A stretch of DNA of 64,000 bases from Fibrobacter sp. (GTDB lineage Bacteria; Fibrobacterota; Fibrobacteria; Fibrobacterales; Fibrobacteraceae), in assembly GCA_017412605.1 (NCBI GenBank), contig JAFPWY010000010.1, positions 62,001-126,000 of the forward strand, given 5' to 3'. Numbering within the stretch: the first letter of the stretch is position 1; every line of letters starts with the position of its first letter. This document shows, one piece after another, positions 1 through 64,000 of the stretch. The position numbers were made by a program, and so were the translations under genes. The notes beneath the pieces are model-generated. The model did not search any database and was not told where the DNA came from. It worked only from the letters and a program-made list of their open reading frames with translations.

Positions 1-2
1 AC

Positions 3-824
3 GGAACCATGGGAGCTCGCCACAGGGCTCGTTTTGAGGCGTGTGGAGTTCGCTTCGTGCAGATTGTCGATGTTGGGGATACCGTTAAAAATTGCGATGT
101 CGATTTTGCAGTTGTTGCATCTCCCGCATCGACCCATTACGCCTATGCCAAGTTTTTCCTGGAGCGCCAAACGCCCGTGTTCGTGGAAAAACCGCTTGCG
201 ACATCGGCCGAGGAAGCCCAGGAATTGGTGAATTTTGCGTTGCGCAATGGTGTTACGCTATTCGTGGCTCAGTCGGAGTGCTACAATCCCATTTTTCTCA
301 ACTTTCGCAAGCATTTTCTTGCCGAGTTGCGTTCGCTTAGCGGAGCCCATCTTGAATTCCGTCGCGAACACCGGCCGTCGAACCGCTGCCTGGATGTCGG
401 AGTTTCGCTGGATTTGATGGTACATGATTTTAGTTTGTTCTTGACCATGTTCCCATACCGCGATATCCACATTGAAAGTATTGAAGAATCTCCAAATGGT
501 AATCGCGCCCGAGCCCAGCTCAAGGTGGTAAGCGGACCATTTGCCGGTGTTTCGGCAGACTTTGTCGTTGACCGCGAAAGTGCTACGGACCTTCGGAACA
601 TTACCGTGAATTTTCCTCGGAATGGCGAATTGCCGTCTTCGAGCTATACAGTGAGCTTGGCGCATTACACTCCGGAAGGTGAAATTGCCCATATTCCCGA
701 TTCTCTCGACAACGAACACAAGTTTTTCCTGAAGCTCCTTGCCGGAGCATGCGGACACTGGGGAAGGCGTGCCGCACAAAACGCCGCTGATTGTGTGAAG
801 TTAGCAGCGAGCTATGAGCGGTGA
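3..824 (+). CDS. Gfo/Idh/MocA-family NAD(P)-dependent oxidoreductase, 5' end cut by window edge
   Basis: The frame is open to the left edge, and the residues before the first visible ATG (G-T-M-G) look like the end of a Rossmann GxGxxG loop, so the true start lies outside the window. The Rossmann half continues with DFAVVASPASTHY and the family hallmark EKPLA near visible residues 60-65, where the Lys contacts nicotinamide in characterised members. The C-terminal half is the mixed alpha/beta substrate domain, with LDVGVSLDLMVHDF matching the G-x-x-x-D-x-x-x-H helix. The substrate is not recognisable; the family acts mostly on sugars and inositols. The last codons run into a 7-bp-period repeat, so the C-terminus (ASYER) may be repeat-derived. 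Confidence 0.85.
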   Translation, partial: GTMGARHRARFEACGVRFVQIVDVGDTVKNCDVDFAVVASPASTHYAYAKFFLERQTPVFVEKPLATSAEEAQELVNFALRNGVTLFVAQSECYNPIFLNFRKHFLAELRSLSGAHLEFRREHRPSNRCLDVGVSLDLMVHDFSLFLTMFPYRDIHIESIEESPNGNRARAQLKVVSGPFAGVSADFVVDRESATDLRNITVNFPRNGELPSSSYTVSLAHYTPEGEIAHIPDSLDNEHKFFLKLLAGACGHWGRRAAQNAADCVKLAASYER

Positions 825-843
825 GCAATGAGGCACGAGGTTC

Positions 844-985
844 GAGCAATGAGTCTTTGAGAGACTAGAGAATAGAGACTAGAGAATAGAGACTAGTGGC
901 TAGTGAAAAGAATCACGCACTTCGTGCGTCAATATAAGACGGCGAAGCCGTGACATTTTTCCCTAGTCTCTAGATCCTAGATTCT
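844..985. repeat. Intergenic 7-bp-period element, copy A (direct repeat of 1897-2024)
   Basis: A 142-bp element. A purine-rich arm made of degenerate heptamers (GAGCAAT, AGAGACT, AGAGAAT) is followed by two small hairpins (ACGCAC-ttc-GTGCGT type and ACGGC-gaa-GCCGT) and then a pyrimidine-rich arm of CTAGTCT, CTAGATC and CTAGATT units. The two arms are roughly complementary, so the whole element can fold back. Compared with copy B it carries one extra pair of heptamers (14 bp) and one substitution. The spacer continues to 1083 with weaker heptamers and a GGCGC-aaa-GCGCC hairpin near 1022-1036. No gene was seen between 825 and 1083. Confidence 0.85.
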
Positions 986-1083
986 AACCCCTAATCATAT
1001 CCTACTTATCTCATACCTCAAAGGCGCAAAGCGCCGACCTCATACCTCATCCGTTCGTGCATTTTTTTATTTTATGAAAAGGT

Positions 1084-1866
1084 ATGCTGAATTTTCGTAT
1101 TAATAAATTGCTCTTTGTGCTTGGTCTTTTATTTTCGTTGAATGCTTTTGCACAAAAGAATGATTCATTGGACGTTCAAAATGAAGATCCGGTTGCTCTC
1201 TTGGATAGCATAGATCATTATCAAAAACTAATTGATAAAACTGAAGCTAAAATTGAGAATAGATCGTGGGGTTATTTGGGAATTGGCCTTGGCTCAGTCA
1301 GCCTTGTTTCTGGCCTGTATTTGTTGCATGGTATTGCGGGAGCTGGTGGCGCTGGCTATGCCATTGGTGTGGGCGTGATTCCTGCAGTGCTTATCTCTGG
1401 GGGCTTGGCCTTGACCATTGCTGGAGGGATGGCTTTGTCTACTACAAGCAAACTGCCTGAAAAAGTTGCGGAGTATAAAGAGCGGAAGGCGTTTTTTACG
1501 GAGCGCTATGATGAAATCAAAGTCAAATATGTCCAAGATTCTAGTTCTGTGAATATGGCTTACATTGAACTTTTAAATGACGATACTTTTAAATCCCTTA
1601 AGAAAAAAGCTCAGTGCCGCGAAAAAGCAAATATCTCGGATTTTTACCAATGTGTTGGCGACCTTTATAGCGAGGCATCTTTATGGGGCTTTTCTTTGGG
1701 GGGTATATTTACAACTCTTGGAACAGCCTATGTCGGTAGCCAAAAAAATTTTACAGCATCAACGGCAATCATGATTCCTCTGATTGGGTATGGTGTCTAC
1801 TTTATCGTTTGCGGCGGAATATTCAATAGTAAGGCAAATGAATATAGGGCCAAGGCTGGCCACTGA
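1084..1866 (+). CDS. Hypothetical secreted or inner-membrane protein with four hydrophobic segments
   Basis: A 260-aa protein that I do not recognise. It opens with a signal peptide (LLFVLGLLFSLNAFAQ, likely cleaved after AFA), then a charged stretch (about 25-60). A Gly/Ala-rich hydrophobic hairpin at about 62-120 contains two membrane-length segments. A charged, probably helical region (120-205) follows, then a second hydrophobic pair (about 207-250). Two Cys (in KKAQCRE and FYQCVGD) might pair. The gene is clearly AT-richer than its neighbours and stands alone between two copies of the same intergenic element, which suggests it arrived or was moved as a unit. An A/T-rich stretch with no clear Shine-Dalgarno precedes the ATG. 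Confidence 0.6.
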   Translation: MLNFRINKLLFVLGLLFSLNAFAQKNDSLDVQNEDPVALLDSIDHYQKLIDKTEAKIENRSWGYLGIGLGSVSLVSGLYLLHGIAGAGGAGYAIGVGVIPAVLISGGLALTIAGGMALSTTSKLPEKVAEYKERKAFFTERYDEIKVKYVQDSSSVNMAYIELLNDDTFKSLKKKAQCREKANISDFYQCVGDLYSEASLWGFSLGGIFTTLGTAYVGSQKNFTASTAIMIPLIGYGVYFIVCGGIFNSKANEYRAKAGH

Positions 1867-1896
1867 CTTGCAATTGAGCAGTGAGCAATGAGCAGT

Positions 1897-2024
1897 GAGC
1901 AATGAGTCTTTGAGAGACTAGAGAATAGAGACTAGCGGCTAGTGAAAAGAATCACGCACTTCGTGCGTCAATATAAGACGGCGAAGCCGTGACATTTTTC
2001 CCTAGTCTCTAGATCCTAGATTCT
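1897..2024. repeat. Intergenic 7-bp-period element, copy B
   Basis: A 128-bp near-perfect direct repeat of 844-985, including both internal hairpins. It is preceded from about 1872 by further GAGCAGT/GAGCAAT heptamers. It lies between the convergent ends of the 1084 gene and glgP, so it could also serve as a transcription end. A GGCGC-gaa-GCGCC hairpin at about 2103-2117 repeats the one near 1022-1036. No gene was seen between 1867 and 2137. Confidence 0.85.
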
Positions 2025-2041
2025 TATCCCTAACCCATACC

Positions 2042-2082
2042 TAGAGATTGCTTCGGGGTTATTCACCCCTCGCAATGACATT
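2042..2082. repeat. Dispersed palindromic repeat (GAGATTGC...GCAATGACA family)
   Basis: The sequence reads AGAGATTGCTTCG, a variable hairpin loop, then CCTCGCAATGACA. The same ends with different centres occur at 24252-24290 and, inverted, at 13211-13249. Similar small palindromes are scattered through many bacterial genomes. Confidence 0.65.
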
Positions 2083-2137
2083 CCTGTCTACTGTCTACCT
2101 CAAAGGCGCGAAGCGCCGACCTCGCACCTCGAAGCTC

Positions 2138-4609
2138 CTACAACTTAATGCTGCACGGCTTGGCGTTCCAGATTTCTTCGGCGTACTGCTTGATGGTACG
2201 GTCGGAACTGAACTTGCCCATGCGAGCCACGTTGAGGATGGCCTTCTCTGCCCAGGTCTTCTTGTTCTGGTATTCCTTCGCGACCTTCACCTGCATGTCC
2301 ACGTAGCTGCGGAAGTCAGCGCAGAGCATGTACGGATCGTGAGTGAGAAGTTTGTCTGCAATGTGTTTGAACAGATCCGGACGGTCGGGGCTGAAGAAGC
2401 CGGAACCGATGAGGTCGATGACGCGGCGCAGATCGTCGTCCTTCTCGTAGAAGTCGCGCGGACGGTAGCCCTTGGCGAGCAGGTCGGTGACTTCTTCGAC
2501 GGTGAGGCCGAAGATGAAGATGTTCTCGTCGCCGACTTCTTCCTTCATTTCCACGTTGGCGCCGTCAAGCGTACCGATGGTGAGCGCGCCGTTCAGGGCG
2601 AACTTCATGTTGCCGGTACCCGAGGCTTCGGTGCCCGCGGTAGAAATCTGTTCGGAGAGGTCTGCCGCCGGGATAATCTTCTCGGCGAAGGACACGCGGT
2701 AGTTCTCGAGGAACACCATCTTGAGCTTGCCCTTGCAAACCGGGTCGGCGTCGATGATGGCGGCCACGGCGTTCGCGAGACGGATGATCTGCTTGGCCAT
2801 CCAGTAACCCGGAGCGGCCTTACCGCCAATCATGATGGTGCGCGGCAGGATTTCCTTGCCGTCCTTGAGCTGGATGTACAGGTGAATGGCATGCAAGATG
2901 TTCAGGAGCTGGCGCTTGTATTCATGGATGCGCTTCACCTGCACGTCGAAGAACGTGTTGGTGTCGACTTCCACGCCCTGCGTTTCCTTGAGGTACTTGG
3001 CGAGGCGTTCCTTGTTCTGCTTCTTGACGGCCATGAAGGCTTTCTGGAATTCGGCGTCCTTTGCGAACGGTTCGAGTTTCCTGAGGTCGTCCAGATCCTT
3101 GACCCAGCTGTCGCCAATCTTCGAAGAGATGAGTTCGGACATGGCGGGGTTCGCCTTGCGGACCCAGCGACGCGGAGTCACGCCGTTTGTCTTGTTGTTG
3201 AACTTTTCGGGCCACAGCTCGTAGAAGTCCTTGAAGAGCGTCGTCTTCAGGAGGTCGGAGTGGAGGGCTGCCACGCCGTTCACGGCGAACGAACCCACGA
3301 TGGAGAGGTAGGCCATGCGGATCATCTTGCAGTTGCCTTCTTCGATGAGGCTCATGCGGGCGAGGCGGGCGTTGTCGCCGGGCCACTTCATGGAGACCAT
3401 GCGCAAGAAGCGGGCGTTGATTTCGTAGATAATCTGCAGGTGACGCGGCAGGAGCTTTTCGAACAGGCTGACCGGCCACTTTTCAAGAGCTTCGGGCATC
3501 AAGGTGTGGTTCGTGTAGGCGAACGTCTTGGTCACGATTTCCCAGGCTTCGTCCCATTCCAGGTTCTCGATGTCGAGGAGGATGCGCATCATTTCGGCGA
3601 TGGAGATGGCCGGGTGCGTATCGTTGAGCTGGATGGCGACCTTTTCGGGGAATACCTTCCAGTCGTTGTTGTGCAGCTTCTTGAAGCGGCGGATGATATC
3701 CTGCAGGGAAGCGGAGCACAGGAAGTATTGCTGCTTGAGACGCAGTTCCTTACCGTTCATGGAGGAATCGTTCGGGTACAGCACCTTCGAAATCGTTTCG
3801 GAAAGTTCCATGTCCTGCACGGCGGCGATGTAGTCACCGTTGTTGAAGTAGCTGAGGCCGAAGTCGTCGGTGGACTTCGCGCTCCAGAGGCGCAGGTTGT
3901 TCACGGTATTGTTCTTGTAGCCCGGAATCGGGGTGTCGTAGGGCAATGCAAGCACGAAATCCTTGGTTTCCCAGCGGTTGTGGAGCTTGCCGTTGTCGTC
4001 GATCCAGCTGACCACGTAGCCGCCGAACGGGACCTTGATGGCGTTTGCCGGGCGGGCGATTTCCCAGGGGTTCGGGAGGCGCAGCCAGTTGTCCGGCTGT
4101 TCTTCCTGTTCGCCGTTCACGATCTTCTGGCTGAACATGCCGTATTCGTAGCGGATGCCCATACCGGTGGCCGGGAGTTCGAGCGTTGCCATGGAGTCGA
4201 GGAAACAGGCGGCGAGGCGGCCGAGACCACCATTGCCGAGGCCCGCATCCACTTCCTGTTCGCGGAGTTCTTCGAGCGTCATGCCGATTTCGTCGAGGGC
4301 TTCGACGACGGCTTTTTCGACGTCAAGGTTCAGCACGGAGTTGCCGAGCGTACGGCCGATGAGGAATTCGAGGGAGAGGTAGTAGACGCGCTTCACGTCT
4401 TTTTCGTAGTACGTGTTCTGCGTCTTGATCCAGCGGTCGACGAGTCGGTCGCGTACAGCGTAGGCGACGGCGAGGAACTTTTCGTGGTCGGTCACCGTGA
4501 AATTGCTGCGTGCAAGGGTGTGGTGGATGTGGTCGGTAAAAGCCTGGCGGAATGCGTCGGCATCTGTACCGAGGACCGGAATGTCTTTTGCTTTATTCGC
4601 TTTGGCCAT
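2138..4609 (-). CDS. glgP: Glycogen/alpha-glucan phosphorylase
   Basis: Degrades alpha-1,4-glucan with phosphate to glucose-1-phosphate, in the cytoplasm. Length of 823 aa is standard for the GT35 family. The N-terminal allosteric-type region includes SLEFLIGRTLGNS. The pyridoxal-phosphate motif EASGTGNMKFALNGALTIG sits near residue 660, with the PLP-bound Lys in NMK at about 668, followed by GTLDGANVEM. Other family blocks such as GLGNGGLGRLAACF and the RIHEYKRQLLN segment are intact. It is a single-gene unit reading away from a divergent lipoprotein gene. Upstream on its own strand is a CTAAACTT element. With glgE elsewhere in this window it indicates active storage-glucan turnover. A full-length ORF on the opposite strand is a codon-bias shadow. 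Confidence 0.97.
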   Translation of the reverse strand: MAKANKAKDIPVLGTDADAFRQAFTDHIHHTLARSNFTVTDHEKFLAVAYAVRDRLVDRWIKTQNTYYEKDVKRVYYLSLEFLIGRTLGNSVLNLDVEKAVVEALDEIGMTLEELREQEVDAGLGNGGLGRLAACFLDSMATLELPATGMGIRYEYGMFSQKIVNGEQEEQPDNWLRLPNPWEIARPANAIKVPFGGYVVSWIDDNGKLHNRWETKDFVLALPYDTPIPGYKNNTVNNLRLWSAKSTDDFGLSYFNNGDYIAAVQDMELSETISKVLYPNDSSMNGKELRLKQQYFLCSASLQDIIRRFKKLHNNDWKVFPEKVAIQLNDTHPAISIAEMMRILLDIENLEWDEAWEIVTKTFAYTNHTLMPEALEKWPVSLFEKLLPRHLQIIYEINARFLRMVSMKWPGDNARLARMSLIEEGNCKMIRMAYLSIVGSFAVNGVAALHSDLLKTTLFKDFYELWPEKFNNKTNGVTPRRWVRKANPAMSELISSKIGDSWVKDLDDLRKLEPFAKDAEFQKAFMAVKKQNKERLAKYLKETQGVEVDTNTFFDVQVKRIHEYKRQLLNILHAIHLYIQLKDGKEILPRTIMIGGKAAPGYWMAKQIIRLANAVAAIIDADPVCKGKLKMVFLENYRVSFAEKIIPAADLSEQISTAGTEASGTGNMKFALNGALTIGTLDGANVEMKEEVGDENIFIFGLTVEEVTDLLAKGYRPRDFYEKDDDLRRVIDLIGSGFFSPDRPDLFKHIADKLLTHDPYMLCADFRSYVDMQVKVAKEYQNKKTWAEKAILNVARMGKFSSDRTIKQYAEEIWNAKPCSIKL

Positions 4610-4757
4610 GATACACCTATTGGTTAAATGTTTATCCCGCCATCAAGTTTAGAAATATTTACGCATGGATGGGGGAAAATTGGGCCAGTTTCACCTATTT
4701 ATGTGATAAAATACACCATGATGATTGATTTTTTGCACAAAAAACTAAATTGTTTGT

Positions 4758-5816
4758 ATGCGTTTATCTACTAGCTTCAAAAAAAGTGCTTTTTCTTTCT
4801 GCAGTGTCCTGGCCCTTGCCTTGACGGCTGTCCTTGCCGGTTGCGGGGATGATTCTTCCTCTTCGCCTTCTTCTCCGGCTCAAAATCCAACGAGTTCTTC
4901 GGGGGCACAACTCCCTGATGCTGGCACGACTCCGACAAATTCTTCGGGATCTCTCCCGGATGCCGGTACGAACCCGGCGAGTTCGCCGGATGCTGTGAAT
5001 CCGACGAGTTCTACTATCGATTCGCCAGAAAATGGCTCCTTTACTTTTGCGACGACCCCAGGAGCACTTGCGCTTGCTCCGGATGAGGATGGCTTCTACG
5101 ATATGGGCGACGTCTATAAGGCTGTACCCCAGACAAGCAAGATTGCTTTCGTGATTCGACACTCGAAACGCGAGAAGAATAACTTGGGTACGGAATCTCA
5201 GTTGACCCCGATTGGCATTCAGATGGCTCAGACTCTTGGCACAAAACTTGTGGGTGAAGAGTCCTTCTACTATGCATCGACTGATTTTATTCGCACACGG
5301 GAAACCTGTAAGAACATTGCGGTGGGTCGTGGTGAAGCCAATGTGGAAGTCGTGACTTGGGATGGCATTGATGGCGGTTACTTCTTGACCGTTCCTACGG
5401 ACACACTGGATGCCCTTGTTTCTAGTAGGGGCGGAAACCAGAAATATATTGCGCAGTATGCTTATGGAGCTCCTTTTACGAATGCTGCGGTAGCCGCTGT
5501 AATTCCTGGTTATTTCTATGATCTGTTTGAACGTGGAAACCAGTTTGTAAACGAAGTGATTGTCGCGAATATGTCGGGTTGGAAACGTGTGAGTATCCTC
5601 GTTAGCCATGACATGCTTGTCGAACCGCTTATTGCATTCGTATCGAACAGGACGATAGACCTGAAATTCTACCAGACCCCGTTCCGTTGGGTCAACTACT
5701 TGTCCGGTATCGCTGTGATTGTTGATGAGGCTGGCGCTGTGACGGCGCTTCCTGTTCGTGGCGATTCTGTGGGCTGGATGCGCCCCGCCGATGAAGTGGA
5801 AGAAAAGGTGCAATGA
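4758..5816 (+). CDS. Lipoprotein with histidine-phosphatase (phosphoglycerate-mutase-like) domain
   Basis: A 352-aa protein. The signal peptide ends in a lipobox (LAG-C, Cys near residue 29), followed by DDSSSS and a Ser/Pro/Asn/Thr-rich linker to about residue 95 with three imperfect repeats of the PDAGTxPxSS type. The catalytic domain begins at about 125 with KIAFVIRHSKRE, where RHSKR fits the phosphohistidine motif RHG/SxxR. STDFIRTRETCKN follows, and a late VSHDMLVEP segment supplies the second His. It is expected to face the periplasm or exterior and remove phosphate from an unknown substrate. It overlaps the next gene by 4 bp (ATGA), so the two are translationally coupled. No Shine-Dalgarno is evident before the ATG. 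Confidence 0.82.
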   Translation: MRLSTSFKKSAFSFCSVLALALTAVLAGCGDDSSSSPSSPAQNPTSSSGAQLPDAGTTPTNSSGSLPDAGTNPASSPDAVNPTSSTIDSPENGSFTFATTPGALALAPDEDGFYDMGDVYKAVPQTSKIAFVIRHSKREKNNLGTESQLTPIGIQMAQTLGTKLVGEESFYYASTDFIRTRETCKNIAVGRGEANVEVVTWDGIDGGYFLTVPTDTLDALVSSRGGNQKYIAQYAYGAPFTNAAVAAVIPGYFYDLFERGNQFVNEVIVANMSGWKRVSILVSHDMLVEPLIAFVSNRTIDLKFYQTPFRWVNYLSGIAVIVDEAGAVTALPVRGDSVGWMRPADEVEEKVQ

Positions 5817-6553
5817 GAATTGCTCTTCTAGGCTCTACAGGGCTTGTTGGCAAAAATGTCGTTCAATTGCTAGCTCGGTTGGATGAAGTTGAAAGCGTTT
5901 ATTGTCCTGTACGCTCCATTCCTAATTTAGGACAGATGGGCGTCTTGCAGGGAGCCTCGAAGTTCAAGTTCGATGTCATTGATTTTGACGAGTTGTTGAG
6001 TGTGCAATCAGAGAATCAGTGGAAGTCGAAAATATGCTTGAATTTTAGCGGGTGCGATGCGGTGGTGTGCTGTTTGGGGACAACCCGGAAGCAGGCGGGG
6101 AGCCGTAACGCCCAGGAAAAGGTCGACGTGCGTCTGCCTCTTACATTGGCGGCCATTGCAAAAAAGCAGGGCGTCAATCATTTCTTGTGCGTGAGCGCAC
6201 AGGGCGCGAATTCGCATTCACCGTTCTTCTATAATCGTCTGAAGGGAATGCTCGAAGAGGGCCTGACCATGATGAATTTCGATGCGCTTACGCTGGCCCG
6301 TCCATCGCTTTTGCTCGGGAAACACAAGGATAAGCGTTTTGGCGAAGAACTATTGCAAAAGATTTTCGGGGCCCATCTCGAGTGGATTCCCGAACGGCTC
6401 CGCCCCGTACATGCAGAAACGGTTGCGGCGCATTTAATCGCTTCCCTCCTTAAACCGCCCACAGAACACGTATGCGCAACCGATGGCGTGAAAGGGAAGA
6501 GGATAATATATAATAGGGTGCTAGCGCAAACGAAAGTGGAAGAATTGTTCTGA
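5813..6553 (+). CDS. NAD(P)-binding short-chain-dehydrogenase-like protein (HTATIP2/NmrA type)
   Basis: A 246-aa cytoplasmic protein. The N-terminal Rossmann motif is GSTGLVGKNVVQLL (residues 7-20). Later family blocks are DAVVCCLGTTRKQAGS (about 80-95) and the sequence NHFLCVSAQGAN, where the catalytic Ser/Tyr region of SDR proteins usually lies, with YNRLKG giving a Tyr-x-x-x-Lys-like pair. It resembles atypical SDRs of the HTATIP2/TIP30 group, whose substrates are often unknown. It is translationally coupled (4-bp overlap) to the histidine-phosphatase lipoprotein, an unusual partnership because one protein is exported and the other is not. Confidence 0.75.
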   Translation: MRIALLGSTGLVGKNVVQLLARLDEVESVYCPVRSIPNLGQMGVLQGASKFKFDVIDFDELLSVQSENQWKSKICLNFSGCDAVVCCLGTTRKQAGSRNAQEKVDVRLPLTLAAIAKKQGVNHFLCVSAQGANSHSPFFYNRLKGMLEEGLTMMNFDALTLARPSLLLGKHKDKRFGEELLQKIFGAHLEWIPERLRPVHAETVAAHLIASLLKPPTEHVCATDGVKGKRIIYNRVLAQTKVEELF

Positions 6554-6554
6554 G

Positions 6555-6690
6555 GGACAATGAGGTCGGTCGCCGAAGGCTCCCTTTGAGCAATGAGGTC
6601 GCGACCTTCGGTCGCTTTGAGGTATGAGGTTTTAACCTCACCGCTCATAGCTCATAGCTCACTGCTCACTGCTTGCGCCTCGAGCCTACT
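6555..6690. repeat. Intergenic 7-bp-period element between convergent genes
   Basis: A purine arm (GAGCAAT, GAGGTAT units) interrupted by small hairpins such as GCGACC-ttc-GGTCGC is followed by a pyrimidine arm of CTCATAG and CTCACTG heptamers. GAGGTT-tt-AACCTC joins the arms. The array overlaps the last few codons of the 6686 gene on the minus strand. Confidence 0.75.
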
Positions 6691-7888
6691 TAAACTTCAC
6701 GAACTTATACAGGAACTTTGCGCTTTGCACGGGAGTCTTGAGGAAGGCTCTCTTTTTGTATCCGCCCAGCGCGAAACCTTGCAGCACCTTGTAGAGCCCG
6801 ACCTGGTCTTCGCGGTTCAGCGCAAGCAGGAACCTGCGGAACTTGAGCTCGAAGTCGTGCATTTTGCCGAAGTAGCCGTAACAGCGCTTTTCGTATTGCT
6901 TCAGGAATTCCTTGGACAGATCGCCGCGTCCGAGCCCGTCATTCACGTATTCGGCGCAGAAGCGGCCCGCCCGCATCGCGGAAGCGATGCCACCACCCGT
7001 GAGCGGGTTGGTGTGGTGGGCGGCATCGCCCACCAGGGCGAAGCGGTCCAACGTGTAATTCTTGATTATGCTCGAGACGGGGATAATTCCGCCGACGGTG
7101 TAGTTTATCTTGGCTCCGGGGAACAGCTTTTCCAGCCATTCCATCGTAATCTCGAGGATGTTCCCGTCGTGCTTTCCGTTCGCGAGGAAGCCTGCGCCGA
7201 AGTTGGTGACGTTCGACTTCTGCTTCGGGAAACTCCAGATGTATCCGTCGTTGATAAAGTCGTGGCCCTGCCAGAAGGTGAGGTAGTCGGGCTTGGTCAG
7301 GAGGCCCTGCACCTGGATGTCCACTCCGGTACATGTCTCGTTCGGTTTCTGCACGCAGTCAAGACCGACCATGCGACCGATGCGGCTTTCCACGCCGTCT
7401 GCGGCGATGACCATCTTTGCAAAGATTTCTTGCGTTCCCGTTTCGGTGACTGTGCCGTCGCCGTTCCCCTTGCCGAGGGAGACTCTCACCATGCGTTCGC
7501 GGCCTTCAACGTCGCTCACGTACGTGGCGCGGGCGCAGGTCACCACCTGGGCGCCTTCGTCTTCTGCCAGTTTGGCAAGCCACGGGTCAAAGATTTCTCG
7601 GTTCAGCATGATGCCCGTGCCCGGTTTCGGGACTTCGATGTTCACGCCGTTCGGACCATAAATGTATAGACCGTTGATGATGCTCTCGATGCAACTGTCG
7701 TCGATGGGGCCGTAGGTCTGCAGGTCGGCAAGTGTCGTGCTCGCTTCGCCACAGCGGACGGGGTAGCCGATGCGTTCACGCTTTTCGAGGAGCAGTACCT
7801 TGTGGCCTTCGCGGGCGAGGTTACGTGCTGCGACGGACCCGGCTGGGCCCGCGCCGATGACTACGACGTCGTAACAGGAATCAAGCAT
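6686..7888 (-). CDS. Geranylgeranyl-reductase-family FAD-dependent oxidoreductase
   Basis: A 400-aa protein. The FAD dinucleotide-binding motif VVVIGAGPAGSVAARNLAREG is at residues 8-28, followed by LLLEKRERIGYPVRCGEAS, typical of digeranylgeranylglycerophospholipid/geranylgeranyl reductases. IAADGVES and FALVGDAAHHTNPLTGGGI are the second and third flavin motifs. The enzyme should reduce isoprenoid double bonds; in a bacterium the probable target is a prenyl chain such as menaquinone or a polyprenyl lipid (inference). Its start overlaps the end of the ferredoxin gene by 8 bp, pointing to that ferredoxin as electron donor. Confidence 0.85.
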   Translation of the reverse strand: MLDSCYDVVVIGAGPAGSVAARNLAREGHKVLLLEKRERIGYPVRCGEASTTLADLQTYGPIDDSCIESIINGLYIYGPNGVNIEVPKPGTGIMLNREIFDPWLAKLAEDEGAQVVTCARATYVSDVEGRERMVRVSLGKGNGDGTVTETGTQEIFAKMVIAADGVESRIGRMVGLDCVQKPNETCTGVDIQVQGLLTKPDYLTFWQGHDFINDGYIWSFPKQKSNVTNFGAGFLANGKHDGNILEITMEWLEKLFPGAKINYTVGGIIPVSSIIKNYTLDRFALVGDAAHHTNPLTGGGIASAMRAGRFCAEYVNDGLGRGDLSKEFLKQYEKRCYGYFGKMHDFELKFRRFLLALNREDQVGLYKVLQGFALGGYKKRAFLKTPVQSAKFLYKFVKFK

Positions 7889-8072
7889 CGTCCACCTCCG
7901 TAATTTTCAGGGCACCGACGGGGCATGCTTTAGTACAAATTCCGCAGCATATACATTTTTCGGGGTCGATTTGCAAGTCCAGGCCGTACATGTCGAGCGC
8001 CATCTTGGGGCACATGCCAACGCAGCCTGCACAGGCGAGACAAACTTTTCTGTCGTGAACGAGCTTTTTCAT
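7881..8072 (-). CDS. Small 2[4Fe-4S] ferredoxin
   Basis: A 63-aa protein with two Cys clusters: CLACAGCVGMCP and CICCGICTKACP. Both fit C-x2-C-x2-C-x3-C-P for two 4Fe-4S centres. I chose the ATG giving MKKLVHDRK; a TTG start nine codons upstream (8099) is possible but would add a non-family extension. It overlaps the geranylgeranyl-reductase-like gene by 8 bp, so both belong to one transcript and are likely redox partners. A CTATATTA element just upstream on this strand resembles the putative promoter element seen before other genes here. Confidence 0.88.
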   Translation of the reverse strand: MKKLVHDRKVCLACAGCVGMCPKMALDMYGLDLQIDPEKCICCGICTKACPVGALKITEVDDA

Positions 8073-8180
8073 CCCTTTTAATATAGTAAACTCGCACAAA
8101 GAGCGTATCAGTGGACGGAATAAAAAAATTGTTCTTTTTTAGAAAAAATGATGTATTATTAGAAGAAAGGAGAATGAAAT

Positions 8181-9668
8181 ATGAACTTGAAAAAAGTATT
8201 TGCCTTGACTTTCGTGGCTTCTGCTTTTGCCTTTGCGCAGCAGGAAGCTTCAACTGAAAATCAGACAGTCTCTTCCACAGACCAGCCTGCCGTTGTGGAA
8301 TCTCCGGCTCCTGTGGTAGAATCTGCTCCTGCCGAAGGACAGCAGCCGGAAGCGGTTGTGGAGTCTGAAGCTGCGCCGGAAACGGCTCAGGTTCAGGATT
8401 CTGCTTCTACAGCTGGAACGGCTCCTGTTGCCGAAGCGGCGAGCGCGGAAACTCCTGCGGCTGACTCCGCTGTGGCCGATTCTGCAAAACCCGCAGCGCC
8501 GGAAGCTGAACAGCAAGTGGCTGTGGCCCCTCCGGAAGCGCCGGAGGCGACTCCCGCCGCCGAGGTGGCGGCGCAGCCGGCTCCAGAGCCGGCTAGGAAG
8601 GGCCCTCCTCCCAAAACTCCGTTTACGGTTGCTCGCGGCAATGCGTTCAACATGGTGGAAAACGAGGCCGCTCCTGACAATGTCGACCTCTTGCTGAAAA
8701 ACCGCCTTGTCAAGATTGCCGGGCAAAAGTTTGTTTATGTGGAACCGGCCGGAGAAAAGGGCGTGGTTTCCCTGGGCAATTTCTTCGGAGCAATGGATTT
8801 GTCGGGTGATCTCGGCCGTGCGGCCGTAGGTTATGCGAACTTCGGTTTTGCTGCCGAGCTGCGCTTGAGCCTAGGTCAGATTGAAATTGACGATGATGAA
8901 GGCAAAAAGAAGGGTTCCTATGCCGGCGATGACTGGGGCCTTACTTTGTCCAAGGTTCTCGGCGGGTATGTGATAACGGCCTCTGCTGATTGGATCACTT
9001 TCGCCGACGAGATGAATGTTGACCCCAAGACGGGGTCTAAAGTGGAACAACGCTATCGTGATCTGGAAGCCTCCCTTATCCTATCCGATGGACCTTCCGC
9101 CCAGAAGCATTTCTGGTCTATGGGCGTTGCTTTTGTCCGTCACGAGAACGAGAATGAAGTGGGGGACCGTGTCGTGAATCCGGATGTGGACTCCCGCATG
9201 ACTTTTGTGCCCCTGTTTAACTATGGTACTCCTGCCTTGCGTTCGGAACGTGCGAACCTGTACCTCGGCGTGAATTCGTCTTTCCCCATAACCATCATGG
9301 ATCCGACGGAATACACCAATCATGAACGTGGCAAGACCTATAAGACATCGCAGTACAACTTAGGAGTAACCCTTGTGCCGAATATCGTGAGCGAGGTCCT
9401 GCTGAACAAGTATGTGATGTTCTTTGGCGAGGCGAATTATGAATGGAATGCCATCCAGTATATCTGGGGCAAGGACACTGCCGGGAAAAACTATACCATC
9501 AAGCAGAGCTTGACGGACAAGGTCAATGCTTCTATTGGAACCCGCTTCCAGTATGACAACTTGGTCGCTTGCGAATTTGCCCTCGGTGATTCCTTCTTCA
9601 CCGATACCAAGGCCATCTTCAATGGCGAAGGTGTATTCATCAAGTTTGGTGGATTCATCTACTTCTAG
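8181..9668 (+). CDS. Secreted outer-membrane-type protein with long Ala/Pro/Glu linker
   Basis: A 495-aa protein of unknown function. The signal peptide is MNLKKVFALTFVASAFAFA, cleaved before QQE. Residues about 20-150 are an Ala/Pro/Glu/Val-rich, low-complexity spacer (repeated PAVVESPAP, AAPEAE-like units). The C-terminal 330 residues alternate polar and hydrophobic residues and end in KFGGFIYF, with a terminal Phe as in outer-membrane beta-barrels. A good Shine-Dalgarno (AAAGGAG) precedes the ATG. The linker could span the periplasm or peptidoglycan, OmpA-like, but no peptidoglycan-binding motif is seen. It ends at a strong terminator shared with the convergent gene. Confidence 0.7.
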   Translation: MNLKKVFALTFVASAFAFAQQEASTENQTVSSTDQPAVVESPAPVVESAPAEGQQPEAVVESEAAPETAQVQDSASTAGTAPVAEAASAETPAADSAVADSAKPAAPEAEQQVAVAPPEAPEATPAAEVAAQPAPEPARKGPPPKTPFTVARGNAFNMVENEAAPDNVDLLLKNRLVKIAGQKFVYVEPAGEKGVVSLGNFFGAMDLSGDLGRAAVGYANFGFAAELRLSLGQIEIDDDEGKKKGSYAGDDWGLTLSKVLGGYVITASADWITFADEMNVDPKTGSKVEQRYRDLEASLILSDGPSAQKHFWSMGVAFVRHENENEVGDRVVNPDVDSRMTFVPLFNYGTPALRSERANLYLGVNSSFPITIMDPTEYTNHERGKTYKTSQYNLGVTLVPNIVSEVLLNKYVMFFGEANYEWNAIQYIWGKDTAGKNYTIKQSLTDKVNASIGTRFQYDNLVACEFALGDSFFTDTKAIFNGEGVFIKFGGFIYF

Positions 9669-9687
9669 GCCAGATGTTTTAAAAACA

Positions 9688-9718
9688 AAAAAAAGTCGTC
9701 CTCGTGACGACTTTTTTT
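9688..9718. terminator. Bidirectional rho-independent terminator
   Basis: Stem GTCGTC/GACGAC with loop CTCGT, flanked by seven A and seven T that extend the stem. It serves both convergent genes (8181 plus strand, 9742 minus strand). Confidence 0.9.
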
Positions 9719-9741
9719 GTTGATACCTTGTGATTGAGCGA

Positions 9742-10572
9742 TTAGAGGAACCAGAGGCTCAGGCCGAGGTTGATGGCTCTGAGTTTTGTTCCTTCCATAA
9801 CCTTGCAGTCGCTTTCCTTGACTTTGCGGTCCTTGTTGCTGTCATCCTCGTACAACATGACGCTTGTTGCGTCCGGGTAGAGGTCTGAAAGACCGACATA
9901 GAAACGGGCGTTGATGCTTAAGTGGTCGGGGATGATGTAGAAACCGACGCCCATAACAACGCCGAATCCGAGTGTGGCCTGTTCAATGTTGTCGCCGAAG
10001 TCATCGGGTCTTTTCACAGTGATGTCGCTGCCGGGAACATGGATGTCGCCCATTTCGGCGTCATATTCCAGCTTGTTGCTGAGATTGAGGGTGAGTTGAG
10101 GACCGACTTCGAAGAATGCACGCGGGTGGAGGACGGCGCGGAGCAATAACGGGAGGGCCAGGTTGCTCTGTGTCTGTTGAATTTCGATTTCATCGTAATC
10201 CTGCGTTACCTTGAAATATTCAAAGTGCAGTTCCGGGGTGAACCACACCACGTCAATGATTTCGAATCGTGCGGCAACGCCGGCGTCGAAACCCCAACCG
10301 CTAGCTTCATCGTCGGCACCGTTCAGGTCCTCGGTCCCCCAGTAGTTCGTAATGTTGTAGCCGCCGCGGATACCGATGCCAGCCGTTGCTCTACGGACTT
10401 TCTTGGCGGGCTGTTCGGCCGTGGTCTGATCTATTTGAGAGAGCGAGTCCTGCTGAGAGATTGTGCCCTGTTGGACGTTGGTGCCCTGTTGGGGGGCGGA
10501 GTTCTCTTGCTGGGCGAATACGCAGGTGGCTGCAAGAAGGATTGCAGATGCGATTGATGTGGCTCTTTTCAT
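9742..10572 (-). CDS. Outer-membrane beta-barrel protein (porin-like, OMP_b-brl type)
   Basis: A 276-aa protein. The signal peptide ends CVFA-QQE. A short Gln/Ser-rich segment with three QQGT/QQDS-like repeats (residues 22-45) precedes the barrel, which starts at RRATAGIGIRGGYNITNYWG. Alternating strands run to the C-terminal INLGLSLWFL, with a hydrophobic terminal residue. Blocks such as WFTPELHFEYF and FFEVGPQLTLNLS match the PF13568-like barrel pattern of the FCB group. Shine-Dalgarno GGAG lies before the ATG. Its role is unknown; a structural or small-solute barrel is likely. Confidence 0.75.
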   Translation of the reverse strand: MKRATSIASAILLAATCVFAQQENSAPQQGTNVQQGTISQQDSLSQIDQTTAEQPAKKVRRATAGIGIRGGYNITNYWGTEDLNGADDEASGWGFDAGVAARFEIIDVVWFTPELHFEYFKVTQDYDEIEIQQTQSNLALPLLLRAVLHPRAFFEVGPQLTLNLSNKLEYDAEMGDIHVPGSDITVKRPDDFGDNIEQATLGFGVVMGVGFYIIPDHLSINARFYVGLSDLYPDATSVMLYEDDSNKDRKVKESDCKVMEGTKLRAINLGLSLWFL

Positions 10573-10729
10573 AGTTTCTCCATAAAACCTGGAAATACGT
10601 TGGTTGTATACCTCTTTAAAGATAGAATGTTTTTGCTCGCAGGCTAGGTGAAATTGCCGAAAAGGGTAGGAAATTCCCCAAAACGTCTATTTTTATACTA
10701 TTTTTGTAGGAAATTGATGGAGAAGGAAA

Positions 10730-11269
10730 ATGAACTATTTGATTGTGCCTGGTTTGAACAATTCCGGTCCCGCCCATTGGCAGAGTTTTTGGGCGAAGAG
10801 TTTGCCGAATGCGATGCGCGTGGTGCAACGTTGCTGGGACAAGCCTGAAAAAGAAGAATGGATTAAGACGCTTGACGAGGCTGTTGCGAAAATGCCTCCC
10901 GATACCATCATCGTCGCCCACAGCCTGGGGGTTGCGACAACGGTCATGTGGCTGTCGAAAAAAGTTGAGCAGGGGTGTGTTCCGGCGCAGATCAAGGGCG
11001 TGTTCCTTGTTTCCCCGAGCGATGTGGACAACATCGAGGTGATTCACTCCTTTGCCCCGATGCCGCTGATCAAGTTGCCTGTGCCCGCCTGCGTGGTGGC
11101 CAGCGACAACGACCAGTTCGTCACGATGGAACGGGCCCGGTATTTTGCTGATGCGTGGGGTGCAGGGCTTTTCGAGGCCGGTGCGCTCGGCCATATCAAT
11201 GCTGAATCGAACCTGGGCGAGTGGGAACAGGGGCGTAAATTCCTTGCAGAATTCGAGCAATCGCTTTAA
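10730..11269 (+). CDS. RBBP9/YdeN-family small serine hydrolase
   Basis: A 179-aa alpha/beta hydrolase. It starts MNYLIVPGLNNSGPAHWQSFW, the typical family N-terminus (PGxxNSGxxHWQ). The nucleophile elbow is AHSLGVA, with Ser near residue 66. The acid Asp is probably in VVASDNDQFV and the His in LGHINAES. Such proteins are cytoplasmic esterase-like enzymes with poorly known substrates. The start is supported by GGAGAAGG upstream. It lies just before the metal-responsive operon but is separated from it by a promoter, so co-regulation is not implied. Confidence 0.88.
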   Translation: MNYLIVPGLNNSGPAHWQSFWAKSLPNAMRVVQRCWDKPEKEEWIKTLDEAVAKMPPDTIIVAHSLGVATTVMWLSKKVEQGCVPAQIKGVFLVSPSDVDNIEVIHSFAPMPLIKLPVPACVVASDNDQFVTMERARYFADAWGAGLFEAGALGHINAESNLGEWEQGRKFLAEFEQSL

Positions 11270-11312
11270 TATTCAGGAAAAAGAATTTTTTTCAAAAAAG
11301 TTTTAGGGAGCC

Positions 11313-11341
11313 TTGACAGGTTCCCTAAAAATATCTATATA
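11313..11341 (+). promoter_or_regulatory. Sigma70-like promoter of the metal-efflux operon
   Basis: TTGACA at 11313-11318, a 17-bp spacer and TATATA at 11336-11341. The predicted start of transcription falls at the beginning of the inverted-repeat operator. Confidence 0.6.
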
Positions 11342-11346
11342 TGAAT

Positions 11347-11369
11347 ACATGAATAGTTGTTCATATATT
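11347..11369 (+). promoter_or_regulatory. ArsR/SmtB-type 12-2-12 operator
   Basis: Imperfect inverted repeat TGAATA-gt-TGTTCA inside AT-rich flanks. It closely resembles the SmtB/ZiaR/CzrA operator class (TGAACA...TATTCA). It sits at the expected transcription start and before the regulator gene, so autorepression relieved by metal is expected. Confidence 0.75.
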
Positions 11370-11393
11370 AAAAACAAATCGGGCGATATTTCG

Positions 11394-11681
11394 ATGGATG
11401 TCCTGTTCGAACTGTCGGAGTTCTTCAAGTTCTTCGGCGATACGACGCGCATCCGCATCATCCACCTCATGCTTTCGGGCGAAATCTCGGTGAACGACAT
11501 CGCCGAAAAACTGAACCTGGAACAGTCGGTGGTGAGTCACCAGCTGCGTATTTTGCGCACGGCGAACCTCGTGAAGCCGCGTCGCGATGGGCGCAAGATG
11601 TTCTATTCGCTCGACGATGAACATATCGGCCTGATTTTCAATACGGGCCTTACGCATATCCTGCACAAGAAGGGTAAATAA
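11394..11681 (+). CDS. ArsR/SmtB-family metal-sensing repressor, CzrA-like zinc type
   Basis: A 95-aa winged-helix repressor. FFGDTTRIRIIHLML is the family helix, and VNDIAEKLNLEQSVVSHQLRILRTANLV is the recognition helix-turn-helix, followed by the wing KPRRDGRKMFYSL. The alpha-5 helix contains D-x-H-x10-H-x2-H (DEHIGLIFNTGLTHILH), matching the Zn(II)/Co(II) site of CzrA. The alpha-3 Cys motif used by arsenic and cadmium sensors is absent. I chose 11394 because in-frame ATG 11349 lies inside the operator. The gene is followed after 1 nt by the efflux permease, so it should repress that gene. Confidence 0.85.
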   Translation: MDVLFELSEFFKFFGDTTRIRIIHLMLSGEISVNDIAEKLNLEQSVVSHQLRILRTANLVKPRRDGRKMFYSLDDEHIGLIFNTGLTHILHKKGK

Positions 11682-11682
11682 T

Positions 11683-13194
11683 ATGTCCGTTGTTATCGAC
11701 ATCCTTGAAAAATTTGTATGGCAGTTCGTTACTCTGTTTTCAGAAATGGCTCCTTTTTTGCTGCTCGGCTTTTTGCTGGCGGGCATTCTCCACGTATGGG
11801 TGCCGAACCACCTGTACGTCCCGAAAATTGCGAAGCCGAATTTCAAGTCGGTATTGTGGGCGGCTCTGTTTGGCGTGCCGCTCCCGATTTGCAGTTGCGG
11901 CGTAATCCCGACCTCCATTGCGCTACGTAGAGAAGGGGCGAGCAAGGGCGCGAGCGTAAGCTTCCTTATCTCGACACCCGCGACAGGTGTGGACTCGATT
12001 CTTGCAACGTATTCCCTGCTGGGCGGGCCCTTTGCAATTTTAAGGCCGGTGGCCGCTTTCGTGACGGCGATGCTTGGCGGTGTATTTACGAATTTCGCAA
12101 CCCGCAACGAGAAAGACGGCTCGGTCGCTGAGGCTGCCGGGACGCACGAACATCATCATGAGCATCATCATGAGCATCACCATGAACACGAACATTGCGA
12201 CGATGACCACTGCGGTTGTTCCGACGAACATTGCGAATGCTGCGGCTGTGATGGTGAAGATGATCATGGAAAACGTTCGCTTGCCCAGAAGATAGCCGAG
12301 ACTTTCCGCTATGGGCTTGTCAACATGGTCGGTGACGTGAGCAAGTGGCTCACGATTGGCCTTTTGCTCGGCGCTTTGATTGCCGCCTTTGTACCGGACG
12401 ATTTCTTCTTGTTCCTGCACGAATACTCGTTGCTGTGCATGTTGGTGGTTTTGCTGCTCGCCATGCCAATGTACACTTGTGCGACTGGCTCCATCCCGCT
12501 GGCGCTCGCGCTTGTGGAAAAGGGAATTACGCCGGGGGCTGCGCTGGTGCTGTTGATGGCAGGTCCTGCGACAAGTATTGCTAGCATGCTCGTGGTCGGG
12601 AAGGCTTTTGGCAAGCGGACGCTCGTTGCGTACCTGGTGTCGATTGCGCTAGGGGCGATGGCTTTCGGTTTTGTCGTCGATACGTTCTTGATGGATACGT
12701 TCCTTACGTCGATGCTCCCGCATGTTTCGGATGAATGCCATGGGCACGGGGCTCTGGGCATATTCGATTACGCCTGTGCCGTGCTGTTAGCTTCCTTGAT
12801 GATTTATACGAAGTTTGCGCATAAGGGCTGTGGCGGTCACTGCGGTTGCGGCGATCATGGTTGCTGCTGTTGCGAAGACCATGACGACGATGAATGTGGT
12901 TGTCACGAACATGAGCACGAACATGGTGAATCTTGCCATTGCCATGAACACGAACATGAACACGGGCATTGCGAGCCGGTGTCAGTGACTTATCGTGTGA
13001 ACGGTATGAACTGTAGTCACTGCAAGGCTTGCGTGGAAAAGGCGGTCCGTATGCTAGACGGAGTGGAGTTTGCCGAGGCCGATGTCGCGAGCAAGGAATT
13101 GCGCGTGCAATGGCATGACGAAGACGATGTAAATGAAGATGCGCTCAAGACGGCTGTGGATGAAGCCGGTTTCGAGTTCGGCGGAAAAATTTAA
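11683..13194 (+). CDS. SO_0444-family Cu/Zn efflux permease fused to HMA metallochaperone domain
   Basis: A 503-aa inner-membrane protein of the PF03773-like permease family. The first half has several hydrophobic helices and the conserved PLPICSCGVIP motif (about residue 67) with a paired Cys. A cytoplasmic loop at about 148-190 is a His/Cys/Asp cluster made of HHEH repeats. The second membrane half follows, including MYTCATGSIPLAL. A second His/Cys-rich stretch (about 380-430) leads to a C-terminal heavy-metal-associated domain with GMNCSHC (about 442-448). It should export divalent or monovalent metal, most likely zinc or copper. It is the second gene of the ArsR operon. Confidence 0.88.
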   Translation: MSVVIDILEKFVWQFVTLFSEMAPFLLLGFLLAGILHVWVPNHLYVPKIAKPNFKSVLWAALFGVPLPICSCGVIPTSIALRREGASKGASVSFLISTPATGVDSILATYSLLGGPFAILRPVAAFVTAMLGGVFTNFATRNEKDGSVAEAAGTHEHHHEHHHEHHHEHEHCDDDHCGCSDEHCECCGCDGEDDHGKRSLAQKIAETFRYGLVNMVGDVSKWLTIGLLLGALIAAFVPDDFFLFLHEYSLLCMLVVLLLAMPMYTCATGSIPLALALVEKGITPGAALVLLMAGPATSIASMLVVGKAFGKRTLVAYLVSIALGAMAFGFVVDTFLMDTFLTSMLPHVSDECHGHGALGIFDYACAVLLASLMIYTKFAHKGCGGHCGCGDHGCCCCEDHDDDECGCHEHEHEHGESCHCHEHEHEHGHCEPVSVTYRVNGMNCSHCKACVEKAVRMLDGVEFAEADVASKELRVQWHDEDDVNEDALKTAVDEAGFEFGGKI

Positions 13195-13210
13195 TCGAGC
13201 TTAATAGGGA

Positions 13211-13249
13211 TTGTCATTGCGAGGCCCTGTAAGGGCCGTGGCAATCTCC
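13211..13249. repeat. Dispersed palindromic repeat, inverted copy
   Basis: TTGTCATTGCGAGG, hairpin GGCCC-tgtaa-GGGCC, then TGGCAATCTCC. It is the inverse of the elements at 2042-2082 and 24252-24290. It lies between convergent genes and could act as a weak terminator. Confidence 0.65.
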
Positions 13250-13263
13250 TGCAATAGTTGTTG

Positions 13264-13947
13264 CTATTTTGCCCTGTTCGCGAAAATCTCGAAGTCTTCG
13301 GGAGTCGTGAGCTTGTCGTTTGCGGTATTACCCTTCACGATGTAGACTCTCTCGCCGAAGTATTCCAGGATGCTCGCCTCGTCGGTGGGCGTAAAGTTCA
13401 GAGGCTCTGCGGCAATGCGCCCGTAGAGCTTTTTCAGTAACGCGATGGAGGCGGCTTGCGGGGTCTGCGCCATCCAAACGGTGTTGCGGTCGATGGTCGT
13501 TTCGACGCGCCCGTCCTTTGCAATCTTGATGGTGTCGACGGCAGGTTTTGCTACGAGGCAACTGCCCTTGCTGATGAGCGTTTCGCAGACGTCAAGAATG
13601 ATTTCCTTGCTCACGAACGGACGCGCCACGTCGTGGACCAGCACGTATTCGGCGTTGCTTGTAAGCGCATTCACTCCGTTTTCTACGGACTGCCAACGCT
13701 CCGCTCCGCCCACGACGATTTTCAGCTTGGGGTGCGAGAATTCTTTTTCGAAATGGTCCTTCCAGTCGGCGGGCACGGCCATCACGACTTCGGCGATTTC
13801 GTCCATTTCGAGGAATGTTTCTAGGCTATAGCGGTAGACGGGCTTTCCGCCCAGCACCATGAGCTGCTTGGGAATGTTTCCGCCCATGCGTTTGCCGAGT
13901 CCCCCGGCGGGGAGCACTGCCGCGAATCTGCCTTTCAAGTTCTGCAT
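13264..13947 (-). CDS. ispD: 2-C-methyl-D-erythritol 4-phosphate cytidylyltransferase
   Basis: Transfers CMP from CTP to MEP in the non-mevalonate isoprenoid pathway. A 227-aa protein, family-typical. The N-terminal nucleotide motif is LPAGGLGKRMGG, followed by PKQ. LVHDVARPFV is the central signature and the late KGNTANDKLTTPEDF block closes the fold. I chose 13947 because sequence upstream in frame is a palindromic intergenic repeat encoding Pro/Ser-rich nonsense. On its own strand TATCTTTA lies 5 nt before this ATG and there is no Shine-Dalgarno. ispF is not adjacent. Confidence 0.95.
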   Translation of the reverse strand: MQNLKGRFAAVLPAGGLGKRMGGNIPKQLMVLGGKPVYRYSLETFLEMDEIAEVVMAVPADWKDHFEKEFSHPKLKIVVGGAERWQSVENGVNALTSNAEYVLVHDVARPFVSKEIILDVCETLISKGSCLVAKPAVDTIKIAKDGRVETTIDRNTVWMAQTPQAASIALLKKLYGRIAAEPLNFTPTDEASILEYFGERVYIVKGNTANDKLTTPEDFEIFANRAK

Positions 13948-13969
13948 GGTGGTAAAGATATAAAAAGGA

Positions 13970-13993
13970 GACCCCCGCCTACGCGGGGGTGAC
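13970..13993. repeat. Short GC-rich palindrome upstream of ispD
   Basis: GACCCCCGC-ctac-GCGGGGGT followed by GAC. It belongs to the widespread CCCCCGCnnnnGCGGGGG type of dispersed palindrome and lies in the spacer between the helicase gene and ispD. Confidence 0.6.
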
Positions 13994-14056
13994 AACGAAA
14001 GTGGGGAAGACGGCGGTGTTCCAAGTGATGGGCTTCGCACCTCGAGCCTCGTGCCT

Positions 14057-16675
14057 CTAAACTTCGCCGATGCGCTGTAGCTTCAACAGCGGGATGCCCG
14101 CTTCACGACAATCGTCAAGGTTCAGTTCAAAATCGATGCTCCAGTCGTTGAAATCCTCTTCGTCCTGAAGCATTTGCTGTACATGCATCGTATTGCCTTC
14201 GTAGGTGACGATTGTGTGGGCGAGGGCGCGGCCTTCCACGTCCATGCGGAACTTGTGGTGTTCGGCGGTGTAGCTGGCCATGATTTCGAGCAGGCGCTTT
14301 TCGGTCCACGGTGTGCCTTCTGCATCGGCGAGCATTTCGCCTTCGTCGAGGTCATCGGCAAGGCTGTCGAGTACCGTCGTGAAGTCTTGCTTGGCGAGGC
14401 TTCCCATAATCTGGAAGATGCGTTGACGCACCATGCCCAGGAACCGCTTCTTGTCGTAGGTGATGTCGGCGGCGGCTTTGTCCGCTCCGAAGGCCTTCTC
14501 CGCTTCGTCTTCTGCGGTGCCTGCGTCAAGGCGCTTCTGGTAGTCCTCGGGGTGGGCCATTTTTTCCCATTCTTCAAGCAAGCTTGAGTCAACACGGCGA
14601 ATCATGTCACCCAAGTAGTCCTGCATTTCGAGGAGTTCCTCGTTCTTGTAGCCGTCGGGCACGGTCTGCGAAAGGACTTTGTATACGTAGTTCAGGTGGC
14701 GCAGCAGGATTGCTTCCATGCGTTGCAGGTTGTACTGCTTCACGTAGCCACTGAAGGTGCTGAAGTTCTCGAACATTTCGCGCACAATGCTCTTGGGTTC
14801 CACGTTTACGTCGACCCACGGGTGCACTTCGGCAAAGGCGTTGTACGTGTCGTAGATGAAGTCACGCAATGGCTTGGGGTACTCGACCTTCTCGAGCTCT
14901 TCAAGCCGCTGGTTGTATTCCATGCCCTGCGCCTTGAGTTCGTTCATGCGGGCGTCGCGGGCCTTGCTCAGCTGGATGCGCAGAATCGCTTCTGGGTTCT
15001 CGACGATGCTTTCGCACAGGGTGATCACGTCGAGTGCGTATTCCGGCGAATCTTTGTCGAGTTTCGGGAGCGTGTCGAGCAGGTACAGCGAGAGCGGCTG
15101 GTTCATCGCGAAGTCGTCCTGCAAATCCATGTTCACGCGCAGGTGACTGTAACCGGGGGCGATAGGCTTCACGAATTCAATAATCTTCTTTTCCACGAGA
15201 CTGCGGAACAGCATGAAGGCGCGATGCTGCAACTGCTTCTTGCTGGCGGCGCTTTCGTGGCAGTCCTTCAACAGATTTCGCATGGCGCGGCAACCGTCGG
15301 TCTCGCGGCTCAGTATGTTCAGGAGCATCCCGTGATCTACGCGGAAACTCGATGTGAGCGGTTCGGGTTGGGCGTCAATCAGGCGTTTATACGTGTTCTC
15401 GTCGAAGGGGACGTAGCCATGTTCAGGCGGTTTCCTCTTCTGGAACTTCTTTCCGGTCTGGCGGCTTTTCGCCTCGAGCTTCAAGTTCTCGATGACATGC
15501 TCGGGAGCCTGTGCCACTACGTAGCCTACGTCATCGAATCCCTTGCGGCCGGCGCGGCCTGCAATCTGGTGGAAGTCGCGTGCGGTTAAAATTGCCGTCT
15601 TGTCTCCGCTGTACTTGCAGAGCTGCGTGAACAGCACCGTGCGGATAGGGACGTTCACGCCCACACCGAGCGTGTCGGTGCCGCAGATGACTTTCAGTAA
15701 TCCCTTCTGGGCGAGTTTTTCGCAGAGGATGCGGTACTTGGGCAATAGCCCTGCATGGTGCAGCCCGATTCCTTGCTTGAGCCAACGTTTGACATCGGGA
15801 CCGTAGGGACTAGAGAATCGCACTTCCTTGATGGCCTCGTTGATGGCCTGCTTTTCTTCCTTGCTGCACAGGTCGAGACTCATGAAGTTTTGCGCGTTGC
15901 TTGCGGCCGCGGCCTGCGTAAAGTGGACCACATAGACTGGCGCCTTGCCTTCGTTCACCAACTTCTGAACCTCGGTCGAAATTTCGGAGGTGCTGTAGCT
16001 GAAGTCGAGCGGCACGGGCCTCTGCGTGGAGCGCACGGTCACGGTTTCACGTCCGGTATGCTTCGTGAGGTCTCGCTCAAAGAAATCGGTTGCGCCGACG
16101 GTCGCGCTCATCAACAGGAATCTCGATTGCGGGAGCGTCAGGAGTGGCACCTGCCAGGCGACACCGCGTTCGCGGTCGGAGTAGTAGTGGAACTCGTCCA
16201 TCACCACGTCCATGATGTCGAGCTTTTCGCCCTCGTTGAGCGCCATGTTGGCGAGAATTTCTGCCGTGCAGCACAGGATGGGTGCGTCGTGGTTCACGGT
16301 CGCATCGCCGGTCGAAAGGCCTACGTTCTCGGCGCCGAATTCCTTGCAGAGTGCCATCCATTTTTCGTTTACCAGAGCCTTGATGGGGCAGGTGTACACG
16401 CTCTTGCGCTTATGCACGATGCTGTCGAAGTGGAGGGCCAGGGCGACCATCGATTTGCCCGAACCTGTGGGCGTATTCAGTATGACGTTCTTGCCGTCCA
16501 AGAGTTCAAGGATGGCTTCTTCCTGTGCGGGGTAGAGCGTGGTGCCACGCGATTCCGCCCACTCCATGAAAGCTTCCAAAATGTCTTCGGAGTTAATCCT
16601 AGAAACGTCTCCGCCGCTTTTCTCGGCGAGGCCTGCGATAAAATCCTTGAGAATGAGCCTGTTTTGCTCTGCCAT
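14057..16675 (-). CDS. DEAD/DEAH-box superfamily 2 helicase, Ski2/DUF3516 type
   Basis: An 872-aa putative ATP-dependent RNA or DNA helicase. The motifs are in order: YPAQEEAI (Q-like), Walker A TPTGSGKS (about 65-72), [16 protein letters not shown] Walker B (about 160), LLMSATV motif [24 protein letters not shown] and [15 protein letters not shown] motif VI (about 370-385). The C-terminal half is a long helical domain as in DUF3516 bacterial helicases. The target is unknown; relatives include the Ski2/Mtr4 RNA helicases. TATCTTTA lies 6 nt before the ATG in place of a Shine-Dalgarno. It is divergent from rfbA. Confidence 0.9.
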
Positions 16676-16704
16676 AGGGCGTAAAGATAATTATTTTTAT
16701 TTTT

Positions 16705-17592
16705 ATGAAAGGAATTGTACTTGCTGGTGGATCCGGCACGCGGCTTTACCCGTTGACGATGGTCACGAGTAAGCAACTGTTGCCTGTCTATGACAAACCT
16801 ATGATTTATTACCCGCTGTCGACGCTGATGCTTGCGGGAATCCGCGACATTCTCATTATCTCGACGCCGACGGACTTGCCGAACTTCGAACGCCTGCTGG
16901 GTGACGGGGCGGCAATGGGGCTCAACCTGAGCTACAAGGTGCAGCCGAGTCCGGACGGACTTGCGCAGGCGTTTATCCTGGGCGAGGAATTCATCGGTAA
17001 CGATTGTTGCGCAATGGTTCTGGGGGACAATATCTTTTATGGCAATGGTTTCAGCCCACTCCTCAAGGCTGCGGTGAAGAATGCCGAAGAAAATGGCCGC
17101 GCGAGCGTATTCGGCTACTACGTGGAAGATCCGGAACGTTTCGGCGTGGTGGAATTCGATGATGCTGGCAAGGTCATCTCGGTGGAAGAAAAACCGAAGG
17201 AACCCAAGAGCAATTACGCTATTACTGGCCTCTATTTTTATGACAACCGCGTTGCAAAATTTGCGAAGGCGCAGAAGCCCAGCGCCCGTGGCGAACTGGA
17301 AATCACCGATCTCAACAAGACTTATCTTGATATGGGTGAACTCGACGTGAAACTTCTCGGTCGTGGGTTCGCATGGCTTGATACCGGTACGATGGACAGT
17401 CTCATCGAGGCTGGCGAGTTCGTGAAGATGGTAGAGTGCCGCCAGGGCATCCAGATTAGCGCGATAGAAGAAATCGCCTACAGGAATGGTTGGATTAGCA
17501 AGGAAAAACTGCTTGAGTCCGCTGCCAAGTATGGAAAGTCTCCGTATGGGCAGCACCTACGAAAAGTCGCTGAAGGAAAGATTAAATATTAG
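16705..17592 (+). CDS. rfbA: Glucose-1-phosphate thymidylyltransferase
   Basis: Makes dTDP-glucose from dTTP and glucose-1-phosphate, the first step of dTDP-sugar synthesis. Length of 295 aa is standard. It starts [16 protein letters not shown], the nucleotide-binding signature, then [28 protein letters not shown] carries the metal-binding Asp, and ITGLYFYD and [10 protein letters not shown] are late family blocks. It is the first gene of an rfbABC run on the plus strand. The 93-bp spacer to rfbB is a heptamer-repeat element. No Shine-Dalgarno is seen before the ATG. Confidence 0.96.
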
Positions 17593-17597
17593 AGGTT

Positions 17598-17676
17598 GGG
17601 ATTTAGAGACTCGGGGCTAGAGTGTTCCTATACCGAACCCCTAGATCCAAGCCCTTAAATCCTAGATTCTATAACG
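17598..17676. repeat. Intra-operonic 7-bp-period inverted element between rfbA and rfbB
   Basis: Left arm with TAGAGAC/GGGGCTAGAG units and right arm with CCCCTAG, CTAGATC and CTAGATT heptamers. GGGGCTAGAGTGTTC and GAACCCCTAG are partly complementary, so the spacer can form a long imperfect hairpin within the transcript. Confidence 0.75.
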
Positions 17677-17685
17677 GAACATATT

Positions 17686-18822
17686 ATGAAGAAGAATATC
17701 GTAATCACCGGCGGTGCAGGGTTTATCGGAAGCCACGTAGTGCGTCTGTTCGTGAACAAGTACCCGGACTACAAGATCATCAACCTCGACAAACTGACCT
17801 ATGCGGGCAACCTCGCGAACCTCAAGGACATCGAGGACAAGCCGAACTACAAGTTCGTGAAGATGGACATCTGCGACTTCGACGCGTTCTACAAGCTCAT
17901 GCAGGACGAGCAGATTGATGGCATCATTCATCTCGCTGCCGAAAGCCACGTGGACCGCTCCATCAAGGACCCGTTCACCTTTGCGAAGACGAACGTGATG
18001 GGCACTCTTTCGCTATTGCAGGCAGCGAAACTCTACTGGGAATCCTTGCCCGAAAAGTACGAAGGCAAGCGCTTCTACCATATTTCTACGGATGAAGTCT
18101 ACGGTGCGCTCAAGATGAATCACCCGGAAGGCATTACGCCTCCGTTTACTACGACGGCAAGTTCCAGCGAACATCATCTAGCATATGGAGACGATTTCTT
18201 TTACGAGACGACGAAGTACACTCCGCATTCCCCGTATTCCGCATCCAAGGCGGGCTCCGACCATTTTGTGCGCGCGTTCCACGACACCTACGGCATGCCG
18301 ACCATCGTGACGAACTGCTCCAACAACTACGGTCCGTACCAGTTCCCCGAAAAGTTGATTCCGCTTTTCATCAACAACATCCGCCACAAGAAGCCGCTCC
18401 CGGTTTACGGCAAGGGCGAAAATGTTCGCGACTGGCTCTTCGTGGAAGACCATGCCCGTGCTATCGACGTGATTTTCCATAACGGGAAGATTGCCGAGAC
18501 GTACAATATCGGCGGCTTTAACGAATGGAAGAACATCGATATCATCAAGGTCGTCATCAAGACGGTGGATAGACTTTTGGGTCGCACCGAAGGCGAGGAC
18601 ATGAACCTCATCACCTACGTGACTGACCGCCTGGGCCACGATGCCCGCTATGCCATTGATTCCACCAAGCTCCAGAAGGAACTCGGCTGGGAACCTTCCT
18701 TGCAGTTCGAGGAAGGAATCGAGAAAACGGTGCGTTGGTACCTCGACAATCAGGAATGGCTCGACAACATTACGAGCGGCGACTACGAGAAGTATTACGA
18801 AAAAATGTACGGAAATAGGTAA
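17686..18822 (+). CDS. rfbB: dTDP-glucose 4,6-dehydratase
   Basis: Converts dTDP-glucose to dTDP-4-keto-6-deoxyglucose. A 378-aa extended SDR. TGGAGFIGSH is the NAD motif (residues 8-17). HLAAESHVDRS is characteristic of RfbB. The catalytic STDEVYG block is at about residue 130 and the Tyr-x3-Lys (YSASK) is near 184. NNYGPYQFPEKLIP and GENVRDWLFVEDH are conserved. The stop codon overlaps the rfbC start (TAATG), so the two are coupled. The protein is slightly longer than the usual 350 aa because of an insertion around residues 145-180. Confidence 0.96.
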   Translation: MKKNIVITGGAGFIGSHVVRLFVNKYPDYKIINLDKLTYAGNLANLKDIEDKPNYKFVKMDICDFDAFYKLMQDEQIDGIIHLAAESHVDRSIKDPFTFAKTNVMGTLSLLQAAKLYWESLPEKYEGKRFYHISTDEVYGALKMNHPEGITPPFTTTASSSEHHLAYGDDFFYETTKYTPHSPYSASKAGSDHFVRAFHDTYGMPTIVTNCSNNYGPYQFPEKLIPLFINNIRHKKPLPVYGKGENVRDWLFVEDHARAIDVIFHNGKIAETYNIGGFNEWKNIDIIKVVIKTVDRLLGRTEGEDMNLITYVTDRLGHDARYAIDSTKLQKELGWEPSLQFEEGIEKTVRWYLDNQEWLDNITSGDYEKYYEKMYGNR

Positions 18823-19385
18823 TGGGAAAGTTCAATTTTATCAAAACTTCTATTGAAGGCGTTGTGGTCGTGGAACCGACTGTGTTTGGTGACGCCCGTG
18901 GCTACTTCATGGAAACGTATAACAAAGCGGAGTTCGATGCCGCTGGCCTGAAGGTGAATTTTGTGCAGGATAACGAGTCCCGCAGTAAGAAGGGCGTGCT
19001 CCGTGGTCTTCACTTCCAGAAGAAGAATCCGCAGGGCAAACTTGTTCGTGTCATCGAGGGCGAAGTCTTCGACGTGGCTGTGGACCTCCGCAAGAACAGC
19101 CCCACGTTCGGTAAGTGGGAGGGCATTGTTCTTTCCGCCGAAAAGAAAAACCAACTGTACATTCCAGAGGGCTTTGCCCACGGGTTTGTGGTGCTCAGCG
19201 AGATGGCGTCTTTTGTTTATAAGTGTACCCGTCTTTACGACCCGAAGGATGAAGGGGGGCTCATGTGGAACGACCCCGCTATTGGTATCGAGTGGCCTGT
19301 CGGGGATGGGTTTGATCCCATTCTTTCTGAAAAGGACACAAAAAATCCGTTGCTCAAGGATCTCGGCTTTGCATTTGAATTGTAA
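18822..19385 (+). CDS. rfbC: dTDP-4-dehydrorhamnose 3,5-epimerase
   Basis: Epimerises the 4-keto-6-deoxy sugar made by RfbB. A 187-aa cupin-fold protein. GDARGYFMETYN is the N-terminal signature. VLRGLHFQ carries the catalytic His near residue 64, and VAVDLRKNSPTFGKW and IPEGFAHGF are conserved. The C-terminal YDPKDEGGLMWNDPAIGIEWP carries the typical Tyr region. rfbD (the reductase completing dTDP-rhamnose) does not follow, so that step must be encoded elsewhere or the end product is a different deoxysugar. Confidence 0.96.
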   Translation: MGKFNFIKTSIEGVVVVEPTVFGDARGYFMETYNKAEFDAAGLKVNFVQDNESRSKKGVLRGLHFQKKNPQGKLVRVIEGEVFDVAVDLRKNSPTFGKWEGIVLSAEKKNQLYIPEGFAHGFVVLSEMASFVYKCTRLYDPKDEGGLMWNDPAIGIEWPVGDGFDPILSEKDTKNPLLKDLGFAFEL

Positions 19386-19391
19386 AATAGC

Positions 19392-19497
19392 CGCGAGCCA
19401 TGAGCTTTGAGCTGTGAGAAAGAAATATTTTACTTTAAAATCTCATTACTCAAGCCCCTTTGCTCATGGCTCATTGCTCATAGCTCATAGCTTTTTT
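19392..19497. repeat. Intergenic 7-bp-period inverted element
   Basis: A left arm of GAGCCAT, GAGCTTT and GAGCTGT heptamers and a right arm of CTCATGG, CTCATTG and CTCATAG heptamers are separated by an AT-rich loop. GAGCCATGAGC and GCTCATGGCTC are perfect complements (11 bp). Confidence 0.78.
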
Positions 19498-19513
19498 TCT
19501 ATTTTATAGACGT

Positions 19514-19960
19514 ATGAAGAATATACTCGTTGTTTGTACTGGGAACGTGTGCCGCAGTCCTACGGGGGAATATCTCCTAAAAAAGGAACTTGGACCGGAT
19601 TTTGAAGTGAAAAGTGCCGGTTTGGGTGCGTTGGTGGACCAGCCCGCTAATGACATTGCGCAGAAGATTGCGCTCCAACATGGCGTGGACATGAGTGCCC
19701 ATCGTGCTCGGCAGATTACTATGGATATTTTGAAATGGGCTGATTTGGTTCTAGTTATGGAAGCTGGACAGAAAAGCGAACTTCTTCACAGGTACCCCTG
19801 GCTGGAAGGCAAGGTCTTCCGTTATGGGAAATCCATGCGTGTCGATGTTCCCGACCCTTATCGCAGGCCGGAGAATGCTTTTGTGCTTGCATGGAATTAC
19901 CTGTCCAAGTTGACGCCTTATTGGGTAGACCTTATCAAAAAAGGAAAAATGCCGGAATAA
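19514..19960 (+). CDS. Low-molecular-weight protein tyrosine phosphatase (Wzb-like)
   Basis: A 148-aa cytoplasmic phosphatase. The P-loop CTGNVCRS at residues 8-15 gives C-x5-R-S, with Cys8 as nucleophile and Arg14. The general-acid Asp is in VPDPYRRPE near residue 116. In polysaccharide loci such enzymes dephosphorylate a Wzc-type tyrosine kinase that controls chain length. Here it precedes a Wza-like export protein by about 20 nt, supporting that role, but no Wzc kinase is in the window. CTATTTTAT upstream of the ATG resembles the local promoter-like element. Confidence 0.9.
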   Translation: MKNILVVCTGNVCRSPTGEYLLKKELGPDFEVKSAGLGALVDQPANDIAQKIALQHGVDMSAHRARQITMDILKWADLVLVMEAGQKSELLHRYPWLEGKVFRYGKSMRVDVPDPYRRPENAFVLAWNYLSKLTPYWVDLIKKGKMPE

Positions 19961-19978
19961 TTCGGCAAGGTTATGTAT

Positions 19979-21127
19979 ATGAGACTAAAGTTACTTCTTG
20001 GCTGTGCTATGGCAATGTTCTTTTGCAGCTGTGCTGCGGGACCCCATATGCGCATGGAAACCCCGGAGGATTCCGCGGAAATCAGCGGAATTAAGGTCTT
20101 TTTGCACAGTGTTAACTCGGGCGACTTCGGTCAGAACGTTGTATCTGCTCCGGCTTCGGAGTCGGCTCCTGCGGAAAATCCCGCAACGCTTGGTGACGTG
20201 AAGGAATTGATTGTCGATTCCATGCCAGACCTTGAATACCGAATTGGACCGCTGGATATGGTTCAGGTTGTGGTTTGGGAACATCCTGAATTGACGTCTC
20301 CTATGGGGCAGTACCAGCCGGCCGGTCAGAAAGTCACAACTGATGGAAAATTGTTCTACCCGTATGCTGGAGAACTTCAGGCGGCTGGCCTGACTGCCCA
20401 GGAACTGCGTACCGAAATCACGAAGCGCTTGTCGGACAAGATATTGAACGATCCTCAGGTCGATGTGCGTGTTACGGGGTACAACAGCCTTAAGATTTTT
20501 GTGTCCGGAGAAGTTAAAAACCCCGGCTACATATCGTTTGATGAAAAACCGATGACTCTCCCTGTTGCCTTGGCTGAGGCGGGGGGCTTTACCGATGATG
20601 CAGATTTGTCTTTAATCCAGATTCGTCGTGACGGGAAAGTCTACAACTTGGATTACTCGTCCATATTCGCTTCGGACCTTCCGGTTGATAAGATTCTGTT
20701 GAAGCCCAATGACAAACTTTATGTGTCGTCTAAGAGCGAAACTCAGCTGAACGACCGAGTCTATGTGCTTGGCGAAGTCCAAAGATCGGGAGTCGTCGAT
20801 ATGGATGGCCGTAAACTTACGCTGATGGATGCTCTTGCTACATCGGGCGGCCTGCAGGCCGTGAACGCTTCGGCTCGCTCCATTTACGTGATTCGCAATA
20901 CGGCGGACAAGCGTCTCGATGTCTTCCATCTGGATGCAAAGAATGCGATGGCTCTTGCTTTGGCAAATAAGTTTGCACTCAATTCTCACGACCTTGTCTA
21001 TGTGGATGCTTCCGATCTCGTGACTTGGAACCGTATCATAAGCCAGATTCTTCCGTCGGCTCAACTTATCTCCAGTGGTGCGTCCGCGGTACGTAACATA
21101 GAATTGATTGAACTTGAGGGGTGGTAA
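19979..21127 (+). CDS. Wza-like polysaccharide export lipoprotein
   Basis: A 382-aa outer-membrane protein. The signal peptide has lipobox FCSC (Cys about residue 18). The Poly_export domain (PF02563-like) is at about 85-175 (YRIGPLDMVQVVVWEHPEL ... VDVRVTGYNSLKIFVSGEV). Two SLBB-type domains follow (about 175-340), each opening with a VYVLGEV/IFVSGEV strand. It should form the outer-membrane channel for an exopolysaccharide. I chose 19979 over ATG 19973 because AAGG lies 8 nt before 19979 but only 2 nt before 19973. It lies between the phosphatase gene and manC in the same direction. Confidence 0.9.
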   Translation: MRLKLLLGCAMAMFFCSCAAGPHMRMETPEDSAEISGIKVFLHSVNSGDFGQNVVSAPASESAPAENPATLGDVKELIVDSMPDLEYRIGPLDMVQVVVWEHPELTSPMGQYQPAGQKVTTDGKLFYPYAGELQAAGLTAQELRTEITKRLSDKILNDPQVDVRVTGYNSLKIFVSGEVKNPGYISFDEKPMTLPVALAEAGGFTDDADLSLIQIRRDGKVYNLDYSSIFASDLPVDKILLKPNDKLYVSSKSETQLNDRVYVLGEVQRSGVVDMDGRKLTLMDALATSGGLQAVNASARSIYVIRNTADKRLDVFHLDAKNAMALALANKFALNSHDLVYVDASDLVTWNRIISQILPSAQLISSGASAVRNIELIELEGW

Positions 21128-21133
21128 TAGATT

Positions 21134-22516
21134 ATGATTAACTTGATCCTTTGCGGTGGTAACGGAACTCGTCTTTGGCCCATAAGCCGTTCGCTTATGC
21201 CCAAGCAGTTCGCCCGTCTGTTTGATGGGGCTTCCCTGTTTCAGCGTACGGTAACGACGAACGCTCGCGTTTGTGACGAACAGTATGTTATCAGCAATGC
21301 GGAACAGTATTTTTTGGCCAAGGACCAGCTGGAAGAAGTCCATTCCAAGAAGTCCCGCTTCATGCTTGAACCGGTGGGCCGCAATACGGCGCCCGCAATT
21401 GCGCTTGCCTGCCTCAGCCTCCAGCCGGATACTATTGTGCTTGTGTCTCCTTCGGACCACGTGATTCGCAAGACCGATGCCTATGAGGAATGTCTCCACA
21501 AGGCCGAAGCCCTCGCCAAGAAAGGCTTCCTGGTAACGTTCGGCATTACGCCGACAGGTCCCGAAACCGGTTACGGCTATATTGAAGCCGACGGTGAAGA
21601 CGTGAAGCGCTTTGTCGAGAAGCCGGATCTGGAAACGGCGAAGAAGTATGTCGAATCCGGACGTTTCTTCTGGAACAGCGGCATATTCTGCTTCAAGGCG
21701 TCGGTGTTCCTCAACGAACTTAACCGTTATTCTCCCGAAATTTATACTGCGGCAAAGCGAGCCTTTGCTTCTGCCAAGAAGGAAAATCGCGACTCGCTGA
21801 TTCGCGTGGACATGGACGACATGCTGGCCATTCCGTCCAACTCCATTGACTATGCCGTGATGGAAAAGTCCGACAAGGTAAAGGTTGTTCCGAGCGACAT
21901 CGGCTGGTCCGATCTCGGTGCTTTTGATTCCCTCGCTGGTGAATTTGAACACGACGAGAATGGCAACAACAAGAATGTGAAACATCTCGGCATTGGTACC
22001 AAGAATTCTTTGATCATGGGTAACCAGCGCCAGATTGCGACGATTGACCTTGACCACATGCTGATTGTGGATACGCCCGATGCTTTGTTGGTGGCTCCGC
22101 TTTCGAGCAGCCAGAAGGTGAAGGCCGTGGTGGATGAACTCAAGCTTCGCGGGTCGGATCTCCCGCGTGTCCCGCAGACCGTGAGCCGCCCGTGGGGAAC
22201 GTACTCTGTTCTTGAATCGTCGGACAACTACAAGATGAAACGCATTGTGGTGAAGCCGGGCGAACGCCTCAGCCTGCAAAAGCACCTGCACCGTTCCGAA
22301 CACTGGGTCGTTGTGAGCGGCACCGCCACGTGTACCGTCGGCGACAAGGTGTTCTACGTGCGCCCGAACGAATCGACGTACATTCCGGTGGGCGAGGTTC
22401 ACCGCTTGCAGAACGAAGGCCGTCTCCCGCTCGTCATCGTCGAAGTCCAGGTGGGCGAGTACACCGGCGAAGACGACATCATCCGCGTCGAAGACGATTA
22501 CCACCGTTGCAAGTAA
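21134..22516 (+). CDS. manC: Mannose-1-phosphate guanylyltransferase / mannose-6-phosphate isomerase
   Basis: A bifunctional 460-aa enzyme making GDP-mannose. The N-terminal nucleotidyltransferase has GGNGTRLWPISR (residues 7-18), PKQF, LEPVGRNTAPA and FVEKPD. The C-terminal cupin isomerase domain from about 350 has RPWGTY, KRIVVKPGERLSLQ, HLHRSEHWVVVSG and IPVGEVHRL. It starts 6 nt after the Wza-like gene, with GGGGTGG as Shine-Dalgarno, so it is in the same transcript. GDP-mannose would feed the polysaccharide exported by the neighbouring channel. Confidence 0.95.
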   Translation: MINLILCGGNGTRLWPISRSLMPKQFARLFDGASLFQRTVTTNARVCDEQYVISNAEQYFLAKDQLEEVHSKKSRFMLEPVGRNTAPAIALACLSLQPDTIVLVSPSDHVIRKTDAYEECLHKAEALAKKGFLVTFGITPTGPETGYGYIEADGEDVKRFVEKPDLETAKKYVESGRFFWNSGIFCFKASVFLNELNRYSPEIYTAAKRAFASAKKENRDSLIRVDMDDMLAIPSNSIDYAVMEKSDKVKVVPSDIGWSDLGAFDSLAGEFEHDENGNNKNVKHLGIGTKNSLIMGNQRQIATIDLDHMLIVDTPDALLVAPLSSSQKVKAVVDELKLRGSDLPRVPQTVSRPWGTYSVLESSDNYKMKRIVVKPGERLSLQKHLHRSEHWVVVSGTATCTVGDKVFYVRPNESTYIPVGEVHRLQNEGRLPLVIVEVQVGEYTGEDDIIRVEDDYHRCK

Positions 22517-22523
22517 CAACCCA

Positions 22524-22553
22524 CTGTCATCCCCGGCTTGACCAGGGATCTCC
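22524..22553. repeat. Dispersed palindrome (GTCATCCCCGG...GGGATCTCC family)
   Basis: GTCATCCCCGGCTTGACC followed by AGGGATCTCC. The arms CCCCGGC/ACCAGGG are imperfectly complementary. This resembles palindromic repeats scattered in many genomes and lies just before the manC terminator. Confidence 0.55.
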
Positions 22554-22563
22554 TTTTTATACA

Positions 22564-22593
22564 AGAAAAGCGGACCGCAAGGTCCGTTTTCTT
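22564..22593. terminator. Rho-independent terminator between manC and pheS
   Basis: Stem CGGACC-gcaa-GGTCCG with GNRA tetraloop, flanked by A-rich and T-rich arms. It can act on both strands. Confidence 0.85.
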
Positions 22594-22615
22594 TTGCGCC
22601 GTCGGCGCCATTATT

Positions 22616-22651
22616 TACTCTAGCCCCTAGGCCCTAGATCCTAGCCCCTAA
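22616..22651. repeat. CTAG-rich 7-bp-period array
   Basis: About five heptamers of the CTAGCCC/CTAGGCC/CTAGATC type, running up to the stop codon of pheS on the minus strand. Only the pyrimidine arm is present here. Confidence 0.75.
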
Positions 22652-23670
22652 AATTGACTCAAGAATCTCTGGTCGTTGCTGGTCAGGAGGCCAATTTCCG
22701 GAATCGCGTGGCGCAGCATGGCGATACGGTCGAGACCGAAGCCGAATGCAAAGCCCGTGTACTTCTCGGAGTCGATGCCGCAGTTCTTGAACACGTTCGG
22801 GTCCACAGAACCGCAACCGCCGATTTCCATCCAGCCGGTTCCCTTGCAACGACGGCATCCCTTGCCACCGCAGAACACGCAGCTCACGTCCATTTCGGCG
22901 CTGGGTTCCGTAAACGGGAAGAAGCTCGGGCGGAAACGCGTCTTGACGCCTTCGCCGAACAGCTTGTTCATGAATACCTGCAGCACACCTTTGAGGTCTG
23001 CAAAGCTGATGTTCTCGTCGACCACGAGGCCTTCGCACTGCTGGAACATCGGGGCATGGGTCGCATCATTGTCGACGCGGAACACGTGGCCCGGAGCAAT
23101 CATGCGGAACGGCGGCTTGTGCGTTTCCATGTAGTGGATCTGCGTGCCGGAGGTGTGCGTACGCAACATCACCTTGTCGTCCACGTAGAACGTGTCCTGC
23201 ATGTCGCGGCTCGGGTGGTCAGGAGGCGTATTGAGCGCCTCGAAGTTGTACCAGTCCGTCTCGATGTCGCGACCGAAGTCCACCTCGAAACCCATCTGGC
23301 TGAAGAAGTCGATGATCTCTTCGCGCACGTCGTAAAGCGGATGCGTGCTGCCCGCCGGGATGCCTGCGCCCGGGAGCGTCGTATCTACAAAGCCGCTTTC
23401 CAGCTTCTTCTGGAGCGCAGCCTGGTTCGCGGTCTCGATAGCCTTGTCGATGGCCTCGGAGACGGCGACCTTAAGTTCGTTCACGAGTTTGCCGTAAGCC
23501 GGACGTTCCTCGGCGCTGAGCGTGCCCATCTGCTTCATGAGGTCGGTCACGGCACCCTTCTTGCCCAGGTACTTCACGCGGAGGTTGTTAACGGCTTCTT
23601 GGTTTGTAAGGTCGGTTTGCGCAAGTTCTGCGTCAAACGCCTGCTTCACATTGTTAATAGCTTCACTCAT
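22648..23670 (-). CDS. pheS: Phenylalanine-tRNA ligase alpha subunit
   Basis: Catalytic subunit charging tRNA-Phe. Length of 340 aa is typical. The N-terminal coiled-coil domain (about 1-85) is followed by the class II core: HPLYDVREEIIDFFSQMGFEV, FEALNTPPDHPSRDMQDTFY, LRTHTSGTQIHYM, RVDNDATHAPMFQQCEGLVVD, FRPSFFPFTEPSAEMDV and GFGLDRIAMLRH (motif 3). A small Cys cluster CVFCGGKGCRRC is near residue 265; it looks like a metal-binding knuckle and occurs in some bacterial PheS. pheT is not adjacent, so the two subunits are encoded separately. TATTTTTA lies 8 nt before the ATG with no Shine-Dalgarno. Confidence 0.97.
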   Translation of the reverse strand: MSEAINNVKQAFDAELAQTDLTNQEAVNNLRVKYLGKKGAVTDLMKQMGTLSAEERPAYGKLVNELKVAVSEAIDKAIETANQAALQKKLESGFVDTTLPGAGIPAGSTHPLYDVREEIIDFFSQMGFEVDFGRDIETDWYNFEALNTPPDHPSRDMQDTFYVDDKVMLRTHTSGTQIHYMETHKPPFRMIAPGHVFRVDNDATHAPMFQQCEGLVVDENISFADLKGVLQVFMNKLFGEGVKTRFRPSFFPFTEPSAEMDVSCVFCGGKGCRRCKGTGWMEIGGCGSVDPNVFKNCGIDSEKYTGFAFGFGLDRIAMLRHAIPEIGLLTSNDQRFLSQF

Positions 23671-23695
23671 AGTGCGCGTAAAAATAGAAAAAATG

Positions 23696-24220
23696 TCATT
23701 CCGGCTTCGCTTTCCCGGTGAAATTGGTGCTCGTTATCTTGAATACGGTCACGGCGGCGGCCTGCGCGGGCGTGAATTCGAACTTGTGCGGGGCCGCGTG
23801 CATAGGTTGCGCGGAACTTGAACCGTGCGCTGCGCCTGCAGCCTGCCGTTCCATCAGGAGCGAGAGCCCGTGGCATTTCTCGGCGCTATCCTCGACGATT
23901 TCAGCCTTGCCCTGCCCCACGACACTTGCATAAAAGCGTCCGCTCTTGCAATAATTGTCTTCGTGAATTTCGATGCGTTTCTCGACGCACATGCTGAATG
24001 CGACATTCGGATTTTTGCGGATGCAATCGAGTTTCTTGCCGACATGCGCACAATGGAAGTACAGCTCCAGGACGCCGCCCTCTAGACTGTACCCGAACGA
24101 CAGCGGAATCACGTAGGGCACACCGGCATCGTCCATCATCGCAATATGGCAGGTCGTGCATTGTTCAATAATCTTCGCGATATTTTCATCGCCCAGAACT
24201 TCTCTATCTTTGCGTCGCAT
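23696..24220 (-). CDS. Pyridoxamine-5'-phosphate-oxidase-like (NimA-type) flavin-binding protein
   Basis: A 174-aa split-barrel protein. The N-terminus MRRKDREVLGDENIAKIIEQC is typical of the NimA-like PF12900 family. GVPYVIPLSFGY and FHCAHVGKKLDCIRKNPNVAF are the cofactor-binding blocks. Members bind FMN or related cofactors, and some reduce nitro compounds; the substrate here is unknown. Residues 128-150 are an Ala/Ser/His-rich insertion (AAGAAHGSSSAQPMHAAPH). A broken copy of its first 17 codons lies at 25351-25406. Confidence 0.85.
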   Translation of the reverse strand: MRRKDREVLGDENIAKIIEQCTTCHIAMMDDAGVPYVIPLSFGYSLEGGVLELYFHCAHVGKKLDCIRKNPNVAFSMCVEKRIEIHEDNYCKSGRFYASVVGQGKAEIVEDSAEKCHGLSLLMERQAAGAAHGSSSAQPMHAAPHKFEFTPAQAAAVTVFKITSTNFTGKAKPE

Positions 24221-24251
24221 ACATATCGTTCCATCAACTAAATATTTTATT

Positions 24252-24290
24252 AGAGATTGCTTCGCCGCTAAGCGCCTCGCAATGACAATA
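24252..24290. repeat. Dispersed palindromic repeat
   Basis: AGAGATTGCTTCG, a short hairpin centre (CGC-ctaa-GCG) and CCTCGCAATGACA. It has the same ends as 2042-2082 and lies directly after the stop of the 24300 gene on the minus strand. Confidence 0.65.
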
Positions 24291-24299
24291 ACCAGCTTA

Positions 24300-25271
24300 T
24301 CAATAATCCTTTATGCAGCGAATGGAGTAGGCATTATCCTTATCGCCAGAATGAAAGAGTGTGTACGTTTTATAAAATATGTGTAAGAAATAGGCATAAA
24401 GCTTGGTTTCCTCGCTAGCAAACCAAAAGAAAGCGACCCTTTCATCAGGACCATAAAATTCTCCGCTATTGTCTCGCTCTGTATCGCCAAACATTCTTGT
24501 TTTGTGGAACGCCCCTGCAGGTATAGCAGAAAAACCAAAGCGATCAAAATTAGGATTCACTTCATCGCCATCCCACCGTTGAGACTTAAGACACGTTCCA
24601 GCATAAGAGTCCCCTCCAATTTCAGAAAGCATAGCGAGCCAATCTTCCAACGAAGGCAAACGCCACCCCTGCGGACAAATTCCCTGAACTTTTTCGGGAA
24701 GTTCGCAAACCTTGTGCAATCCGCAATCCAAGCCTTCTGCGGACAACGCGACGGAATCAATCGCTGCAGCCCAGGTATAGAGGCGCCCCGCAACTTCACA
24801 TTTTTTCGGGTCATTGCCATTGCACCAGCTTTTACCTAGAAGACTCGGAGTTCTCACACTGTCGGAATAGTCGAGATTTTCAGCCATCCAAACCTGTTCG
24901 CCAATTTTTACTGTCTTGTAGACTTTGCCATCTCGTTCGTCTGCTATGGAATCGTATTCTATTTCTGGATTCAAATAATCTTCTTTAGGAATACTCCAAT
25001 CAATGCACCCCTCGCAGGAGGACTCCTCAACACTGCTGCTAGACACAACGGGGTTGTTCCAGGGACCGAGAAGTTCCTCGGGCGATTGCTTTGCAGACGA
25101 AGAAGATTTTTTCCGGTTACTACTTGAAATTGCGTTGTTGTTACGCTCTTCGCTGCTTGAAGACGACATTTCCTTCTGCGTTTCACCGCCATTCGCACCG
25201 GTCGACGAAGAATCGTCGCCGCACGCGGCAAGGAACAAGGTCATACAAAACGCGATAAGAATCTTTTTCAT
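24300..25271 (-). CDS. FISUMP-domain lipoprotein (TIGR02145)
   Basis: A 323-aa surface lipoprotein. Lipobox LAA-C at about residue 18, then GDDSSS and a Ser/Glu/Asn linker to about 85. The FISUMP domain follows: GKVYKTVKIGEQVWMAENLDY (about 133-153), GRLYTWAAA, CPQGWRLPSLEDW and the closing YSIRCIKDY. The domain occurs in many surface proteins of Fibrobacter and some Bacteroidota; its function is unknown. GGAGAACAT precedes the ATG. No partner gene is obvious. Three larger proteins at 56-61 kb carry the same C-terminal domain. Confidence 0.9.
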   Translation of the reverse strand: MKKILIAFCMTLFLAACGDDSSSTGANGGETQKEMSSSSSEERNNNAISSSNRKKSSSSAKQSPEELLGPWNNPVVSSSSVEESSCEGCIDWSIPKEDYLNPEIEYDSIADERDGKVYKTVKIGEQVWMAENLDYSDSVRTPSLLGKSWCNGNDPKKCEVAGRLYTWAAAIDSVALSAEGLDCGLHKVCELPEKVQGICPQGWRLPSLEDWLAMLSEIGGDSYAGTCLKSQRWDGDEVNPNFDRFGFSAIPAGAFHKTRMFGDTERDNSGEFYGPDERVAFFWFASEETKLYAYFLHIFYKTYTLFHSGDKDNAYSIRCIKDY

Positions 25272-25350
25272 ATGTTCTCCAAATATTTCCCAAGGGAATT
25301 TTTTTCAAATTTAATTTATCAAAACAGGAATTACTTCGTTTTCTCGGTGA

Positions 25351-25406
25351 ATAATTTTCGCAATATTCTCGTTGCCTAAAACTTATCTATCCTTGCGCCT
25401 ACTCAT
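25351..25406 (-). pseudogene. 5' remnant of a NimA-like gene copy
   Basis: Read on the minus strand from ATG 25406, the frame gives M-S-R-R-K-D-R-stop-V-L-G-N-E-N-I-A-K-I-I. This matches the first 17 codons of the intact gene at 24220 (RRKDREVLGDENIAKII) with a stop in place of Glu. Nucleotide similarity covers about 50 bp, with roughly ten differences, and is lost on both sides. Its ATG overlaps the stop codon of the YwqK-like gene. Confidence 0.75.
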
Positions 25407-26595
25407 CCCACAGCTTGTGCATAATCACCGGCCGGTTCTTGCCCGCTTCGGTCCTGTGCATGTACATGTGCCCGGTGCTGTCGTAGCTGAACTGTTCGCC
25501 GACGCGCTCCCCGTTCACGTAAGTCAGGCTATCCATCAGGACGCCGTTCGCATACCAGTTGCGCCATATCCCTTCGCGTTTGCCGTCTTTCCAGAATCCT
25601 TCGCTCGCGAGCCCCCCTCCCACACTGTCGGGGTAGAAAATGCGGGATTCCTGTATAACGCCCTCGAGCCAGATTTCTTCGTACCGCAGTCGCTTGTCTC
25701 GCTTCATGTACCAAACTTTGCCGGAGAGTTCACCTGCGACAAAGGTGGATTCCGCACAGACGAAATCGTCTGTTTCCCGGTGACATGTGCCGTACGATGT
25801 TCCAGTCCCGTTTTCAAACAAACTTTCTTTCAGAATGCTGCCGTCCTTGTTGAGCCAACGCCACAGGGAATCGCGTTTGCCGCCTTTCCAGCGTTCCTGC
25901 TTTTGGATGGTCCCGTCAGCCCGGAACAAGGTCCATGTTCCTTCCTGGATTCCTTGGTCGTAATTCCCCTCGATCATGAGCTTCCCGCTCGGGTAGTATT
26001 CCTTTGATTTCCCGTGATGCTTGCCGTAGGCGCAGTCGTATTCGCTGGAGCGGATGCTGTCGGACGAGTAGTAGGTGACGTGCCCGGATGGGCTCCCCGG
26101 GTGGCAAGAATTTTCTTCGGCGAGAACGCCGTTGGGGTACCATTTTTTCCAGACGTCTATGGAGTCGCCTTGTTTGCTGTAATGCTCCTCGAAGGCCTTG
26201 TTGCGGTTGTAGTGCCAGCCTTCCCAGTCGCCTACGGGATGGTCTTCTTTGTAATGCCTCTCGGCCTGGACTTTTTTGTCGAAATAGAACGAGGTCCAGT
26301 CGCCGTCTTTTTTTCCCTTTTTGTAGTAGCCGGTGCCGATGAGGTCGCCAAGGTCGCTCCATTGCTTGAACTTGCCGTGCGGGACATTGTCCTTGAACGG
26401 AATTTCCAGCTTCTTGATGCCGTTCGTGTACCATTCGACTTGCTTGAGAATTTCGCCGTCCGGGTAGACCCAGATGGAGGTTTTCTTGATGTCGTTTACG
26501 TGGTAGTCCAGCACTTTTTCTTCGGCCCTTTCCACGGTACATCCGCAAAGGAACGAAATAATGCTAAAAAAGGCGATTGTTTTGAAGGCGTCCAT
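25399..26595 (-). CDS. MORN/YwqK-repeat lipoprotein
   Basis: A 398-aa protein. The signal peptide and lipobox (FLCGC, Cys at about residue 19) come first. The rest is about ten repeats of the type W-x-x-x-Y-P-N-G-x-L...G-x-x-x-G-x-W, such as WYTNGIKKLEIPFKDNVPHG, YYKKGKKDGDWTSFYF and WYANGVLMDS. This pattern matches the MORN-like YwqK family, beta-hairpin repeats of unknown ligand. I chose 26595 because the 36 residues upstream in frame have no signal character. TACTTTA lies 6 nt before the ATG. It is divergent from the 26630 gene. The role is probably surface binding or scaffolding. Confidence 0.82.
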   Translation of the reverse strand: MDAFKTIAFFSIISFLCGCTVERAEEKVLDYHVNDIKKTSIWVYPDGEILKQVEWYTNGIKKLEIPFKDNVPHGKFKQWSDLGDLIGTGYYKKGKKDGDWTSFYFDKKVQAERHYKEDHPVGDWEGWHYNRNKAFEEHYSKQGDSIDVWKKWYPNGVLAEENSCHPGSPSGHVTYYSSDSIRSSEYDCAYGKHHGKSKEYYPSGKLMIEGNYDQGIQEGTWTLFRADGTIQKQERWKGGKRDSLWRWLNKDGSILKESLFENGTGTSYGTCHRETDDFVCAESTFVAGELSGKVWYMKRDKRLRYEEIWLEGVIQESRIFYPDSVGGGLASEGFWKDGKREGIWRNWYANGVLMDSLTYVNGERVGEQFSYDSTGHMYMHRTEAGKNRPVIMHKLWDE

Positions 26596-26629
26596 ATTCG
26601 GTAAAGTAGAAAAAAGGTAATTTCTAGTC

Positions 26630-27418
26630 GTGGACGAATTGAAGAAAAAAACGGTTGCTGAAACGCTTAAATCGAGGTTGCAGGCTCCTTGGGTGTGGCT
26701 CATCCTCGTTTTGACGCTTGGACTGACGGCACTGTTCTACGTGTCGCAGAAGCCGGAAATCGTCCTGTACAGTAAGTATATCAAGAATATTTCTGAATAC
26801 CAGTTACTCGAAATCCGGCTGATGCGCTCGATGGAACGTGTGCGCATGGGCCGCATGACGGATTCCGTGGCAGTTCAGTCCCAGATTATGGTGTTGAGGG
26901 AGATTTCCTCCACCTTCTCTCACGACATGGACGGCCTGAAGGACTTAAAGATAAAGACTCCTCCGGCATCTTCGGTCAGCCGCTTCGAACGCGAGGTCTC
27001 GAGGAAAATGTCCGGCATCGCTTGGTATTTTATCAATCGCAACGCATGGTTCCTGTCTCGCGATTCTCTGATTGCGCAGATGGACGGCCTCCCTTCGAGT
27101 ACGCTTTTTGCTCTATACGCCCTGTTGGATTCTGCATCTGCCGGGATGAACGTGTCTCGCCCGCTCCAGATGGATTTGCCTGAAAACTTGGCCAAGGGCT
27201 TGGACGGCTTGCTCGCTTCCAATGCCGATCTCTCGGTGGCGTGGAACCGTCTGAACAGTGATGTGACTATGGCTTGCAGCGAGGAACTGGTCCAGTTTTT
27301 CCAGATGGAGAACTTGGACGAGATTTCGTTCAAGTCGAGAATCCCCATGGTGTTCTACTTCCTTTCCATTGTGCTTCTTTTGACAACATTTTTCTTCATT
27401 TTCCGCTCCAAGCAGTAG
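26630..27418 (+). CDS. Hypothetical membrane protein with two terminal membrane helices
   Basis: A 262-aa protein that I do not recognise. A membrane helix at about 21-43 (WLILVLTLGLTALFYVS), a mostly helical extracytoplasmic region (about 45-238) and a C-terminal helix at about 240-258 (VFYFLSIVLLLTTFFFIF) give an in-out-in layout like a four-helix-bundle sensor without its signalling domain. The start codon is GTG with AAAAAGG 12 nt upstream. It is the first of three closely packed genes; the next starts 5 nt after its stop. The function may be structural or sensory (inference). Confidence 0.7.
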   Translation: MDELKKKTVAETLKSRLQAPWVWLILVLTLGLTALFYVSQKPEIVLYSKYIKNISEYQLLEIRLMRSMERVRMGRMTDSVAVQSQIMVLREISSTFSHDMDGLKDLKIKTPPASSVSRFEREVSRKMSGIAWYFINRNAWFLSRDSLIAQMDGLPSSTLFALYALLDSASAGMNVSRPLQMDLPENLAKGLDGLLASNADLSVAWNRLNSDVTMACSEELVQFFQMENLDEISFKSRIPMVFYFLSIVLLLTTFFFIFRSKQ

Positions 27419-27423
27419 ACGAT

Positions 27424-27993
27424 ATGCTATCCATTTTCAGAACCCGCCATTCCGCTTATTTCAATTTTGCTTTCCTTTTCGCCGTGTTGGGCTCTTGGTT
27501 GTTCTTCTACTTGCAGCCGGTCCTACGGGGCTTTCTGAGCGACGAGTATCTTTTTTACGGAAAGGTGAGCTATGCCGCTATCCCGAGCATTTTCGGCAAC
27601 AGCGACATCCCGCTGCTCGACAAGACCTTGTTCCGTCTCAACGGGGATAACGATGCAACGTTCATCCTCTATGCCTCCAAGGAAATCCTGGAAGAGATGT
27701 CCGACTGGTTCCAGTTCGGTGCCCGCAATGCAGGGGATGTCTCGCTGGAGGTGTCCGCTGCGCGCATCGGGGAAAACCGTTTCGTGGTGAGCTCGATGGC
27801 TACGTCGAACGGGGCGCTGGAATGGGATACCCTCATGGAATACCAGTTCCAGTGGGCCATGATTTACCTTGTTGTGGAACTGGTCTTTTTCTGCGGTTTT
27901 GTTTTTTTCATTGTCCTGGGCTTCCGGTCTCGGCGCCGTTGGAAGGCTCTGGAACGCAAGTTGATGGCCGACGGGGATAGTTCCGGTGAATAG
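27424..27993 (+). CDS. Hypothetical membrane protein, second gene of the same operon
   Basis: A 189-aa protein with the same layout as its upstream neighbour: N-terminal membrane helix (about 14-32, AFLFAVLGSWLFFYL), an extracytoplasmic domain of about 110 residues, then a second helix (about 142-165, VVELVFFCGFVFFIVLGF) and a basic cytoplasmic tail RSRRRWKALERK. It is unrecognised. I chose 27424 because the in-frame upstream extension lies wholly inside the preceding gene. It overlaps the next gene by 8 bp. The pair may form a complex (inference from layout and spacing). Confidence 0.68.
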   Translation: MLSIFRTRHSAYFNFAFLFAVLGSWLFFYLQPVLRGFLSDEYLFYGKVSYAAIPSIFGNSDIPLLDKTLFRLNGDNDATFILYASKEILEEMSDWFQFGARNAGDVSLEVSAARIGENRFVVSSMATSNGALEWDTLMEYQFQWAMIYLVVELVFFCGFVFFIVLGFRSRRRWKALERKLMADGDSSGE

Positions 27994-28708
27994 GTTTCCT
28001 GGAATGTTTTTTGCGGTGGTGCTGGCTTTGGGGCTGGTTTCCGCTGCGTGGGCGGGCAAGGCAAAGGATACGCTTATGGTTGACGTTCCCGGCGTAAGGA
28101 GCGCCGTCGGCGTGTGGTGGCCTGTGTCCCGCGAAAAGGCTCCTGTGCTGGTGTGGTTCCATGGGGGGATGTCGAGCGGGAATTGTGAGAAGGGGCTTGT
28201 CGCAGGTGACGACCTTTCCAAGCTATATCCATCGGCTATTGTGGTGAGCGCTTCCGCTTGTCGCGAGAATCATTGGGCTACGGAACCCATGATGGCTGTC
28301 CTGGACCGTGCGTTGGATTCCGTGGCCACGCTGAGGAAGTCTCCCGTGGGCGAGGTTTCTCTTGTGGGTGTTTCGGACGGGGCTATCGGCGTGTTCGTGT
28401 ATTCACTGAACGGCGGACGGCGGGTGCAGGATCGGCTGCTTGTGAGCTCGAACGGGAATTTCTTGGGGGATGCGAAAATGCTGGCAACGCAGGGCCGGTT
28501 CAAGGAAGGCCGTTGGCGCTTTTTGCAGGGCGGCTCGGACCGGCTGTATCCGTCCGGGGTCACGGTCCCTTGGATAGACTCGTTCTGCCGTGCGCTCGGT
28601 TCCGATTGCGACCTCAAGTTCGACCAGGCTGGTGAGCACGACTGGAGCTATTGGCGCGACAAGCACATGGACTGGATCCGCGCAGCCATTGCTCCTAAAA
28701 AGAAATAG
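27986..28708 (+). CDS. Secreted alpha/beta-hydrolase-like protein
   Basis: A 240-aa protein. Signal peptide FFAVVLALGLVSAAWA, then a hydrolase core: VLVWFHGGMSSG (oxyanion loop HGG), SLVGVSDGAIG (nucleophile elbow G-x-S-x-G, Ser about residue 131) and AGEHDWSYW near the C-terminus with the probable catalytic His. The acid Asp may be in LQGGSDRLYP. This suggests a periplasmic or secreted esterase or peptidase; the substrate is unknown. The GTG start overlaps the previous gene by 8 bp; an in-frame ATG at 28004 would still leave a signal peptide. It is the third gene of the operon. Confidence 0.75.
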   Translation: MNRFPGMFFAVVLALGLVSAAWAGKAKDTLMVDVPGVRSAVGVWWPVSREKAPVLVWFHGGMSSGNCEKGLVAGDDLSKLYPSAIVVSASACRENHWATEPMMAVLDRALDSVATLRKSPVGEVSLVGVSDGAIGVFVYSLNGGRRVQDRLLVSSNGNFLGDAKMLATQGRFKEGRWRFLQGGSDRLYPSGVTVPWIDSFCRALGSDCDLKFDQAGEHDWSYWRDKHMDWIRAAIAPKKK

Positions 28709-28805
28709 AGGTTGCTAAAACGCATTTATGATGCGCTTATTTGTCGATTTTTTTTGTTTTGAACCTTGACAAAATGCGCTTTTTTTTCAAAATTTGGTGC
28801 ACCAC

Positions 28806-28889
28806 GCGGATGTGGTGGAACTGGTAGACACGCTAGATTCAGGTTCTAGTGCCTGCGAGGGCATGAAGGTTCAAGTCCTTTCATCCGCA
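28806..28889 (+). tRNA. tRNA-Leu (anticodon CAG)
   Basis: An 84-nt type II tRNA. The acceptor stem GCGGATG pairs with CATCCGC. The D-arm contains TGGTAGACACG. The anticodon stem CTAGA/TCTAG encloses loop TTCAGGT (anticodon CAG). A long variable arm TGCCTGC...GGGCA follows, and the T-loop is GGTTCAAGTCC. CCA is not encoded. A TTGACA box at 28766-28771 lies about 40 bp upstream. Confidence 0.95.
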
Positions 28890-28897
28890 CTGAAAAG

Positions 28898-28923
28898 CCC
28901 GGTAGTCCGCTACCGGGTTTTTT
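28898..28923 (+). terminator. Terminator of the tRNA-Leu gene
   Basis: Perfect stem CCCGGTAG-tccg-CTACCGGG followed by six T. Confidence 0.92.
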
Positions 28924-28981
28924 CTATTTGATTTTGCCGCCATTTAGCAGAGGTCCATTGCTAAATTATGCACGGAGAATC

Positions 28982-29572
28982 ATGATGTCCGATGAAATCT
29001 ACCTAGATGAAATCCCGGAAAGGGAACTGGCGGGGGACCGCGTCGTCCTGCGTGCCCTAGAAGAAGGCGACTTCGCCCCACTCTACGGAGTCATTGATGC
29101 GAGCCGGAAACACCTCTCGGAATTCCTGCCCTGGCCTGCGGATTGTAACTCCGTAGAAGATGTCGCTTCGCGAGCCGAGTCCTGGGAAATGCAGGCGCAG
29201 ATGGGCAACGGCGCTTGCTGGGGCATCTTCGAAAAGACGGGTGCGGGCTTGGCTGTCGCCGGCTGTATTGTTGCTGGCTGGATCCAGTGGGCCCACCGCT
29301 CGGCGGTGCTCGACTACTGGCTTGGCAAGAATTTTACAGGCAGGGGGCTCGCCACCGAGGCGCTTCGGCTGGTTTGCCGCGAGCTGTTTTCCCTGGGGCT
29401 CAACCGGCTCGAGATTTCGGCATCCGTATACAACGAAAAAAGTGCCGCCCTTGCCCTGCGGTGCGGCTTCGTCGAAGAGGGCATAAGTCGCGATTTTGAG
29501 CGAATAAACGGGATTTTTGTGGACCATCGGCGCTTTGCCCGGTTGGCCCGGGACCCGGAAAAAACTGTTTAG
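28982..29572 (+). CDS. GNAT-family N-acetyltransferase (RimJ/RimL type)
   Basis: A 196-aa cytoplasmic enzyme. LAGDRVVLRALEEGDFAPLYGVI is the RimL-like N-terminus. HLSEFLPW and LDYWLGKNFTGRGLATEAL contain the acetyl-CoA pyrophosphate loop (Q/RxxGxG/A as FTGRGLA). LEISASVYNEKSAALALRCGFVEEG is the closing GNAT motif B. It may acetylate a protein N-terminus or a small amine. Start 28982 is supported by CGGAGA; ATG 28985 is also possible. CTAAATTA lies upstream. Confidence 0.88.
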   Translation: MMSDEIYLDEIPERELAGDRVVLRALEEGDFAPLYGVIDASRKHLSEFLPWPADCNSVEDVASRAESWEMQAQMGNGACWGIFEKTGAGLAVAGCIVAGWIQWAHRSAVLDYWLGKNFTGRGLATEALRLVCRELFSLGLNRLEISASVYNEKSAALALRCGFVEEGISRDFERINGIFVDHRRFARLARDPEKTV

Positions 29573-29655
29573 GCGGGCTTCCTTGGTTACGCATGTAAAC
29601 GCAAATTATACATTTGGTATGGTATTTCCGCTTCCATACAGCTATCTTTAATTAC

Positions 29656-30501
29656 ATGAGTATCGAGGAGAAAAAATTACAGGAACCAGATGTCTTGCAG
29701 TACACGAACTATCGTGTATATCTGCGGGATTATTACGAATATAAGAAGAAGACCTCCAGGGCCTTCAGTCTTCGGTATTTTGCGGAAAAATCAGGAATTT
29801 CAAGCCATGCTCACTTAAAGTTGACCATGGACGGCTCCCGTAACATAACGAACGTTACGATTAACAAGCTGATTCGAGGGATTGGCCTCGAAAATCGCCG
29901 TGCAGCCTATTTCGAGAACTTGGTGTTCTTCAACCAGGCCACCTCCGATGTGGACAAGAAACTTTACTATGCGCAGCTGCTCAAGGTAAGCTCTCGCTCT
30001 AGACTCCGCAAGCTGGACCAGGCGCAGTTTCGCCTCTTCCGCGAGTGGCACCATTCGGTCATTTTGGAAATGGTCGCCATGAAGGATTTCAGCACGAACC
30101 CCAACTGGGTTTCCAAGCGCCTGCGCGGCCTCGTGTCGCCTGCTCAGGTGGAGGATTCCTTCAAGCTTCTCCTGGAACTCGGCCTTCTGGTGAAGACGGC
30201 GGGCGGGTATGCCCAGCGCGACCCCATGATTACGACGGACGACGAAGTCCAGGACATGATGGTCAAGCAGTACCATTGCCAGATGCTGCGCCTCGGTAGC
30301 GAAATGCTTTCTACTTTGCCCGCTTGCGAGAGGGACTTCTCCGCTGTCAGTTTCGGAATTCGCCGCGATAAGTTTGCTGATTTGAAAAAGCATATCCAGC
30401 TCATGCGGAAGGAATTATTAGATTTCTCGGCCAAACAGGGCGAGGCCGAAGATGTTGTACAGATTAATATACAGTTGTTCCCGTTGACGCGAGGTTTGTG
30501 A
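29656..30501 (+). CDS. TIGR02147-family (Fibrobacter paralogous) DNA-binding-like protein
   Basis: A 281-aa protein. The N-terminus LQYTNYRVYLRDYYEYKKKTSRAFSLRYFAEKSGISSHAHLKLTMDGSRNITN is the family hallmark and reads like an atypical helix-turn-helix. Region 60-130 (FENLVFFNQATSDVDKKLYYAQL) and the C-terminal winged-helix-like part follow, as in the DUF4423 group. Probably a transcription regulator (inference). TATCTTTA lies 5 nt before the chosen ATG, with no Shine-Dalgarno. Its stop overlaps the start of a lipoprotein gene (TGATG), so the two are translationally coupled. Confidence 0.85.
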   Translation: MSIEEKKLQEPDVLQYTNYRVYLRDYYEYKKKTSRAFSLRYFAEKSGISSHAHLKLTMDGSRNITNVTINKLIRGIGLENRRAAYFENLVFFNQATSDVDKKLYYAQLLKVSSRSRLRKLDQAQFRLFREWHHSVILEMVAMKDFSTNPNWVSKRLRGLVSPAQVEDSFKLLLELGLLVKTAGGYAQRDPMITTDDEVQDMMVKQYHCQMLRLGSEMLSTLPACERDFSAVSFGIRRDKFADLKKHIQLMRKELLDFSAKQGEAEDVVQINIQLFPLTRGL

Positions 30502-31829
30502 TGCGTTTCCTCGGGTACATGGCTTGCCTTGTGTTGGGCGTCTTGCTTATGGCGGGATGCTCCAATACCGCCGATGTTGCCGGCATTGAAATTGGTAATC
30601 CTGGACTTGCGAATAATGATACTTCGTCCAATGAAAATCAGGTGCTTGCTTTCAAGGCTGGTTTTTCCATCGACTATTCCGATGTGCTTCCGGCTGAAAG
30701 CAAGATGACTACCGCTTTGGCTAGGTCTTCCTCCTTGGCAAAGTCTGCGTCAAAGAACGAGCCTCTGCTGATAGATTCCCTGAATCTCACGCTGACCGAA
30801 GTTCGCTCTTATTGCAGCTTCTATGTTGGCATTTCGATTGTCCAGTCGATGGGCTTGGTTGTCTGGCCCTATGAGGACTCTCCCTACGATGTCTTGCCCG
30901 TGTCTTTTGTGGATGACGAACTGATAGACGAAACTTTCCGCAGCATCGACCTCCAGTCCGAAGGCCGTCTCAAGGAAATTGGCGTATCGTTCGAAATAAG
31001 TCGTAGAAATCATCCTAACGTCCAGGGCCGCGTGAAGGTAGGGGATGTCTATGTGCCGTTCATCTATGAATTGTCCCGTTTCCAGCAGTTTTCGCTGCGT
31101 TACCACTTCTCTCAGATAAAGGTGGAAGATTGGATTGCGAATTTGTCTGTAGCATTCTATGTTCGTCATTTCACTGATGGTGTGGATCTGAATTCCTTGA
31201 TGGTCGATAGGGATGGTGTTATCCGCATCAATAGTGAGAGTAATGCTGAGGTCTGGGAAAGCTTCAACGAACGGTTTGTCTCGAGCTTTGGATCCTTGCG
31301 TTACGAGTATCTTGATGATAAGGGACATGTCGCCACGGATTATGTGGACGATATCTTGCAGAATGTTGCCGGTAAAGTGGGGGAGAACGTCGTGACGGAC
31401 GGCAAGCTTGACAACTATTCTGATGATTGGATTTTCCTGACGCAACTCCGCGGGGAAGCTGATTCGGCGTACGTGAATGTAAATGACAAAACTCGAGCCA
31501 TCGAAATCGACGTGACCGCTGCTGGGCAATATTCTTACAGCGTACAGCTGATGCACGAAAATATTCCCATGCTGGCCGGACACAAGTACAAGTGCTCGTT
31601 CTTTGCAAGGGCCAGTGAGTCGGGACAGATAACGGCGCGTATTGGTTCGTATCTGACATACGAAACAGTCGGTTTCGAAGAACACTTGATGGTGAGAACC
31701 TCCGAGAAGAAGTTCGAGGTTGAATTTGAGCCTAAAGAGAACGATCCGTTTTCCCGGTTCGAGTTTAACCTCGGTGGCGCCGTCCGCAAGATATGGGTGC
31801 GCGACGTGAAAATCACAAGGCTCGATTAA
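30501..31829 (+). CDS. Large lipoprotein with C-terminal carbohydrate-binding-like domain, coupled to TIGR02147 gene
   Basis: A 442-aa protein. The signal peptide has lipobox LMAG-C (Cys about residue 20), followed by SNTADVAGIEIGNPGLA. The middle (about 60-280) is unrecognised and beta-rich. The last 150 residues resemble a CBM4/9-type jelly roll: NVVTDGKLDNYSDDWIF, EIDVTAAGQYSYSVQLMHEN, YKCSFFARA and the closing FEFNLGGAVRKIWVRDVKI. I chose ATG 30501; GTG 30498 would add one residue. Perhaps the TIGR02147 protein controls or responds to this surface protein (inference). Confidence 0.75.
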   Translation: MRFLGYMACLVLGVLLMAGCSNTADVAGIEIGNPGLANNDTSSNENQVLAFKAGFSIDYSDVLPAESKMTTALARSSSLAKSASKNEPLLIDSLNLTLTEVRSYCSFYVGISIVQSMGLVVWPYEDSPYDVLPVSFVDDELIDETFRSIDLQSEGRLKEIGVSFEISRRNHPNVQGRVKVGDVYVPFIYELSRFQQFSLRYHFSQIKVEDWIANLSVAFYVRHFTDGVDLNSLMVDRDGVIRINSESNAEVWESFNERFVSSFGSLRYEYLDDKGHVATDYVDDILQNVAGKVGENVVTDGKLDNYSDDWIFLTQLRGEADSAYVNVNDKTRAIEIDVTAAGQYSYSVQLMHENIPMLAGHKYKCSFFARASESGQITARIGSYLTYETVGFEEHLMVRTSEKKFEVEFEPKENDPFSRFEFNLGGAVRKIWVRDVKITRLD

Positions 31830-31844
31830 GCAACACCACTTTTT

Positions 31845-31871
31845 ATGCCCCGACGGTTCGGGGCATTTTTT
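31845..31871 (+). terminator. Rho-independent terminator
   Basis: Stem ATGCCCCG-acggtt-CGGGGCAT followed by six T, 16 bp after the lipoprotein gene. CTAATTTT, the putative promoter element of glgE, begins just after it. Confidence 0.88.
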
Positions 31872-31888
31872 CTAATTTTTCGGCTACT

Positions 31889-33619
31889 ATGGCTATTATT
31901 CCTACTCGCAAAGACAATCTCGTTATCGAAAATATCCGTCCCCAGATCGAAGGGGGCCGCTTCATGATTAAGCGTGAACCGGGCGACACCGTCACGCTCA
32001 CCGCGGACATCTTCCGCCACAGTCACGAAAAGTACGACGCCGCGATTTTCTACCGCCACGACTCCAAGAAGAAATGGGAAATGGCTCCCATGCATTTCGT
32101 GGACAACGACCAGTGGGAAGGTTCCTTTACCGTCAACAACATCGGCTATTACGAATACAAGATTTGCGCCTGGACCGTTGAGCCCAAGGATGTCCCGACT
32201 GAATCTCCCGTGATGAAACTCCGCGTGGACCCGCCTTACTCCCGCATCGGTACGTGGTACGAAATGTGGCCCAAGAGCCAGGGCACAGACCCCAAGAAGA
32301 GCGCCACGTGGAAGGACTGCGAGAACCAGCTCGACTACATCGCCGGCCTCGGATTTGATACCGTTTACCTTGTCCCGATTCACCCGATTGGTGTCACCAA
32401 CCGCAAGGGGGCGAACAACGCCCTGCATGCGAAGGTCGACAAGAAGGGAAACCCGCTCGAGCCGGGATGCCCGTATGCTGTGGGAAACAAGAATGGCGGG
32501 CACTACGACGTGGACCCCGAACTCGGGACCATGAAGGATTTCGAACACTTTGCAAAGGCCGCCCGCAGCAAGGGACTCCGCCTGGCACTCGATATCGCGC
32601 TTAACTGCAGCCCTGACCACCCGTATGTGAAATCGCACCCGGAATGGTTCTACCACGAACCGGACGGAAGCATCAAGTTTGCTGAGAACCCGCCCAAGAA
32701 GTACGAGGACATTTACCCGTTCGACTACTACAACGAGAACTACAAGGAACTTTGGCAGGAAATCGAGAACATTATCTTGTTCTGGGCCGACAAGGGCATT
32801 GAAATTTTCCGTATCGACAACCCGCATACCAAGCCGTTCCCGTTCTGGGAATGGCTCATCGCCGACATCAAGGAAAAACGCCCGGAACTCGTGTTCCTCG
32901 CCGAGGCTTTCACCCGCCCGAAGATGATGCATCGCCTTGCGAAGTCGGGCTTCGACATGAGCTACACGTACTTTGCCTGGCGCTCTGCCAAGTGGGAATT
33001 CGAACAGTACCTCAAGGAACTTACGCAGTCCGATGCGAAGGAATACATGCGCGGCATCTTCTTCCCGACCACTCCGGACATTTTCCCGAAGTACCTTGCG
33101 TACAAGGGCCCGAACGCCTTCAAGCAGCGCTATTTCCTTGCGGCGACGCTTTCGAGCCTCACGGGTATGTACAACGGATTTGAATTGTGCGAAAACATCC
33201 CGAGCCCCGTGAAGGAAGAACTCGCCGACAGCGAAAAGTACCAGTACAAGGTTCACAACTGGAAGGGTCCGGGCATCCAGGACTTCGTGCGCCGCGTGAA
33301 CACCGCCCGACAGGAACACATCGCCCTGCAGGAATACGACAACCTCGACTTCCACTACTGTGCCAACGACCAGCTGATGGTCTACTCCAAGAAGTCCGGC
33401 AACGACGTTATCTTGTGTGTATGCAACATGGACATGGATAACGCACAAGAAGGCATGGTGGAACTTGATATGGCTAAGCTCGGCCTGGAACCGGATTCGT
33501 TCTTCTTCTTGAAGGACGTGATTACCGACGAAAGCTACGTGTGGCGCGGCAATAAGAACTTCGTTCGCCTCGACCCCGCGAAGGCCCCCGGCCATCTGCT
33601 GGTGCTGAAGAAGATTTGA
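31889..33619 (+). CDS. glgE: Alpha-1,4-glucan:maltose-1-phosphate maltosyltransferase (GlgE, GH13)
   Basis: Extends alpha-1,4-glucan using maltose-1-phosphate. A 576-aa protein, a little shorter than the usual 650-700 aa. The N-terminal beta domain with ENIRPQIEGGRFMIKREPGD matches the DUF3416-type domain. The catalytic barrel has VYLVPIHPIGVTNRKG, NGGHYDVDPELGTM, FRIDNPHTKPFPFWEW (nucleophile Asp), FLAEAFTRPKMMHRLAKSGF (acid Glu) and SYTYFAWRSAKWEF, all GlgE hallmarks. I chose 31889 because upstream in-frame sequence is terminator DNA. It is monocistronic; the usual partners treS, pep2 and glgB are not in the window. Confidence 0.93.
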   Translation: MAIIPTRKDNLVIENIRPQIEGGRFMIKREPGDTVTLTADIFRHSHEKYDAAIFYRHDSKKKWEMAPMHFVDNDQWEGSFTVNNIGYYEYKICAWTVEPKDVPTESPVMKLRVDPPYSRIGTWYEMWPKSQGTDPKKSATWKDCENQLDYIAGLGFDTVYLVPIHPIGVTNRKGANNALHAKVDKKGNPLEPGCPYAVGNKNGGHYDVDPELGTMKDFEHFAKAARSKGLRLALDIALNCSPDHPYVKSHPEWFYHEPDGSIKFAENPPKKYEDIYPFDYYNENYKELWQEIENIILFWADKGIEIFRIDNPHTKPFPFWEWLIADIKEKRPELVFLAEAFTRPKMMHRLAKSGFDMSYTYFAWRSAKWEFEQYLKELTQSDAKEYMRGIFFPTTPDIFPKYLAYKGPNAFKQRYFLAATLSSLTGMYNGFELCENIPSPVKEELADSEKYQYKVHNWKGPGIQDFVRRVNTARQEHIALQEYDNLDFHYCANDQLMVYSKKSGNDVILCVCNMDMDNAQEGMVELDMAKLGLEPDSFFFLKDVITDESYVWRGNKNFVRLDPAKAPGHLLVLKKI

Positions 33620-33625
33620 TGAGGT

Positions 33626-33760
33626 CGGGGCTAAAGCCCCTTCGAGCGATGAGTTCGCGACCTTCGGTCGCTTTGAGGAGTGAGGTGTTTAGCCTCATAG
33701 CTCATAGCTCATTGCTCATAGCTCATTGCTCATAGCTCATTGCTCGAGCCTCGCGCCTAA
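33626..33760. repeat. Intergenic 7-bp-period inverted element between convergent genes
   Basis: A purine arm with hairpins GGGGCT-aa-AGCCCC and GCGACC-ttc-GGTCGC is followed by a very regular pyrimidine arm: alternating CTCATAG and CTCATTG heptamers, about seven in a row. It is closely related to the element at 6555-6690. Confidence 0.8.
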
Positions 33761-34929
33761 AACGCTTGATATATCTTGAATATCGCGAGTATCTTCCCGA
33801 TAATCGCCGGGATTCCCGGACAAAGGAAGCACAGGATAACGCGTGTTACGCGGTTTTTCCACCAGCGCTTCACCTGCCAGACATCGTCGGCCAGCGTTTC
33901 CATCTCCTGCACGCGGGGCGGTCGCATGTACACCTGCGTAAGTGCCGTGAAGAATCCGACGCCCACAAGCGGGGTAAGCCCGGTAAAGGGAGCCATGACC
34001 AGTGCTACGAGAATGGTGAGCGGGTGCCCGCCGGCGATAATCGTGCCGAGCATGGCGCCGCCGCCCGTGAGCATTGCCCACTGGAGACTGAGTTCCCCGG
34101 CTTTCTTGAAACCGGCTTCGTAACCGACGAAGATAATGCTTGCGATGATGGCGATGGGGATGGCCCAGCCGATGATTTTCCAAATGGGGGAACCCTTGGG
34201 GATGACGCAAATGGACTCCTCGCTCGGGATTTCCTTGTTGGTCTCGATGATGTTCGCGATGCCCCTCATGTGGCCTGCGCCGACGACAGCGACAATCTTC
34301 TTGCCGGGGGCGCTCTTGATTTTGCTGGCGAGGAACTGGTCGCGCTCGTCGATGAGCACCTGCTTCACTTCGGGGAATGACTTGCCGAACTCCTGCATCA
34401 TGCTGCTGAGGGCGTCCTGTTCCTTGATCTTGTCCAGTTCTTCTTCGCTGATTTCGGTTTTGTCGAAAATGCTTGCAAAAAGTCCGCCCAGGAGGCTGAG
34501 CTTGCGGTACCAGGGGGTGCAGGCCCAGGTGCGCTTGAGCGTAATCTTGATGTCCCGGTCTGCCAGTACCAGTTGGGCGCCTTTGCTTTCGGCGGTTTCG
34601 GCGGCTTCCTTGAGCTCGGCACCCGGCTTTACGCCGGTCTGTGCGCCCATGCGCTTTTGGTAAGACCCGAGCACGAGGTTTGCGATGAGTGTCGCAAGCT
34701 GCTTCTTCTTGATGACCTGCTTGAGGTCGGTGTTTTTCCAGCGGTCGGGCTCCTTGAGCGACTTGAAACGGCCTTCGTCGAGTTCAACGCAGACTGTGTC
34801 CGGGGATTCCTTTTCGATGGTCTCGCGGACCAGCTCCTTGGAGTTCTGGGAGATGTGTGCCGTGCCGATGAGGATGATTTCGCGCCCGTCGGCCGAGTTT
34901 ATACGGTAAATGTCTGCGTTTTCGCTCAT
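33757..34929 (-). CDS. TraB/PrgY-family membrane protein
   Basis: A 390-aa protein. The N-terminal TraB domain has IILIGTAHISQNSKELV (GTAH motif, residues 20-25), CVELDEGR and VAVVGAGHMRGI (about 220), the conserved His/Glu pattern thought to form a metallohydrolase-like site. The C-terminal half is a membrane domain with about four hydrophobic segments (IIGWAIPIAIIASIIFVG, MLTGGGAMLGTIIAGG, ILVALVMAPFTGL and a last one near 375). Relatives include Enterococcus TraB/PrgY, which reduce peptide pheromone activity, and many archaeal proteins. The function here is unknown. CTAAATTA lies upstream on its strand. Confidence 0.87.
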   Translation of the reverse strand: MSENADIYRINSADGREIILIGTAHISQNSKELVRETIEKESPDTVCVELDEGRFKSLKEPDRWKNTDLKQVIKKKQLATLIANLVLGSYQKRMGAQTGVKPGAELKEAAETAESKGAQLVLADRDIKITLKRTWACTPWYRKLSLLGGLFASIFDKTEISEEELDKIKEQDALSSMMQEFGKSFPEVKQVLIDERDQFLASKIKSAPGKKIVAVVGAGHMRGIANIIETNKEIPSEESICVIPKGSPIWKIIGWAIPIAIIASIIFVGYEAGFKKAGELSLQWAMLTGGGAMLGTIIAGGHPLTILVALVMAPFTGLTPLVGVGFFTALTQVYMRPPRVQEMETLADDVWQVKRWWKNRVTRVILCFLCPGIPAIIGKILAIFKIYQAF

Positions 34930-35065
34930 AATGGGGGCTAATTTAGAAAAAGTAGTGCCGGTTGGTCGATGGACGATTTCTCCAAGATAAATTTTATTTA
35001 ATGTTTACGGAAATCTCGTAAAAATGTGTATATTTGATGCGGGATTATTTTTCGGAGGTCTTCCT

Positions 35066-35677
35066 ATGAAAAAAATTATATTGGGTCTTTCTTTTGTTGC
35101 AATGATTCTTTCCGCCTGTGCGGGTTCTTCGAAGGATCCTGAACAGCTGGATAACGCCCTTGCCGGATTCGCGGCTTGCGTGCAGAGTTCCCGTTGGCAA
35201 GAAGCCCTTGATTATGTCACTCAGGACGAGGCTTATGCGATTAGCCCCGATGGCTATGAGTTTAAGGAAGAATACAAGGTGGCTGCTCGCCGTCTTCCGC
35301 TCTCGACTCTCCGCAAGGCCGGTCTCGAACTCGACCGTCATGGCCGTCTGGTCGGTATCAAGAAGGCCATGGACGAGGCCAACGAACGTTACGTGATGTC
35401 TGAAGATCAGGCCAAGGTCGGCACCAACCTCAAGGAAATGGAAGATGCCCGCATCAAGCGCCGTATCGAAGAAGGTCAGAAGATCTTGAAAGGCGAAGAG
35501 GAAGAAGCCAAGGCCGAACCGGAAGTCGAAGTCTTCACCAACAAGTTGACCGACGAAGAAAAGCGCAAGTATGGCAGCACCCGCGACCTGCAGGCTCCCG
35601 AGGCCTACAACGAGCCGGATGAGGATGAGGAACGCGCCAAGGAAGAAATTCACGGCGACTACGAAACCGACTATTAA
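35066..35677 (+). CDS. Small lipoprotein with charged helical C-terminus
   Basis: A 203-aa protein. Signal peptide IILGLSFVAMILSAC-AGSS, with lipobox Cys about residue 17. Residues 25-90 form a small folded domain (FAACVQSSRWQEALDYVTQDEAYAI). From about 95 the sequence is Lys/Glu-rich and probably coiled coil, with LKGEEEEAKAEPEVE and an acidic tail DEDEERAKEE. Strong Shine-Dalgarno GGAGG. The function is unknown. A second small lipoprotein with the same type of leader follows after a hairpin. Confidence 0.72.
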   Translation: MKKIILGLSFVAMILSACAGSSKDPEQLDNALAGFAACVQSSRWQEALDYVTQDEAYAISPDGYEFKEEYKVAARRLPLSTLRKAGLELDRHGRLVGIKKAMDEANERYVMSEDQAKVGTNLKEMEDARIKRRIEEGQKILKGEEEEAKAEPEVEVFTNKLTDEEKRKYGSTRDLQAPEAYNEPDEDEERAKEEIHGDYETDY

Positions 35678-35713
35678 TCCAGAAACCTTAAATTAGTTTG
35701 TTTGTTGTGCGGG

Positions 35714-35737
35714 ATCCCCGATTCGTTCGGGGATTTT
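35714..35737 (+). terminator. Hairpin between two small lipoprotein genes
   Basis: Stem ATCCCCGA-ttcgt-TCGGGGAT with only four T after it, so termination may be partial. It lies 10 nt before the next Shine-Dalgarno (GGAGG). Confidence 0.6.
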
Positions 35738-35752
35738 GCATTGGAGGTAGAT

Positions 35753-36175
35753 ATGAAACGTTGCTTGATTTTCGTTGCCCTGCTTGCGGCAATGATGCTT
35801 TCTGCCTGCGGTGATAATGACAACTATATTACGTCCGGCCCGCGCGCTTACAAGGTCACGTTTAACTATTTCTACAGCCAGGAATGCGATTACGATGCCT
35901 TTGGTGATTATGGTTGCTACGAGGCCCGGTCGCTTTCTAGATCCTTTTCCATCTCGTTACGCATCGAGGACGATGGCTATGCCGTCTTGATTTTCGATAA
36001 GGACAGGTACGTCTATTACGGTGACGAGTACGAGAGGGGTGCAGACGATAGGGGCTACTATTTCCAGTTCCCGGTTGAGGGTGGGCTCCTGACTGTGTTT
36101 GATGACGGCTCCGAGGCCATCTACTCCCAGTATGATCCCCTGGTCGAGTACCATTACTATTATAATCTGTACTAA
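35753..36175 (+). CDS. Small Tyr/Asp-rich lipoprotein
   Basis: A 140-aa protein. Signal peptide with lipobox SAC-GDND (Cys about residue 19). The rest is rich in Tyr, Asp and Phe (FNYFYSQECDYDAFGDYGCY, VYYGDEYERG, ending YHYYYNLY), suggesting a small beta-sheet domain exposed at the surface. A Cys pair (QECDYD...YGCYE) may be disulphide-bonded. GGAGG Shine-Dalgarno. No family recognised. Confidence 0.7.
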   Translation: MKRCLIFVALLAAMMLSACGDNDNYITSGPRAYKVTFNYFYSQECDYDAFGDYGCYEARSLSRSFSISLRIEDDGYAVLIFDKDRYVYYGDEYERGADDRGYYFQFPVEGGLLTVFDDGSEAIYSQYDPLVEYHYYYNLY

Positions 36176-36203
36176 AACGGGCCATTTAGCTCGGCTCGGC
36201 CAT

Positions 36204-36226
36204 GTCAAAGCGTAAATCGCTTTGAC
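36204..36226. other. Perfect 9-bp hairpin upstream of cmk
   Basis: GTCAAAGCG-taaat-CGCTTTGAC without a following T run. It could be part of a dispersed element or a transcript-end structure for the upstream lipoprotein gene. Confidence 0.5.
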
Positions 36227-36261
36227 GCGGCACTCGCCTTTTGCTAAATTTGACCCCACTC

Positions 36262-36930
36262 ATGAGTAGTTCTGAAAATTTTGTTATTGCCCTGGATGGG
36301 GGCTCCGGTACCGGGAAGAGCACGACCGCGAAGATCGTGGCCAAGACCCTCGGTATCACTTACCTCGACACGGGCGCCATGTACCGCGCCGTGACGCTTG
36401 CTGCCCTCGACAAGGGACTGCCGGCCGAGGAAGGCCCGGCGATGGACGAACTGCTCTCTAACCTCACGCTCGGGTTCGACTCCGAAAACCACATCCTGAT
36501 TAATGGCGTCTCCCGCGAATCCGAAATCCGCGGGATGAAGGTCTCGAGCAACGTGAGCGTCTACTGCGCCCTCCCGTCGGTCCGCGCCGCGATGACCAAG
36601 CAGCAGCGCGAAATCGGCAAGAAGCAGAGCTGCATCCTGGACGGCCGCGACATCGGTACAGTCGTTTTCCCCGATGCGAAGTACAAGTTTTTCATGGTGA
36701 CGGACGTGAAGGTCCGGGCCGAACGCCGCTACAAGGAACTCCTTGAAAAGGGCGAGAAGGTTACTCTTGAAGAGGTCCTCCAGAACCTGGTCGAACGCGA
36801 CCGCCTGGACTCCTCCCGCGCGAACGCCCCCCTCAAGAAGGCGGACGACGCAATCGAAATTGACACTACACACATCTCAATCCAACAACAGGTGCAAAAG
36901 ATTCTCGACTACGTAGGTGTAGTGGCGTAG
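36262..36930 (+). CDS. cmk: Cytidylate kinase
   Basis: Phosphorylates CMP and dCMP. A 222-aa protein. ALDGGSGTGKSTTAKIVA is the P-loop (about 9-26), LDTGAMYRAVTLAAL follows, then ILDGRDIGTVVFPDA, and RDRLDSSRANAPLKKADDAIEIDTTHIS closes the fold, all standard. CTAAATTTG lies 9 nt before the ATG at 36262 and there is no Shine-Dalgarno; an in-frame upstream codon at 36241 is inside that element. It precedes rpsA, the classic cmk-rpsA arrangement, but with a 130-bp spacer filled by repeats. Confidence 0.96.
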   Translation: MSSSENFVIALDGGSGTGKSTTAKIVAKTLGITYLDTGAMYRAVTLAALDKGLPAEEGPAMDELLSNLTLGFDSENHILINGVSRESEIRGMKVSSNVSVYCALPSVRAAMTKQQREIGKKQSCILDGRDIGTVVFPDAKYKFFMVTDVKVRAERRYKELLEKGEKVTLEEVLQNLVERDRLDSSRANAPLKKADDAIEIDTTHISIQQQVQKILDYVGVVA

Positions 36931-36976
36931 CCTTGAGTCTTTTAACCATAACAATCAACAGGAGTTCATAATTAAA

Positions 36977-37034
36977 ACTAGCCAATACCTCTAGCCTCTA
37001 GATTCTAGATCCTAGATCCTAAACACTAGACTCT
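36977..37034. repeat. CTAG-rich 7-bp-period array before rpsA
   Basis: Seven or more heptamers of the CTAGCCT, CTAGATT, CTAGATC and CTAGACT type in register, without a purine arm. It lies 26 bp before the rpsA start, probably inside its 5' leader. Confidence 0.8.
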
Positions 37035-37060
37035 AATTACGAATTCCAAGAAAAAATCAT

Positions 37061-38863
37061 ATGTCTCAAAATCTCAAATTCGGAACTCAAGAAGATCTCG
37101 CTGAAATCCTCGCCGCTCAGGGCGAATGCAGCCCGGACTTCCGCAAGGCCAACGCTGACGTCTATGCCGGTATGGACTGCCTCGAACAGGGCAAGCTCGT
37201 CATGGGCAAGATCAGCCAGGTGAACGACCAGGAAGTCCTGATCGACGTTAACTACAAGTCCGAAGGTGTTATCGACCGTGCCGAATTCAAGGACACGGAC
37301 TCCCTCGAAATCGGTTCCGAAATCGAAGTGTTTGTCGAAAAGCTCGAAGATGAAGACGGCCGTCTCATCCTTTCGAAGCAGAAGGCCGACTTCGTGCGCG
37401 TGTGGGACCGCATCCACGCCGCTTTCGAAAACAACGAAGTCGTGCGCGGTACGCTCACCAAGCGTATCAAGGGCGGTGTGGTTGTCGACCTGTTCGGCAT
37501 CGACGCCTTCCTCCCGGGTTCCCAGATCGACCTCCGTCAGATCCCGGACATCAACGCTCTCATCGGTCAGGACTTCGACCTCAAGGTCATCAAGGTCAAC
37601 AAGGCCCGCCGCAACATCGTCGTGTCCCGCCGCGTCGTTCTCGAAGAAGAACGCAACAAGCAGCGTGGCGACGTTCTCGAAACTCTCGAGAAGGGTCAGG
37701 TCCGCAAGGGTATCGTCAAGAACATCACCGACTTCGGTGCGTTCATCGACCTTGGCGGCGTAGACGGCCTCCTCCACATCACCGACATGAGCTACAAGCG
37801 CATCAACCACCCGACCGAAATGGTCCAGCTTGGCCAGGAAGTCGAAGTCATGGTGCTCGACTTCAACGACAAGAAGGAACGTATTTCTCTCGGCATGAAG
37901 CAGCTTAAGCCGCATCCGTGGAAGGATATCGCCGAACGTTATCCGGAAGGCGCTATCGTTAAGGGTAAGGTTGTTTCCATTACCGATTACGGTGCATTCG
38001 TCGAACTGGATTCTGGCGTCGAAGGCCTCATCCACGTTTCCGAAATGTCCTGGACGCAGCATGTCAAGCACCCGTCCAAGATCCTCACCGTTGGTCAGGA
38101 AGTCGAAGCTGTCGTTCTCAAGGTCGAAGAAGATGCCGAACGCATCTCTCTCGGCATGAAGCAGCTCGAATCTGATCCGTGGGATTCCATCGAAACTGAA
38201 CTTCCCCCGGGTGCCCGCGTGGTCGGCGAAATCCGCAACATCGCTTCCTTCGGCGCCTTCGTCGAAATCAAGGAAGGTGTGGACGGCCTCATCCACGTGT
38301 CCGACATGTCCTGGACCAAGAAGATCACTCACCCGAACGAAATGGTCAAGAAGGGCGACAAGGTCGAATGCGTCGTGCTCGCTGTCGATAAGGAAAAGCG
38401 CCGCATTTCTCTGTCCATGAAGCACCTCACCGAAGACCCGTGGGATTCCATCGAGACCACTTACCCGGTTGACTCCGAAGTCAAGGGCAAGATTGTCCGC
38501 ATGCTCGACCGCGGCGTCGTGGTTGAACTCGCCGACGGTATCGAAGGCTTCATCCCGGTCTCCAAGCTCACCACTGAATACATCAAGGTTCCGGCCGATG
38601 CATTCAAGGTTGGCGACGAAGTTCCGGCTGTCGTGACCGAAATCGATCAGAACAACCGCAAGATCTTCCTCTCCGTGGTGGACTACTTCAAGAACCGCGA
38701 ATCCGCCGAGCTCGCCGCTTGGATGGACTCTCACAAGCCGGGCGAAAACGGCACCACGATCGGTGACGCTGTCGCTCCGAAGAAGAAGGCCACTAAGAAG
38801 AAGGCTGCTGAAAAGCCGGCCGAAGAAGCTGCTGCTGAAGCTCCTGCTGAAGAAGCCAAGTAA
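37061..38863 (+). CDS. rpsA: 30S ribosomal protein S1
   Basis: A 600-aa RNA-binding ribosomal protein that helps mRNA bind to the 30S subunit. Six S1 (OB-fold) repeats run from about residue 45 to 555; repeats 3-6 show the clear GxVxxITDYGAFVELxxGVEGLIHVSEMSW pattern spaced about 87 residues. A Lys/Ala/Glu-rich tail (KKKATKKKAAEKPAEE) ends the protein. Codon use is strongly biased, as expected for high expression, which also creates a long shadow ORF on the other strand. It ends at a terminator. Confidence 0.97.
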   Translation: MSQNLKFGTQEDLAEILAAQGECSPDFRKANADVYAGMDCLEQGKLVMGKISQVNDQEVLIDVNYKSEGVIDRAEFKDTDSLEIGSEIEVFVEKLEDEDGRLILSKQKADFVRVWDRIHAAFENNEVVRGTLTKRIKGGVVVDLFGIDAFLPGSQIDLRQIPDINALIGQDFDLKVIKVNKARRNIVVSRRVVLEEERNKQRGDVLETLEKGQVRKGIVKNITDFGAFIDLGGVDGLLHITDMSYKRINHPTEMVQLGQEVEVMVLDFNDKKERISLGMKQLKPHPWKDIAERYPEGAIVKGKVVSITDYGAFVELDSGVEGLIHVSEMSWTQHVKHPSKILTVGQEVEAVVLKVEEDAERISLGMKQLESDPWDSIETELPPGARVVGEIRNIASFGAFVEIKEGVDGLIHVSDMSWTKKITHPNEMVKKGDKVECVVLAVDKEKRRISLSMKHLTEDPWDSIETTYPVDSEVKGKIVRMLDRGVVVELADGIEGFIPVSKLTTEYIKVPADAFKVGDEVPAVVTEIDQNNRKIFLSVVDYFKNRESAELAAWMDSHKPGENGTTIGDAVAPKKKATKKKAAEKPAEEAAAEAPAEEAK

Positions 38864-38888
38864 GCTACATTCTTCAAAAGCTTAAAGG

Positions 38889-38923
38889 AATCCCGTGGGT
38901 AAAACCGCGGGGTTTCTTTTTTT
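38889..38923 (+). terminator. Terminator of cmk-rpsA
   Basis: Ten-pair stem AATCCCGTGG/CCGCGGGGTT with two G-U pairs and loop GTAAAA, followed by a T-rich run. Confidence 0.85.
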
Positions 38924-38944
38924 GCCGATTGCTATTTTTTTTCT

Positions 38945-40021
38945 ATGGAAAAACGAATTCGAGAATTGGATGTGCTGCGCATCCTTGCAATGCTGCTCGT
39001 GATAACGTACCATTTCGGGTATGAGTATGCGGCGGCGGGCTTGCCCTGTTTTAACTTGTTCTGCAAGACCATGAACTACGAATTCGGAAATGTCGCCGTC
39101 ACGATATTCATTGTGATTTCCGGCGGAATGCTTTATAAAAAGTATGGCGTCATAGGCAGGGGACAAGGCGAATGTTCGGTGAAGACATTTTATATGAAAC
39201 GCGCCAAGGCGATTTATCCCCCGTTTTGGATTGCGAACCTCTATATTCCTTTGACGATGCTCCGTCATTTTATTGTTGAAGGAAATGCGTTCTTTTTGGG
39301 CTCCCCGTTTTCGATTCTGCTTACGCTTGTCGGATTTGACGGCTACATGAAAGGGTATGGGTTTGTCACGTATGTTTTTTGCGGAGACTGGTTCGTGGGT
39401 GCCATCGCGCTGCTTTACCTACTTTACCCGTTATTGGCCTACTGCTATTGGAAACGACCTGCAGTAACGTTGTTTGTACTTGTGGTGCTTTACTGCTTGC
39501 AGTTCCTGATTCCAGCCCAATACGATGAACTCTTTAATTGCCTTCCGGTTACGATTGCGTTAAAGTTCTGCATCGGCTTTATGTTGATAGAAAATCTTGA
39601 ACGCCTTAAGGATTGGCGTGTCGCTTTGGTCTCTACCGTCCTGTTCGCAGGACTTACATTTGTTGATATTCCCGGCCGTGTCAAGGCGGACGCCATTGGG
39701 AGCGTTGCCGCCATCGCGTTGTTCGCCGTCGTTTTCTATATCGCCCCGTACCTGCTGCGATTCCGGGCGTTGAGCACCCCGGTGCAATGGCTCGTTCCCC
39801 TCTCGTACTGCGTGTTCCTTGTGCAGCATGTGGGGATTATGTGGGTGCAGATTGCCTCTGTCAAGATTTTCGGGAGAATGCACTGGCAGTTTACGGAGTG
39901 GAATGTCCTGGCCCTACTTGCTTTTACCATGGTTGCCGTCGTACTGGCCGCCTGGATATTGAAGCGGGTCAGCGACTGGTCCGTTGACCGCATATCGAAA
40001 TTTCTATCTTGCAAGGCATGA
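38945..40021 (+). CDS. Acyltransferase-3-family membrane protein
   Basis: A 358-aa protein with about ten membrane helices. It starts RIRELDVLRILAMLLVITYHFGY, the PF01757 signature with catalytic-type His in YHF. Such enzymes O-acetylate or otherwise acylate extracellular polysaccharides, lipids or peptides. The substrate is not inferable; no polysaccharide gene is adjacent. CTATTTTTT lies just before the ATG. The stop overlaps the coaBC start (ATGA), an unusual coupling with a cofactor-synthesis gene. Confidence 0.88.
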   Translation: MEKRIRELDVLRILAMLLVITYHFGYEYAAAGLPCFNLFCKTMNYEFGNVAVTIFIVISGGMLYKKYGVIGRGQGECSVKTFYMKRAKAIYPPFWIANLYIPLTMLRHFIVEGNAFFLGSPFSILLTLVGFDGYMKGYGFVTYVFCGDWFVGAIALLYLLYPLLAYCYWKRPAVTLFVLVVLYCLQFLIPAQYDELFNCLPVTIALKFCIGFMLIENLERLKDWRVALVSTVLFAGLTFVDIPGRVKADAIGSVAAIALFAVVFYIAPYLLRFRALSTPVQWLVPLSYCVFLVQHVGIMWVQIASVKIFGRMHWQFTEWNVLALLAFTMVAVVLAAWILKRVSDWSVDRISKFLSCKA

Positions 40022-41355
40022 ACTTGGCCGGAAAGAAAATCCTTCTCGGGGTCTCGGGCGGTATAGCCGTCTACAAAGCCTGCGAGCTGTTGCGCCTTTT
40101 GCAAAAGAAGGGTGCCGAGGTGCGCGTGTGCATGACCGAAGCTGCCACCGAATTCGTGGCTCCGCTAACGTTTGCGAGCCTTTCCAAGTGTCCCGTTTAC
40201 CAGAAGAACGGGGCTGTCGAGGCGCGCCCATTCCAGCATATCGATTTCCCGCACTGGGCCGACCTCTATCTCGTTGTGCCCGCAACCGCAAATGTCATCG
40301 GAAAGTTCGCCTGCGGAATCGCCGACGACCCGGTGAGCCTCTGCTTCATGAGCTGTACCTGCCTGCGCGTGGTGGCGCCCGCGATGAATGTTGCGATGTA
40401 CAACAGTCCTGCCGTAAAGCGCAACCTCGAAATTTTGCGCGGCTTCGAAAACACGGTGGTCCTTGAATCCCCGGCCGGCGAACTCGCTTGTGGCGAAGTG
40501 GGGCAGGGCCGCCTGATGGAACCGGCAGAGATTGTGAAATTTTTGGAAGGGGAAGGCTTTCCCCTCGCTGCAGCCGCTTGCGCGTCTTCCGCTACCCCTT
40601 CTCCTAGGGGAGTATCCCCTAAGACCCCCGTACCGCCGGCCATTCCCGTCGCAGCAGACGTTCCGCCGACGCAAGACGATACTCTCCCCGGTCACGGCAA
40701 GAAGGTGCTCCTCACGGCGGGTCGTACCGAAGAGGCCATCGACCCGGTCCGTTATATTTCCAACCGCAGCAGCGGCAAGACTGCCGTCGCGCTTGCCTCG
40801 GTATTCTACGCGAACGGCTTTGAGGTCGAAGTCGTCGCGGGCCCGATGGAGGCCGCGTTCCCGGGCGGTGTCGCGGTTTCCCGCGTCCAAAGCGCCCGGG
40901 AGATGCACGACGCGGTGATGTCAAGGCTTTCTAACGTGGACGCCGTCGTGCATTGCGCGGCGGTAGCGGACTACCGCCCCGCCCACGCGGCCTCCGAGAA
41001 AATCAAGGACAGCCGGAGCCAGCTCACGATAGAACTTGTTCCCAATCCGAACATCCTGCGCGACTGTGTTGCGGCTCGCGCATCCCAGTCTGCCGCCGGA
41101 GCGGCGCGACAGGTCATCGTGGGGTTCGCTCTTGAAACCGATCATTTCAAGGAGCATGCCTCCGAAAAGCTTACGAAGAGCGGCGCCGACGCTCTGCTCC
41201 TCAATGCCCCGGTCGCAAGCGATTCGGGGTTCGGTCACGACTGCGTGCGTTACGCTCTGGTGCGCCGCGACGGCACTGTCCCCGAAATGAGCATGGGCTC
41301 CAAAGTGGACTTGGCCCAGGAAATTGTAGATTTTGTCTTGGAAAAACTCGGCTAG
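40018..41355 (+). CDS. coaBC: Phosphopantothenoylcysteine decarboxylase / phosphopantothenate-cysteine ligase
   Basis: A bifunctional 445-aa coenzyme A enzyme. The N-terminal flavin-dependent CoaC half has LLGVSGGIAVYKACEL, HIDFPHWADLYLVVPATANVIGK (catalytic His, PATAN) and CTCLRVVAPAMN. The C-terminal CoaB half begins at about 235 with LLTAGRTEEAIDPVRYISNRSSGK. Between them (about 185-230) is a Pro/Ala/Ser-rich linker whose DNA (about 40590-40640) is a palindromic repeat read in frame, giving PSPRGVSPKTPVPPA. I chose ATG 40018; a TTG at 40009 is possible. It is coupled to the preceding acyltransferase gene. Confidence 0.95.
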   Translation: MNLAGKKILLGVSGGIAVYKACELLRLLQKKGAEVRVCMTEAATEFVAPLTFASLSKCPVYQKNGAVEARPFQHIDFPHWADLYLVVPATANVIGKFACGIADDPVSLCFMSCTCLRVVAPAMNVAMYNSPAVKRNLEILRGFENTVVLESPAGELACGEVGQGRLMEPAEIVKFLEGEGFPLAAAACASSATPSPRGVSPKTPVPPAIPVAADVPPTQDDTLPGHGKKVLLTAGRTEEAIDPVRYISNRSSGKTAVALASVFYANGFEVEVVAGPMEAAFPGGVAVSRVQSAREMHDAVMSRLSNVDAVVHCAAVADYRPAHAASEKIKDSRSQLTIELVPNPNILRDCVAARASQSAAGAARQVIVGFALETDHFKEHASEKLTKSGADALLLNAPVASDSGFGHDCVRYALVRRDGTVPEMSMGSKVDLAQEIVDFVLEKLG

Positions 41356-41368
41356 ATAGGTTTTTGAG

Positions 41369-42250
41369 ATGTCAGAAGAATACGACTTTGGAGAACTCCG
41401 GAATTATTTGCGCGGCCAGATCGACCTGGGCGATGCCGAGTTGTTTTTGGACGAACCGTGGGCGTTGACCCGCGGCAAGTCTCGTCCGGCTCCCGCCCGC
41501 CCGGTTCCGGCGCCGGCTCCGCAGCCGTCGGGGATCTCGGAGATTTTCGACGATTCCGGCCTGTTCGGAACACCTTCCGGCGCTCCCGCATTCAAGCCTG
41601 CAGCATCGTCGCCTGCTCCTGCTATGGCGACCCGTGAGCCTGTTGCACCGGCAGCTCCGCTGGCGGCGCCTGCCCCGCGTGCGGTCAAGAAGATTGTCGC
41701 CGAGTACGAATCGGCCGATTCCCTCGATTCCTTTTATACGTTGCTCAAGAAAGACGTCCTCTACGCACGCGCGGCAGAGGTCCCGCGGTACGCGGGCCCA
41801 CAGGCTCCCCGTCTTTTGTTCGTTCTCCCGGCCCAGCGGGCGGGCGAGGACTGTTCCAATTTTCTCCAGGGTGCGCCGGGCGAGATGCTCGTCCGTCTCT
41901 TTGCGAACCTGGATGTCGATGCCGCCTCTATCGGTGTCACTTACTTTTTCAAGGGCGCCCCGCGCACCATCTCCCCGCTGCTTGAGGCTTCGTTGCGCAA
42001 GATGCTCGCGAAAGAGATTGCGCTTGTCCAGCCGAGTCTCGTCGTGACCTTCGGCGAACCCCTGTTCTACCAGGTGTTCGGCAAGGCGAAACCCTTTGCA
42101 GATATGGCCGGCTCCGATCTGGAATTCGGCGGCGCACCCGCGATGGCGCTTGCCGACCCTTATGCGATGGTCAACGACAAACAACTCAAGTGGCTTACGT
42201 GGAAGGTTCACATTCCGCGCTCGACTCGCTTTGCTAAACCGCAATCGTAA
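41369..42250 (+). CDS. Uracil-DNA-glycosylase-superfamily-like protein, degenerate
   Basis: A 293-aa protein. Residues 1-35 (YDFGELRNYLRGQIDLGDAELFLD) resemble the N-terminus of family 4-like glycosylases. A Pro/Ala-rich linker covers 35-110. The C-terminal part resembles the glycosylase fold: RLLFVLPAQRAGEDC where a GEAPG-like motif is expected, GVTYFFKG in place of the TNVVKCRPP strand, and PSLVVTFGEPLFYQVFG matching PKVIVALG. The Fe-S Cys ligands are missing. It may be catalytically inactive or have another activity. It sits directly between coaBC and dnaB in the same direction. Confidence 0.6.
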   Translation: MSEEYDFGELRNYLRGQIDLGDAELFLDEPWALTRGKSRPAPARPVPAPAPQPSGISEIFDDSGLFGTPSGAPAFKPAASSPAPAMATREPVAPAAPLAAPAPRAVKKIVAEYESADSLDSFYTLLKKDVLYARAAEVPRYAGPQAPRLLFVLPAQRAGEDCSNFLQGAPGEMLVRLFANLDVDAASIGVTYFFKGAPRTISPLLEASLRKMLAKEIALVQPSLVVTFGEPLFYQVFGKAKPFADMAGSDLEFGGAPAMALADPYAMVNDKQLKWLTWKVHIPRSTRFAKPQS

Positions 42251-42269
42251 CTATATTTTATTTTGATTT

Positions 42270-43676
42270 ATGGCAGATAACGGAACTGCACAGAATTTTG
42301 AAGGCCGCCAGATGCCCATGGATACCGATGCCGAGCGCTACTTGCTGGGCGGTATTCTCCGTGACCCCTCCGTCATGGAAACGGCGACGGCCGAAATATC
42401 CGGTGAAGACTTTTTCTACATGGAACGCCACCAGCTCATTTGGACGGCTCTTACCAATCTGTACAGGGCGGGTACGCCAATCGACCTGGTCACGCTCTCT
42501 GCTGAGCTGGACAAGGCGGGTAAACTTGCGCTGGCCGGTGGCCGTGAATACCTTTTCGATTTGATGGAATCCGTCGCCTCCTCGGCGAACGTTGCGTGGC
42601 AACTTGAACACCTGCGCGATAAGGCCGTGCTCCGCAGGCTGATCCGCAGCTCTTCCGATACCATTAAGAAAGCCATGGATTCGACCGTCAATACCGACGA
42701 AGTCCTCCAGTCGGCGGAACGTTCCATTTTCTCCATTGCCGAACAGAAGGTGAAGGATTCGCTCCGTTCCATAGACAAGTTCGTGGCGCCGCTTCTCGAA
42801 CGCCTGAACAACAGGAAGGACGGTATTACAGGCGTCCCCACGGGCATTACCGAACTGGACGAACTGACCAATGGTCTCCAGCCTTCGGACCTGATTATCC
42901 TGGCAGCGCGTCCTGGCGTGGGTAAGACTTCTTTCGCACTCACGATTGCCGCAAATGCGGCCATCGATTACAACAAGCATGTTGCCTTCTTCAGCCTCGA
43001 AATGGATGGCGTGCAGCTTGCACAGCGCCTGCTGTGCTCCCGTGCCCAGGTCGACCAGAGCAGGTTACGCAATGGCAAGCTCAGCCGCGACGAGATGAAC
43101 AAGCTCATCGCATTCGTTACGCCTATCAACCAGGCTCCGCTGTTTGTCGACGACAACGCCGACCTCGGCATCATGGAACTTATGAGCAAGACCCGCAAGC
43201 TCAAACGGCAGGGCAAGCTCGACCTGGTTGTCATCGACTACCTGCAGCTGATGAAGACTGGCGGCGAAGAGAACCGCGCTGTCGCCATCGGCGCCATATC
43301 CCGCGGTCTTAAGATTTTGGCGAAGGAACTGAGTGTACCGGTCATTGCTCTCGCCCAGTTGAGCCGTAAGGTCGAGGAGAAGGGTCGCGAACGTCCGCAA
43401 TTGAGCGACCTCCGCGAGTCGGGCTCTATCGAACAGGACGCCGATATGGTGTGGTTCGTGGACCGCCCCTACGTGCGTAACCACCACGAAGACGAAATTC
43501 ACAATGCGGAACTGATGGTCGCCAAGCATCGTAATGGTTCCGTCAAGGACATCAAGCTTTGCTTCATGCCCGAATACACAACCTTCTACGACTGGACCGA
43601 CGATATGGAGGCCAGTTACCAGAGCGACCGCGATGAAGGTGACGGCGGCGATTTCGGCCCGATGGATTGGGGGTAG
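42270..43676 (+). CDS. dnaB: Replicative DNA helicase
   Basis: A 468-aa hexameric replication-fork helicase. The N-terminal helical domain is at about 15-115 (PMDTDAERYLLGGILRDP). After the linker, the RecA-like domain begins TGVPTGITELDELTNGLQPSDLIILAARPGVGKTSFAL with Walker A about 219-226. FFSLEMDGVQLAQRL, LVVIDYLQLM (Walker B) and the C-terminal RPQLSDLRESGSIEQDADMVWFVDR and KHRNGSVKDIKL are all present. No intein. It is followed 3 nt later by mlaE. Confidence 0.97.
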   Translation: MADNGTAQNFEGRQMPMDTDAERYLLGGILRDPSVMETATAEISGEDFFYMERHQLIWTALTNLYRAGTPIDLVTLSAELDKAGKLALAGGREYLFDLMESVASSANVAWQLEHLRDKAVLRRLIRSSSDTIKKAMDSTVNTDEVLQSAERSIFSIAEQKVKDSLRSIDKFVAPLLERLNNRKDGITGVPTGITELDELTNGLQPSDLIILAARPGVGKTSFALTIAANAAIDYNKHVAFFSLEMDGVQLAQRLLCSRAQVDQSRLRNGKLSRDEMNKLIAFVTPINQAPLFVDDNADLGIMELMSKTRKLKRQGKLDLVVIDYLQLMKTGGEENRAVAIGAISRGLKILAKELSVPVIALAQLSRKVEEKGRERPQLSDLRESGSIEQDADMVWFVDRPYVRNHHEDEIHNAELMVAKHRNGSVKDIKLCFMPEYTTFYDWTDDMEASYQSDRDEGDGGDFGPMDWG

Positions 43677-43679
43677 CAG

Positions 43680-44462
43680 GTGTTCTTGATTGTGCGTCCG
43701 GTAGCCTGGGTGGGCAAGGTCGTCGTCGGTGCGATATCGAGCATCGGTGAGTGCCTGTGCATCCTGTTCTGCACGGTGCTGCGCTTCCGCTATCTCCACA
43801 AGAATCCGGCTTTGCTGGTGAAGGAGATGATCTCCATCGGCGTCTCTTCACTGCCTCTGCTTTTCGTGACTTCCGTCTTTACGGGCATGGTGGCGACCGT
43901 CATGGCCGAATTCGAATTCCATAACCTGGTTTCGGACAAGTTTGTCGGTACTGCCGCCTGCAAGATGATTCTCATCGAGCTCGGACCGCTGCTCACGGCT
44001 ATCGTGCTTTCCGGCCGTGTCGGAAGCGCCGTCGCGGCCGAGATTGGTTCGATGAAGGAAAAGGAAGAACTGTCGGCCTATACCGTGCTCGGCCTGGATA
44101 CCTACCGCTACTTGGCGATGCCTCGCTATTTCGCATTCCTCACGATGATTCCCTGCCTGACCGCCATATCCAATGCGCTTGCCTTGATTGGTGGCTGGAT
44201 CGTGTGCGTACTCGCACTCGATATCACGACGTACACCTACTACACGGGAATGCAGTACCTGTTCGAGAATATGGACCTGTGGTCGGGCATGATCAAGTCG
44301 ATTGTGTTCGGCACGATTATCTTTGTGCTCGCGTATTACCACGGCATCAACTCGAAGCCGGGTGCGCATGGTGTCGGCCTCGCTACGATGAGCGTGGTCG
44401 TTTCCAGCTGTCTCATGATTCTAGTTGCTGACTTTGTTCTTGATGCTATCATGTTCTTCTAG
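43680..44462 (+). CDS. mlaE: MlaE-family ABC transporter permease
   Basis: A 260-aa inner-membrane permease of the phospholipid-trafficking (Mla/TGD1) type. It has about five hydrophobic segments, the hallmark LLTAIVLSGRVGSAVAAEIGSMKEKEE (about 97-125) and the late GVGLATMSVVVSSCLMILVADFVL. The start is GTG, preceded by a G-rich stretch after the dnaB stop. It is paired with the ATPase gene 17 nt downstream. An MlaD-like substrate-binding gene does not follow in this window. Confidence 0.92.
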   Translation: MFLIVRPVAWVGKVVVGAISSIGECLCILFCTVLRFRYLHKNPALLVKEMISIGVSSLPLLFVTSVFTGMVATVMAEFEFHNLVSDKFVGTAACKMILIELGPLLTAIVLSGRVGSAVAAEIGSMKEKEELSAYTVLGLDTYRYLAMPRYFAFLTMIPCLTAISNALALIGGWIVCVLALDITTYTYYTGMQYLFENMDLWSGMIKSIVFGTIIFVLAYYHGINSKPGAHGVGLATMSVVVSSCLMILVADFVLDAIMFF

Positions 44463-44479
44463 AGGAATCAGGTAAGATT

Positions 44480-45274
44480 ATGCCGAATGTGAACATTAAC
44501 CCGAACGACATCGCTATCCGCCTCAAGGGCCTCAAGAAGTCCTTTGGTTCGCAGACGGTTCTCGAAGACGTGAACCTGGATATTCGGCGTGGCGAAACCA
44601 TGGTCATCATCGGTAAGTCCGGTGGCGGCAAGTCCGTCATCTTGAAGCACATGATCGGTCTGCTGCAGCCGGATGGCGGCGAGGTGTCGGTCGATGGCGT
44701 GACCATCAGTACCTCGAAGTTTTTCGATACGCGTACCATCCGCCGCAAGATGGGCATGCTGTTCCAGATGGGAGCCCTTTTCGACTCGATGACGACCGGC
44801 GAGAACATCGCGTTTGCCCTCCGCGAACATCATCCTGAACTTTCCGAACGCCAGATCCAGAATATTGTCACCGAAAAACTGCAGATGATTAACTTGGTCC
44901 CCGAGTTCAGGACCAAGATGCCTTCCGAACTTTCGGGCGGTATGCGTAAACGTGTGGCCCTGGCCCGCGCCATCGCGCTCAACCCGGAAATCCTCCTTTA
45001 TGACGAACCGACGACCGGCCTTGACCCCATCACGAGCGATGTCATCAACGACCTCATCCTCGACATGCAGAGCAAGCTCGGCGTGACCTCTGTTGTTGTG
45101 ACGCACGACATGGTAAGCGCGTTCAAGGTGGCCGATCGCATCGCGATGCTTTACAATGGCCGCATTATCGAGGTGGGCACTGTCGATGAAATCAAGAGGA
45201 CGTCGAATCCCTACGTCCACCAGTTCATCACGGGACAGCGCAAGATGGAAGAACCCGGAAAATCGGCGGACTAG
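44480..45274 (+). CDS. mlaF: MlaF-family ABC transporter ATP-binding protein
   Basis: A 264-aa ATPase partner of the MlaE permease. Walker A is GKSGGGKSV (about 43-51), the Q-loop follows, the signature LSGGMRKRVALARA is at about 155-168 and Walker B is ILLYDEPTTGLDP. VVVTHDMVSAFKVADRIAMLYNGRIIEVG is the H-loop region. It probably powers lipid movement between the inner and outer membranes. The gene ends 144 bp before the lipoprotein cluster. Confidence 0.93.
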   Translation: MPNVNINPNDIAIRLKGLKKSFGSQTVLEDVNLDIRRGETMVIIGKSGGGKSVILKHMIGLLQPDGGEVSVDGVTISTSKFFDTRTIRRKMGMLFQMGALFDSMTTGENIAFALREHHPELSERQIQNIVTEKLQMINLVPEFRTKMPSELSGGMRKRVALARAIALNPEILLYDEPTTGLDPITSDVINDLILDMQSKLGVTSVVVTHDMVSAFKVADRIAMLYNGRIIEVGTVDEIKRTSNPYVHQFITGQRKMEEPGKSAD

Positions 45275-45418
45275 CTATTCCGATTTGGAATAAAGTGTCT
45301 CCTTTTTTAATGAAATGAGTCACTTTTTTTTGCAAATGGGGCTAATTTGGACAAAAAAAGCGAAAACGGCAACCCGTTTGTAAATAATTATTTAAATTTA
45401 GGGATGTAGGGGAATATT

Positions 45419-46417
45419 ATGAAGATTAGGATTCTTTACCTTATTGGCGCAATTTGCTTGATAGTCGCATTCTGGGCATGCGGCGGTGGTGACCTTTATT
45501 ACCCGGAAACGGATGACTTGGTCGCTGTCGAGAAGTTTGAGAAGAAAATTGGTCCTAAAGAGTTGAATGCTATGATGGATTCTTGCTTGGCTGACGCGAA
45601 GTGCAGTGCAAAGTGGGATTCATCGTTGGGTCGCCCGGAATGGACCAGTAAAACCAAGAGCAGCTCGTCTCATAAGGCTAGCAGCTCTTCGAAGGAAGAT
45701 TCCGCCGCGTCAAAGGAAAGCAGTTCTTCTATCAAGGATGTCTCCTCTGCGGCTTCCGACAAGTCTAGCTCCTCGAAGAGTCCTGATCCGGAGAGTTCTT
45801 CCTCGGCGCCTAAGGAATCAAGCAGTTCCAAGGTTGAGCCGGAATCGAGCAGTGATGTGACCCCCACTTCGTCCGAAGAGGAAGAGTCTTCTTCGAGCGA
45901 GGAAGATCCGATTTCTAGTGATGAAAGTTCTTCCAGCGAAGACGCTCCGGAGGAATCGTCATCCTCGGTTTCCTCGAGTTCCTACCTTCCTCCGGCTGGA
46001 ACGTGCAAACCGGATAAGACCCAGGCCAAGCTCGGCGAGCCCGTGACGTGGACCTATTACCCCGACGAAGGCACGCTCCATGACAAATATTTCCGCTGGT
46101 TAGCAGATCCCGAAGAGATGGATATGGAATATTGCATAGCGGGCGAAAATGGCATTGGATATGGAGAGGTTCAACCCGCTGTTGTTGCTTATAAGAAGCC
46201 GGGAAAGGTGACTGGTGCCTCTATTAGGATTGGAACGGATAAAGGTCACACAACGGATATCGAATGTGATCCGGTCTTCTACGTTACCGTGATAAATGAA
46301 CCTTATTCCGCTTCCAGTTCGAGTGATCCAGAGGATGATCCCCCTCCCGAAACATCGACTAGTTCGAGTAGCAGCTCTTCGAGTAGAAACGGCGGGACCC
46401 CTGATATAGGTTATTAA
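45419..46417 (+). CDS. Ser-rich surface lipoprotein, first of three
   Basis: A 332-aa protein. Signal peptide and lipobox FWAC-GGGD (Cys about residue 20). A short acidic/helical domain (to about 75) is followed by a poly-Ser/Glu/Lys linker (about 78-190) with SSSS blocks. A small beta domain starts GTCKPDKTQAKLGEPVTWTYYPDEGT. A second Ser-rich tail (SSSDPEDDPPPETSTSSSSSSSS) leads to a short C-terminus. Shine-Dalgarno AGGGGAA. It shares architecture with the next two genes. Probably surface-anchored; function unknown. Confidence 0.72.
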   Translation: MKIRILYLIGAICLIVAFWACGGGDLYYPETDDLVAVEKFEKKIGPKELNAMMDSCLADAKCSAKWDSSLGRPEWTSKTKSSSSHKASSSSKEDSAASKESSSSIKDVSSAASDKSSSSKSPDPESSSSAPKESSSSKVEPESSSDVTPTSSEEEESSSSEEDPISSDESSSSEDAPEESSSSVSSSSYLPPAGTCKPDKTQAKLGEPVTWTYYPDEGTLHDKYFRWLADPEEMDMEYCIAGENGIGYGEVQPAVVAYKKPGKVTGASIRIGTDKGHTTDIECDPVFYVTVINEPYSASSSSDPEDDPPPETSTSSSSSSSSRNGGTPDIGY

Positions 46418-46552
46418 CGGCTCTTGTAAGTCTGACGTATTAGTCGCTGATTGTTGATTCGTGCTCTTGTGGACAAATTTACCATACAAAGTTGGTGAAT
46501 TCTGTTCTTTGTATCCTTCTTTTTTGTATTTTTTAACAAAGTGGGGTGTACT

Positions 46553-47971
46553 ATGAATAGAATAATTTTATATGGTTTTGCCTTAACGGGCCTTGCGGCC
46601 CTGTTTTGGGCCTGTGGCTCAGGCGAAGTGGTCACCTATAATGACGATGACCAGATGATGGAATATACCTACGGCGAAGACGATGTTGATGGATCCAACT
46701 TGAGAGGAATGGTTGAACAGGCCGTTTCCGCATACTGCGATATGGACGAAAACCGCGATGCCTGTTTGGCGGCGACTCGTCCGGATGACTCTTATATTCA
46801 GGATTCCTCCAAGTCTAAATCTTCCAGCAGCTCCTATGTCCCGGTGAGTAAGCTCAGTTCGTCTTCTCGATTCAGTCCTTTTGCTAGTACGGCATCCAGT
46901 TCAAGCCGCTCCGGGATAACTCCGGTGTACGCCAGCAGTTCAAGCCGCTCCGGGATAACTCCGGTGTATGCCAGCAGTTCAAGCCGCTCCGGGATAACTC
47001 CGGTGCTGACATCATCATCATCTTCTTCTTCGAAGATTTCGTCGCGTTCGTCCTCGTCGCGTGCAGGAACACAGTCCGGTGCGACCACTCTCCCAGAGGA
47101 TGTGCCCTGGGGAACTTGTGTCGCGAATTTGGGCAACCCCGGTTCTAGGGGTGTTCCGCTGAAATGGCAATTCACAATAGATAGGACTGCCGTCAACGGC
47201 AATGTCTCTGTAATGACGAGTTCCACCTATTCTTGGGAGTTTGATGGGGCCGACCCCGCAACTTTCGAGAAGACTGGATCTACGGGATTGACCTCCACGC
47301 CGGTCACTTATGATGAATCCGGCCGCTTTGGAGCCCGTGTGACTATGACGTACAATGGACAGTCTCAGACGGTGGAATGTGACACTGCCGATATTATGGG
47401 ATATCCGGTTACCGACTGTGAATGTGTTCCGGATAAGGAAGAAGTCGATGTTGCTGAGGAATCCATTGCCTCTGGGGCGACTCTCGTAACATGGACCGTG
47501 AGCAAGTGTAAGTCCGAGGACAAGTCGTTTACCTACGAATGGGAAGATGGCATGACCGCTGATGGAGCTTCGGCTTCCATGACCTTGGATGAGAAAATCG
47601 CCTACAAGCCTAAGGTGACTGTCCGGAATTCGGATAACGGTAGCATGGTCGTGACCTGCAATGTGGTCAATACGATTGATTCCGACCATCCGGAATTCGA
47701 GTTCAAGGAACAGAACGCGGAAGTTGAATTGCCTGCAGGGGAATCTACCGTTTACTTTAACATGCCCCAGAACTGGCACAATGGCGATGCCGGAAACTGC
47801 ACGTTCAGCTGCAATAAAATTGGAGATAACCCGGTTACCGTTACGCTTGGCTCGTTTACTCCCGTGACGAACTACTATGTGGAAATCAAGGTGCCGATAT
47901 CCAGTACGATCGGCATGACTCCGATGAAGTTGACGCTTTCTGGTCCGGCGAAATGTAAACTTGGGTGGTAG
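46553..47971 (+). CDS. Ser-rich PKD-like lipoprotein, second of three
   Basis: A 472-aa protein. Lipobox FWAC-GSGE (Cys about residue 21), acidic domain with DDDQMMEYTYGEDD, then a Ser/Arg-rich linker (about 85-180) containing three exact or near-exact 13-residue repeats ASSSSRSGITPVY. From PWGTCVANL (about 184) the protein is beta-rich: TSSTYSWEFDGADPATFEKTGSTG, VTYDESGRFGARVTMTYNG and VTDCECVPDKEEVDV match PKD/Ig-like folds with Cys pairs. It is a paralogue of the next gene. Shine-Dalgarno GTGGGGTG. Surface role; ligand unknown. Confidence 0.75.
   Translation: MNRIILYGFALTGLAALFWACGSGEVVTYNDDDQMMEYTYGEDDVDGSNLRGMVEQAVSAYCDMDENRDACLAATRPDDSYIQDSSKSKSSSSSYVPVSKLSSSSRFSPFASTASSSSRSGITPVYASSSSRSGITPVYASSSSRSGITPVLTSSSSSSSKISSRSSSSRAGTQSGATTLPEDVPWGTCVANLGNPGSRGVPLKWQFTIDRTAVNGNVSVMTSSTYSWEFDGADPATFEKTGSTGLTSTPVTYDESGRFGARVTMTYNGQSQTVECDTADIMGYPVTDCECVPDKEEVDVAEESIASGATLVTWTVSKCKSEDKSFTYEWEDGMTADGASASMTLDEKIAYKPKVTVRNSDNGSMVVTCNVVNTIDSDHPEFEFKEQNAEVELPAGESTVYFNMPQNWHNGDAGNCTFSCNKIGDNPVTVTLGSFTPVTNYYVEIKVPISSTIGMTPMKLTLSGPAKCKLGW
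46892..47008 (+). repeat. Three tandem 39-bp repeats inside the lipoprotein gene
   Basis: Three adjacent 39-bp copies encode ASSSSRSGITPVY (the last ends PVL). Copies differ at only a few bases. Such in-frame repeats can change number by slippage and so alter linker length. Confidence 0.9.
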
Positions 47972-48139
47972 CCCATTCCGGGAAACTAGTTGATTTGACT
48001 GCAAATTTGACAGGGTTGGGGCTTTGCCCCGCCCTTTTTTGCATTTTTGGTTGATTTAACGTGATTCTTATCGCAAAAAAAGGGTTACATATATCTACTT
48101 TTCCCGAGAATTAGTTATCTTTCTGCCATGAGGTTCAAT

Positions 48140-49492
48140 ATGAATAAAAAATTGATGTTTGGGCTGGCTGCGGCTGGCTCCGCAAGCCTCTTTTGGGCAT
48201 GTGGAAGTGGTGATATCGTGGAGATTAATGACGACGACAAAATGGTCTTGGTCTTATTAAATGAGGACGATGCTGCTGCAGAAAACCGAGCCGGTATTAT
48301 TCGGGAAGCATTGATTTTATACTGCCAGGATACGATTAAGGATGCGGCTGGGAACCCTGTGCTTGACGGTAATGGAAAGGTCCAGCTGGGTCCAGTGAGC
48401 GAAGAGTGCATGAATTCTGCTTCCCCGGGTAATATGGGTAGTGATGACGCCTCTAGTTCTTCGTCGGCGACCGTTACAAGTCCCTACAAAGTTAGCAGCA
48501 GCAGCGCATTTAGTCCTTTTGGTGGCGGAAGCCAGCAGCAGAACCCGACAAGCTCGGGCAACGTGCCTGTCCTTTCTTCGCCTTCCCACCAAAATCCGGC
48601 ATCGTCTCCGAGTGGTCAGACTACAGCCACCAGTTCGTCGGCGGCTCCTGTGGATCCCAATGCTTGGGGAACCTGTGCGGCCAATACAACGACCAATTCT
48701 ATCAAGAAGGGTGCCTCCGTGCAATGGAAGCTTGCTCTTGACAACACTAAGGTCGATGCTGCCATCATGACGAGTGGAAGCTATTCCTGGACCTTCCAGG
48801 ATGGAAGCCCGGATAAGGCGACCGTTCAGAAAAGTTTGACGAGCCCGAGTATCACTTATGCGACATCCGGCGAGAAGACTGCTTCGGTTGTTGTTTCCTA
48901 TCAGGGAAAGACCAACACCATCCAGTGTACGCCGCTTGATGTGACTGGTGCAGAAGTTACAGGTTGTTCCTGCATTCCGAGTGAGTCGCAGATTGACATC
49001 GCAACTCAACCGCGTGTGACCTGGAGTGTTACCAAATGCAGTTCTACTGAAACCACGTTCTCTTATGAATGGTCTGATGGACTTGTGGGGACGAACTCTG
49101 CAACGGGTGATCTGAATACCAAGGGAACATTCGCTCCGACCGTTAAAGTGAAGAATGCCGATAACGGCATGATGACCGTCCAGTGCGGTGCTGTCACCGC
49201 TATCGACTCCAAGAATCCGGACTATGTCATCAAGGTTGCTGGACAGCAGGGTGAAATCGAACTTCCTGCCAAGAAGGTGACGGTGGTTGTCGATGTGACT
49301 TTGAACGGCGGTGGAAATCCCAAGGTGATTTGCAATGCTGATGGCCCGATTGGCGGTACCGTGAATAATGTCGCTTTCCAGGCGGGCGCTAGCTACTATG
49401 CAACGCTGCAATTGCCTGCAGGAACGATTAAGAAAGGCGCCCAGCTCGTATTTGAACTGACTTCGCCTGCAAAGTGCGGTGTCGAAAACTAA
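48140..49492 (+). CDS. Ser-rich PKD-like lipoprotein, third of three
   Basis: A 450-aa protein. It is a clear paralogue of the 46553 product: MNKKLMFGLAAAGSASLFWAC-GSGD, acidic segment, Ser/Pro/Gln linker (about 95-175), then AWGTCAAN and a similar beta region with YSWTFQDGSPDKATVQKSLTSP, ITYATSGEKTASVVVSYQGKTN and VTGCSCIPSESQ. The C-terminus FELTSPAKCGVEN mirrors LTLSGPAKCKLGW. ATG 48128 four codons upstream lies 4 nt after TATCTTTC; I prefer 48140 because it aligns with the paralogue and has GAGG before it. It ends at a strong terminator. Confidence 0.74.
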   Translation: MNKKLMFGLAAAGSASLFWACGSGDIVEINDDDKMVLVLLNEDDAAAENRAGIIREALILYCQDTIKDAAGNPVLDGNGKVQLGPVSEECMNSASPGNMGSDDASSSSSATVTSPYKVSSSSAFSPFGGGSQQQNPTSSGNVPVLSSPSHQNPASSPSGQTTATSSSAAPVDPNAWGTCAANTTTNSIKKGASVQWKLALDNTKVDAAIMTSGSYSWTFQDGSPDKATVQKSLTSPSITYATSGEKTASVVVSYQGKTNTIQCTPLDVTGAEVTGCSCIPSESQIDIATQPRVTWSVTKCSSTETTFSYEWSDGLVGTNSATGDLNTKGTFAPTVKVKNADNGMMTVQCGAVTAIDSKNPDYVIKVAGQQGEIELPAKKVTVVVDVTLNGGGNPKVICNADGPIGGTVNNVAFQAGASYYATLQLPAGTIKKGAQLVFELTSPAKCGVEN

Positions 49493-49506
49493 TCCGGTTT
49501 GACAAA

Positions 49507-49538
49507 TAAAAAAGCTCCCTTGAACGGGAGCTTTTTTT
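49507..49538. terminator. Bidirectional rho-independent terminator
   Basis: Stem GCTCCC-ttgaac-GGGAGC flanked by seven A and seven T. It separates the third lipoprotein from the convergent pectinesterase gene. Confidence 0.92.
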
Positions 49539-49554
49539 GTACCCTTATCGGAGC

Positions 49555-51075
49555 TTATTTTCCGAAGAGGATCTGCATGACCTTCCCGCGGCCTCTGTGG
49601 ATTTGCTGGATGCGCTGTCCCTTGGCCGTGTACAGGTGCTGGGATTGCTTGCGTCCCTGTTCCGCATAGCGGTTCCGGTCTATCCGAGCGATGGTTGTGT
49701 CGCCCGGAACTTTTGTCGTGTCGCCAGGAGTGACGGTCGTGTCGCTCGGGACGGTCACGGAATCGCCAGGAGAAGGTGGGATACTATCAGTCGTGCTGGT
49801 GTCCGCGGAACTTGTGTCGGTTGCGCTGGTGTCCGTGACGCTGCTGTCGGTGGCCGCGACCGTGACAACTTCATTGGACTTTTCCCCGAGGCCGCCCATG
49901 GAGTTGGCTGCGCGTAGGTACACCTTGGACCCCTCGGCTATCCCGTCGAGTCCGATGCGCGTGTCCGTGGTGTTGGAGTGGTACTTGCCGTTGACGAACA
50001 CGGCCCAGCAGATGGCGTTCTCGTCGTCGACCCACTTGATGCTCTTGCCGACTTGCGCGATGCTCGGTGCTTTGACCTGTTCCGTCAGTTTGTCCGGCGC
50101 CCAGGAATCGCTGCCACCGAGAACGTTCTTGAGCGTGTACTTGGCTGCTTCTGTGTCGCTCAGCACCGGGTTCAGGTTGGCCGAGCCCCCGTTCTTGTCG
50201 GTGTAGGCGCGGCGGCGGCCGCTGAGGTCGAGTTTTTGTCCGTTGCCGTTCATGCTGTTGTATTCCGCCGAGATGATGGGGACCTCGTTGATGGGGTTCT
50301 GCCAGCCCGATGCTTCCGGCGTGGCAATCATCTTGGTGTTCAGGAATACTGTCTTCGCATGGTTCCAGGAACGACCCAGGTAGTAGTTGTTGAACTGGCT
50401 TTCGATGACGGCGTTGTTGAACACGTAGCCCCATTCCGTGGTGGTTTTGCCTGCCGTGATGACGGCCGCGCTGCGGGTGGGTACGAGCTTGGTGCCCTCG
50501 AAGAACACATCGCCGTCGCCACAGATGAAGTCCACCGTGCCGCGGATCTCGCCACCGTCCCAGTAGGTGCGTCCGCCCTTGTTGGTGTAGTAGGTGTCCT
50601 GTCCGCTAATGAGCCGAACCTGTTTGTACACGTACTTGTCGCCGACTTGCTGTATGGTCACGTGGCGGCAGGCATTCTCGCTGCAGGTCGTGCTCTTGTT
50701 CTGGACAGTGAGATCTTGCATGTAGATGTCATCGGCAGTGTTGAACTGGAGCGTGGCCGTCTTGCTGATGCTTTCCTCGATGGAGCTGTTGAAAAGTGTC
50801 ACGCCTTCCATGCTCTCGCCGATGAACGAGACGTGCGAAGTATTGAATTTCGTGAGTTGGTTCCCGTCGCCGGTGAGCGTGCCGAGGTTGTATTCGCCGT
50901 TGGGGAAGAAGATGATGTAGTGCGAGTCTTCGCTCGTCTTTATCGCCGCAGCTGCGGTCTTGGCCGCCTTGAAATCCCCGTCGACGCCGACAACGAAGTC
51001 GAAGCCGTGCTTGGGGACTGCAAGTACCGTGCCTGCAAGGGCTAAAAGAACCGCGCTGGAAACTGGGGTTTTCAT
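49555..51075 (-). CDS. Secreted pectin methylesterase (CE8)
   Basis: A 506-aa plant-cell-wall enzyme that removes methyl groups from pectin. Signal peptide MKTPVSSAVLLALAGTVLA. The CE8 beta-helix domain covers about 25-310, with VRLISGQDTYY (Gln/Asp), GTVDFICGDGDVFFEG (catalytic Asp) and YYLGRSWNHAKTVFLNT (Arg-Trp) as the canonical motifs. A domain at about 340-410 (SIKWVDDENAICWAVFVNGKY) is fibronectin-like. A Thr/Ser/Asp linker (about 412-465) precedes a short basic C-terminus (HLYTAKGQRIQQIHRGRGK), like the basic terminal domains of Fibrobacter enzymes. GAGGAG precedes the ATG. Confidence 0.92.
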   Translation of the reverse strand: MKTPVSSAVLLALAGTVLAVPKHGFDFVVGVDGDFKAAKTAAAAIKTSEDSHYIIFFPNGEYNLGTLTGDGNQLTKFNTSHVSFIGESMEGVTLFNSSIEESISKTATLQFNTADDIYMQDLTVQNKSTTCSENACRHVTIQQVGDKYVYKQVRLISGQDTYYTNKGGRTYWDGGEIRGTVDFICGDGDVFFEGTKLVPTRSAAVITAGKTTTEWGYVFNNAVIESQFNNYYLGRSWNHAKTVFLNTKMIATPEASGWQNPINEVPIISAEYNSMNGNGQKLDLSGRRRAYTDKNGGSANLNPVLSDTEAAKYTLKNVLGGSDSWAPDKLTEQVKAPSIAQVGKSIKWVDDENAICWAVFVNGKYHSNTTDTRIGLDGIAEGSKVYLRAANSMGGLGEKSNEVVTVAATDSSVTDTSATDTSSADTSTTDSIPPSPGDSVTVPSDTTVTPGDTTKVPGDTTIARIDRNRYAEQGRKQSQHLYTAKGQRIQQIHRGRGKVMQILFGK

Positions 51076-51150
51076 GAACACTCCTCATAGGCTCCCTTTA
51101 GAGGGAACCCATATATATTGGTAATATATATAATTATGTGCTGGAGCGCT

Positions 51151-52491
51151 CTATTTCTTTTTCTTGCCCGGCGGGCTCGGCATGAAGGGACTGGAGGCCT
51201 TTGATTTTTCGGTAGTCGTGCCCGTACCCATGGTTTCCTGGCTTACAACCACGGAATCGCCTTCGCTTAAGCCCTTGAGAATCTGTACGTTCACGCCGTC
51301 AGAGAGGCCAATCTTGACCGGCCGCGGTGCTGCCTTGCCATCGATGCTTACCCACACGTGGTTGCCCGTGAGCTTGGGACGCTGTCCCTTTTTCTTTCCG
51401 CCGAATCCGCTCTTGCCAAAGCCTCCCTTGCTGCCCGGAGGACCGAATTCGCCGGGACCGCCCGGGGGCGGAAAGTCTTTGTCCTTGTCGAACTTGCCCT
51501 TGAATGCGGTACTGTCGCCGAACATCGGCGGGCGTGGGAAATCCTTCGGGTCTGCCATCGGGGTTCCTTCGGCGGGGGTAAACTTGAGTGCCTTTACGGG
51601 AATGGACACGGCGTCCTTGACTTCTTGCGTCACGATGGTGCAGGTTGCCGTCATGCCGGGGAGCAGTTTCTGGTCGGGGTTCTCCGCCGAAATCACGACG
51701 GTGTAGGTCACCACGTTGCTCGTGGTTGTCGGGCTCAGACGCACTTCCTGCACTGTCCCGCTGAACTTGTCGTCCTGGTAGGCGTCAACCGTGAATTCCA
51801 CGCGCTGTCCTGCCTTGACTTGTCCGATGTCGGCCTCGTCCACGTCGGCCATCACTTTCATCTGGCTCAGGTCCTTTGCAATTACGAATAACGTAGGAGT
51901 GCTCATGGAGGCGGCAACCGTCTGGCCTACATCTACGGCGCGTTTAAGCACCACGCCGCTGATCGGGCTCTTGATGATCGCGTAGCTCAGGTTGAGCTTC
52001 GCCTGGTTCACCTCGTTTTCGCTCCTCTCGACGGCGAGCTTTGCCGAGTTCATGTTGTACTCGGCGGTCTCGAGTTCCACTGCGCTCGCGGAGTTGCTTT
52101 CGGAAAGTTTTTTCACGCGGTTGTAGGTCGATTCCTTGAACTTGTAGTCGGTCTGCGCGGACTTGTAGGCAATCTCGGCCTGCGTGAGTGTTGCACGGAG
52201 CTTTGACTTGTCGAGCTCTGCGATGACTTGGCCCTTTTCCACCTTGGAATTGAAGTCCACATAAATTTTGCTGATGTCGCCCGATACCTGCGTGCCCACT
52301 TCCACCTGGTCTACCGGCTCAAGCGTGCCCGTGGCGGAAATCGTGGTGGCGATGGTTGCAAGCGTGACCTTCGCGCTTACGAGGGGGCCCGCGACGGTTT
52401 CTGTTTTGGTATCTAGAAGGAAGGTCTTTACCCCGAAGGCAATAGCCGCGAGGATTGCGATCACGATAATGAACTTGAGCAACTTTTTCAT
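51151..52491 (-). CDS. HlyD/MacA-type membrane-fusion (periplasmic adaptor) protein
   Basis: A 446-aa protein. N-terminal membrane anchor LLKFIIVIAILAAIAFGVKTF. The lipoyl half-motif ISATGTLEPVDQVEVGTQVSG (about 48-68) is followed by a helical hairpin (about 95-170) and the second half AIIKSPISGVVLKRAVDVGQ. The beta-barrel domain and a C-terminal membrane-proximal domain follow. An unusual Gly/Pro/Phe/Lys insertion lies at about 325-385 (FPPPGGPGEFGPPGSKGGFG) and there is a KKKK tail. No MacB-type ABC or RND pump gene is adjacent, so its transporter must be encoded elsewhere. Confidence 0.88.
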   Translation of the reverse strand: MKKLLKFIIVIAILAAIAFGVKTFLLDTKTETVAGPLVSAKVTLATIATTISATGTLEPVDQVEVGTQVSGDISKIYVDFNSKVEKGQVIAELDKSKLRATLTQAEIAYKSAQTDYKFKESTYNRVKKLSESNSASAVELETAEYNMNSAKLAVERSENEVNQAKLNLSYAIIKSPISGVVLKRAVDVGQTVAASMSTPTLFVIAKDLSQMKVMADVDEADIGQVKAGQRVEFTVDAYQDDKFSGTVQEVRLSPTTTSNVVTYTVVISAENPDQKLLPGMTATCTIVTQEVKDAVSIPVKALKFTPAEGTPMADPKDFPRPPMFGDSTAFKGKFDKDKDFPPPGGPGEFGPPGSKGGFGKSGFGGKKKGQRPKLTGNHVWVSIDGKAAPRPVKIGLSDGVNVQILKGLSEGDSVVVSQETMGTGTTTEKSKASSPFMPSPPGKKKK

Positions 52492-52603
52492 ACGACAAAT
52501 CCAAAAATAAAAAGAATTATCAACGTTATCGCCCATTTAGGTGCATTGGCGTCGCGATTGGTTGCAGTTTCTTTTTTTATCTTTCCGCAAAAAGCGAATG
52601 CAG

Positions 52604-53419
52604 ATGAAAAAGAATGAACCTTTCAGTTTTGTTGTCGATGTGGGCAACTCCCACACAGTGCTTGGTATTTTCAAGGGTGACAAGGTCGTTGATCATTGGA
52701 GACTCACTACACGCAAGGAAACGACTAGCGACGAGGTGATGAACCGCATCGGTGGTCTCGTCCGTTTTTCCGAAATCAAACCCTCGGCAATTACGCATGT
52801 GGGCCTTTCTACGGTGGTGCCGGCTCTTGAACGTCCGTGGATCAAGGCTTTGCAGACTCTCCTCAAACGCCCGGTGCAAGTGGTGAGTTCCAAGAACTGC
52901 CTGGATTGTCCGATTGCCTACCCGAACCCGGCGACTCTCGGTTCCGACCGTCTTTGCAACGTGATTGCACTGCGCGACCGCGGTTACAAGGACGCCATCG
53001 TGGTGGACATGGGCACGGCGACGACTTTTGACGTGATGAAGAACGGCGGGTTTGCGGGCGGTATCATCATCCCTGGAATCAGCGCCAGCTTGGATGTGTT
53101 GACCGAGAAGGCCGCACGCTTGATGCCGGTGAGCATCGAGTGGCCGGATCACGTGATTGCGAACAATACCGACGATGCTATCCGCGCAGGCCTTTTGTAC
53201 GGATTCATGGCAGAGCTCGAAACGCTTGTCGAAAAGATTAAGGCCGAGATGGGCAAGAAGAAGGTCCCCGTGTTTGCGACGGGCGGCTGGGGCCGCATGG
53301 TGATGGGGCACAGCAAGGTCATCGACACTTACGACCCTTACTTGACTTTGAACGGTGTCCGGCTCGTGGCGCTCCGCGGGAACGGCGCCGCCGAACTGGA
53401 AAAAGATTCTGATGAATAA
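52604..53419 (+). CDS. coaX: Type III pantothenate kinase
   Basis: Phosphorylates pantothenate in the first step of coenzyme A synthesis. A 271-aa protein. The ASKHA fold has FVVDVGNSHTVLGIFKGD (phosphate-1 motif), LGSDRLCNVIALRDRG and AIVVDMGTATTFDVMKNGGFAGGIIIPGISASLDVLTEKAARL, standard for CoaX. I chose 52604; ATG 52598 (two codons upstream) cannot be excluded. Longer in-frame extensions have no family similarity. It is followed after 48 bp, including a heptamer array, by uxs. The window also holds coaBC. Confidence 0.94.
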   Translation: MKKNEPFSFVVDVGNSHTVLGIFKGDKVVDHWRLTTRKETTSDEVMNRIGGLVRFSEIKPSAITHVGLSTVVPALERPWIKALQTLLKRPVQVVSSKNCLDCPIAYPNPATLGSDRLCNVIALRDRGYKDAIVVDMGTATTFDVMKNGGFAGGIIIPGISASLDVLTEKAARLMPVSIEWPDHVIANNTDDAIRAGLLYGFMAELETLVEKIKAEMGKKKVPVFATGGWGRMVMGHSKVIDTYDPYLTLNGVRLVALRGNGAAELEKDSDE

Positions 53420-53425
53420 AATCAA

Positions 53426-53461
53426 TCTTTCGTCTTTCGTCTTTCGTCTTTCGTCTAGGAG
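53426..53461 (+). repeat. TCTTTCG 7-bp array that ends in the uxs ribosome-binding site
   Basis: Four near-perfect TCTTTCG/TCGTCTT heptamers end directly in AGGAGG (53457-53462), the Shine-Dalgarno of the next gene. The array lies between coaX and uxs in the same direction. Confidence 0.8.
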
Positions 53462-53467
53462 GCATCA

Positions 53468-54400
53468 ATGCGTTGCTTAGTTACCGGTGGTGCAGGATTT
53501 CTGGGGAGTCACTTGTGCGAACGTCTGCTGAACGACGGGCACGAGGTGATTTGCCTTGACAACTACTTTACGGGCCGCATGGCGAATGTCGCACACTTGC
53601 GTGATAACCGTAGCTTCGAGCTTATCCGTCACGATGTGACGGAGCCGATTCTTCTGGAAGTGAATCGCATCTTCAACCTCGCTTGCCCTGCAAGTCCCAT
53701 CCATTACCAGTTCAACCCGGTAAAGACCATCAAGACGAGCGTGATGGGCGCCATCAATATGCTCGGCATGGCCAAGCGCGTGAAGGCCCGCATTCTACAG
53801 GCCAGTACAAGTGAAGTTTACGGCGACCCGGCGGTACACCCGCAAACTGAAGACTACTGGGGAAATGTGAATCCCATCGGCATCCGCAGCTGCTACGACG
53901 AAGGTAAGCGCGTTGCCGAGACGCTCTTTATGGATTACCATAGACAAAATAATGTCGATATCCGCATCGTGCGTATTTTCAATACCTACGGCCCGCGCAT
54001 GCTCATGAACGACGGCCGTGTGGTAAGCAACTTCATTGTACAGGCGCTCAAGGGCGAAGACCTTACTATTTATGGTGACGGTAGCCAGACGCGCAGTTTC
54101 TGCTATGTGGACGACCTCATCGAAGGCTTCGTGCGCATGATGGATCAGGACAAGATAATTGGACCGGTGAACATTGGTAATCCGGGCGAATTCACGATGC
54201 TCGAACTCGCGAAGGAAGTGCTTGACCTGACGGGTTCCAAGAGCAAGATTGTGTACAAGCCGCTGCCCGGTGACGATCCCAAGATGCGCCGCCCGAATAT
54301 CGACCTCGCCAAGTCGGCCCTCGGCTGGGAACCGACAATCCCGCTGCGCCAGGGCCTCGAAAAGACCATCGTCTACTTCGAAGATTTGCTCAGGGGCTAA
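53468..54400 (+). CDS. uxs: UDP-glucuronate decarboxylase (UDP-xylose synthase)
   Basis: A 310-aa extended SDR converting UDP-glucuronate to UDP-xylose. [17 protein letters not shown] is the NAD motif (residues 4-20). [14 protein letters not shown] and [26 protein letters not shown] are family-specific. STSEVYGDP and [13 protein letters not shown] (Tyr-x3-Lys) form the active site, and [22 protein letters not shown] follows. AGGAGG gives a strong start. UDP-xylose would feed surface polysaccharide or glycosylation. Confidence 0.94.
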
Positions 54401-54450
54401 AAATAAAATAGATACAACGTGAATTTGTTCTACTCGCCAAGGGTATATAA

Positions 54451-54484
54451 AAAAACTCCGATATAGAATATCGGAGTTTTTTTT
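54451..54484. terminator. Bidirectional rho-independent terminator
   Basis: Stem ACTCCGATA-tagaa-TATCGGAGT extended by A and T runs. It lies between the convergent uxs and carboxyltransferase genes. Confidence 0.92.
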
Positions 54485-54507
54485 CGCATAAACGATTTGG
54501 TTTGCGC

Positions 54508-56085
54508 TTACTTGCTGAGCGTCTGAACCTGCACGTCCCAGCTCTGGTTGCCAAGGGCAATGCGGTAGGTGCTTGCGGCACCGGCCTTCATGTTCTTGGT
54601 GTCGACAGCCGGAGCGGCGTTCGGGTCCTTCTTGGGAACGCCAATGTGGCGGTTGCCCTTGAGGAATTCGATACCCTTGTTGCCAGCCTTCGTCTGGAGG
54701 CAGCCCGTGATGAAGATGGTCTCGTCGTTGACCGGCAGGCCATTTTCTTCGAGGAGCTTCTTCGCAGCCGGGATGCCCGGTTCGAGGATTTCTTCGGCGC
54801 ACTGGATGCCCGGATAGGCTTCCTTGAACGGCTTCATGTTGAACTGGTCGGCAGCAATCTTCACGAGCTCCGGATCCGGTTCGCACGGGGTCTTGCCCTG
54901 GTAGCCGAGGAGCATCTTGCCGTAGCCTTCCGTCATCTTGAACCACGTACCGCGGCCTGCGGCCTGGTTCAGGGTGTTCATGTAGGCCTGCTGGAAGTAG
55001 AACTGGGAAACCGGCGTCACAGAAGAGGCAAAGCCACCGCGACGTACGCATTCACTCATGTTCTCAATAACCTTCGGGAACAGGTGGAAGGTCTTGGTTT
55101 CGCGCATCATGAGGGTATTGGCGGTAAGAGCGCCACCCGGCATGGGGCTGAAGATCACGTCGGTCGTAATCTGACGGGCTTCAGGCGGGAAGTTGTAGTC
55201 CTTGAGGCATTCAACGGCGACGTTGTTGGCTTCCATGAGTTCCGGAATGTGATCGTCGACGATGCTGTCTTCACCGAGGGCGAGCTTGTAGTCCGTACCC
55301 TTGAGGGCGTGGAACATGGAGAACAGGTCGGGCTGAGCTGTACCGCCGGAGAGCGGCTTGCGGCCGAGGTCGACGCCGTCGGCGCCACCTTCGATAGCGG
55401 CCTTGTACTGGGCCACACCGGTACCGCAGGTGTCATGGCTGTGGATGCGGAGTTCCACATTGTCGCCGAGGAGCTTGCGGGCGCGCTTGAAGGTCTCGTA
55501 CACCTTGGTCGGGTTCGTCGTACCGGAAGCGTCCTTGAAGCAGACGGAAGCGAACGGGACACCGGCGTCCAGAATGTTGCGGAGGATGCGTTCGTAGAAT
55601 TCCGGGTTGTGGGCGGCGTTGAGGTCGCATCCCGGAGGCAGTTCCATCATGGTCACGACGACTTCGTGTTCCAGACCGGCGTCGGTGATGCACTTGCCGG
55701 AGTAGATCAAGTTGTTCACGTCGTTCAGGGCGTCGAAGTTACGGATACGGGTCATGCCGTGCTTCTTGAACATGTCGGCATGGAGCTTGATCATGTCGCG
55801 CGGCTGCGGGGCGAGGGCCACCACGTTGATACCGCGGGCGAGGGTCTGCAGGCGGACGTTCGGGCCGACCACACGACGGAATTCGTCCATCATGTCGAAG
55901 GCGTCTTCGCCGCAGTTCTGGTAAAGGGCCTGGAAACGGGCGCCACCACCAGCTTCAAAGTGGGTGATGCCGGCCTTGCAGGCAGCTTCGACGGCGGGCA
56001 TGAAGTCCTTCGCGAAGACACGGGCACCGAAAATAGATTGGAAACCATCGCGGAACGAGGTATCCTGGAACTTGATCTTTTTCAT
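54508..56085 (-). CDS. Carboxyltransferase subunit (pyruvate carboxylase/oxaloacetate decarboxylase alpha type)
   Basis: A 525-aa TIM-barrel enzyme moving a carboxyl group between biotin and pyruvate/oxaloacetate. KFQDTSFRDGFQS (metal-binding Asp) starts the barrel. ARFQALYQNCGEDAF, VCFKDASGTTNPTKV (carbamylated Lys position) and RIHSHDTCGTGVAQY (metal-binding His pair) follow. The C-terminal half is the PYC_OADA-type domain. There is no biotinyl domain, so a separate carrier protein is needed. It is probably part of succinate-forming C4 metabolism. AGGA precedes the ATG; CTAAATTTC lies about 50 bp upstream. Confidence 0.9.
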   Translation of the reverse strand: MKKIKFQDTSFRDGFQSIFGARVFAKDFMPAVEAACKAGITHFEAGGGARFQALYQNCGEDAFDMMDEFRRVVGPNVRLQTLARGINVVALAPQPRDMIKLHADMFKKHGMTRIRNFDALNDVNNLIYSGKCITDAGLEHEVVVTMMELPPGCDLNAAHNPEFYERILRNILDAGVPFASVCFKDASGTTNPTKVYETFKRARKLLGDNVELRIHSHDTCGTGVAQYKAAIEGGADGVDLGRKPLSGGTAQPDLFSMFHALKGTDYKLALGEDSIVDDHIPELMEANNVAVECLKDYNFPPEARQITTDVIFSPMPGGALTANTLMMRETKTFHLFPKVIENMSECVRRGGFASSVTPVSQFYFQQAYMNTLNQAAGRGTWFKMTEGYGKMLLGYQGKTPCEPDPELVKIAADQFNMKPFKEAYPGIQCAEEILEPGIPAAKKLLEENGLPVNDETIFITGCLQTKAGNKGIEFLKGNRHIGVPKKDPNAAPAVDTKNMKAGAASTYRIALGNQSWDVQVQTLSK

Positions 56086-56147
56086 AGTGTTTTCCTGTGG
56101 GATAAATCCCTTGTTTTACTGTACAATAAAATACGGGGGGAAATTTA

Positions 56148-56192
56148 GAAAAGACGAGAGAAAAGAAACGAGAGACGAGAGAAAAGGAGGTG
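56148..56192. repeat. Purine-rich 7-bp-period array in a divergent spacer
   Basis: AGACGAG, AGAAAAG and AAACGAG heptamers in register. It is the complement type of the TCTTTCG array at 53426-53461. The remaining spacer, 56193-56320, is AT-rich and holds no gene. Confidence 0.75.
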
Positions 56193-56320
56193 GGAAAATA
56201 GGCTCGTACACAACGTAAATCGATATAGGTGTTTAAATAATCTTTTTTTACGCAGGTTTAAAAAAATATACATTTGGTTACGAAATCATTACATTCTTTA
56301 TGGATAAAAAGGAACTCTCT

Positions 56321-58009
56321 ATGAGAAAAAGCATACTTGTTGCATCTGGTTTTGTCGCTGGCATCGTGCTTATGGTTGCGTGTAGCGACGAAGTTACCAA
56401 GGTGACCAATGTGAGTGAGAACGCTTCTGTTGACTCTGTCAAGGAATTTGAGGCGCTTCCGAAGTGCGAAGAAAATGTTGAAGGTACGCTCATATACGTG
56501 AAGGATTCCGCGAAGGTGTTCGGTTGCACTGGTGACGGCTGGGTTCGGGTCAATGGTAAGGATGGCGACAAGGGCGCCGAGGGCGACAAAGGTGCCAAGG
56601 GTGACGATGGAGAAAACGGTACGAGTTGCTCTGTCAAGGCCAATAAAAACAAGACCGGTTTTGATATCGTTTGCGGTGGCAAGACTGTAGGAACTGTATA
56701 TAATGGTGAAAATGGCGAGGCTGGTAAGAAGGGTGACGAAGGAGACAAGGGTACCGATGGTAAAAATGGTACGAACTGCACCGCCAAGGCCAACAAGGCC
56801 AAGACCGGATTCGAGATTACTTGCGATGGCAAGTCCGTAGGAACCGTCAAGAACGGAGAAAAAGGTGAAGCCGGTGAAGGCTGCACGCTTACGGAAGACG
56901 AAAATGGTCAGGTCGTTGTAACCTGTGGTGAAAAGTTTGTAACACAGTTCAGGGCCTCTTGCGGTATCGGTTCTTACGACCCGGCGACCCAGTTCTGTGC
57001 GTTCGACCTGAATGTCTACCCGCTCTGCCACAAAACATTGGAAGGTTTCGAACAAAGCCTTAATGCCGATGGTACCTATGACGTGGAATCCTATTTCTGC
57101 GACGTGACGGACCTCCTTGTGCCTTTGTGCAATGCACAACCCTACGACTTCACGACTCAGTTCTGTGCTGGTTACAGCTTTGGTGCCGTACCACGTTGTC
57201 ACAAGGAACCCGAAGGCCTTGGTCAATTTAGTAGGGATGGAGTCTATGACAGAAATAGTTATTTCTGTGATGCGAATGACTCGCTCGTTGCCCTTTGCGG
57301 GGATGACACGTACGATACGGAACTTCAGTACTGCGATTTGAGTGGAACTGAACCGAAGGTCGCTGCATTGTGCGCTGGTCAATCGTACGAACTTGAGACT
57401 CATATGTGCGTCGATGGCCAGATTAAAGAAGCTATCGCCTGCTGCATCCCCGAAGGACAGAACAGCAACTGGTGTAACGGTCATGCAAGTTCACGCTACG
57501 ATATCCGCAAGCAGTTCTGCGACACGCGCGATGGCCGTCCTTACAAGTACGTTGATGTCATCGCAAAAAATGATTCCGGGAATGTTGTTTACTCCGAAAC
57601 TTGGATGGCTGAGAACTTGAACTATGCAGGAACGGAAGAAGGTGAGTCTGATTGTTATGGCGGCATTTCTTCCAATTGTGATGCGGATGGCCGTCTTTAT
57701 ACTTGGAATGCTGCTTTAAGCTATTGCCCGGATGGTTGGGACTTGCCTACAAGTCAGCAATATGCTGATTTGTTTGAGGCTGCTGAGGAATATGGGATTA
57801 GTTATAAATTCCTAGACCATCGAGCAGGATATAAGGGATCAGGTAGTTGGAATAATAAGGGAAGAACTTCGATGATATGGACGTCGAACGAAAGTACGAG
57901 TGATGCAACTAAGGCATGGCGTATATACTTATCGAATGGTGTATACAATAATTCGAATACTGATCTGAAGACAAATCTTGAATCTGTTATTTGTATTAAA
58001 CACAAATAA
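56321..58009 (+). CDS. Collagen-like FISUMP lipoprotein, first of three tandem copies
   Basis: A 562-aa surface lipoprotein. Signal peptide MRKSILVASGFVAGIVLMVAC, with lipobox Cys. A conserved head follows (DEVTKVTNVSE ... AKVFGCTGDGWVRVNG). Then Gly-x-y collagen-like stretches (GKDGDKGAEGDKGAKGDDGENG type) alternate with about 30-residue modules NGTSCSVKANKNKTGFDIVCGGKTVGT. A Cys-rich region of 30-40-residue repeats follows (YDPATQFC, YFCDVTDLLVPLC, YDFTTQFC). The C-terminal 150 residues are the FISUMP domain (VYSETWMAENLNYAGT, GRLYTWNAALSYCPDGWDLP, ESVICIKHK). I chose 56321 by comparison with the paralogues. Confidence 0.88.
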   Translation: MRKSILVASGFVAGIVLMVACSDEVTKVTNVSENASVDSVKEFEALPKCEENVEGTLIYVKDSAKVFGCTGDGWVRVNGKDGDKGAEGDKGAKGDDGENGTSCSVKANKNKTGFDIVCGGKTVGTVYNGENGEAGKKGDEGDKGTDGKNGTNCTAKANKAKTGFEITCDGKSVGTVKNGEKGEAGEGCTLTEDENGQVVVTCGEKFVTQFRASCGIGSYDPATQFCAFDLNVYPLCHKTLEGFEQSLNADGTYDVESYFCDVTDLLVPLCNAQPYDFTTQFCAGYSFGAVPRCHKEPEGLGQFSRDGVYDRNSYFCDANDSLVALCGDDTYDTELQYCDLSGTEPKVAALCAGQSYELETHMCVDGQIKEAIACCIPEGQNSNWCNGHASSRYDIRKQFCDTRDGRPYKYVDVIAKNDSGNVVYSETWMAENLNYAGTEEGESDCYGGISSNCDADGRLYTWNAALSYCPDGWDLPTSQQYADLFEAAEEYGISYKFLDHRAGYKGSGSWNNKGRTSMIWTSNESTSDATKAWRIYLSNGVYNNSNTDLKTNLESVICIKHK

Positions 58010-58140
58010 CATCTTGACCCCAAAATTTATAATATGAGGAAAGGATAATTCTCATGAAAAAGAATGTAATTGTAGCATCAGGTATTGCCGCTAGCTTAGC
58101 CCTTTTGGTTGCTTGTGGCGACGAAGTTACCGAAGTGACC
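57968..58140 (+). repeat. Near-identical 170-bp junction, copy 1
   Basis: The last 14 codons of one gene, the 44-bp spacer and the first about 28 codons of the next are repeated at 59692-59864 with only about three differences, far closer than the rest of the genes. Confidence 0.9.
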
Positions 58141-59733
58141 AATGTGAGCGAGATGGTAACTCTTGATACAGTCAAGAAATTCAAGGAACTCCCGAAGTGC
58201 GAAGAAGATTCCGAAGGCTCGGTCATGTACGTGAAGGATTCTGCAAAGGTGTTTGTCTGTACCAGTGACGGTTGGACCCGTATGAATGGTAAAGACGGCG
58301 AAAAAGGCGACAAGGGCGCCGAGGGTGACCAGGGCGCTGCCGGCGATAAAGGTACGAGCTGCACTGCCAAACAGACCAAGGACAAGACGGGGGTTGATAT
58401 CGTTTGTGATGGCAAGACCGTCGGTACTGTCAAGAATGGCAAGGATGGTAAAGATGGCGAAAAGGGTGACCAGGGGCCTGACGGTCTATCAAAAACGAGT
58501 TGCTCTGCCAAGACCAACAAGGACAAGACCGGATTCGATATTCTTTGCGGTGGCAAAACCGTTGGCACAATCAAGAATGGTGAAGATGGTGAAAAAGGTG
58601 ATGCCTGCACGCTTACGGAAGGTGAAAATGGTCAAGTCCTTATAGAGTGCGGCGAAGAATCAGTGACGCTGTTCAAGGCTTCGTGCGGTGCCGGCACTTA
58701 TGATCCGGCGACCCAGTTCTGCGCAAGCAACATGAAGGTCTATCCGCTCTGTCACAAAGCATTGGAAGGCTTCGAACAAAGCCTTAATGCCGATGGCACC
58801 TATGACGTGAAATCCTATTTCTGCGACGTGACGGACCTCCTTGTGCCGTTGTGCAAGGCAAAAACCTATGACTTCACGACTCAGTTCTGCGACAATCATT
58901 TAATTTTCAGCCGTTGCGACAGTATTGCCGAGGGCTTAGCTGAAAACGTCCTCAAAGAAGGTGGCCAGTATAACAGTATAGATTACTTCTGCAGCGAGAA
59001 GGGTGTCCTTTATGAAAAATGTGCTGGAAACTCGTACGATCCGGATCTTCAGTTCTGCGATAGGAGTGAAGAGAATCCTCAGGTCGTTGCAAAGTGCGGT
59101 GGCCAGACGTACGAAATTAAGACTGAGAAGTGCGTCGATGGCCTGGTCGAATCGGCTATAGCCTGCTGCATTAAGGAAGGACAGAACGATAAATGGTGCG
59201 AGGATCATCCAAATTCATTATACGATATCCGCAGTCAGTTCTGCGACACGCGCGATGGTCAGCCCTACAAGTTCACTGAGATTACTGTAAAGGGAGATTC
59301 CGGGAAAGTTGTTTACTCCGAAACTTGGATGGCTCAGAATTTGAACTATGCGGGAACGGAAGAGAGCGAGTCTGATTGTTTTGGTGGCATTTCTTCTAAT
59401 TGTGATGCAGATGGCCGTCTTTATACTTGGGATGCTGCTGTAAATTATTGCCCGGATGGTTGGGACTTGCCTTCAAAGCAGCAATTTACTGATTTGTTTG
59501 AGGCTGTTAATAAATATGGGGTTAGTTATAGCTTCCTCGGCCAACATGCTGGATTCTATGGACCCCAAGGTTGGGAGGGTCATGGGGTCCATTTGTTGAT
59601 GTGGACGTCTGAAGAATGTACGGATGATGTATCAAAAGCATGGCGTATAGATATAAAAGATGGCTCATATACCGATTTAGTTATCAATCCAAAGACAAAT
59701 CTTGAATCTGTTATTTGTATTAAACACAAATAA
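58054..59733 (+). CDS. Collagen-like FISUMP lipoprotein, second tandem copy
   Basis: A 559-aa paralogue of its neighbours. Lipobox LLVAC-GDE (Cys about residue 21). The first collagen-like block (GKDGEKGDKGAEGDQG) is followed by TSCTAKQTKDKTGVDIVCDGKTVGT, a second GKDGKDGEKGDQGPDG block, another TSCSAKTNKDKTGFDILCGGKTVGT module and a third short block. The Cys-rich middle (about 205-400) has about seven YDxxxQFC-type units. The FISUMP domain (about 410-559) includes GRLYTWDAAVNYCPDGWDLP. GAGGAAAGG precedes the ATG. The spacer from the previous gene is 44 bp with no terminator, so co-transcription is likely. Confidence 0.88.
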   Translation: MKKNVIVASGIAASLALLVACGDEVTEVTNVSEMVTLDTVKKFKELPKCEEDSEGSVMYVKDSAKVFVCTSDGWTRMNGKDGEKGDKGAEGDQGAAGDKGTSCTAKQTKDKTGVDIVCDGKTVGTVKNGKDGKDGEKGDQGPDGLSKTSCSAKTNKDKTGFDILCGGKTVGTIKNGEDGEKGDACTLTEGENGQVLIECGEESVTLFKASCGAGTYDPATQFCASNMKVYPLCHKALEGFEQSLNADGTYDVKSYFCDVTDLLVPLCKAKTYDFTTQFCDNHLIFSRCDSIAEGLAENVLKEGGQYNSIDYFCSEKGVLYEKCAGNSYDPDLQFCDRSEENPQVVAKCGGQTYEIKTEKCVDGLVESAIACCIKEGQNDKWCEDHPNSLYDIRSQFCDTRDGQPYKFTEITVKGDSGKVVYSETWMAQNLNYAGTEESESDCFGGISSNCDADGRLYTWDAAVNYCPDGWDLPSKQQFTDLFEAVNKYGVSYSFLGQHAGFYGPQGWEGHGVHLLMWTSEECTDDVSKAWRIDIKDGSYTDLVINPKTNLESVICIKHK

Positions 59734-59864
59734 CATCTTGACCCCAAAATTTATAATATGAGGAAAGGATAATTCCCATGAAAAAGAATGTAATTGTAGC
59801 ATCAGGTATTGCCGCTAGCTTAGCTCTTTTGGTTGCTTGTGGCGACGAAGTTACCGAAGTAACC
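59692..59864 (+). repeat. Near-identical 170-bp junction, copy 2
   Basis: Offset by exactly 1724 bp from copy 1, and includes the same spacer and ribosome-binding site. It marks a recent tandem duplication or gene conversion. Confidence 0.9.
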
Positions 59865-61508
59865 AACGTGACTGAAAAGGCTTCGCTTGGTCAGGTCAAG
59901 AAATTCAAGGAACTTCCGAAGTGCGAGGAAGATATCGAAGGCTCCCTCATGTACGTAAAGGATTCTGCCAAGGTGTTTGTCTGCACCGGCGACGGCTGGG
60001 AGGGTTTTGATGGCGCCGTTGGTGAAAAGGGCGATAAAGGCGACAAGGGTGTTGCCGGCGATAAGGGCACGAGCTGCACTGCTAAACAGACCAAGGACAA
60101 GACCGGTTTTGATATCGTTTGCGGTGGCAAAACTGTGGGCACCATTAAGAATGGTGAAAATGGCGAGAATGGTGAAAAGGGTGCCCAGGGCGACAAGGGC
60201 GAAGATGGTGAAAACGGTACGGGCTGCACTGCTAAACAGACCAAGGACAAGACCGGTTTCGACCTCGTATGCGACGGCAAGACCGTGGGCAACGTTAAAA
60301 GTGCCGAAGATGGTGAAAAAGGCGATGCTTGCACGCTTACGGAAATTGAAAATGGCCAAGTCGTCGTAAAGTGCGGTGAAAAATCTGTGACGTTGTTCAA
60401 GGCTTCGTGCGGTATCAATTCTTATGACCCAGCAACCCAGTTCTGCGCGAACGACATGAAGGTCTACCCGCTCTGTCATAATACGCTTGCCGGGCTTGAA
60501 CCGTATCTCAATCCTGATGGCACTTACAACGTGCAGCGGTATTTCTGCGATGCGTCGGACCTCCTTGTTTCGTTGTGCGTTACCACAGCATACGATTACA
60601 CGACGCAGTTCTGCTCCCGTTCTACAGTCCTCAATCGTTGCAACAGTGTTGCCGAGGGCTTAGCTGAAGACCTCCGCAACGACGATGGTTCTTATAACGG
60701 TATGGATTACTTCTGCAGCGAGAAGGGAGTCCTTTATGAAAAATGTAATGGAAGTCCGTATGACCCGGATCTTCAGTTCTGCGACAGAACAACTAATCCT
60801 GAAAGCCCCCAGGTCGTTACAAAGTGTGGTGAACAGACGTATGTCCTTGAAACCCATATGTGCGTCGATGGTCAGGTTGAAGAAGCTATCGCCTGCTGCA
60901 TTCCCAAAGGACAGAACGATAAATGGTGCGACGACCATGCAAATTCTTTATACGATGTCCGCAAGCAGTTCTGCGATACGCGCGATGGCCAGCCCTACGA
61001 GTTCAAGACGATTACTAAGACAAATGGAAATGGTGAAGTTGTTTATTCCGAGACTTGGATGACGGAAAATTTGAAATACACAAATACGCAGGATGGCGAA
61101 TATGTGGCTCGCCCCGACGATGATTGCTTTATGTATGGATGTTACTATACATGGGATGCCGCGCAGAATTATTGCCCGGAGGGCTGGGATTTGCCGGATA
61201 ATGCTGATTATCTTGCTTTGACGGTCGCTTTTGGCTCAAGCTCCCCAGATTATCGTGTAAATGGTTCGAATGCAACTGGCTTCTCTTCACCAACTACGGG
61301 CGGCATTTATAACGGGAGTAGTTTTGAAAACAGCAGTAATGCTTATTATTGGTCTAAAACAGAACGCGCTCTTCTGGACGATGAAGAAGAGTCTCCTTCT
61401 GCTCACCGTTTCTTTGTTGGTCCTAGCAGCACCGGCAGTGTGAATTTCGTAAATACTGCGTTGAAGACTCATTATCTGTTTGTCCGCTGCATCAAGGACA
61501 AGAACTAA
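59778..61508 (+). CDS. Collagen-like FISUMP lipoprotein, third tandem copy
   Basis: A 576-aa paralogue. Its head is the same as that of the second copy. Collagen-like blocks (GEKGDKGDKGVAGDKG, GENGENGEKGAQGDKGEDGENG) alternate with two TKDKTGFDxVC modules. The Cys-rich middle follows. The FISUMP C-terminus differs from the other two: after CPEGWDLPDNADYLALTVAFG it has a glycine/serine-rich segment and ends HYLFVRCIKDKN, nearer to the 24300 gene. So the first two copies share a recent 3' end while this one has kept or gained another. It ends at paired hairpins. Confidence 0.88.
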   Translation: MKKNVIVASGIAASLALLVACGDEVTEVTNVTEKASLGQVKKFKELPKCEEDIEGSLMYVKDSAKVFVCTGDGWEGFDGAVGEKGDKGDKGVAGDKGTSCTAKQTKDKTGFDIVCGGKTVGTIKNGENGENGEKGAQGDKGEDGENGTGCTAKQTKDKTGFDLVCDGKTVGNVKSAEDGEKGDACTLTEIENGQVVVKCGEKSVTLFKASCGINSYDPATQFCANDMKVYPLCHNTLAGLEPYLNPDGTYNVQRYFCDASDLLVSLCVTTAYDYTTQFCSRSTVLNRCNSVAEGLAEDLRNDDGSYNGMDYFCSEKGVLYEKCNGSPYDPDLQFCDRTTNPESPQVVTKCGEQTYVLETHMCVDGQVEEAIACCIPKGQNDKWCDDHANSLYDVRKQFCDTRDGQPYEFKTITKTNGNGEVVYSETWMTENLKYTNTQDGEYVARPDDDCFMYGCYYTWDAAQNYCPEGWDLPDNADYLALTVAFGSSSPDYRVNGSNATGFSSPTTGGIYNGSSFENSSNAYYWSKTERALLDDEEESPSAHRFFVGPSSTGSVNFVNTALKTHYLFVRCIKDKN

Positions 61509-61533
61509 TATCTGCACCTAAAAAATTCCAACA

Positions 61534-61596
61534 ACGGGCCAGTTCACCATGGCCCGTATATGAAGAACCGCCGGCATAGCCGACGGTCCCTTTTTT
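61534..61596. terminator. Two consecutive hairpins ending the FISUMP cluster
   Basis: The first stem is ACGGGCC/GGCCCGT with a 10-nt loop. The second stem, at about 61567-61588, is ACCGCCGGC/GCCGACGGT with one mismatch and is followed by a T run. They also lie 3' of the convergent lipoprotein gene. Confidence 0.8.
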
Positions 61597-61610
61597 ATGG
61601 AAAAATTGTT

Positions 61611-62144
61611 TTAGTTCTTTGCTTGGCTGAACATCTTCTTCAGCATGGTCTTGATCGGTGCCGGCAGCAGGGATTTGGGCTGCTTGCTAAACCAAACGAT
61701 GTATGCGCTGCGGGCCTGGACCGAGTAGGAATTGATGAGCTGGCGCTGGTTGTTGTATATGTCGAACCGGACTTCGATGCGGTCGGGTCTGAATGACCAT
61801 CCGGTAAGACGGTCTTCCCAGTGCAAAATTTGCGGGGCAATGATGTAGTCGAATTGTTGCAGGGTGTTGTCATCGAGATTCTGTACCGGGACAGGGGTCG
61901 GGATGGTCGATATGGATTGGGTGTATCGGCTCAGCTCCTTGGAGAGGATTGTGATAACATCGTTACCGGAGGTCGGGTACTCGGTGCCTTCATAGGTCCC
62001 GTTGACTGGCGTGATTAGCAGAAACCGCGCTGGAGTGAATTGATCATTGCCTTGCTGCATGAATGCTTGCTGGTACGATGCGGTACACCCTGTTGCAAGT
62101 ATGGCAAAAATGGCGAGAAATCCGAGAACGATAGTTTTTTTCAT
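61611..62144 (-). CDS. DUF4823-like lipoprotein
   Basis: A 177-aa protein. Lipobox ATG-C (Cys about residue 20), followed by TASYQQAF. The body matches the DUF4823-type pattern: VITILSKELSRYTQSI, DYIIAPQILHWEDRLTGWSFRPDRIEVRFDIYNN and a late VQARSAYIVWFSKQP. These are small envelope lipoproteins of unknown function. AAGGAACAATCTC before the ATG gives the start. Single gene. Confidence 0.78.
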   Translation of the reverse strand: MKKTIVLGFLAIFAILATGCTASYQQAFMQQGNDQFTPARFLLITPVNGTYEGTEYPTSGNDVITILSKELSRYTQSISTIPTPVPVQNLDDNTLQQFDYIIAPQILHWEDRLTGWSFRPDRIEVRFDIYNNQRQLINSYSVQARSAYIVWFSKQPKSLLPAPIKTMLKKMFSQAKN

Positions 62145-62384
62145 GAGATTGTTCCTTTTTATTTTGTGGGTAGCAATATATCTTTTTCAAGATGTCCCGT
62201 AAACATGACTGTGAAAAACATTTGTAAACAAGTTTTTTCCTAAATGTGGAGATTATTGAAAAAAAAGCGGATTTCCCGTTTTATAATCTGTATGTTGTGC
62301 TAGGTTACAACAATATAAGAGCCTTATTTGTGATAAAAAAGGGATTTTGCATTATTTTATTACCATGAAAACTGGTTTCTCTGT

Positions 62385-62400
62385 AGAAACACGTGTTTCT
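62385..62400. promoter_or_regulatory. Perfect 16-bp palindrome upstream of the secreted esterase
   Basis: AGAAACACGTGTTTCT, centred about 46 bp before the start codon at 62438. A third half-site GGTTTCT lies 8 bp to the left. The palindrome suggests a dimeric repressor or activator site. The rest of the 293-bp spacer (62145-62437) is AT-rich with no gene; a 17-codon ORF at about 62366 is not convincing. Confidence 0.5.
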
Positions 62401-62437
62401 GGCCGGTTTTTAAATTAAAAAGTGGGTTGAGACAAAA

Positions 62438-63796
62438 ATGAATAAGAAATTTGTAGGGGCGGTGGCCCTATCCTTGTTTTTCCAGGTTTCCGCATTCGCC
62501 CAATTTGGCGGTTTCGGTGGACCACAAGGTGGCGGCAGCGTTCCAAATGCCGATAAGACTGCCGATGTAAACTACGTCGGCGATGGAAAAACCTACCATA
62601 CACTGGACATTTACATTCCCCAGGAAGCCAAGGATTCATATCCGGTGGTCATCCACACTTACGGCAGCGCCTGGAGCAGTAATAACATGAAGGGCCAGGC
62701 GGACTTGAGCACCATCTGTGCCGCCTATGTCAAGGCGGGCTACGCAGTCGTGACCCCGAACCATCGCGCGGCAAGCGATGGCATATACCCGGCGCAGTTG
62801 CACGACATCAAGGCCGTGGTGCGCTTTGTCCGAGGCAATGCGGCCAAGTACAAGTTCGATACGAATTTTGTGGCCGTGTCCGGATTCTCTTCGGGCGGTC
62901 ACCTTTCGAGCCTTACTGCGACGACCTGCGGCCTGAAGGAAGGTAAGTCCGGCTCGGTGACGGTTGACCTGGTCGGTGACCTCGGCGAGTTCACTTCGCT
63001 TAGCAGCTGCGTTGACGGTGCAGTGCTCTGGTCTCCTCCGACCGACATCTACACGATGAACCCCATCAGCATGGGTGGCTCCGGAACCATGGAAGGCGCC
63101 TTCATTGGTGTGGAACGCGAAGGCAACAAGGACAAGTGGATGGTCGCCAGTTCGCCTTACTACGCAAGTGACGACGATCCACCGGTAATCATGTTCCACG
63201 GTACGTCCGATAACATCGTGAATATCGAGCAGAGCCAGGAACTCTACGATTCCCTCAAGAACCACAATGTGGTCACTGAATTTGTCAAGGTGTCGGGAGG
63301 TTCCCATGGTGGTGACAAGATGAACTCCTCTGAAAACCTGGACAAGGCGGTCGCCTTCCTGAATAAGGCTCGCGAGGCCAAGGCTGCCGCTGCGGTGACG
63401 ACTCCTCCGGCAACTGGTGATTCTACGACGACGCCTCCTGCGACGGGTGATTCCACGACCACACCTCCTGCGACCGGTGACTCCACGACCACGCCTCCCG
63501 CAACCGGCGATTCTACGACGACTCCTCCTGCAACAGGTGATTCTTCTGTGACTGCATCTCCCGCAACGGGCGATTCTACAGTGACGGCTCCTCCTGCAAC
63601 AGGCGATTCTACAGATGCTCTCCCTGCTATGCGCTCGGTCGTTTCCGGTTCGACTACGTACAAAGTATTCTCTCTTGACGGAACACTTGTGATGAAATCC
63701 TCCACGCTCAATCTCTCGCGTTTGAATTCGGGTGTCTACTATGTCGTGGCAACTCGTGCCGGAGCACGTCAGGTGTTCCGCATCGCGAAACCCTAA
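62438..63796 (+). CDS. Secreted alpha/beta-hydrolase esterase with T9SS-like C-terminal domain
   Basis: A 452-aa protein. Signal peptide ending VSAFA-QFGG. The hydrolase domain (about 40-310) has YHTLDIYIPQEAKDSYPVVIHTYG, the nucleophile VSGFSSGGHLSSL (G-x-S-x-G), MFHGTSDNIV (acid Asp) and VSGGSHGG (His), as in the bacterial BD-FAE/xylan esterase group. A linker of about seven TTPPATGDS repeats follows (about 322-392). The C-terminus YKVFSLDGTLVMKSSTLNL, then LNSGVYYVVATRAGARQVFRI, resembles the type IX secretion sorting domain (TIGR04183 type). It probably removes ester groups from hemicellulose. Confidence 0.85.
   Translation: MNKKFVGAVALSLFFQVSAFAQFGGFGGPQGGGSVPNADKTADVNYVGDGKTYHTLDIYIPQEAKDSYPVVIHTYGSAWSSNNMKGQADLSTICAAYVKAGYAVVTPNHRAASDGIYPAQLHDIKAVVRFVRGNAAKYKFDTNFVAVSGFSSGGHLSSLTATTCGLKEGKSGSVTVDLVGDLGEFTSLSSCVDGAVLWSPPTDIYTMNPISMGGSGTMEGAFIGVEREGNKDKWMVASSPYYASDDDPPVIMFHGTSDNIVNIEQSQELYDSLKNHNVVTEFVKVSGGSHGGDKMNSSENLDKAVAFLNKAREAKAAAAVTTPPATGDSTTTPPATGDSTTTPPATGDSTTTPPATGDSTTTPPATGDSSVTASPATGDSTVTAPPATGDSTDALPAMRSVVSGSTTYKVFSLDGTLVMKSSTLNLSRLNSGVYYVVATRAGARQVFRIAKP
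63399..63620 (+). repeat. 27-bp tandem repeats encoding (T)TPPATGDS
   Basis: About seven degenerate copies form the Thr/Pro linker of the esterase. Synonymous differences between copies show that the array is not brand new. Confidence 0.85.
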
Positions 63797-63847
63797 GTGT
63801 GACGCGGATTACACCGCACCGATACACTTGATACAGTAAAAGAGCGT

Positions 63848-63883
63848 ATGCTCCCTATGCCTCAACGGCGGGGAGCATTTTTT
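63848..63883 (+). terminator. Terminator of the esterase gene
   Basis: Perfect 8-bp stem ATGCTCCC/GGGAGCAT with a 15-nt loop, followed by six T. Confidence 0.85.
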
Positions 63884-63901
63884 CTTTATATTCTCTCTTA
63901 G

Positions 63902-64000
63902 ATGCGAATGGTCGTATCTGCTACGAGAGAGGATGTTTTGGAAAGTAAGCACGTCATTCTGGTTATGGCTTCGACAGTCGCGGCTTGTGTATCGACTGCC
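63902..64000 (+). CDS. Possible start of a further gene, cut by window edge
   Basis: From ATG 63902 the frame is open to the right edge and reads MRMVVSATREDVLESKHVILVMASTVAAC..., possibly leading into a membrane helix. TATATTCT lies 7 nt before this ATG, like other promoter-like elements in the window. A different frame from ATG 63933 (MFWKVSTSFWLWLRQ) is also open and cannot be excluded. The product is not recognisable from this length. Confidence 0.35.
   Translation, partial: MRMVVSATREDVLESKHVILVMASTVAACVSTA

Follow-up and report, generated by a model that had tools for sequence, protein, structure and literature searches.

Two described systems offer the closest comparison with the gene pair analysed here, which comes from a cellulose-degrading Fibrobacter. 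In the SigI-RsgI pairs of Clostridium thermocellum, as presented in the accessible parts of two reports (PMC4711584, PMC12203970), a sigma factor is matched with a membrane-spanning, protease-cut anti-sigma factor. In the RRNPP systems of Firmicutes, according to the available part of the source (PMC10075063), adjacent genes encode a cytoplasmic receptor of 250-500 amino acids (aa) with TPR repeats and a Sec-exported product, a propeptide of 10-100 aa whose peptide is re-imported. The regulator of the present pair belongs to a family known as Fsuc_second in NCBIfam (TIGR02147) and as DUF4423 in Pfam (PF14394), and both family models carry no function. Our literature search, to which most subscription journals were closed, found no mention of TIGR02147 and no description of a regulator-lipoprotein pair; DUF4423 is mentioned in a Bdellovibrio proteome study, of which part was available, and queries on a GNGG motif and on translational coupling returned nothing relevant.

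The window (the whole 64-kb stretch of Fibrobacter sp. DNA that was analysed) contains the following features:

29584..29601, + strand: palindromic operator candidate TGGTTACGCATGTAAACG, kept in ortholog promoters
29643..29648, + strand: -10-like TATCTT 5' of the regulator gene, picked by eye in the ortholog alignment
29656..30501, + strand: TIGR02147/DUF4423 regulator gene, 281 aa; its stop TGA (30499-30501) overlaps the next start
29701..29955, + strand: predicted XRE-like helix-turn-helix, codons 16-100 (AlphaFold2 pLDDT 89; VIA Z up to 8.8 for residues 16-99, a moderate value)
30010..30255, + strand: predicted winged-helix-like part, codons 119-200 (VIA Z about 7-8 to structures of ArsR, MecI and MarR type, likewise moderate)
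30501..31829, + strand: lipoprotein gene, 442 aa; ATG 30501-30503
30558..30560, + strand: lipobox Cys20 codon, invariant in 20 aligned orthologs and 33 aligned partners
30582..30602, + strand: tag GIEIGNP, residues 28-34, in 29/29 orthologs and as invariant columns in 20 of them
31380..31823, + strand: CBM4-like domain, residues 294-441 (Pfam CBM_4_9; VIA Z 20.6 to 1gui and 2y64)

The TGATG overlap of stop and start, proposed in a sequence-only reading of this DNA, is thus present. As far as the SigI-RsgI reports could be consulted, the resemblance lies in several paralogous pairs per genome, in a cytoplasmic transcription factor encoded next to an extracellular carbohydrate-binding protein, and in targets that comprise the own promoter and polysaccharide-degrading genes, which are here predicted. 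The difference lies in the parts: the pair consists of a helix-turn-helix regulator and a lipoprotein, no sigma domain was found in the regulator (Pfam and NCBIfam, E up to 1), and the lipoprotein shows no RsgI domain (E up to 1) and has a signal peptide and the lipobox Cys20 instead of a cytoplasmic N-terminus. Compared with RRNPP systems, as covered by the same partial source, the genes are adjacent, the regulator falls within the receptor size range, and the products of the three smallest partner genes (L188, L189, L175; 67-71 aa) are propeptide-sized, whereas the window regulator has no TPR match (Pfam at E up to 1, where DUF4423 is the sole family listed), its partner and most others are far larger than a propeptide, and the phyla are different. 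By analogy, the pair may work like SigI-RsgI or RRNPP, yet it lacks defining features of each.

Our preferred explanation, which we hold to be slightly more likely than not, is that regulator and lipoprotein form one co-translated, autoregulated operon cassette in which a regulator and its cognate CBM lipoprotein control cellulase genes. A cytoplasmic regulator with helix-turn-helix and winged helix would be made together with its own exported, tag-marked partner; it would bind TGGTTAC-N4-GTAAACG in its own promoter and upstream of genes for exported cellulases and cellulose-binding proteins, as an activator or a repressor; and the lipoprotein, through its CBM4 module, would tie the regulon to beta-glucan outside the cell. 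The regulator might recognize the tag on precursors awaiting export, or a released tag fragment might return to the cytoplasm. This explanation faces a topological puzzle, as it is not evident where a soluble regulator would meet an exported lipoprotein. Since the predicted operator also stands before several cellulase genes, these bacteria may use the pair to sense cellulose. A broader proposal is tentative and on balance doubtful: TIGR02147 proteins could be intracellular receptors of a peptide tag, of about the form G-x-E-x-(G/T)-N, at the mature N-terminus of their own exported partners, a Gram-negative counterpart (in Fibrobacterota and Bdellovibrionota) of receptor-propeptide signalling with tens of cassettes per genome, of which the Fibrobacter CBM4 cassette would be a cellulose sensor switching cellulase genes. 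The analysis suggests a function for a large function-less family in two phyla, predatory Bdellovibrio included, and highlights a tag through which exported proteins may inform a cytoplasmic regulator. The control of Fibrobacter cellulases appears unsettled, and the pair offers a candidate regulator, operator and target list.

The window regulator is a full-length member of its family, matching TIGR02147 with 318 bits (cut-off 50) over model positions 2-271 of 272 and DUF4423 with 125 bits (E 2.5e-36, cut-off 30); its partner, putative operators and predicted targets are described here. Orthologs were found in 74 of 80 genomes of the same genus (E 1e-60). Its AlphaFold2 model combines a helix-turn-helix, a winged helix and long helices, with Z values (at most 8.8 and up to about 8, respectively) that chance arrangements can reach as well. 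A Foldseek search of the model against the PDB gave no match at E 0.001 or better, and the best sequence match among solved structures reached only E 0.11. The helix-turn-helix resembles HigA; a toxin-antitoxin interpretation was dropped, as the neighbour is an exported lipoprotein.

The lipoprotein was predicted to carry IEIGNPG followed by a C-terminal carbohydrate-binding-like domain, and it does: a signal peptide ends at the lipobox (LMAG-C), IEIGNPG occupies residues 29-35, and a CBM_4_9 match lies at the C-terminus. This Pfam match is barely above its cut-off (E 8.8e-6; 26.6 bits against 25.9), and residues 297-441 of the structural model fit the CBM4 structures 1gui, 2y64 and 3p6b (CelK) with VIA Z of 20.0-20.6, so that family match and fold agree. 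The domain shares the fold of these modules, and the window lipoprotein differs from them in having no catalytic domain detectable by Pfam. CBM4 modules bind beta-glucan or xylan, and this one is predicted to bind cellulose. Residues 1-83, including the tag, are modelled as disordered (pLDDT <50).

The suggestion that the pair is repeated across the genome has stood up well. The genome comprises 15 contigs (3.53 Mb), and a reading of every flank showed each of its 33 TIGR02147 genes to be followed by a same-strand lipoprotein-type open reading frame (ORF) starting at most 44 nt from the stop; with script-chosen start codons, 20 of these pairs overlap, nine by exactly 4 nt. One partner (at T14) misses the automatic signal rule, yet reads LLLIA-C and is counted as a lipoprotein. 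Among 572 control neighbour pairs, drawn from control stretches of the same genome by simple ORF calling without a gene finder, the second ORF started as near and in the same direction in 178, and 24 of those ORFs were lipoprotein-like; the downstream lipoprotein is therefore more frequent than by chance (33/33 vs 24/572). A second genome of the genus (G054) has a partner at 29 of the 30 loci read, out of 39 matches, and 15 genomes of other Fibrobacterota genera have one at 28/28 loci read, 27 by the automatic rule and one (L120) by eye; here 30 loci were fetched, two lacking printed coordinates were excluded, and matches without loci are outside the count.

TIGR02147 occurs in 140 of 150 genomes of Fibrobacterota, compared with 0 of 14 control genomes; of the 30 loci that came with this survey, L074 was the one used. 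One genome (G089) has 85 matches. The family is also present in Bdellovibrionota, in all 10 genomes retrieved with a 16S pattern and in 47/59 drawn from the phylum. In three non-random samples of this phylum, composed of better-scoring matches, an exported ORF starts within -45 to +60 nt at 24 of 48 non-edge loci (including L171, missed by the signal rule), at 25 of 30 (including L195, likewise missed, as well as the three small ORFs of 67-71 aa) and at 10 of 19 non-edge loci, respectively; in a single genome, Bdellovibrio bacteriovorus kdesi, 8 of 14 loci have a partner. No partner was seen in the assessable members of a clade of nine (L146-L153, L155), of which two end at a contig edge. A general lack of a consistent lipoprotein neighbour, which would speak against the pairing, is thus not seen in Fibrobacterota, whereas many Bdellovibrionota copies are partnerless and count against our preferred explanation.

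No full-length relative of the window lipoprotein other than itself was found in its own genome (E 10), so the partners are linked by the tag and not by a domain. Aligned over their length, the 33 partners have a mean column identity of 11%, with Cys20 invariant and two nearly invariant glycines, one near Cys20 and another further on. Their bodies are unrelated, with Fib_succ_major in 9/33, CarboxypepD_reg in 9/33, and pectate lyase, LamG-like and CBM4_9 domains in one each; what they have in common near the mature N-terminus is a tag of roughly the form G-x-E-x-(G/T)-N. Segments following the cysteine include VAGGTEAES, EAGTTEIDN, TAGNTTEIEN and VAGSSLETEN, besides VAGIEIGNP in the window. 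Hence the expectation of a shared IEIGNP segment downstream of TIGR02147 genes was borne out in part: a tag recurs, and IEIGNP itself is the local form of a wider one. GIEIGNP is kept in 29/29 same-genus orthologs, and outside the genus GIEIGNP and GIEVGNP occur at L118 and L103. Across 20 orthologs of 42-84% identity, it forms seven contiguous invariant residues followed by a hypervariable linker.

A tag profile built from other genera separated the own-genome partners from 96 other lipoproteins of that genome with an AUC of 0.93: 23/33 scored above 95% of the controls, 11 of them above all, and 10/33 failed the 95% line, the cysteine of three partners having been placed by a fallback rule. 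A strict tag pattern was found in 19/33 partners and in 0/96 other lipoproteins. A looser pattern matched 21/33 but also 19/229 exported controls, the tag being degenerate, which together with the 10 partners below the 95% line weighs against our preferred explanation; because such a pattern is noisy across all exported ORFs, mature lipoprotein N-termini and a profile were used instead. A profile that included the lipobox (AUC 0.99) was set aside as partly a lipobox signal. When a profile from one phylum was applied to the other, AUCs were 0.65-0.90. In Bdellovibrionota, the tags (GGELGN, GFEIGNG, GTDTGNP, GTEVGNG, GGTEVGSGG, VVGNGG) lie by eye at or near the signal peptidase site; GN[GPAV] occurs in 13/24 and 18/22 partners compared with 6/140 exported ORFs of one B. 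bacteriovorus genome, and few partners of the first set have the E-bearing pattern (2/24).

The tag form seems to follow regulator lineage, even across phyla, as indicated by the tag types of clades that fall out of place in a quick tree of 165 regulators, several of whose branches are long. The window clade (T06, L261, L118, L103; support 100) lies outside the main Fibrobacterota clade, nearest to L193 of Bdellovibrionota (support 92), whose neighbour has no clear tag, and GIEIGNP resembles tags of the Bdellovibrionota clade such as GFEIGNG. Conversely, the Bdellovibrionota regulators L175, L179, L180 and L201 group with those of Fibrobacterota (support 98); their lipoprotein neighbours have GSDVGNP, GTDTGNP, GTNTGNV and GTDTGNA, respectively, the last of these neighbours following at a distance of 136 nt a regulator frame that contains an internal stop.

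Lipoproteins of Bacteroidetes carry surface-export signals, and by that model the tag could direct export or sorting through an envelope machine that reads it, the regulator merely controlling its cargo operon with no dialogue between the two proteins. We regard this as unlikely, although it survives best among the rival explanations. The tag adjoins the lipid anchor or signal peptidase site, where sorting signals lie, and stands on unrelated bodies; moreover, the best-scoring control (L066:17499) is a lipoprotein with AGPGSETT and no regulator upstream, which counts against our preferred explanation. A general signal, however, should be common, whereas the strict pattern is absent from the other lipoproteins, and the apparent tracking of regulator lineage also speaks against a sorting signal. 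Two tiny Bdellovibrionota partners (L188, L189) consist of a signal peptide, two tag copies and little else, leaving hardly anything to sort, and a third (L175) is a 68-aa lipoprotein with one copy; the existence of such tag-only partners favours the tag as the message.

The candidate operators concern the other half of the preferred explanation, the control of genes by the regulator. Spaced direct repeats, found before paralogs, are absent from the window promoter, which counts against that explanation and suggests that its operator has another form; comparison of ortholog promoters gave the palindrome. TGGTTAC-N4-GTAAACG is present in 29/29 of them (27 exact, two relaxed), ending 53-54 bp before the ATG, and is the part kept in promoters that have otherwise diverged; of 30 upstream regions fetched, one cut by a contig end (L215) was excluded. 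A conserved candidate operator in its own promoter marks the regulator as a predicted autoregulator.

Of 59 paralogs of this genome and G054, 23 have direct repeats spaced 69-76 bp, the copy closer to the gene standing 44-66 nt upstream of the ATG (T03, T29, L258 and L281, having no usable ATG, were excluded); shuffled sequences gave a mean of 4.5 and at most 9, and other spacings gave 1-5. In the 14 regulators that combine GTATn repeats with an SPx recognition helix, the base n tracks residue x (p = 3.3e-4): with Asn, at least one repeat copy has A and none has C (6/6), and with Ile, Ser, Thr or Val, at least one copy has C and none has A (8/8). This pattern was first spotted by eye in the own genome, and five G054 cases agree with it; T04 is included despite a repeat below the score line, and T16, L267, L272 and L282, which have other repeats, are outside the count. 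The switch appears to have had more than one origin, in view of scattered tree positions: T28 (Thr) stands among T26, T27 and L283 (all Asn), T10 (Ile) is next to T23 (Asn), and T04/L257 (Asn) are in another part of the tree. Such comparisons suggest that paralogs are autoregulated through gene-specific sites. Taken together, the structural model, the palindrome and the paralog repeats that vary with the recognition helix favour the earlier prediction that TIGR02147 proteins are DNA-binding regulators, and the window regulator is probably DNA-binding and autoregulatory.

At up to one mismatch, the palindrome has four sites in the own genome, one of them its own promoter, and a reversed-pattern control has 0. 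All three others lie 76-77 bp before genes for exported GH5 (two) or CBM30-CBM11 (one) proteins: an exact site (C13:67421) lies 76 bp upstream of the gene for a 753-aa GH5 protein, which has a T9SS-type tail; a one-mismatch site (C1:47645) lies 77 bp upstream of the gene for a 1055-aa CBM30-CBM11 protein, which also matches a GH51-type domain weakly; and another (C13:55307) lies between a GH5 lipoprotein gene, 76 bp away, and a divergent CBM30 gene, 117 bp away. In F. succinogenes S85, according to the available part of one study (PMC6851124), GH5, GH8, GH9 and CBM30-CBM30-CBM11-GH51 cellulases were more abundant on cellulose, and the GH9 protein FSU_0809 and the GH8 protein FSU_3149 were less abundant; its authors suggest catabolite repression, and the section on it names no regulator.

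Among 61 genomes of the genus, 40 contain exact palindromes, 49 in total. Six, found in G000 and five genomes closely related to it, lie 74-76 bp before a GH5 gene (the GH5 call was made by Pfam for the G000 protein, and the relatives were matched by their N-termini); four (in G218, G111, G228 and G103) lie 127 or 169 bp before a gene for a 129-aa membrane protein, not a cellulase, which speaks against the preferred explanation; and the other 39 were taken as self sites from coordinates or spacer, a minority of them inspected individually. Fourteen further genomes each have the self site by coordinates, and 17 non-self sites at one mismatch, of which 16 were read; nine of these are inside ORFs. 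Of the seven remaining, five stand upstream of glycoside hydrolase genes: two of GH5 (78 bp each), two of GH9 (77 and 54 bp) and one of GH8 (77 bp). The last two are found before a member of the membrane protein family just mentioned and before an exported protein with no Pfam match. The reversed pattern has four sites in these genomes, their contexts being outside the count; these and the nine sites inside ORFs weigh against the preferred explanation.

The palindrome could instead be the site of another, unlinked cellulase regulator that also controls this operon, the TIGR02147 protein doing something else. Apart from the missing paralog-type repeats, this improbable alternative draws on one genome (G228) that has an exact palindrome and no ortholog of the window regulator at E 1e-60, which also counts against the preferred explanation; it sits poorly with the fixed distance of the palindrome from the regulator start in all 29 orthologs and with the gene-specific sites of apparently autoregulated paralogs. 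Mere paralogous expansion of an ordinary autoregulated operon, with the tag an inherited remnant and the cellulase sites due to chance, would suit a family so strongly expanded (33 copies here, tandem ones on contig C6, and the 85 matches of G089), but is highly improbable given an invariant GIEIGNP beside a hypervariable linker, the unrelated partner bodies, and a site-to-ATG spacing of 74-78 bp that recurs before different enzyme families in different species.

Looser scans added little. A position-weight scan of 760 kb of own-genome DNA over-weighted the spacer bases, gave four hits and missed a known one-mismatch site, and was not used. Within the window, two palindrome matches were found at up to two mismatches against 0.25 expected. 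Over the whole genome, two mismatches gave 24 sites in total against 17 for the control, mostly chance, a closeness that weighs against the preferred explanation; 18 of the 20 added sites are inside long open frames, one is 62 bp before an oxidoreductase-like ORF, and one (C7:50367) is 75 bp before another GH5 lipoprotein gene.

Four cassettes, each consisting of a TIGR02147 regulator gene and the directly following lipoprotein (partner) gene, form a tandem array on contig C6 of the genome holding the window (locus L038, about 143-158 kb; regulators T17, T12, T09, and T11), which suggests that the whole two-gene cassette is the unit of duplication.

Very small partners are present in Bdellovibrionota, where exported ORFs of 67-71 aa lie immediately 3′ of TIGR02147 genes at L188, L189, and L175. 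The first two ORFs are made up of a signal peptide and two copies of the tag (the segment near the mature N-terminus of partners, roughly G-x-E-x-(G/T)-N), and the third is a small lipoprotein with one copy. Nine TIGR02147 proteins from Bdellovibrionota (L146-L153 and L155) form one supported clade, in which no exported neighbour was found among loci with readable flanks; some members have a long C-terminal extension.

A lipoprotein bearing the tag-like segment AGPGSETT (L066:17499-18791), which by eye resembles an alpha/beta-hydrolase, has no TIGR02147 gene upstream and is possibly an orphan partner. A further lipoprotein group has a conserved N-terminus of its own and is represented in the window by:

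56300-61508, three lipoproteins in tandem, N-terminus C-(S/G)-DEVT-(K/E)-VTNV

Similar N-termini were found elsewhere in the same genome (L289 and L065).

In five genomes (L377, L378, L379, L381, and L395), the palindrome TGGTTAC-N4-GTAAACG, the operator candidate before the window regulator gene, also occurs upstream of the gene for a 129-aa membrane protein, at a distance of 127 or 169 bp; these sites match it exactly or differ at 1 position.

Follow-up and report, generated by a model that had tools for sequence, protein, structure and literature searches.

Three adjacent FISUMP lipoproteins

Fibrobacter lacks cellulosomes and has few crystalline-cellulose-binding modules, and how it holds on to crystalline cellulose is an enduring question (PMC3079729). 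The FISUMP domain family is very large in the Fibrobacter lineage, and the papers searched assign it no role; literature searches on FISUMP in this genus, or on the domain name itself, retrieved nothing. The window analyzed here, a stretch of 64,000 nucleotides from a Fibrobacter sp., encodes three FISUMP proteins side by side (P1, P2, and P3; Table 1). On balance, we lean toward the reading that each of the three genes encodes an outer-membrane lipoprotein that forms homotrimers and serves as a stalked adhesin for plant fiber.

A sequence-only reading of the window had described a trio of adjacent FISUMP paralogues at 56321-61508, and all three plus-strand open reading frames indeed scored above the TIGR02145 cut-off of 41.65 bits (P1, 78.6; P2, 89.9; P3, 86.9), with P2 and P3 being 62% and 55% identical to P1. 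Each protein starts with a lipobox and a head, continues with two Gly-x-y blocks, two-Cys modules of 30 aa, and Cys repeats, and ends in a FISUMP domain. That reading described the "TKDKTGFDIVC" modules and YDPATQFC-type Cys repeats correctly, and the parts of its four-part layout are all present, although it missed the head, a distinct 59-aa domain between the lipobox and the first collagen block. The trio belongs to a larger, genome-wide family: 22 proteins carry the head, and tandem arrays of six, three, and three genes occur among them.

By inspection, the lipobox reads MVAC or LVAC, ending in Cys21, and is followed by SDEVT or GDEVT; a CGDE, CGDD, or similar start occurs in nearly all heads of the family. 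The trio proteins are most likely membrane-tethered outer-membrane lipoproteins, and the acidic residues after the Cys, together with the relatives, suggest that they are probably exposed on the cell surface. Promoters and terminators predicted for the trio were no more numerous than in shuffled sequence. Phase variation by simple repeats was also considered and set aside, as the tandem repeats of the trio are coding repeats of the collagen blocks and modules.

Table 1. Features of the three FISUMP lipoprotein genes (window coordinates).
Feature	Position	Strand	Basis or remark
P1, collagen-stalked FISUMP lipoprotein, 562 aa	56321..58009	+	alternative upstream ATG at 56300
P1 lipobox Cys21 and head, aa 21-79, collagen XV/XVIII trimerization-domain-like	56381..56557	+
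P1 collagen block 1, 8 Gly-x-y triplets	56555..56626	+	run count vs shuffles
P1 two-Cys module 1 (C103-C118)	56621..56704	+	three-stranded in P3 model
P1 collagen block 2, 8 triplets	56705..56776	+	run count vs shuffles
P1 two-Cys module 2 (C153-C168)	56771..56854	+
P1 Cys-rich repeats, YDxxTQFC type, weakly galaxin-like	56948..57535	+
P1 FISUMP / C-type-lectin-like domain	57512..58006	+	TIGR02145 profile
44-bp spacer P1-P2	58010..58053	+	sequence nearly identical to P2-P3 spacer
P2, collagen-stalked FISUMP lipoprotein, 559 aa	58054..59733	+
P2 lipobox Cys21 and head	58114..58287	+
P2 collagen block 1, 8 triplets	58288..58359	+	run count vs shuffles
P2 collagen block 2, 6 triplets	58438..58491	+	run count vs shuffles
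P2 Cys-rich repeats	58672..59259	+
P2 FISUMP / C-type-lectin-like domain	59236..59730	+	TIGR02145 profile
44-bp spacer P2-P3	59734..59777	+
P3, collagen-stalked FISUMP lipoprotein, 576 aa	59778..61508	+	full-length FISUMP match
P3 lipobox Cys21 and head	59838..59993	+	profile and template-free model
P3 collagen block 1, 9 triplets, first two overlapping head end	59994..60074	+	run count vs shuffles
P3 two-Cys module 1 (C100-C115), three-stranded meander	60069..60152	+	model
P3 collagen block 2, 7 triplets	60153..60218	+	run count vs shuffles
P3 two-Cys module 2 (C150-C165)	60219..60302	+	model
P3 Cys-rich repeats, confident array of short strand pairs	60396..60980	+	model
P3 FISUMP domain, C-type-lectin-like fold	60966..61499	+	TIGR02145 profile and model

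The FISUMP tip and its structural relatives

For P1 and P2, the TIGR02145 match is confined to the first half of the model. Scored per protein against PF09603 (Fib_succ_major; cut-off, 33.9 bits), P3 reached 58.6 bits, and P1 and P2 reached 30.9 and 32.5 bits, while the genome search counts P1 and P2 over this cut-off with neighbors included. The structural model of the FISUMP domain (pLDDT 91.9) found its best matches in the C-terminal domain of Lcl (8q4e; Z 8.4, 3.2 Å over 103) and in Bd2740 (8oks; Z 8.2). Foldseek alone gave no significant match for this model, and a sequence search with a profile of the Cys and FISUMP regions found no PDB or Pfam relative; the fold assignment thus rests on the model, from which a C-type-lectin-like fold is confidently predicted.

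Legionella pneumophila Lcl (NF046116; C-terminal domain PF07603/DUF1566, PDB 8q4e) shares with the trio a collagen-like stalk and a C-terminal C-type-lectin-like head, and proteins that combine collagen with DUF1566 have been reported in other FCB-group bacteria (PMC11162425). However, Lcl begins with an amphipathic helix, has no lipobox or trimerizer-like head, and contains proline in its repeat (PMC11162425), whereas the trio has a lipobox and Cys21 anchor, interrupting two-Cys modules, and a Cys-rich rod. Against the NF046116 equivalog cut-off of 500 bits, P3 scored 18.4 and P1 and P2 were unlisted, and the trio did not pass the PF07603 cut-off either. As predicted for the trio, the mosaic adhesive trimers (MATs) of Bdellovibrio (Bd2740, PDB 8oks) join a trimeric shaft to a conserved N-terminal part and to tips that can be exchanged, one of which has a C-type lectin fold, and they form a mosaic repertoire within one genome (PMC10769870). 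Their shafts are intertwined beta-prisms in proteins of ~1000 aa (PMC10769870), whereas the trio proteins are lipoproteins whose sequences and models have collagen blocks and three-stranded modules where a MAT has its trimeric beta-prism shaft. The C-terminal domains of Lcl and Bd2740 are both trimeric adhesin tips (PMC11162425, PMC10769870).

Cargo of the stalk and the probable target

The genome encodes 115 FISUMP domains, with only 18 FISUMP proteins on a collagen stalk. Here and in six further genomes, a GH5 cellulase sits on this head and stalk in place of FISUMP. Because close relatives carry a cellulase where the trio has FISUMP, the stalk probably serves to hold fiber-binding and fiber-cutting parts in general. 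In F. succinogenes S85, the FISUMP protein FSU_2794 was detected in the cell envelope during growth on cellulose but not on glucose (PMC4619616). The adhesion to plant material suggested by the sequence-only reading gains circumstantial support from the GH5 cargo and this S85 protein, but the ligand itself is one that we infer.

The stalked trimers may instead bind other targets, such as other microbes, host mucus, phage, or the cell's own exopolysaccharide, with the large, fast-changing FISUMP set serving in partner recognition or evasion and not in attachment to a substrate. We regard this as unlikely, albeit with several observations in its favor. A total of 115 FISUMP domains seems many for a single substrate, and FISUMP is the least constrained part of these proteins (omega 0.49-1.13, compared to 0-0.27 for the head, in nine pairs compared), although the raised omega could be relaxed constraint. 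Moreover, of the two closest relatives by structure, Lcl binds host glycosaminoglycans (PMC11162425) and Bd2740 comes from a family of prey-recognition fibers (PMC10769870), and diversity-generating retroelements (DGRs) are known to target the Fib_succ_major domain elsewhere (PMC4159848). The GH5 cellulase on the same stalk in several genomes and the S85 envelope protein seen on cellulose but not on glucose argue for plant fiber over these targets.

Head and stalk

The best match of the head, by both profile and model, is the trimerization domain of collagen XV/XVIII (PF20010, PDB 3n3f and 3hsh), and both domains adjoin Gly-x-y sequence. Collagen XV 3n3f was the top match of the head profile among all PDB sequences (E 0.0025), and PF20010 matched 10 of 15 heads (best 3.7e-6), with two paralogue heads passing its cut-off in the genome search. 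A template-free model of the head (core pLDDT 81-86) matched 3n3f with a Foldseek probability of 0.94-0.98 (1.1 Å/24 and 2.5 Å/39 columns), and the six top places in VIA-align were taken by collagen XV/XVIII domains or fusions carrying one (Z 3.5-4.4). These matches are weak in absolute terms: PF20010 scored 16.0-17.7 bits on the whole trio proteins, below its curated cut-off of 23.8, the Foldseek E-values exceed 0.1, and the best VIA-align row (Z 4.4) has an rmsd of 6.6 Å over 52 residues. The trio head also differs in being bacterial, lying N-terminal to the collagen, and having a conserved Cys pair, and the likeness could stem from common descent or from convergence. Trimerization of the trio proteins is a well-supported prediction.

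Across the genus, Gly-x-y sequence follows 75 of 76 distinct heads scoring above 50 bits, compared to one of eight weaker heads. As weaker relatives of the head exist without collagen, and the paralogue L063 keeps a good head and a FISUMP domain around a degenerate, Gly-free spacer with Gly changed to Ser or Asp, use of the head is not restricted to collagen.

The Gly-x-y runs (8 + 8 triplets in P1, 8 + 6 in P2, and 9 + 7 in P3) exceed the longest in 3,000 shuffles per protein (5-6), which bears out the term "collagen-like," but PF01391 scored only 18.2-21.9 bits per trio protein, under its curated cut-off of 27.2, and P1 and P2 exceed this cut-off only with neighboring blocks summed. The sequence-only reading had itself named stretches too short and charged to trimerize as an argument against its proposal, and the blocks come close to this, being short (6-9 triplets in the trio) and highly charged, with proline making up 0.9% of the Gly-x-y triplets in the whole family. 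Since the blocks are short and almost proline-free, the stalk probably depends on its flanking domains; the stalk trimerizing on its own is unlikely. The proposal that collagen stalks trimerize and present FISUMP gains independent support from the trimerization-domain-like head, which immediately precedes the first collagen block, and from the Lcl/Bd2740-like tip. The models are of monomers, which cannot form a triple helix, and the low confidence of the collagen blocks in them is uninformative. Sequence searches found no PDB or Pfam relative of the two-Cys modules.

It is rather doubtful that the blocks are merely flexible, charged spacers without a triple helix, in monomeric lipoproteins with a lectin-like tip. 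Their shortness and scarcity of proline, and the L063 spacer that lost its Gly beside a retained head and FISUMP, would fit such monomers, but the Gly-x-y periodicity persists behind nearly every strong head genus-wide, in runs of up to 30 triplets, and the head resembles a known collagen trimerizer. A single heterotrimer of the three products, comparable to the three chains of C1q and giving one fiber with three FISUMP tips, is highly improbable in spite of the adjacent, co-directional genes, similar heads, and 44-bp spacers, as the blocks vary in length by one or two triplets across the trio, which would break the register, and as arrays elsewhere comprise four or six genes and many members stand alone.

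Proposed mechanism and diversification

For homotrimeric stalked adhesins, the lipidated Cys and the acidic start that follows it (CGDEV or similar) would anchor the protein and probably direct it to the surface, where the head would gather three chains at the membrane. Short Gly-x-y triple helices, broken by the two-Cys three-stranded modules, would form a segmented stalk, and a rigid rod of Cys-rich repeats would bear the C-terminal FISUMP domain with its C-type-lectin-like fold, modeled with high confidence. The exposed face of FISUMP may bind a polysaccharide or glycan, most plausibly plant fiber, and the stalk would be a reusable display unit, with the GH5 cellulase replacing FISUMP in relatives. 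More tentatively, and with somewhat less than even confidence, a bacterial counterpart of the multiplexin (collagen XV/XVIII) trimerization domain may build segmented collagen stalks as a common, scaffoldin-free Fibrobacter platform for surface display of exchangeable lectin-like binders and cellulases, diversified by module recombination. The word "collagen" is absent from the S85 genome, expression, and proteome papers examined. With a C-type-lectin-like fold at the tip of a stalk that is probably trimeric, and a cellulase on the stalk of relatives, FISUMP becomes a testable candidate for attachment and display. If true, a collagen XV/XVIII-like trimerization domain beside a bacterial collagen would be useful for the study and engineering of collagen assembly. 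Streptococcal Scl1/SclA and Scl2/SclB matched the trio weakly through the collagen part, far below cut-off, and differ in their Gram-positive LPXTG anchor and in heads unlike those of the trio.

Tandem copies may recombine by module to give a varied set of binding tips. The weaker constraint on FISUMP than on the head also counts in favor of the stalked-adhesin reading. A DGR was considered as a source of variation, but the genome has a single RVT_1 (PF00078) match, in a protein of 538 aa that carries a long C-terminal extension, is encoded far from the trio, and by inspection does not look DGR-like; diversification is thus attributed to recombination and divergence. The parts of these proteins evolve as a mosaic, and one gene (L128, 6663-8363) combines a P2-like head (92%) with a P1-like Cys region (90%).

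Gene Layout and Family Size

The window encodes three adjacent plus-strand genes (P1, P2, and P3; 56321-61508) for collagen-stalked FISUMP lipoproteins of one layout, as the sequence-only reading had proposed. The protein families encoded indicate a Fibrobacter as the source genome. Each protein has a lipobox and exceeds the cut-off of TIGR02145 (FISUMP), the full model being covered in P3 only, and their longest Gly-x-y runs (8, 8, and 9 triplets, respectively) lie beyond chance, as 3,000 shuffles per protein reach at most 5 or 6. P2 and P3 share 62% and 55% identity with P1, and the P1-P2 and P2-P3 spacers, 44 bp each, differ by a single base, identifying P2 and P3 as tandem duplicates or copies evened by conversion.

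The adjacency of the trio stands, but its confinement to three members does not, as a search profile built from the 59-aa region between the lipobox and the first Gly-x-y block (the "head") gives strong scores for 22 proteins of the window's genome, with a distinct gap before weaker matches. The head-bearing genes are grouped in a six-gene array and two three-gene arrays, one being the trio, in addition to single genes. FISUMP lies at the C-terminal end in 19 of the 22 proteins, 18 of these 19 have a collagen stalk, and the genome contains 115 FISUMP domains. Of 168 genomes of the phylum, 70 contain the head with an E-value no higher than 1e-10, and almost all of these belong to the same genus. 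In a set of 76 distinct heads scoring above 50 bits, drawn from the window's genome and others, Gly-x-y comes after 75, a coupling favored by the profile having been made from collagen-bearing proteins; in the remaining one (L063), a degenerate Ser/Asp spacer takes its place.

Several variants were observed within the family. The L063 protein retains head and FISUMP around a Gly-free KDS/DSS spacer and represents a natural stalk mutant, and the L065 protein has a head and collagen followed by a Ser/Lys-rich tail with no recognised cargo. In two species (L049 and L132), the last member of the C3-type array breaks off ahead of FISUMP at almost identical positions. A stalk search in other genomes of the genus also found collagen-like frames of ~850-1,030 aa.

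Locations of the trio, its relatives, and other genes (plain positions, the window; L, DNA stretch around a relative, with positions counted within it; C, contig; G, genome, G000 being that of the window)
Feature	Location	Strand	Setting
P1	56321-58009	+	adjoins P2
P2	58054-59733	+	between P1 and P3
P3	59778-61508	+	last of trio
DUF4823 protein	61611-62144	-	between trio and esterase
BD-FAE type esterase	62438-63796		next-but-one gene after trio
Six-gene head-bearing array	L049		C3, G000
Three-gene head-bearing array	L054		C8, G000, at contig end
Array members ending before FISUMP	L049:6698-7717; L132:10103-11092		
Stalk mutant	L063:3389-4579		C9, G000
GH5 protein	L064:1769-4036		C7, G000
Ser/Lys-tailed protein	L065:3123-3899		C15, G000
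Mosaic relative	L128 6663-8363		
RVT_1 protein	L148:1108-2724		C15, G000
Collagen-like frames	G060:C3:204675-206237; G100:C11; G135:C15; G136:C4		other genomes of genus

Head Domain

The Pfam model for the collagen XV/XVIII trimerisation domain (PF20010) matches P1-P3 just upstream of the collagen, below its cut-off, and its best eight matches genome-wide consist entirely of this family's heads, of which two exceed the cut-off. Among isolated heads, 10 of 15 match PF20010 (best 3.7e-6). When all PDB sequences are searched with the head profile, the top match is the collagen XV domain 3n3f (E 0.0025), with EGTFIYLRDSTEFFIRVRDGWKKL of collagen XV aligned opposite EGSLMYVKDSAKVFVCTGDGWEGF of P3. 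In a template-free model, built from family sequences only, the head consists of a strand, short helical turns, and three strands (pLDDT 81-86). With this model, Foldseek matches collagen XV/XVIII domains with a probability of up to 0.98, and the top six VIA-align matches are collagen XV/XVIII domains or fusions carrying one (Z 3.5-4.4), supporting a predicted resemblance to the collagen XV domain. Sequence and model are concordant, yet each match is modest; a putative trimerising role of the head thus has good support, while common descent is unproven. Weaker relatives of the head also occur without collagen.

Stalk and FISUMP Tip

The stalk consists of blocks of 6-9 triplets alternating with 28-32-aa modules, each having one conserved Cys pair and modelled, with low confidence, as three-stranded meanders. 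Proline makes up 0.9% across 1,453 family triplets, in which GKD, GKN, and GEK predominate. Collagen helices this short and proline-free are expected to be weak, and would therefore likely depend on the head, the two-Cys modules, and the tip to keep three chains together.

The model of the Cys-rich region and FISUMP of P3 (mean pLDDT 91.9) shows the former as a weakly galaxin-like array of short strands. Models support FISUMP as a putative C-type-lectin-like domain. A Z of ~8 is often reached by models for which Foldseek gives no clear match, but the VIA-align list is headed by two bacterial adhesin tips, Lcl-CTD (8q4e, Z 8.4) and Bd2740 (8oks, Z 8.2). Level with these are a formylglycine-generating-enzyme-like protein and C-type lectins; a DGR variable protein and intimin come next. 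FISUMP is also related by sequence to DUF1566/Lcl_C, both in the present matches and in published work (PMC4159848).

Mosaic Evolution

Region-by-region comparisons reveal a mosaic pattern in which modules have been exchanged between copies. Between species, dS is ~0.2-0.5 for head and stalk in most pairs and 0.02-0.11 for the Cys region in all pairs except one, and a relative on L128 combines a P2-like head (92%) with a P1-like Cys region (90%). FISUMP has the greatest freedom of all regions to vary at the protein level (omega 0.49-1.13 in nine pairs, compared to 0-0.27 for the head), as expected for either a binding tip or relaxed constraint.

Cellulase on the Same Stalk and Potential Function

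A protein elsewhere in the window's genome (L064) shares the lipobox, head, and two-Cys module of the trio, with collagen of 12 + 6 triplets, and carries a GH5 cellulase at its C-terminal end (PF00150, E 7e-34) besides a weak CBM11-like match. The GH5 sequence contains NEP and GEYG motifs, which we take to be the expected surroundings of the two catalytic GH5 glutamates. The same head-collagen-GH5 architecture is found in six further Fibrobacter genomes (L129, L133, L136, L138, L139, and L140), in two of them as tandem gene pairs. The GH5 domain on a trio-type stalk ties this stalk to plant cell-wall digestion.

Trio-type proteins may form homotrimers that are exposed at the cell surface and bind plant polysaccharide. 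In a proteome study of S85, one member of the wider FISUMP family was detected among the envelope proteins, with 3 and 10 peptides on the two celluloses used and none on glucose (PMC4619616). In its way of working, the trio is likened to Lcl, which has a trimer mass, a lollipop outline in electron micrographs, and sulphated glycosaminoglycan binding (PMC11162425), and to mosaic adhesive trimers. However, the trio falls outside the Lcl cut-off and differs from Lcl in its anchor, and the beta-prism shaft of mosaic adhesive trimers is not seen; we therefore class it apart, as a novel form of collagen-stalked, C-type-lectin-tipped adhesin. The open-access literature searched yielded no account of collagen-like proteins from Fibrobacter.

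Neighboring and Other Genes

The only RVT_1 match in the window's genome is a 538-aa protein (L148) that has a long C-terminal extension and adjoins an ATPase-like gene; it resembles a defense-type enzyme more than a DGR enzyme. Downstream of the trio, beyond a DUF4823 gene, lies a gene for a BD-FAE type esterase, in which a 30-base repeat (TTPPATGDST) recurs approximately seven times and the tail is weakly type-9-secretion-like.
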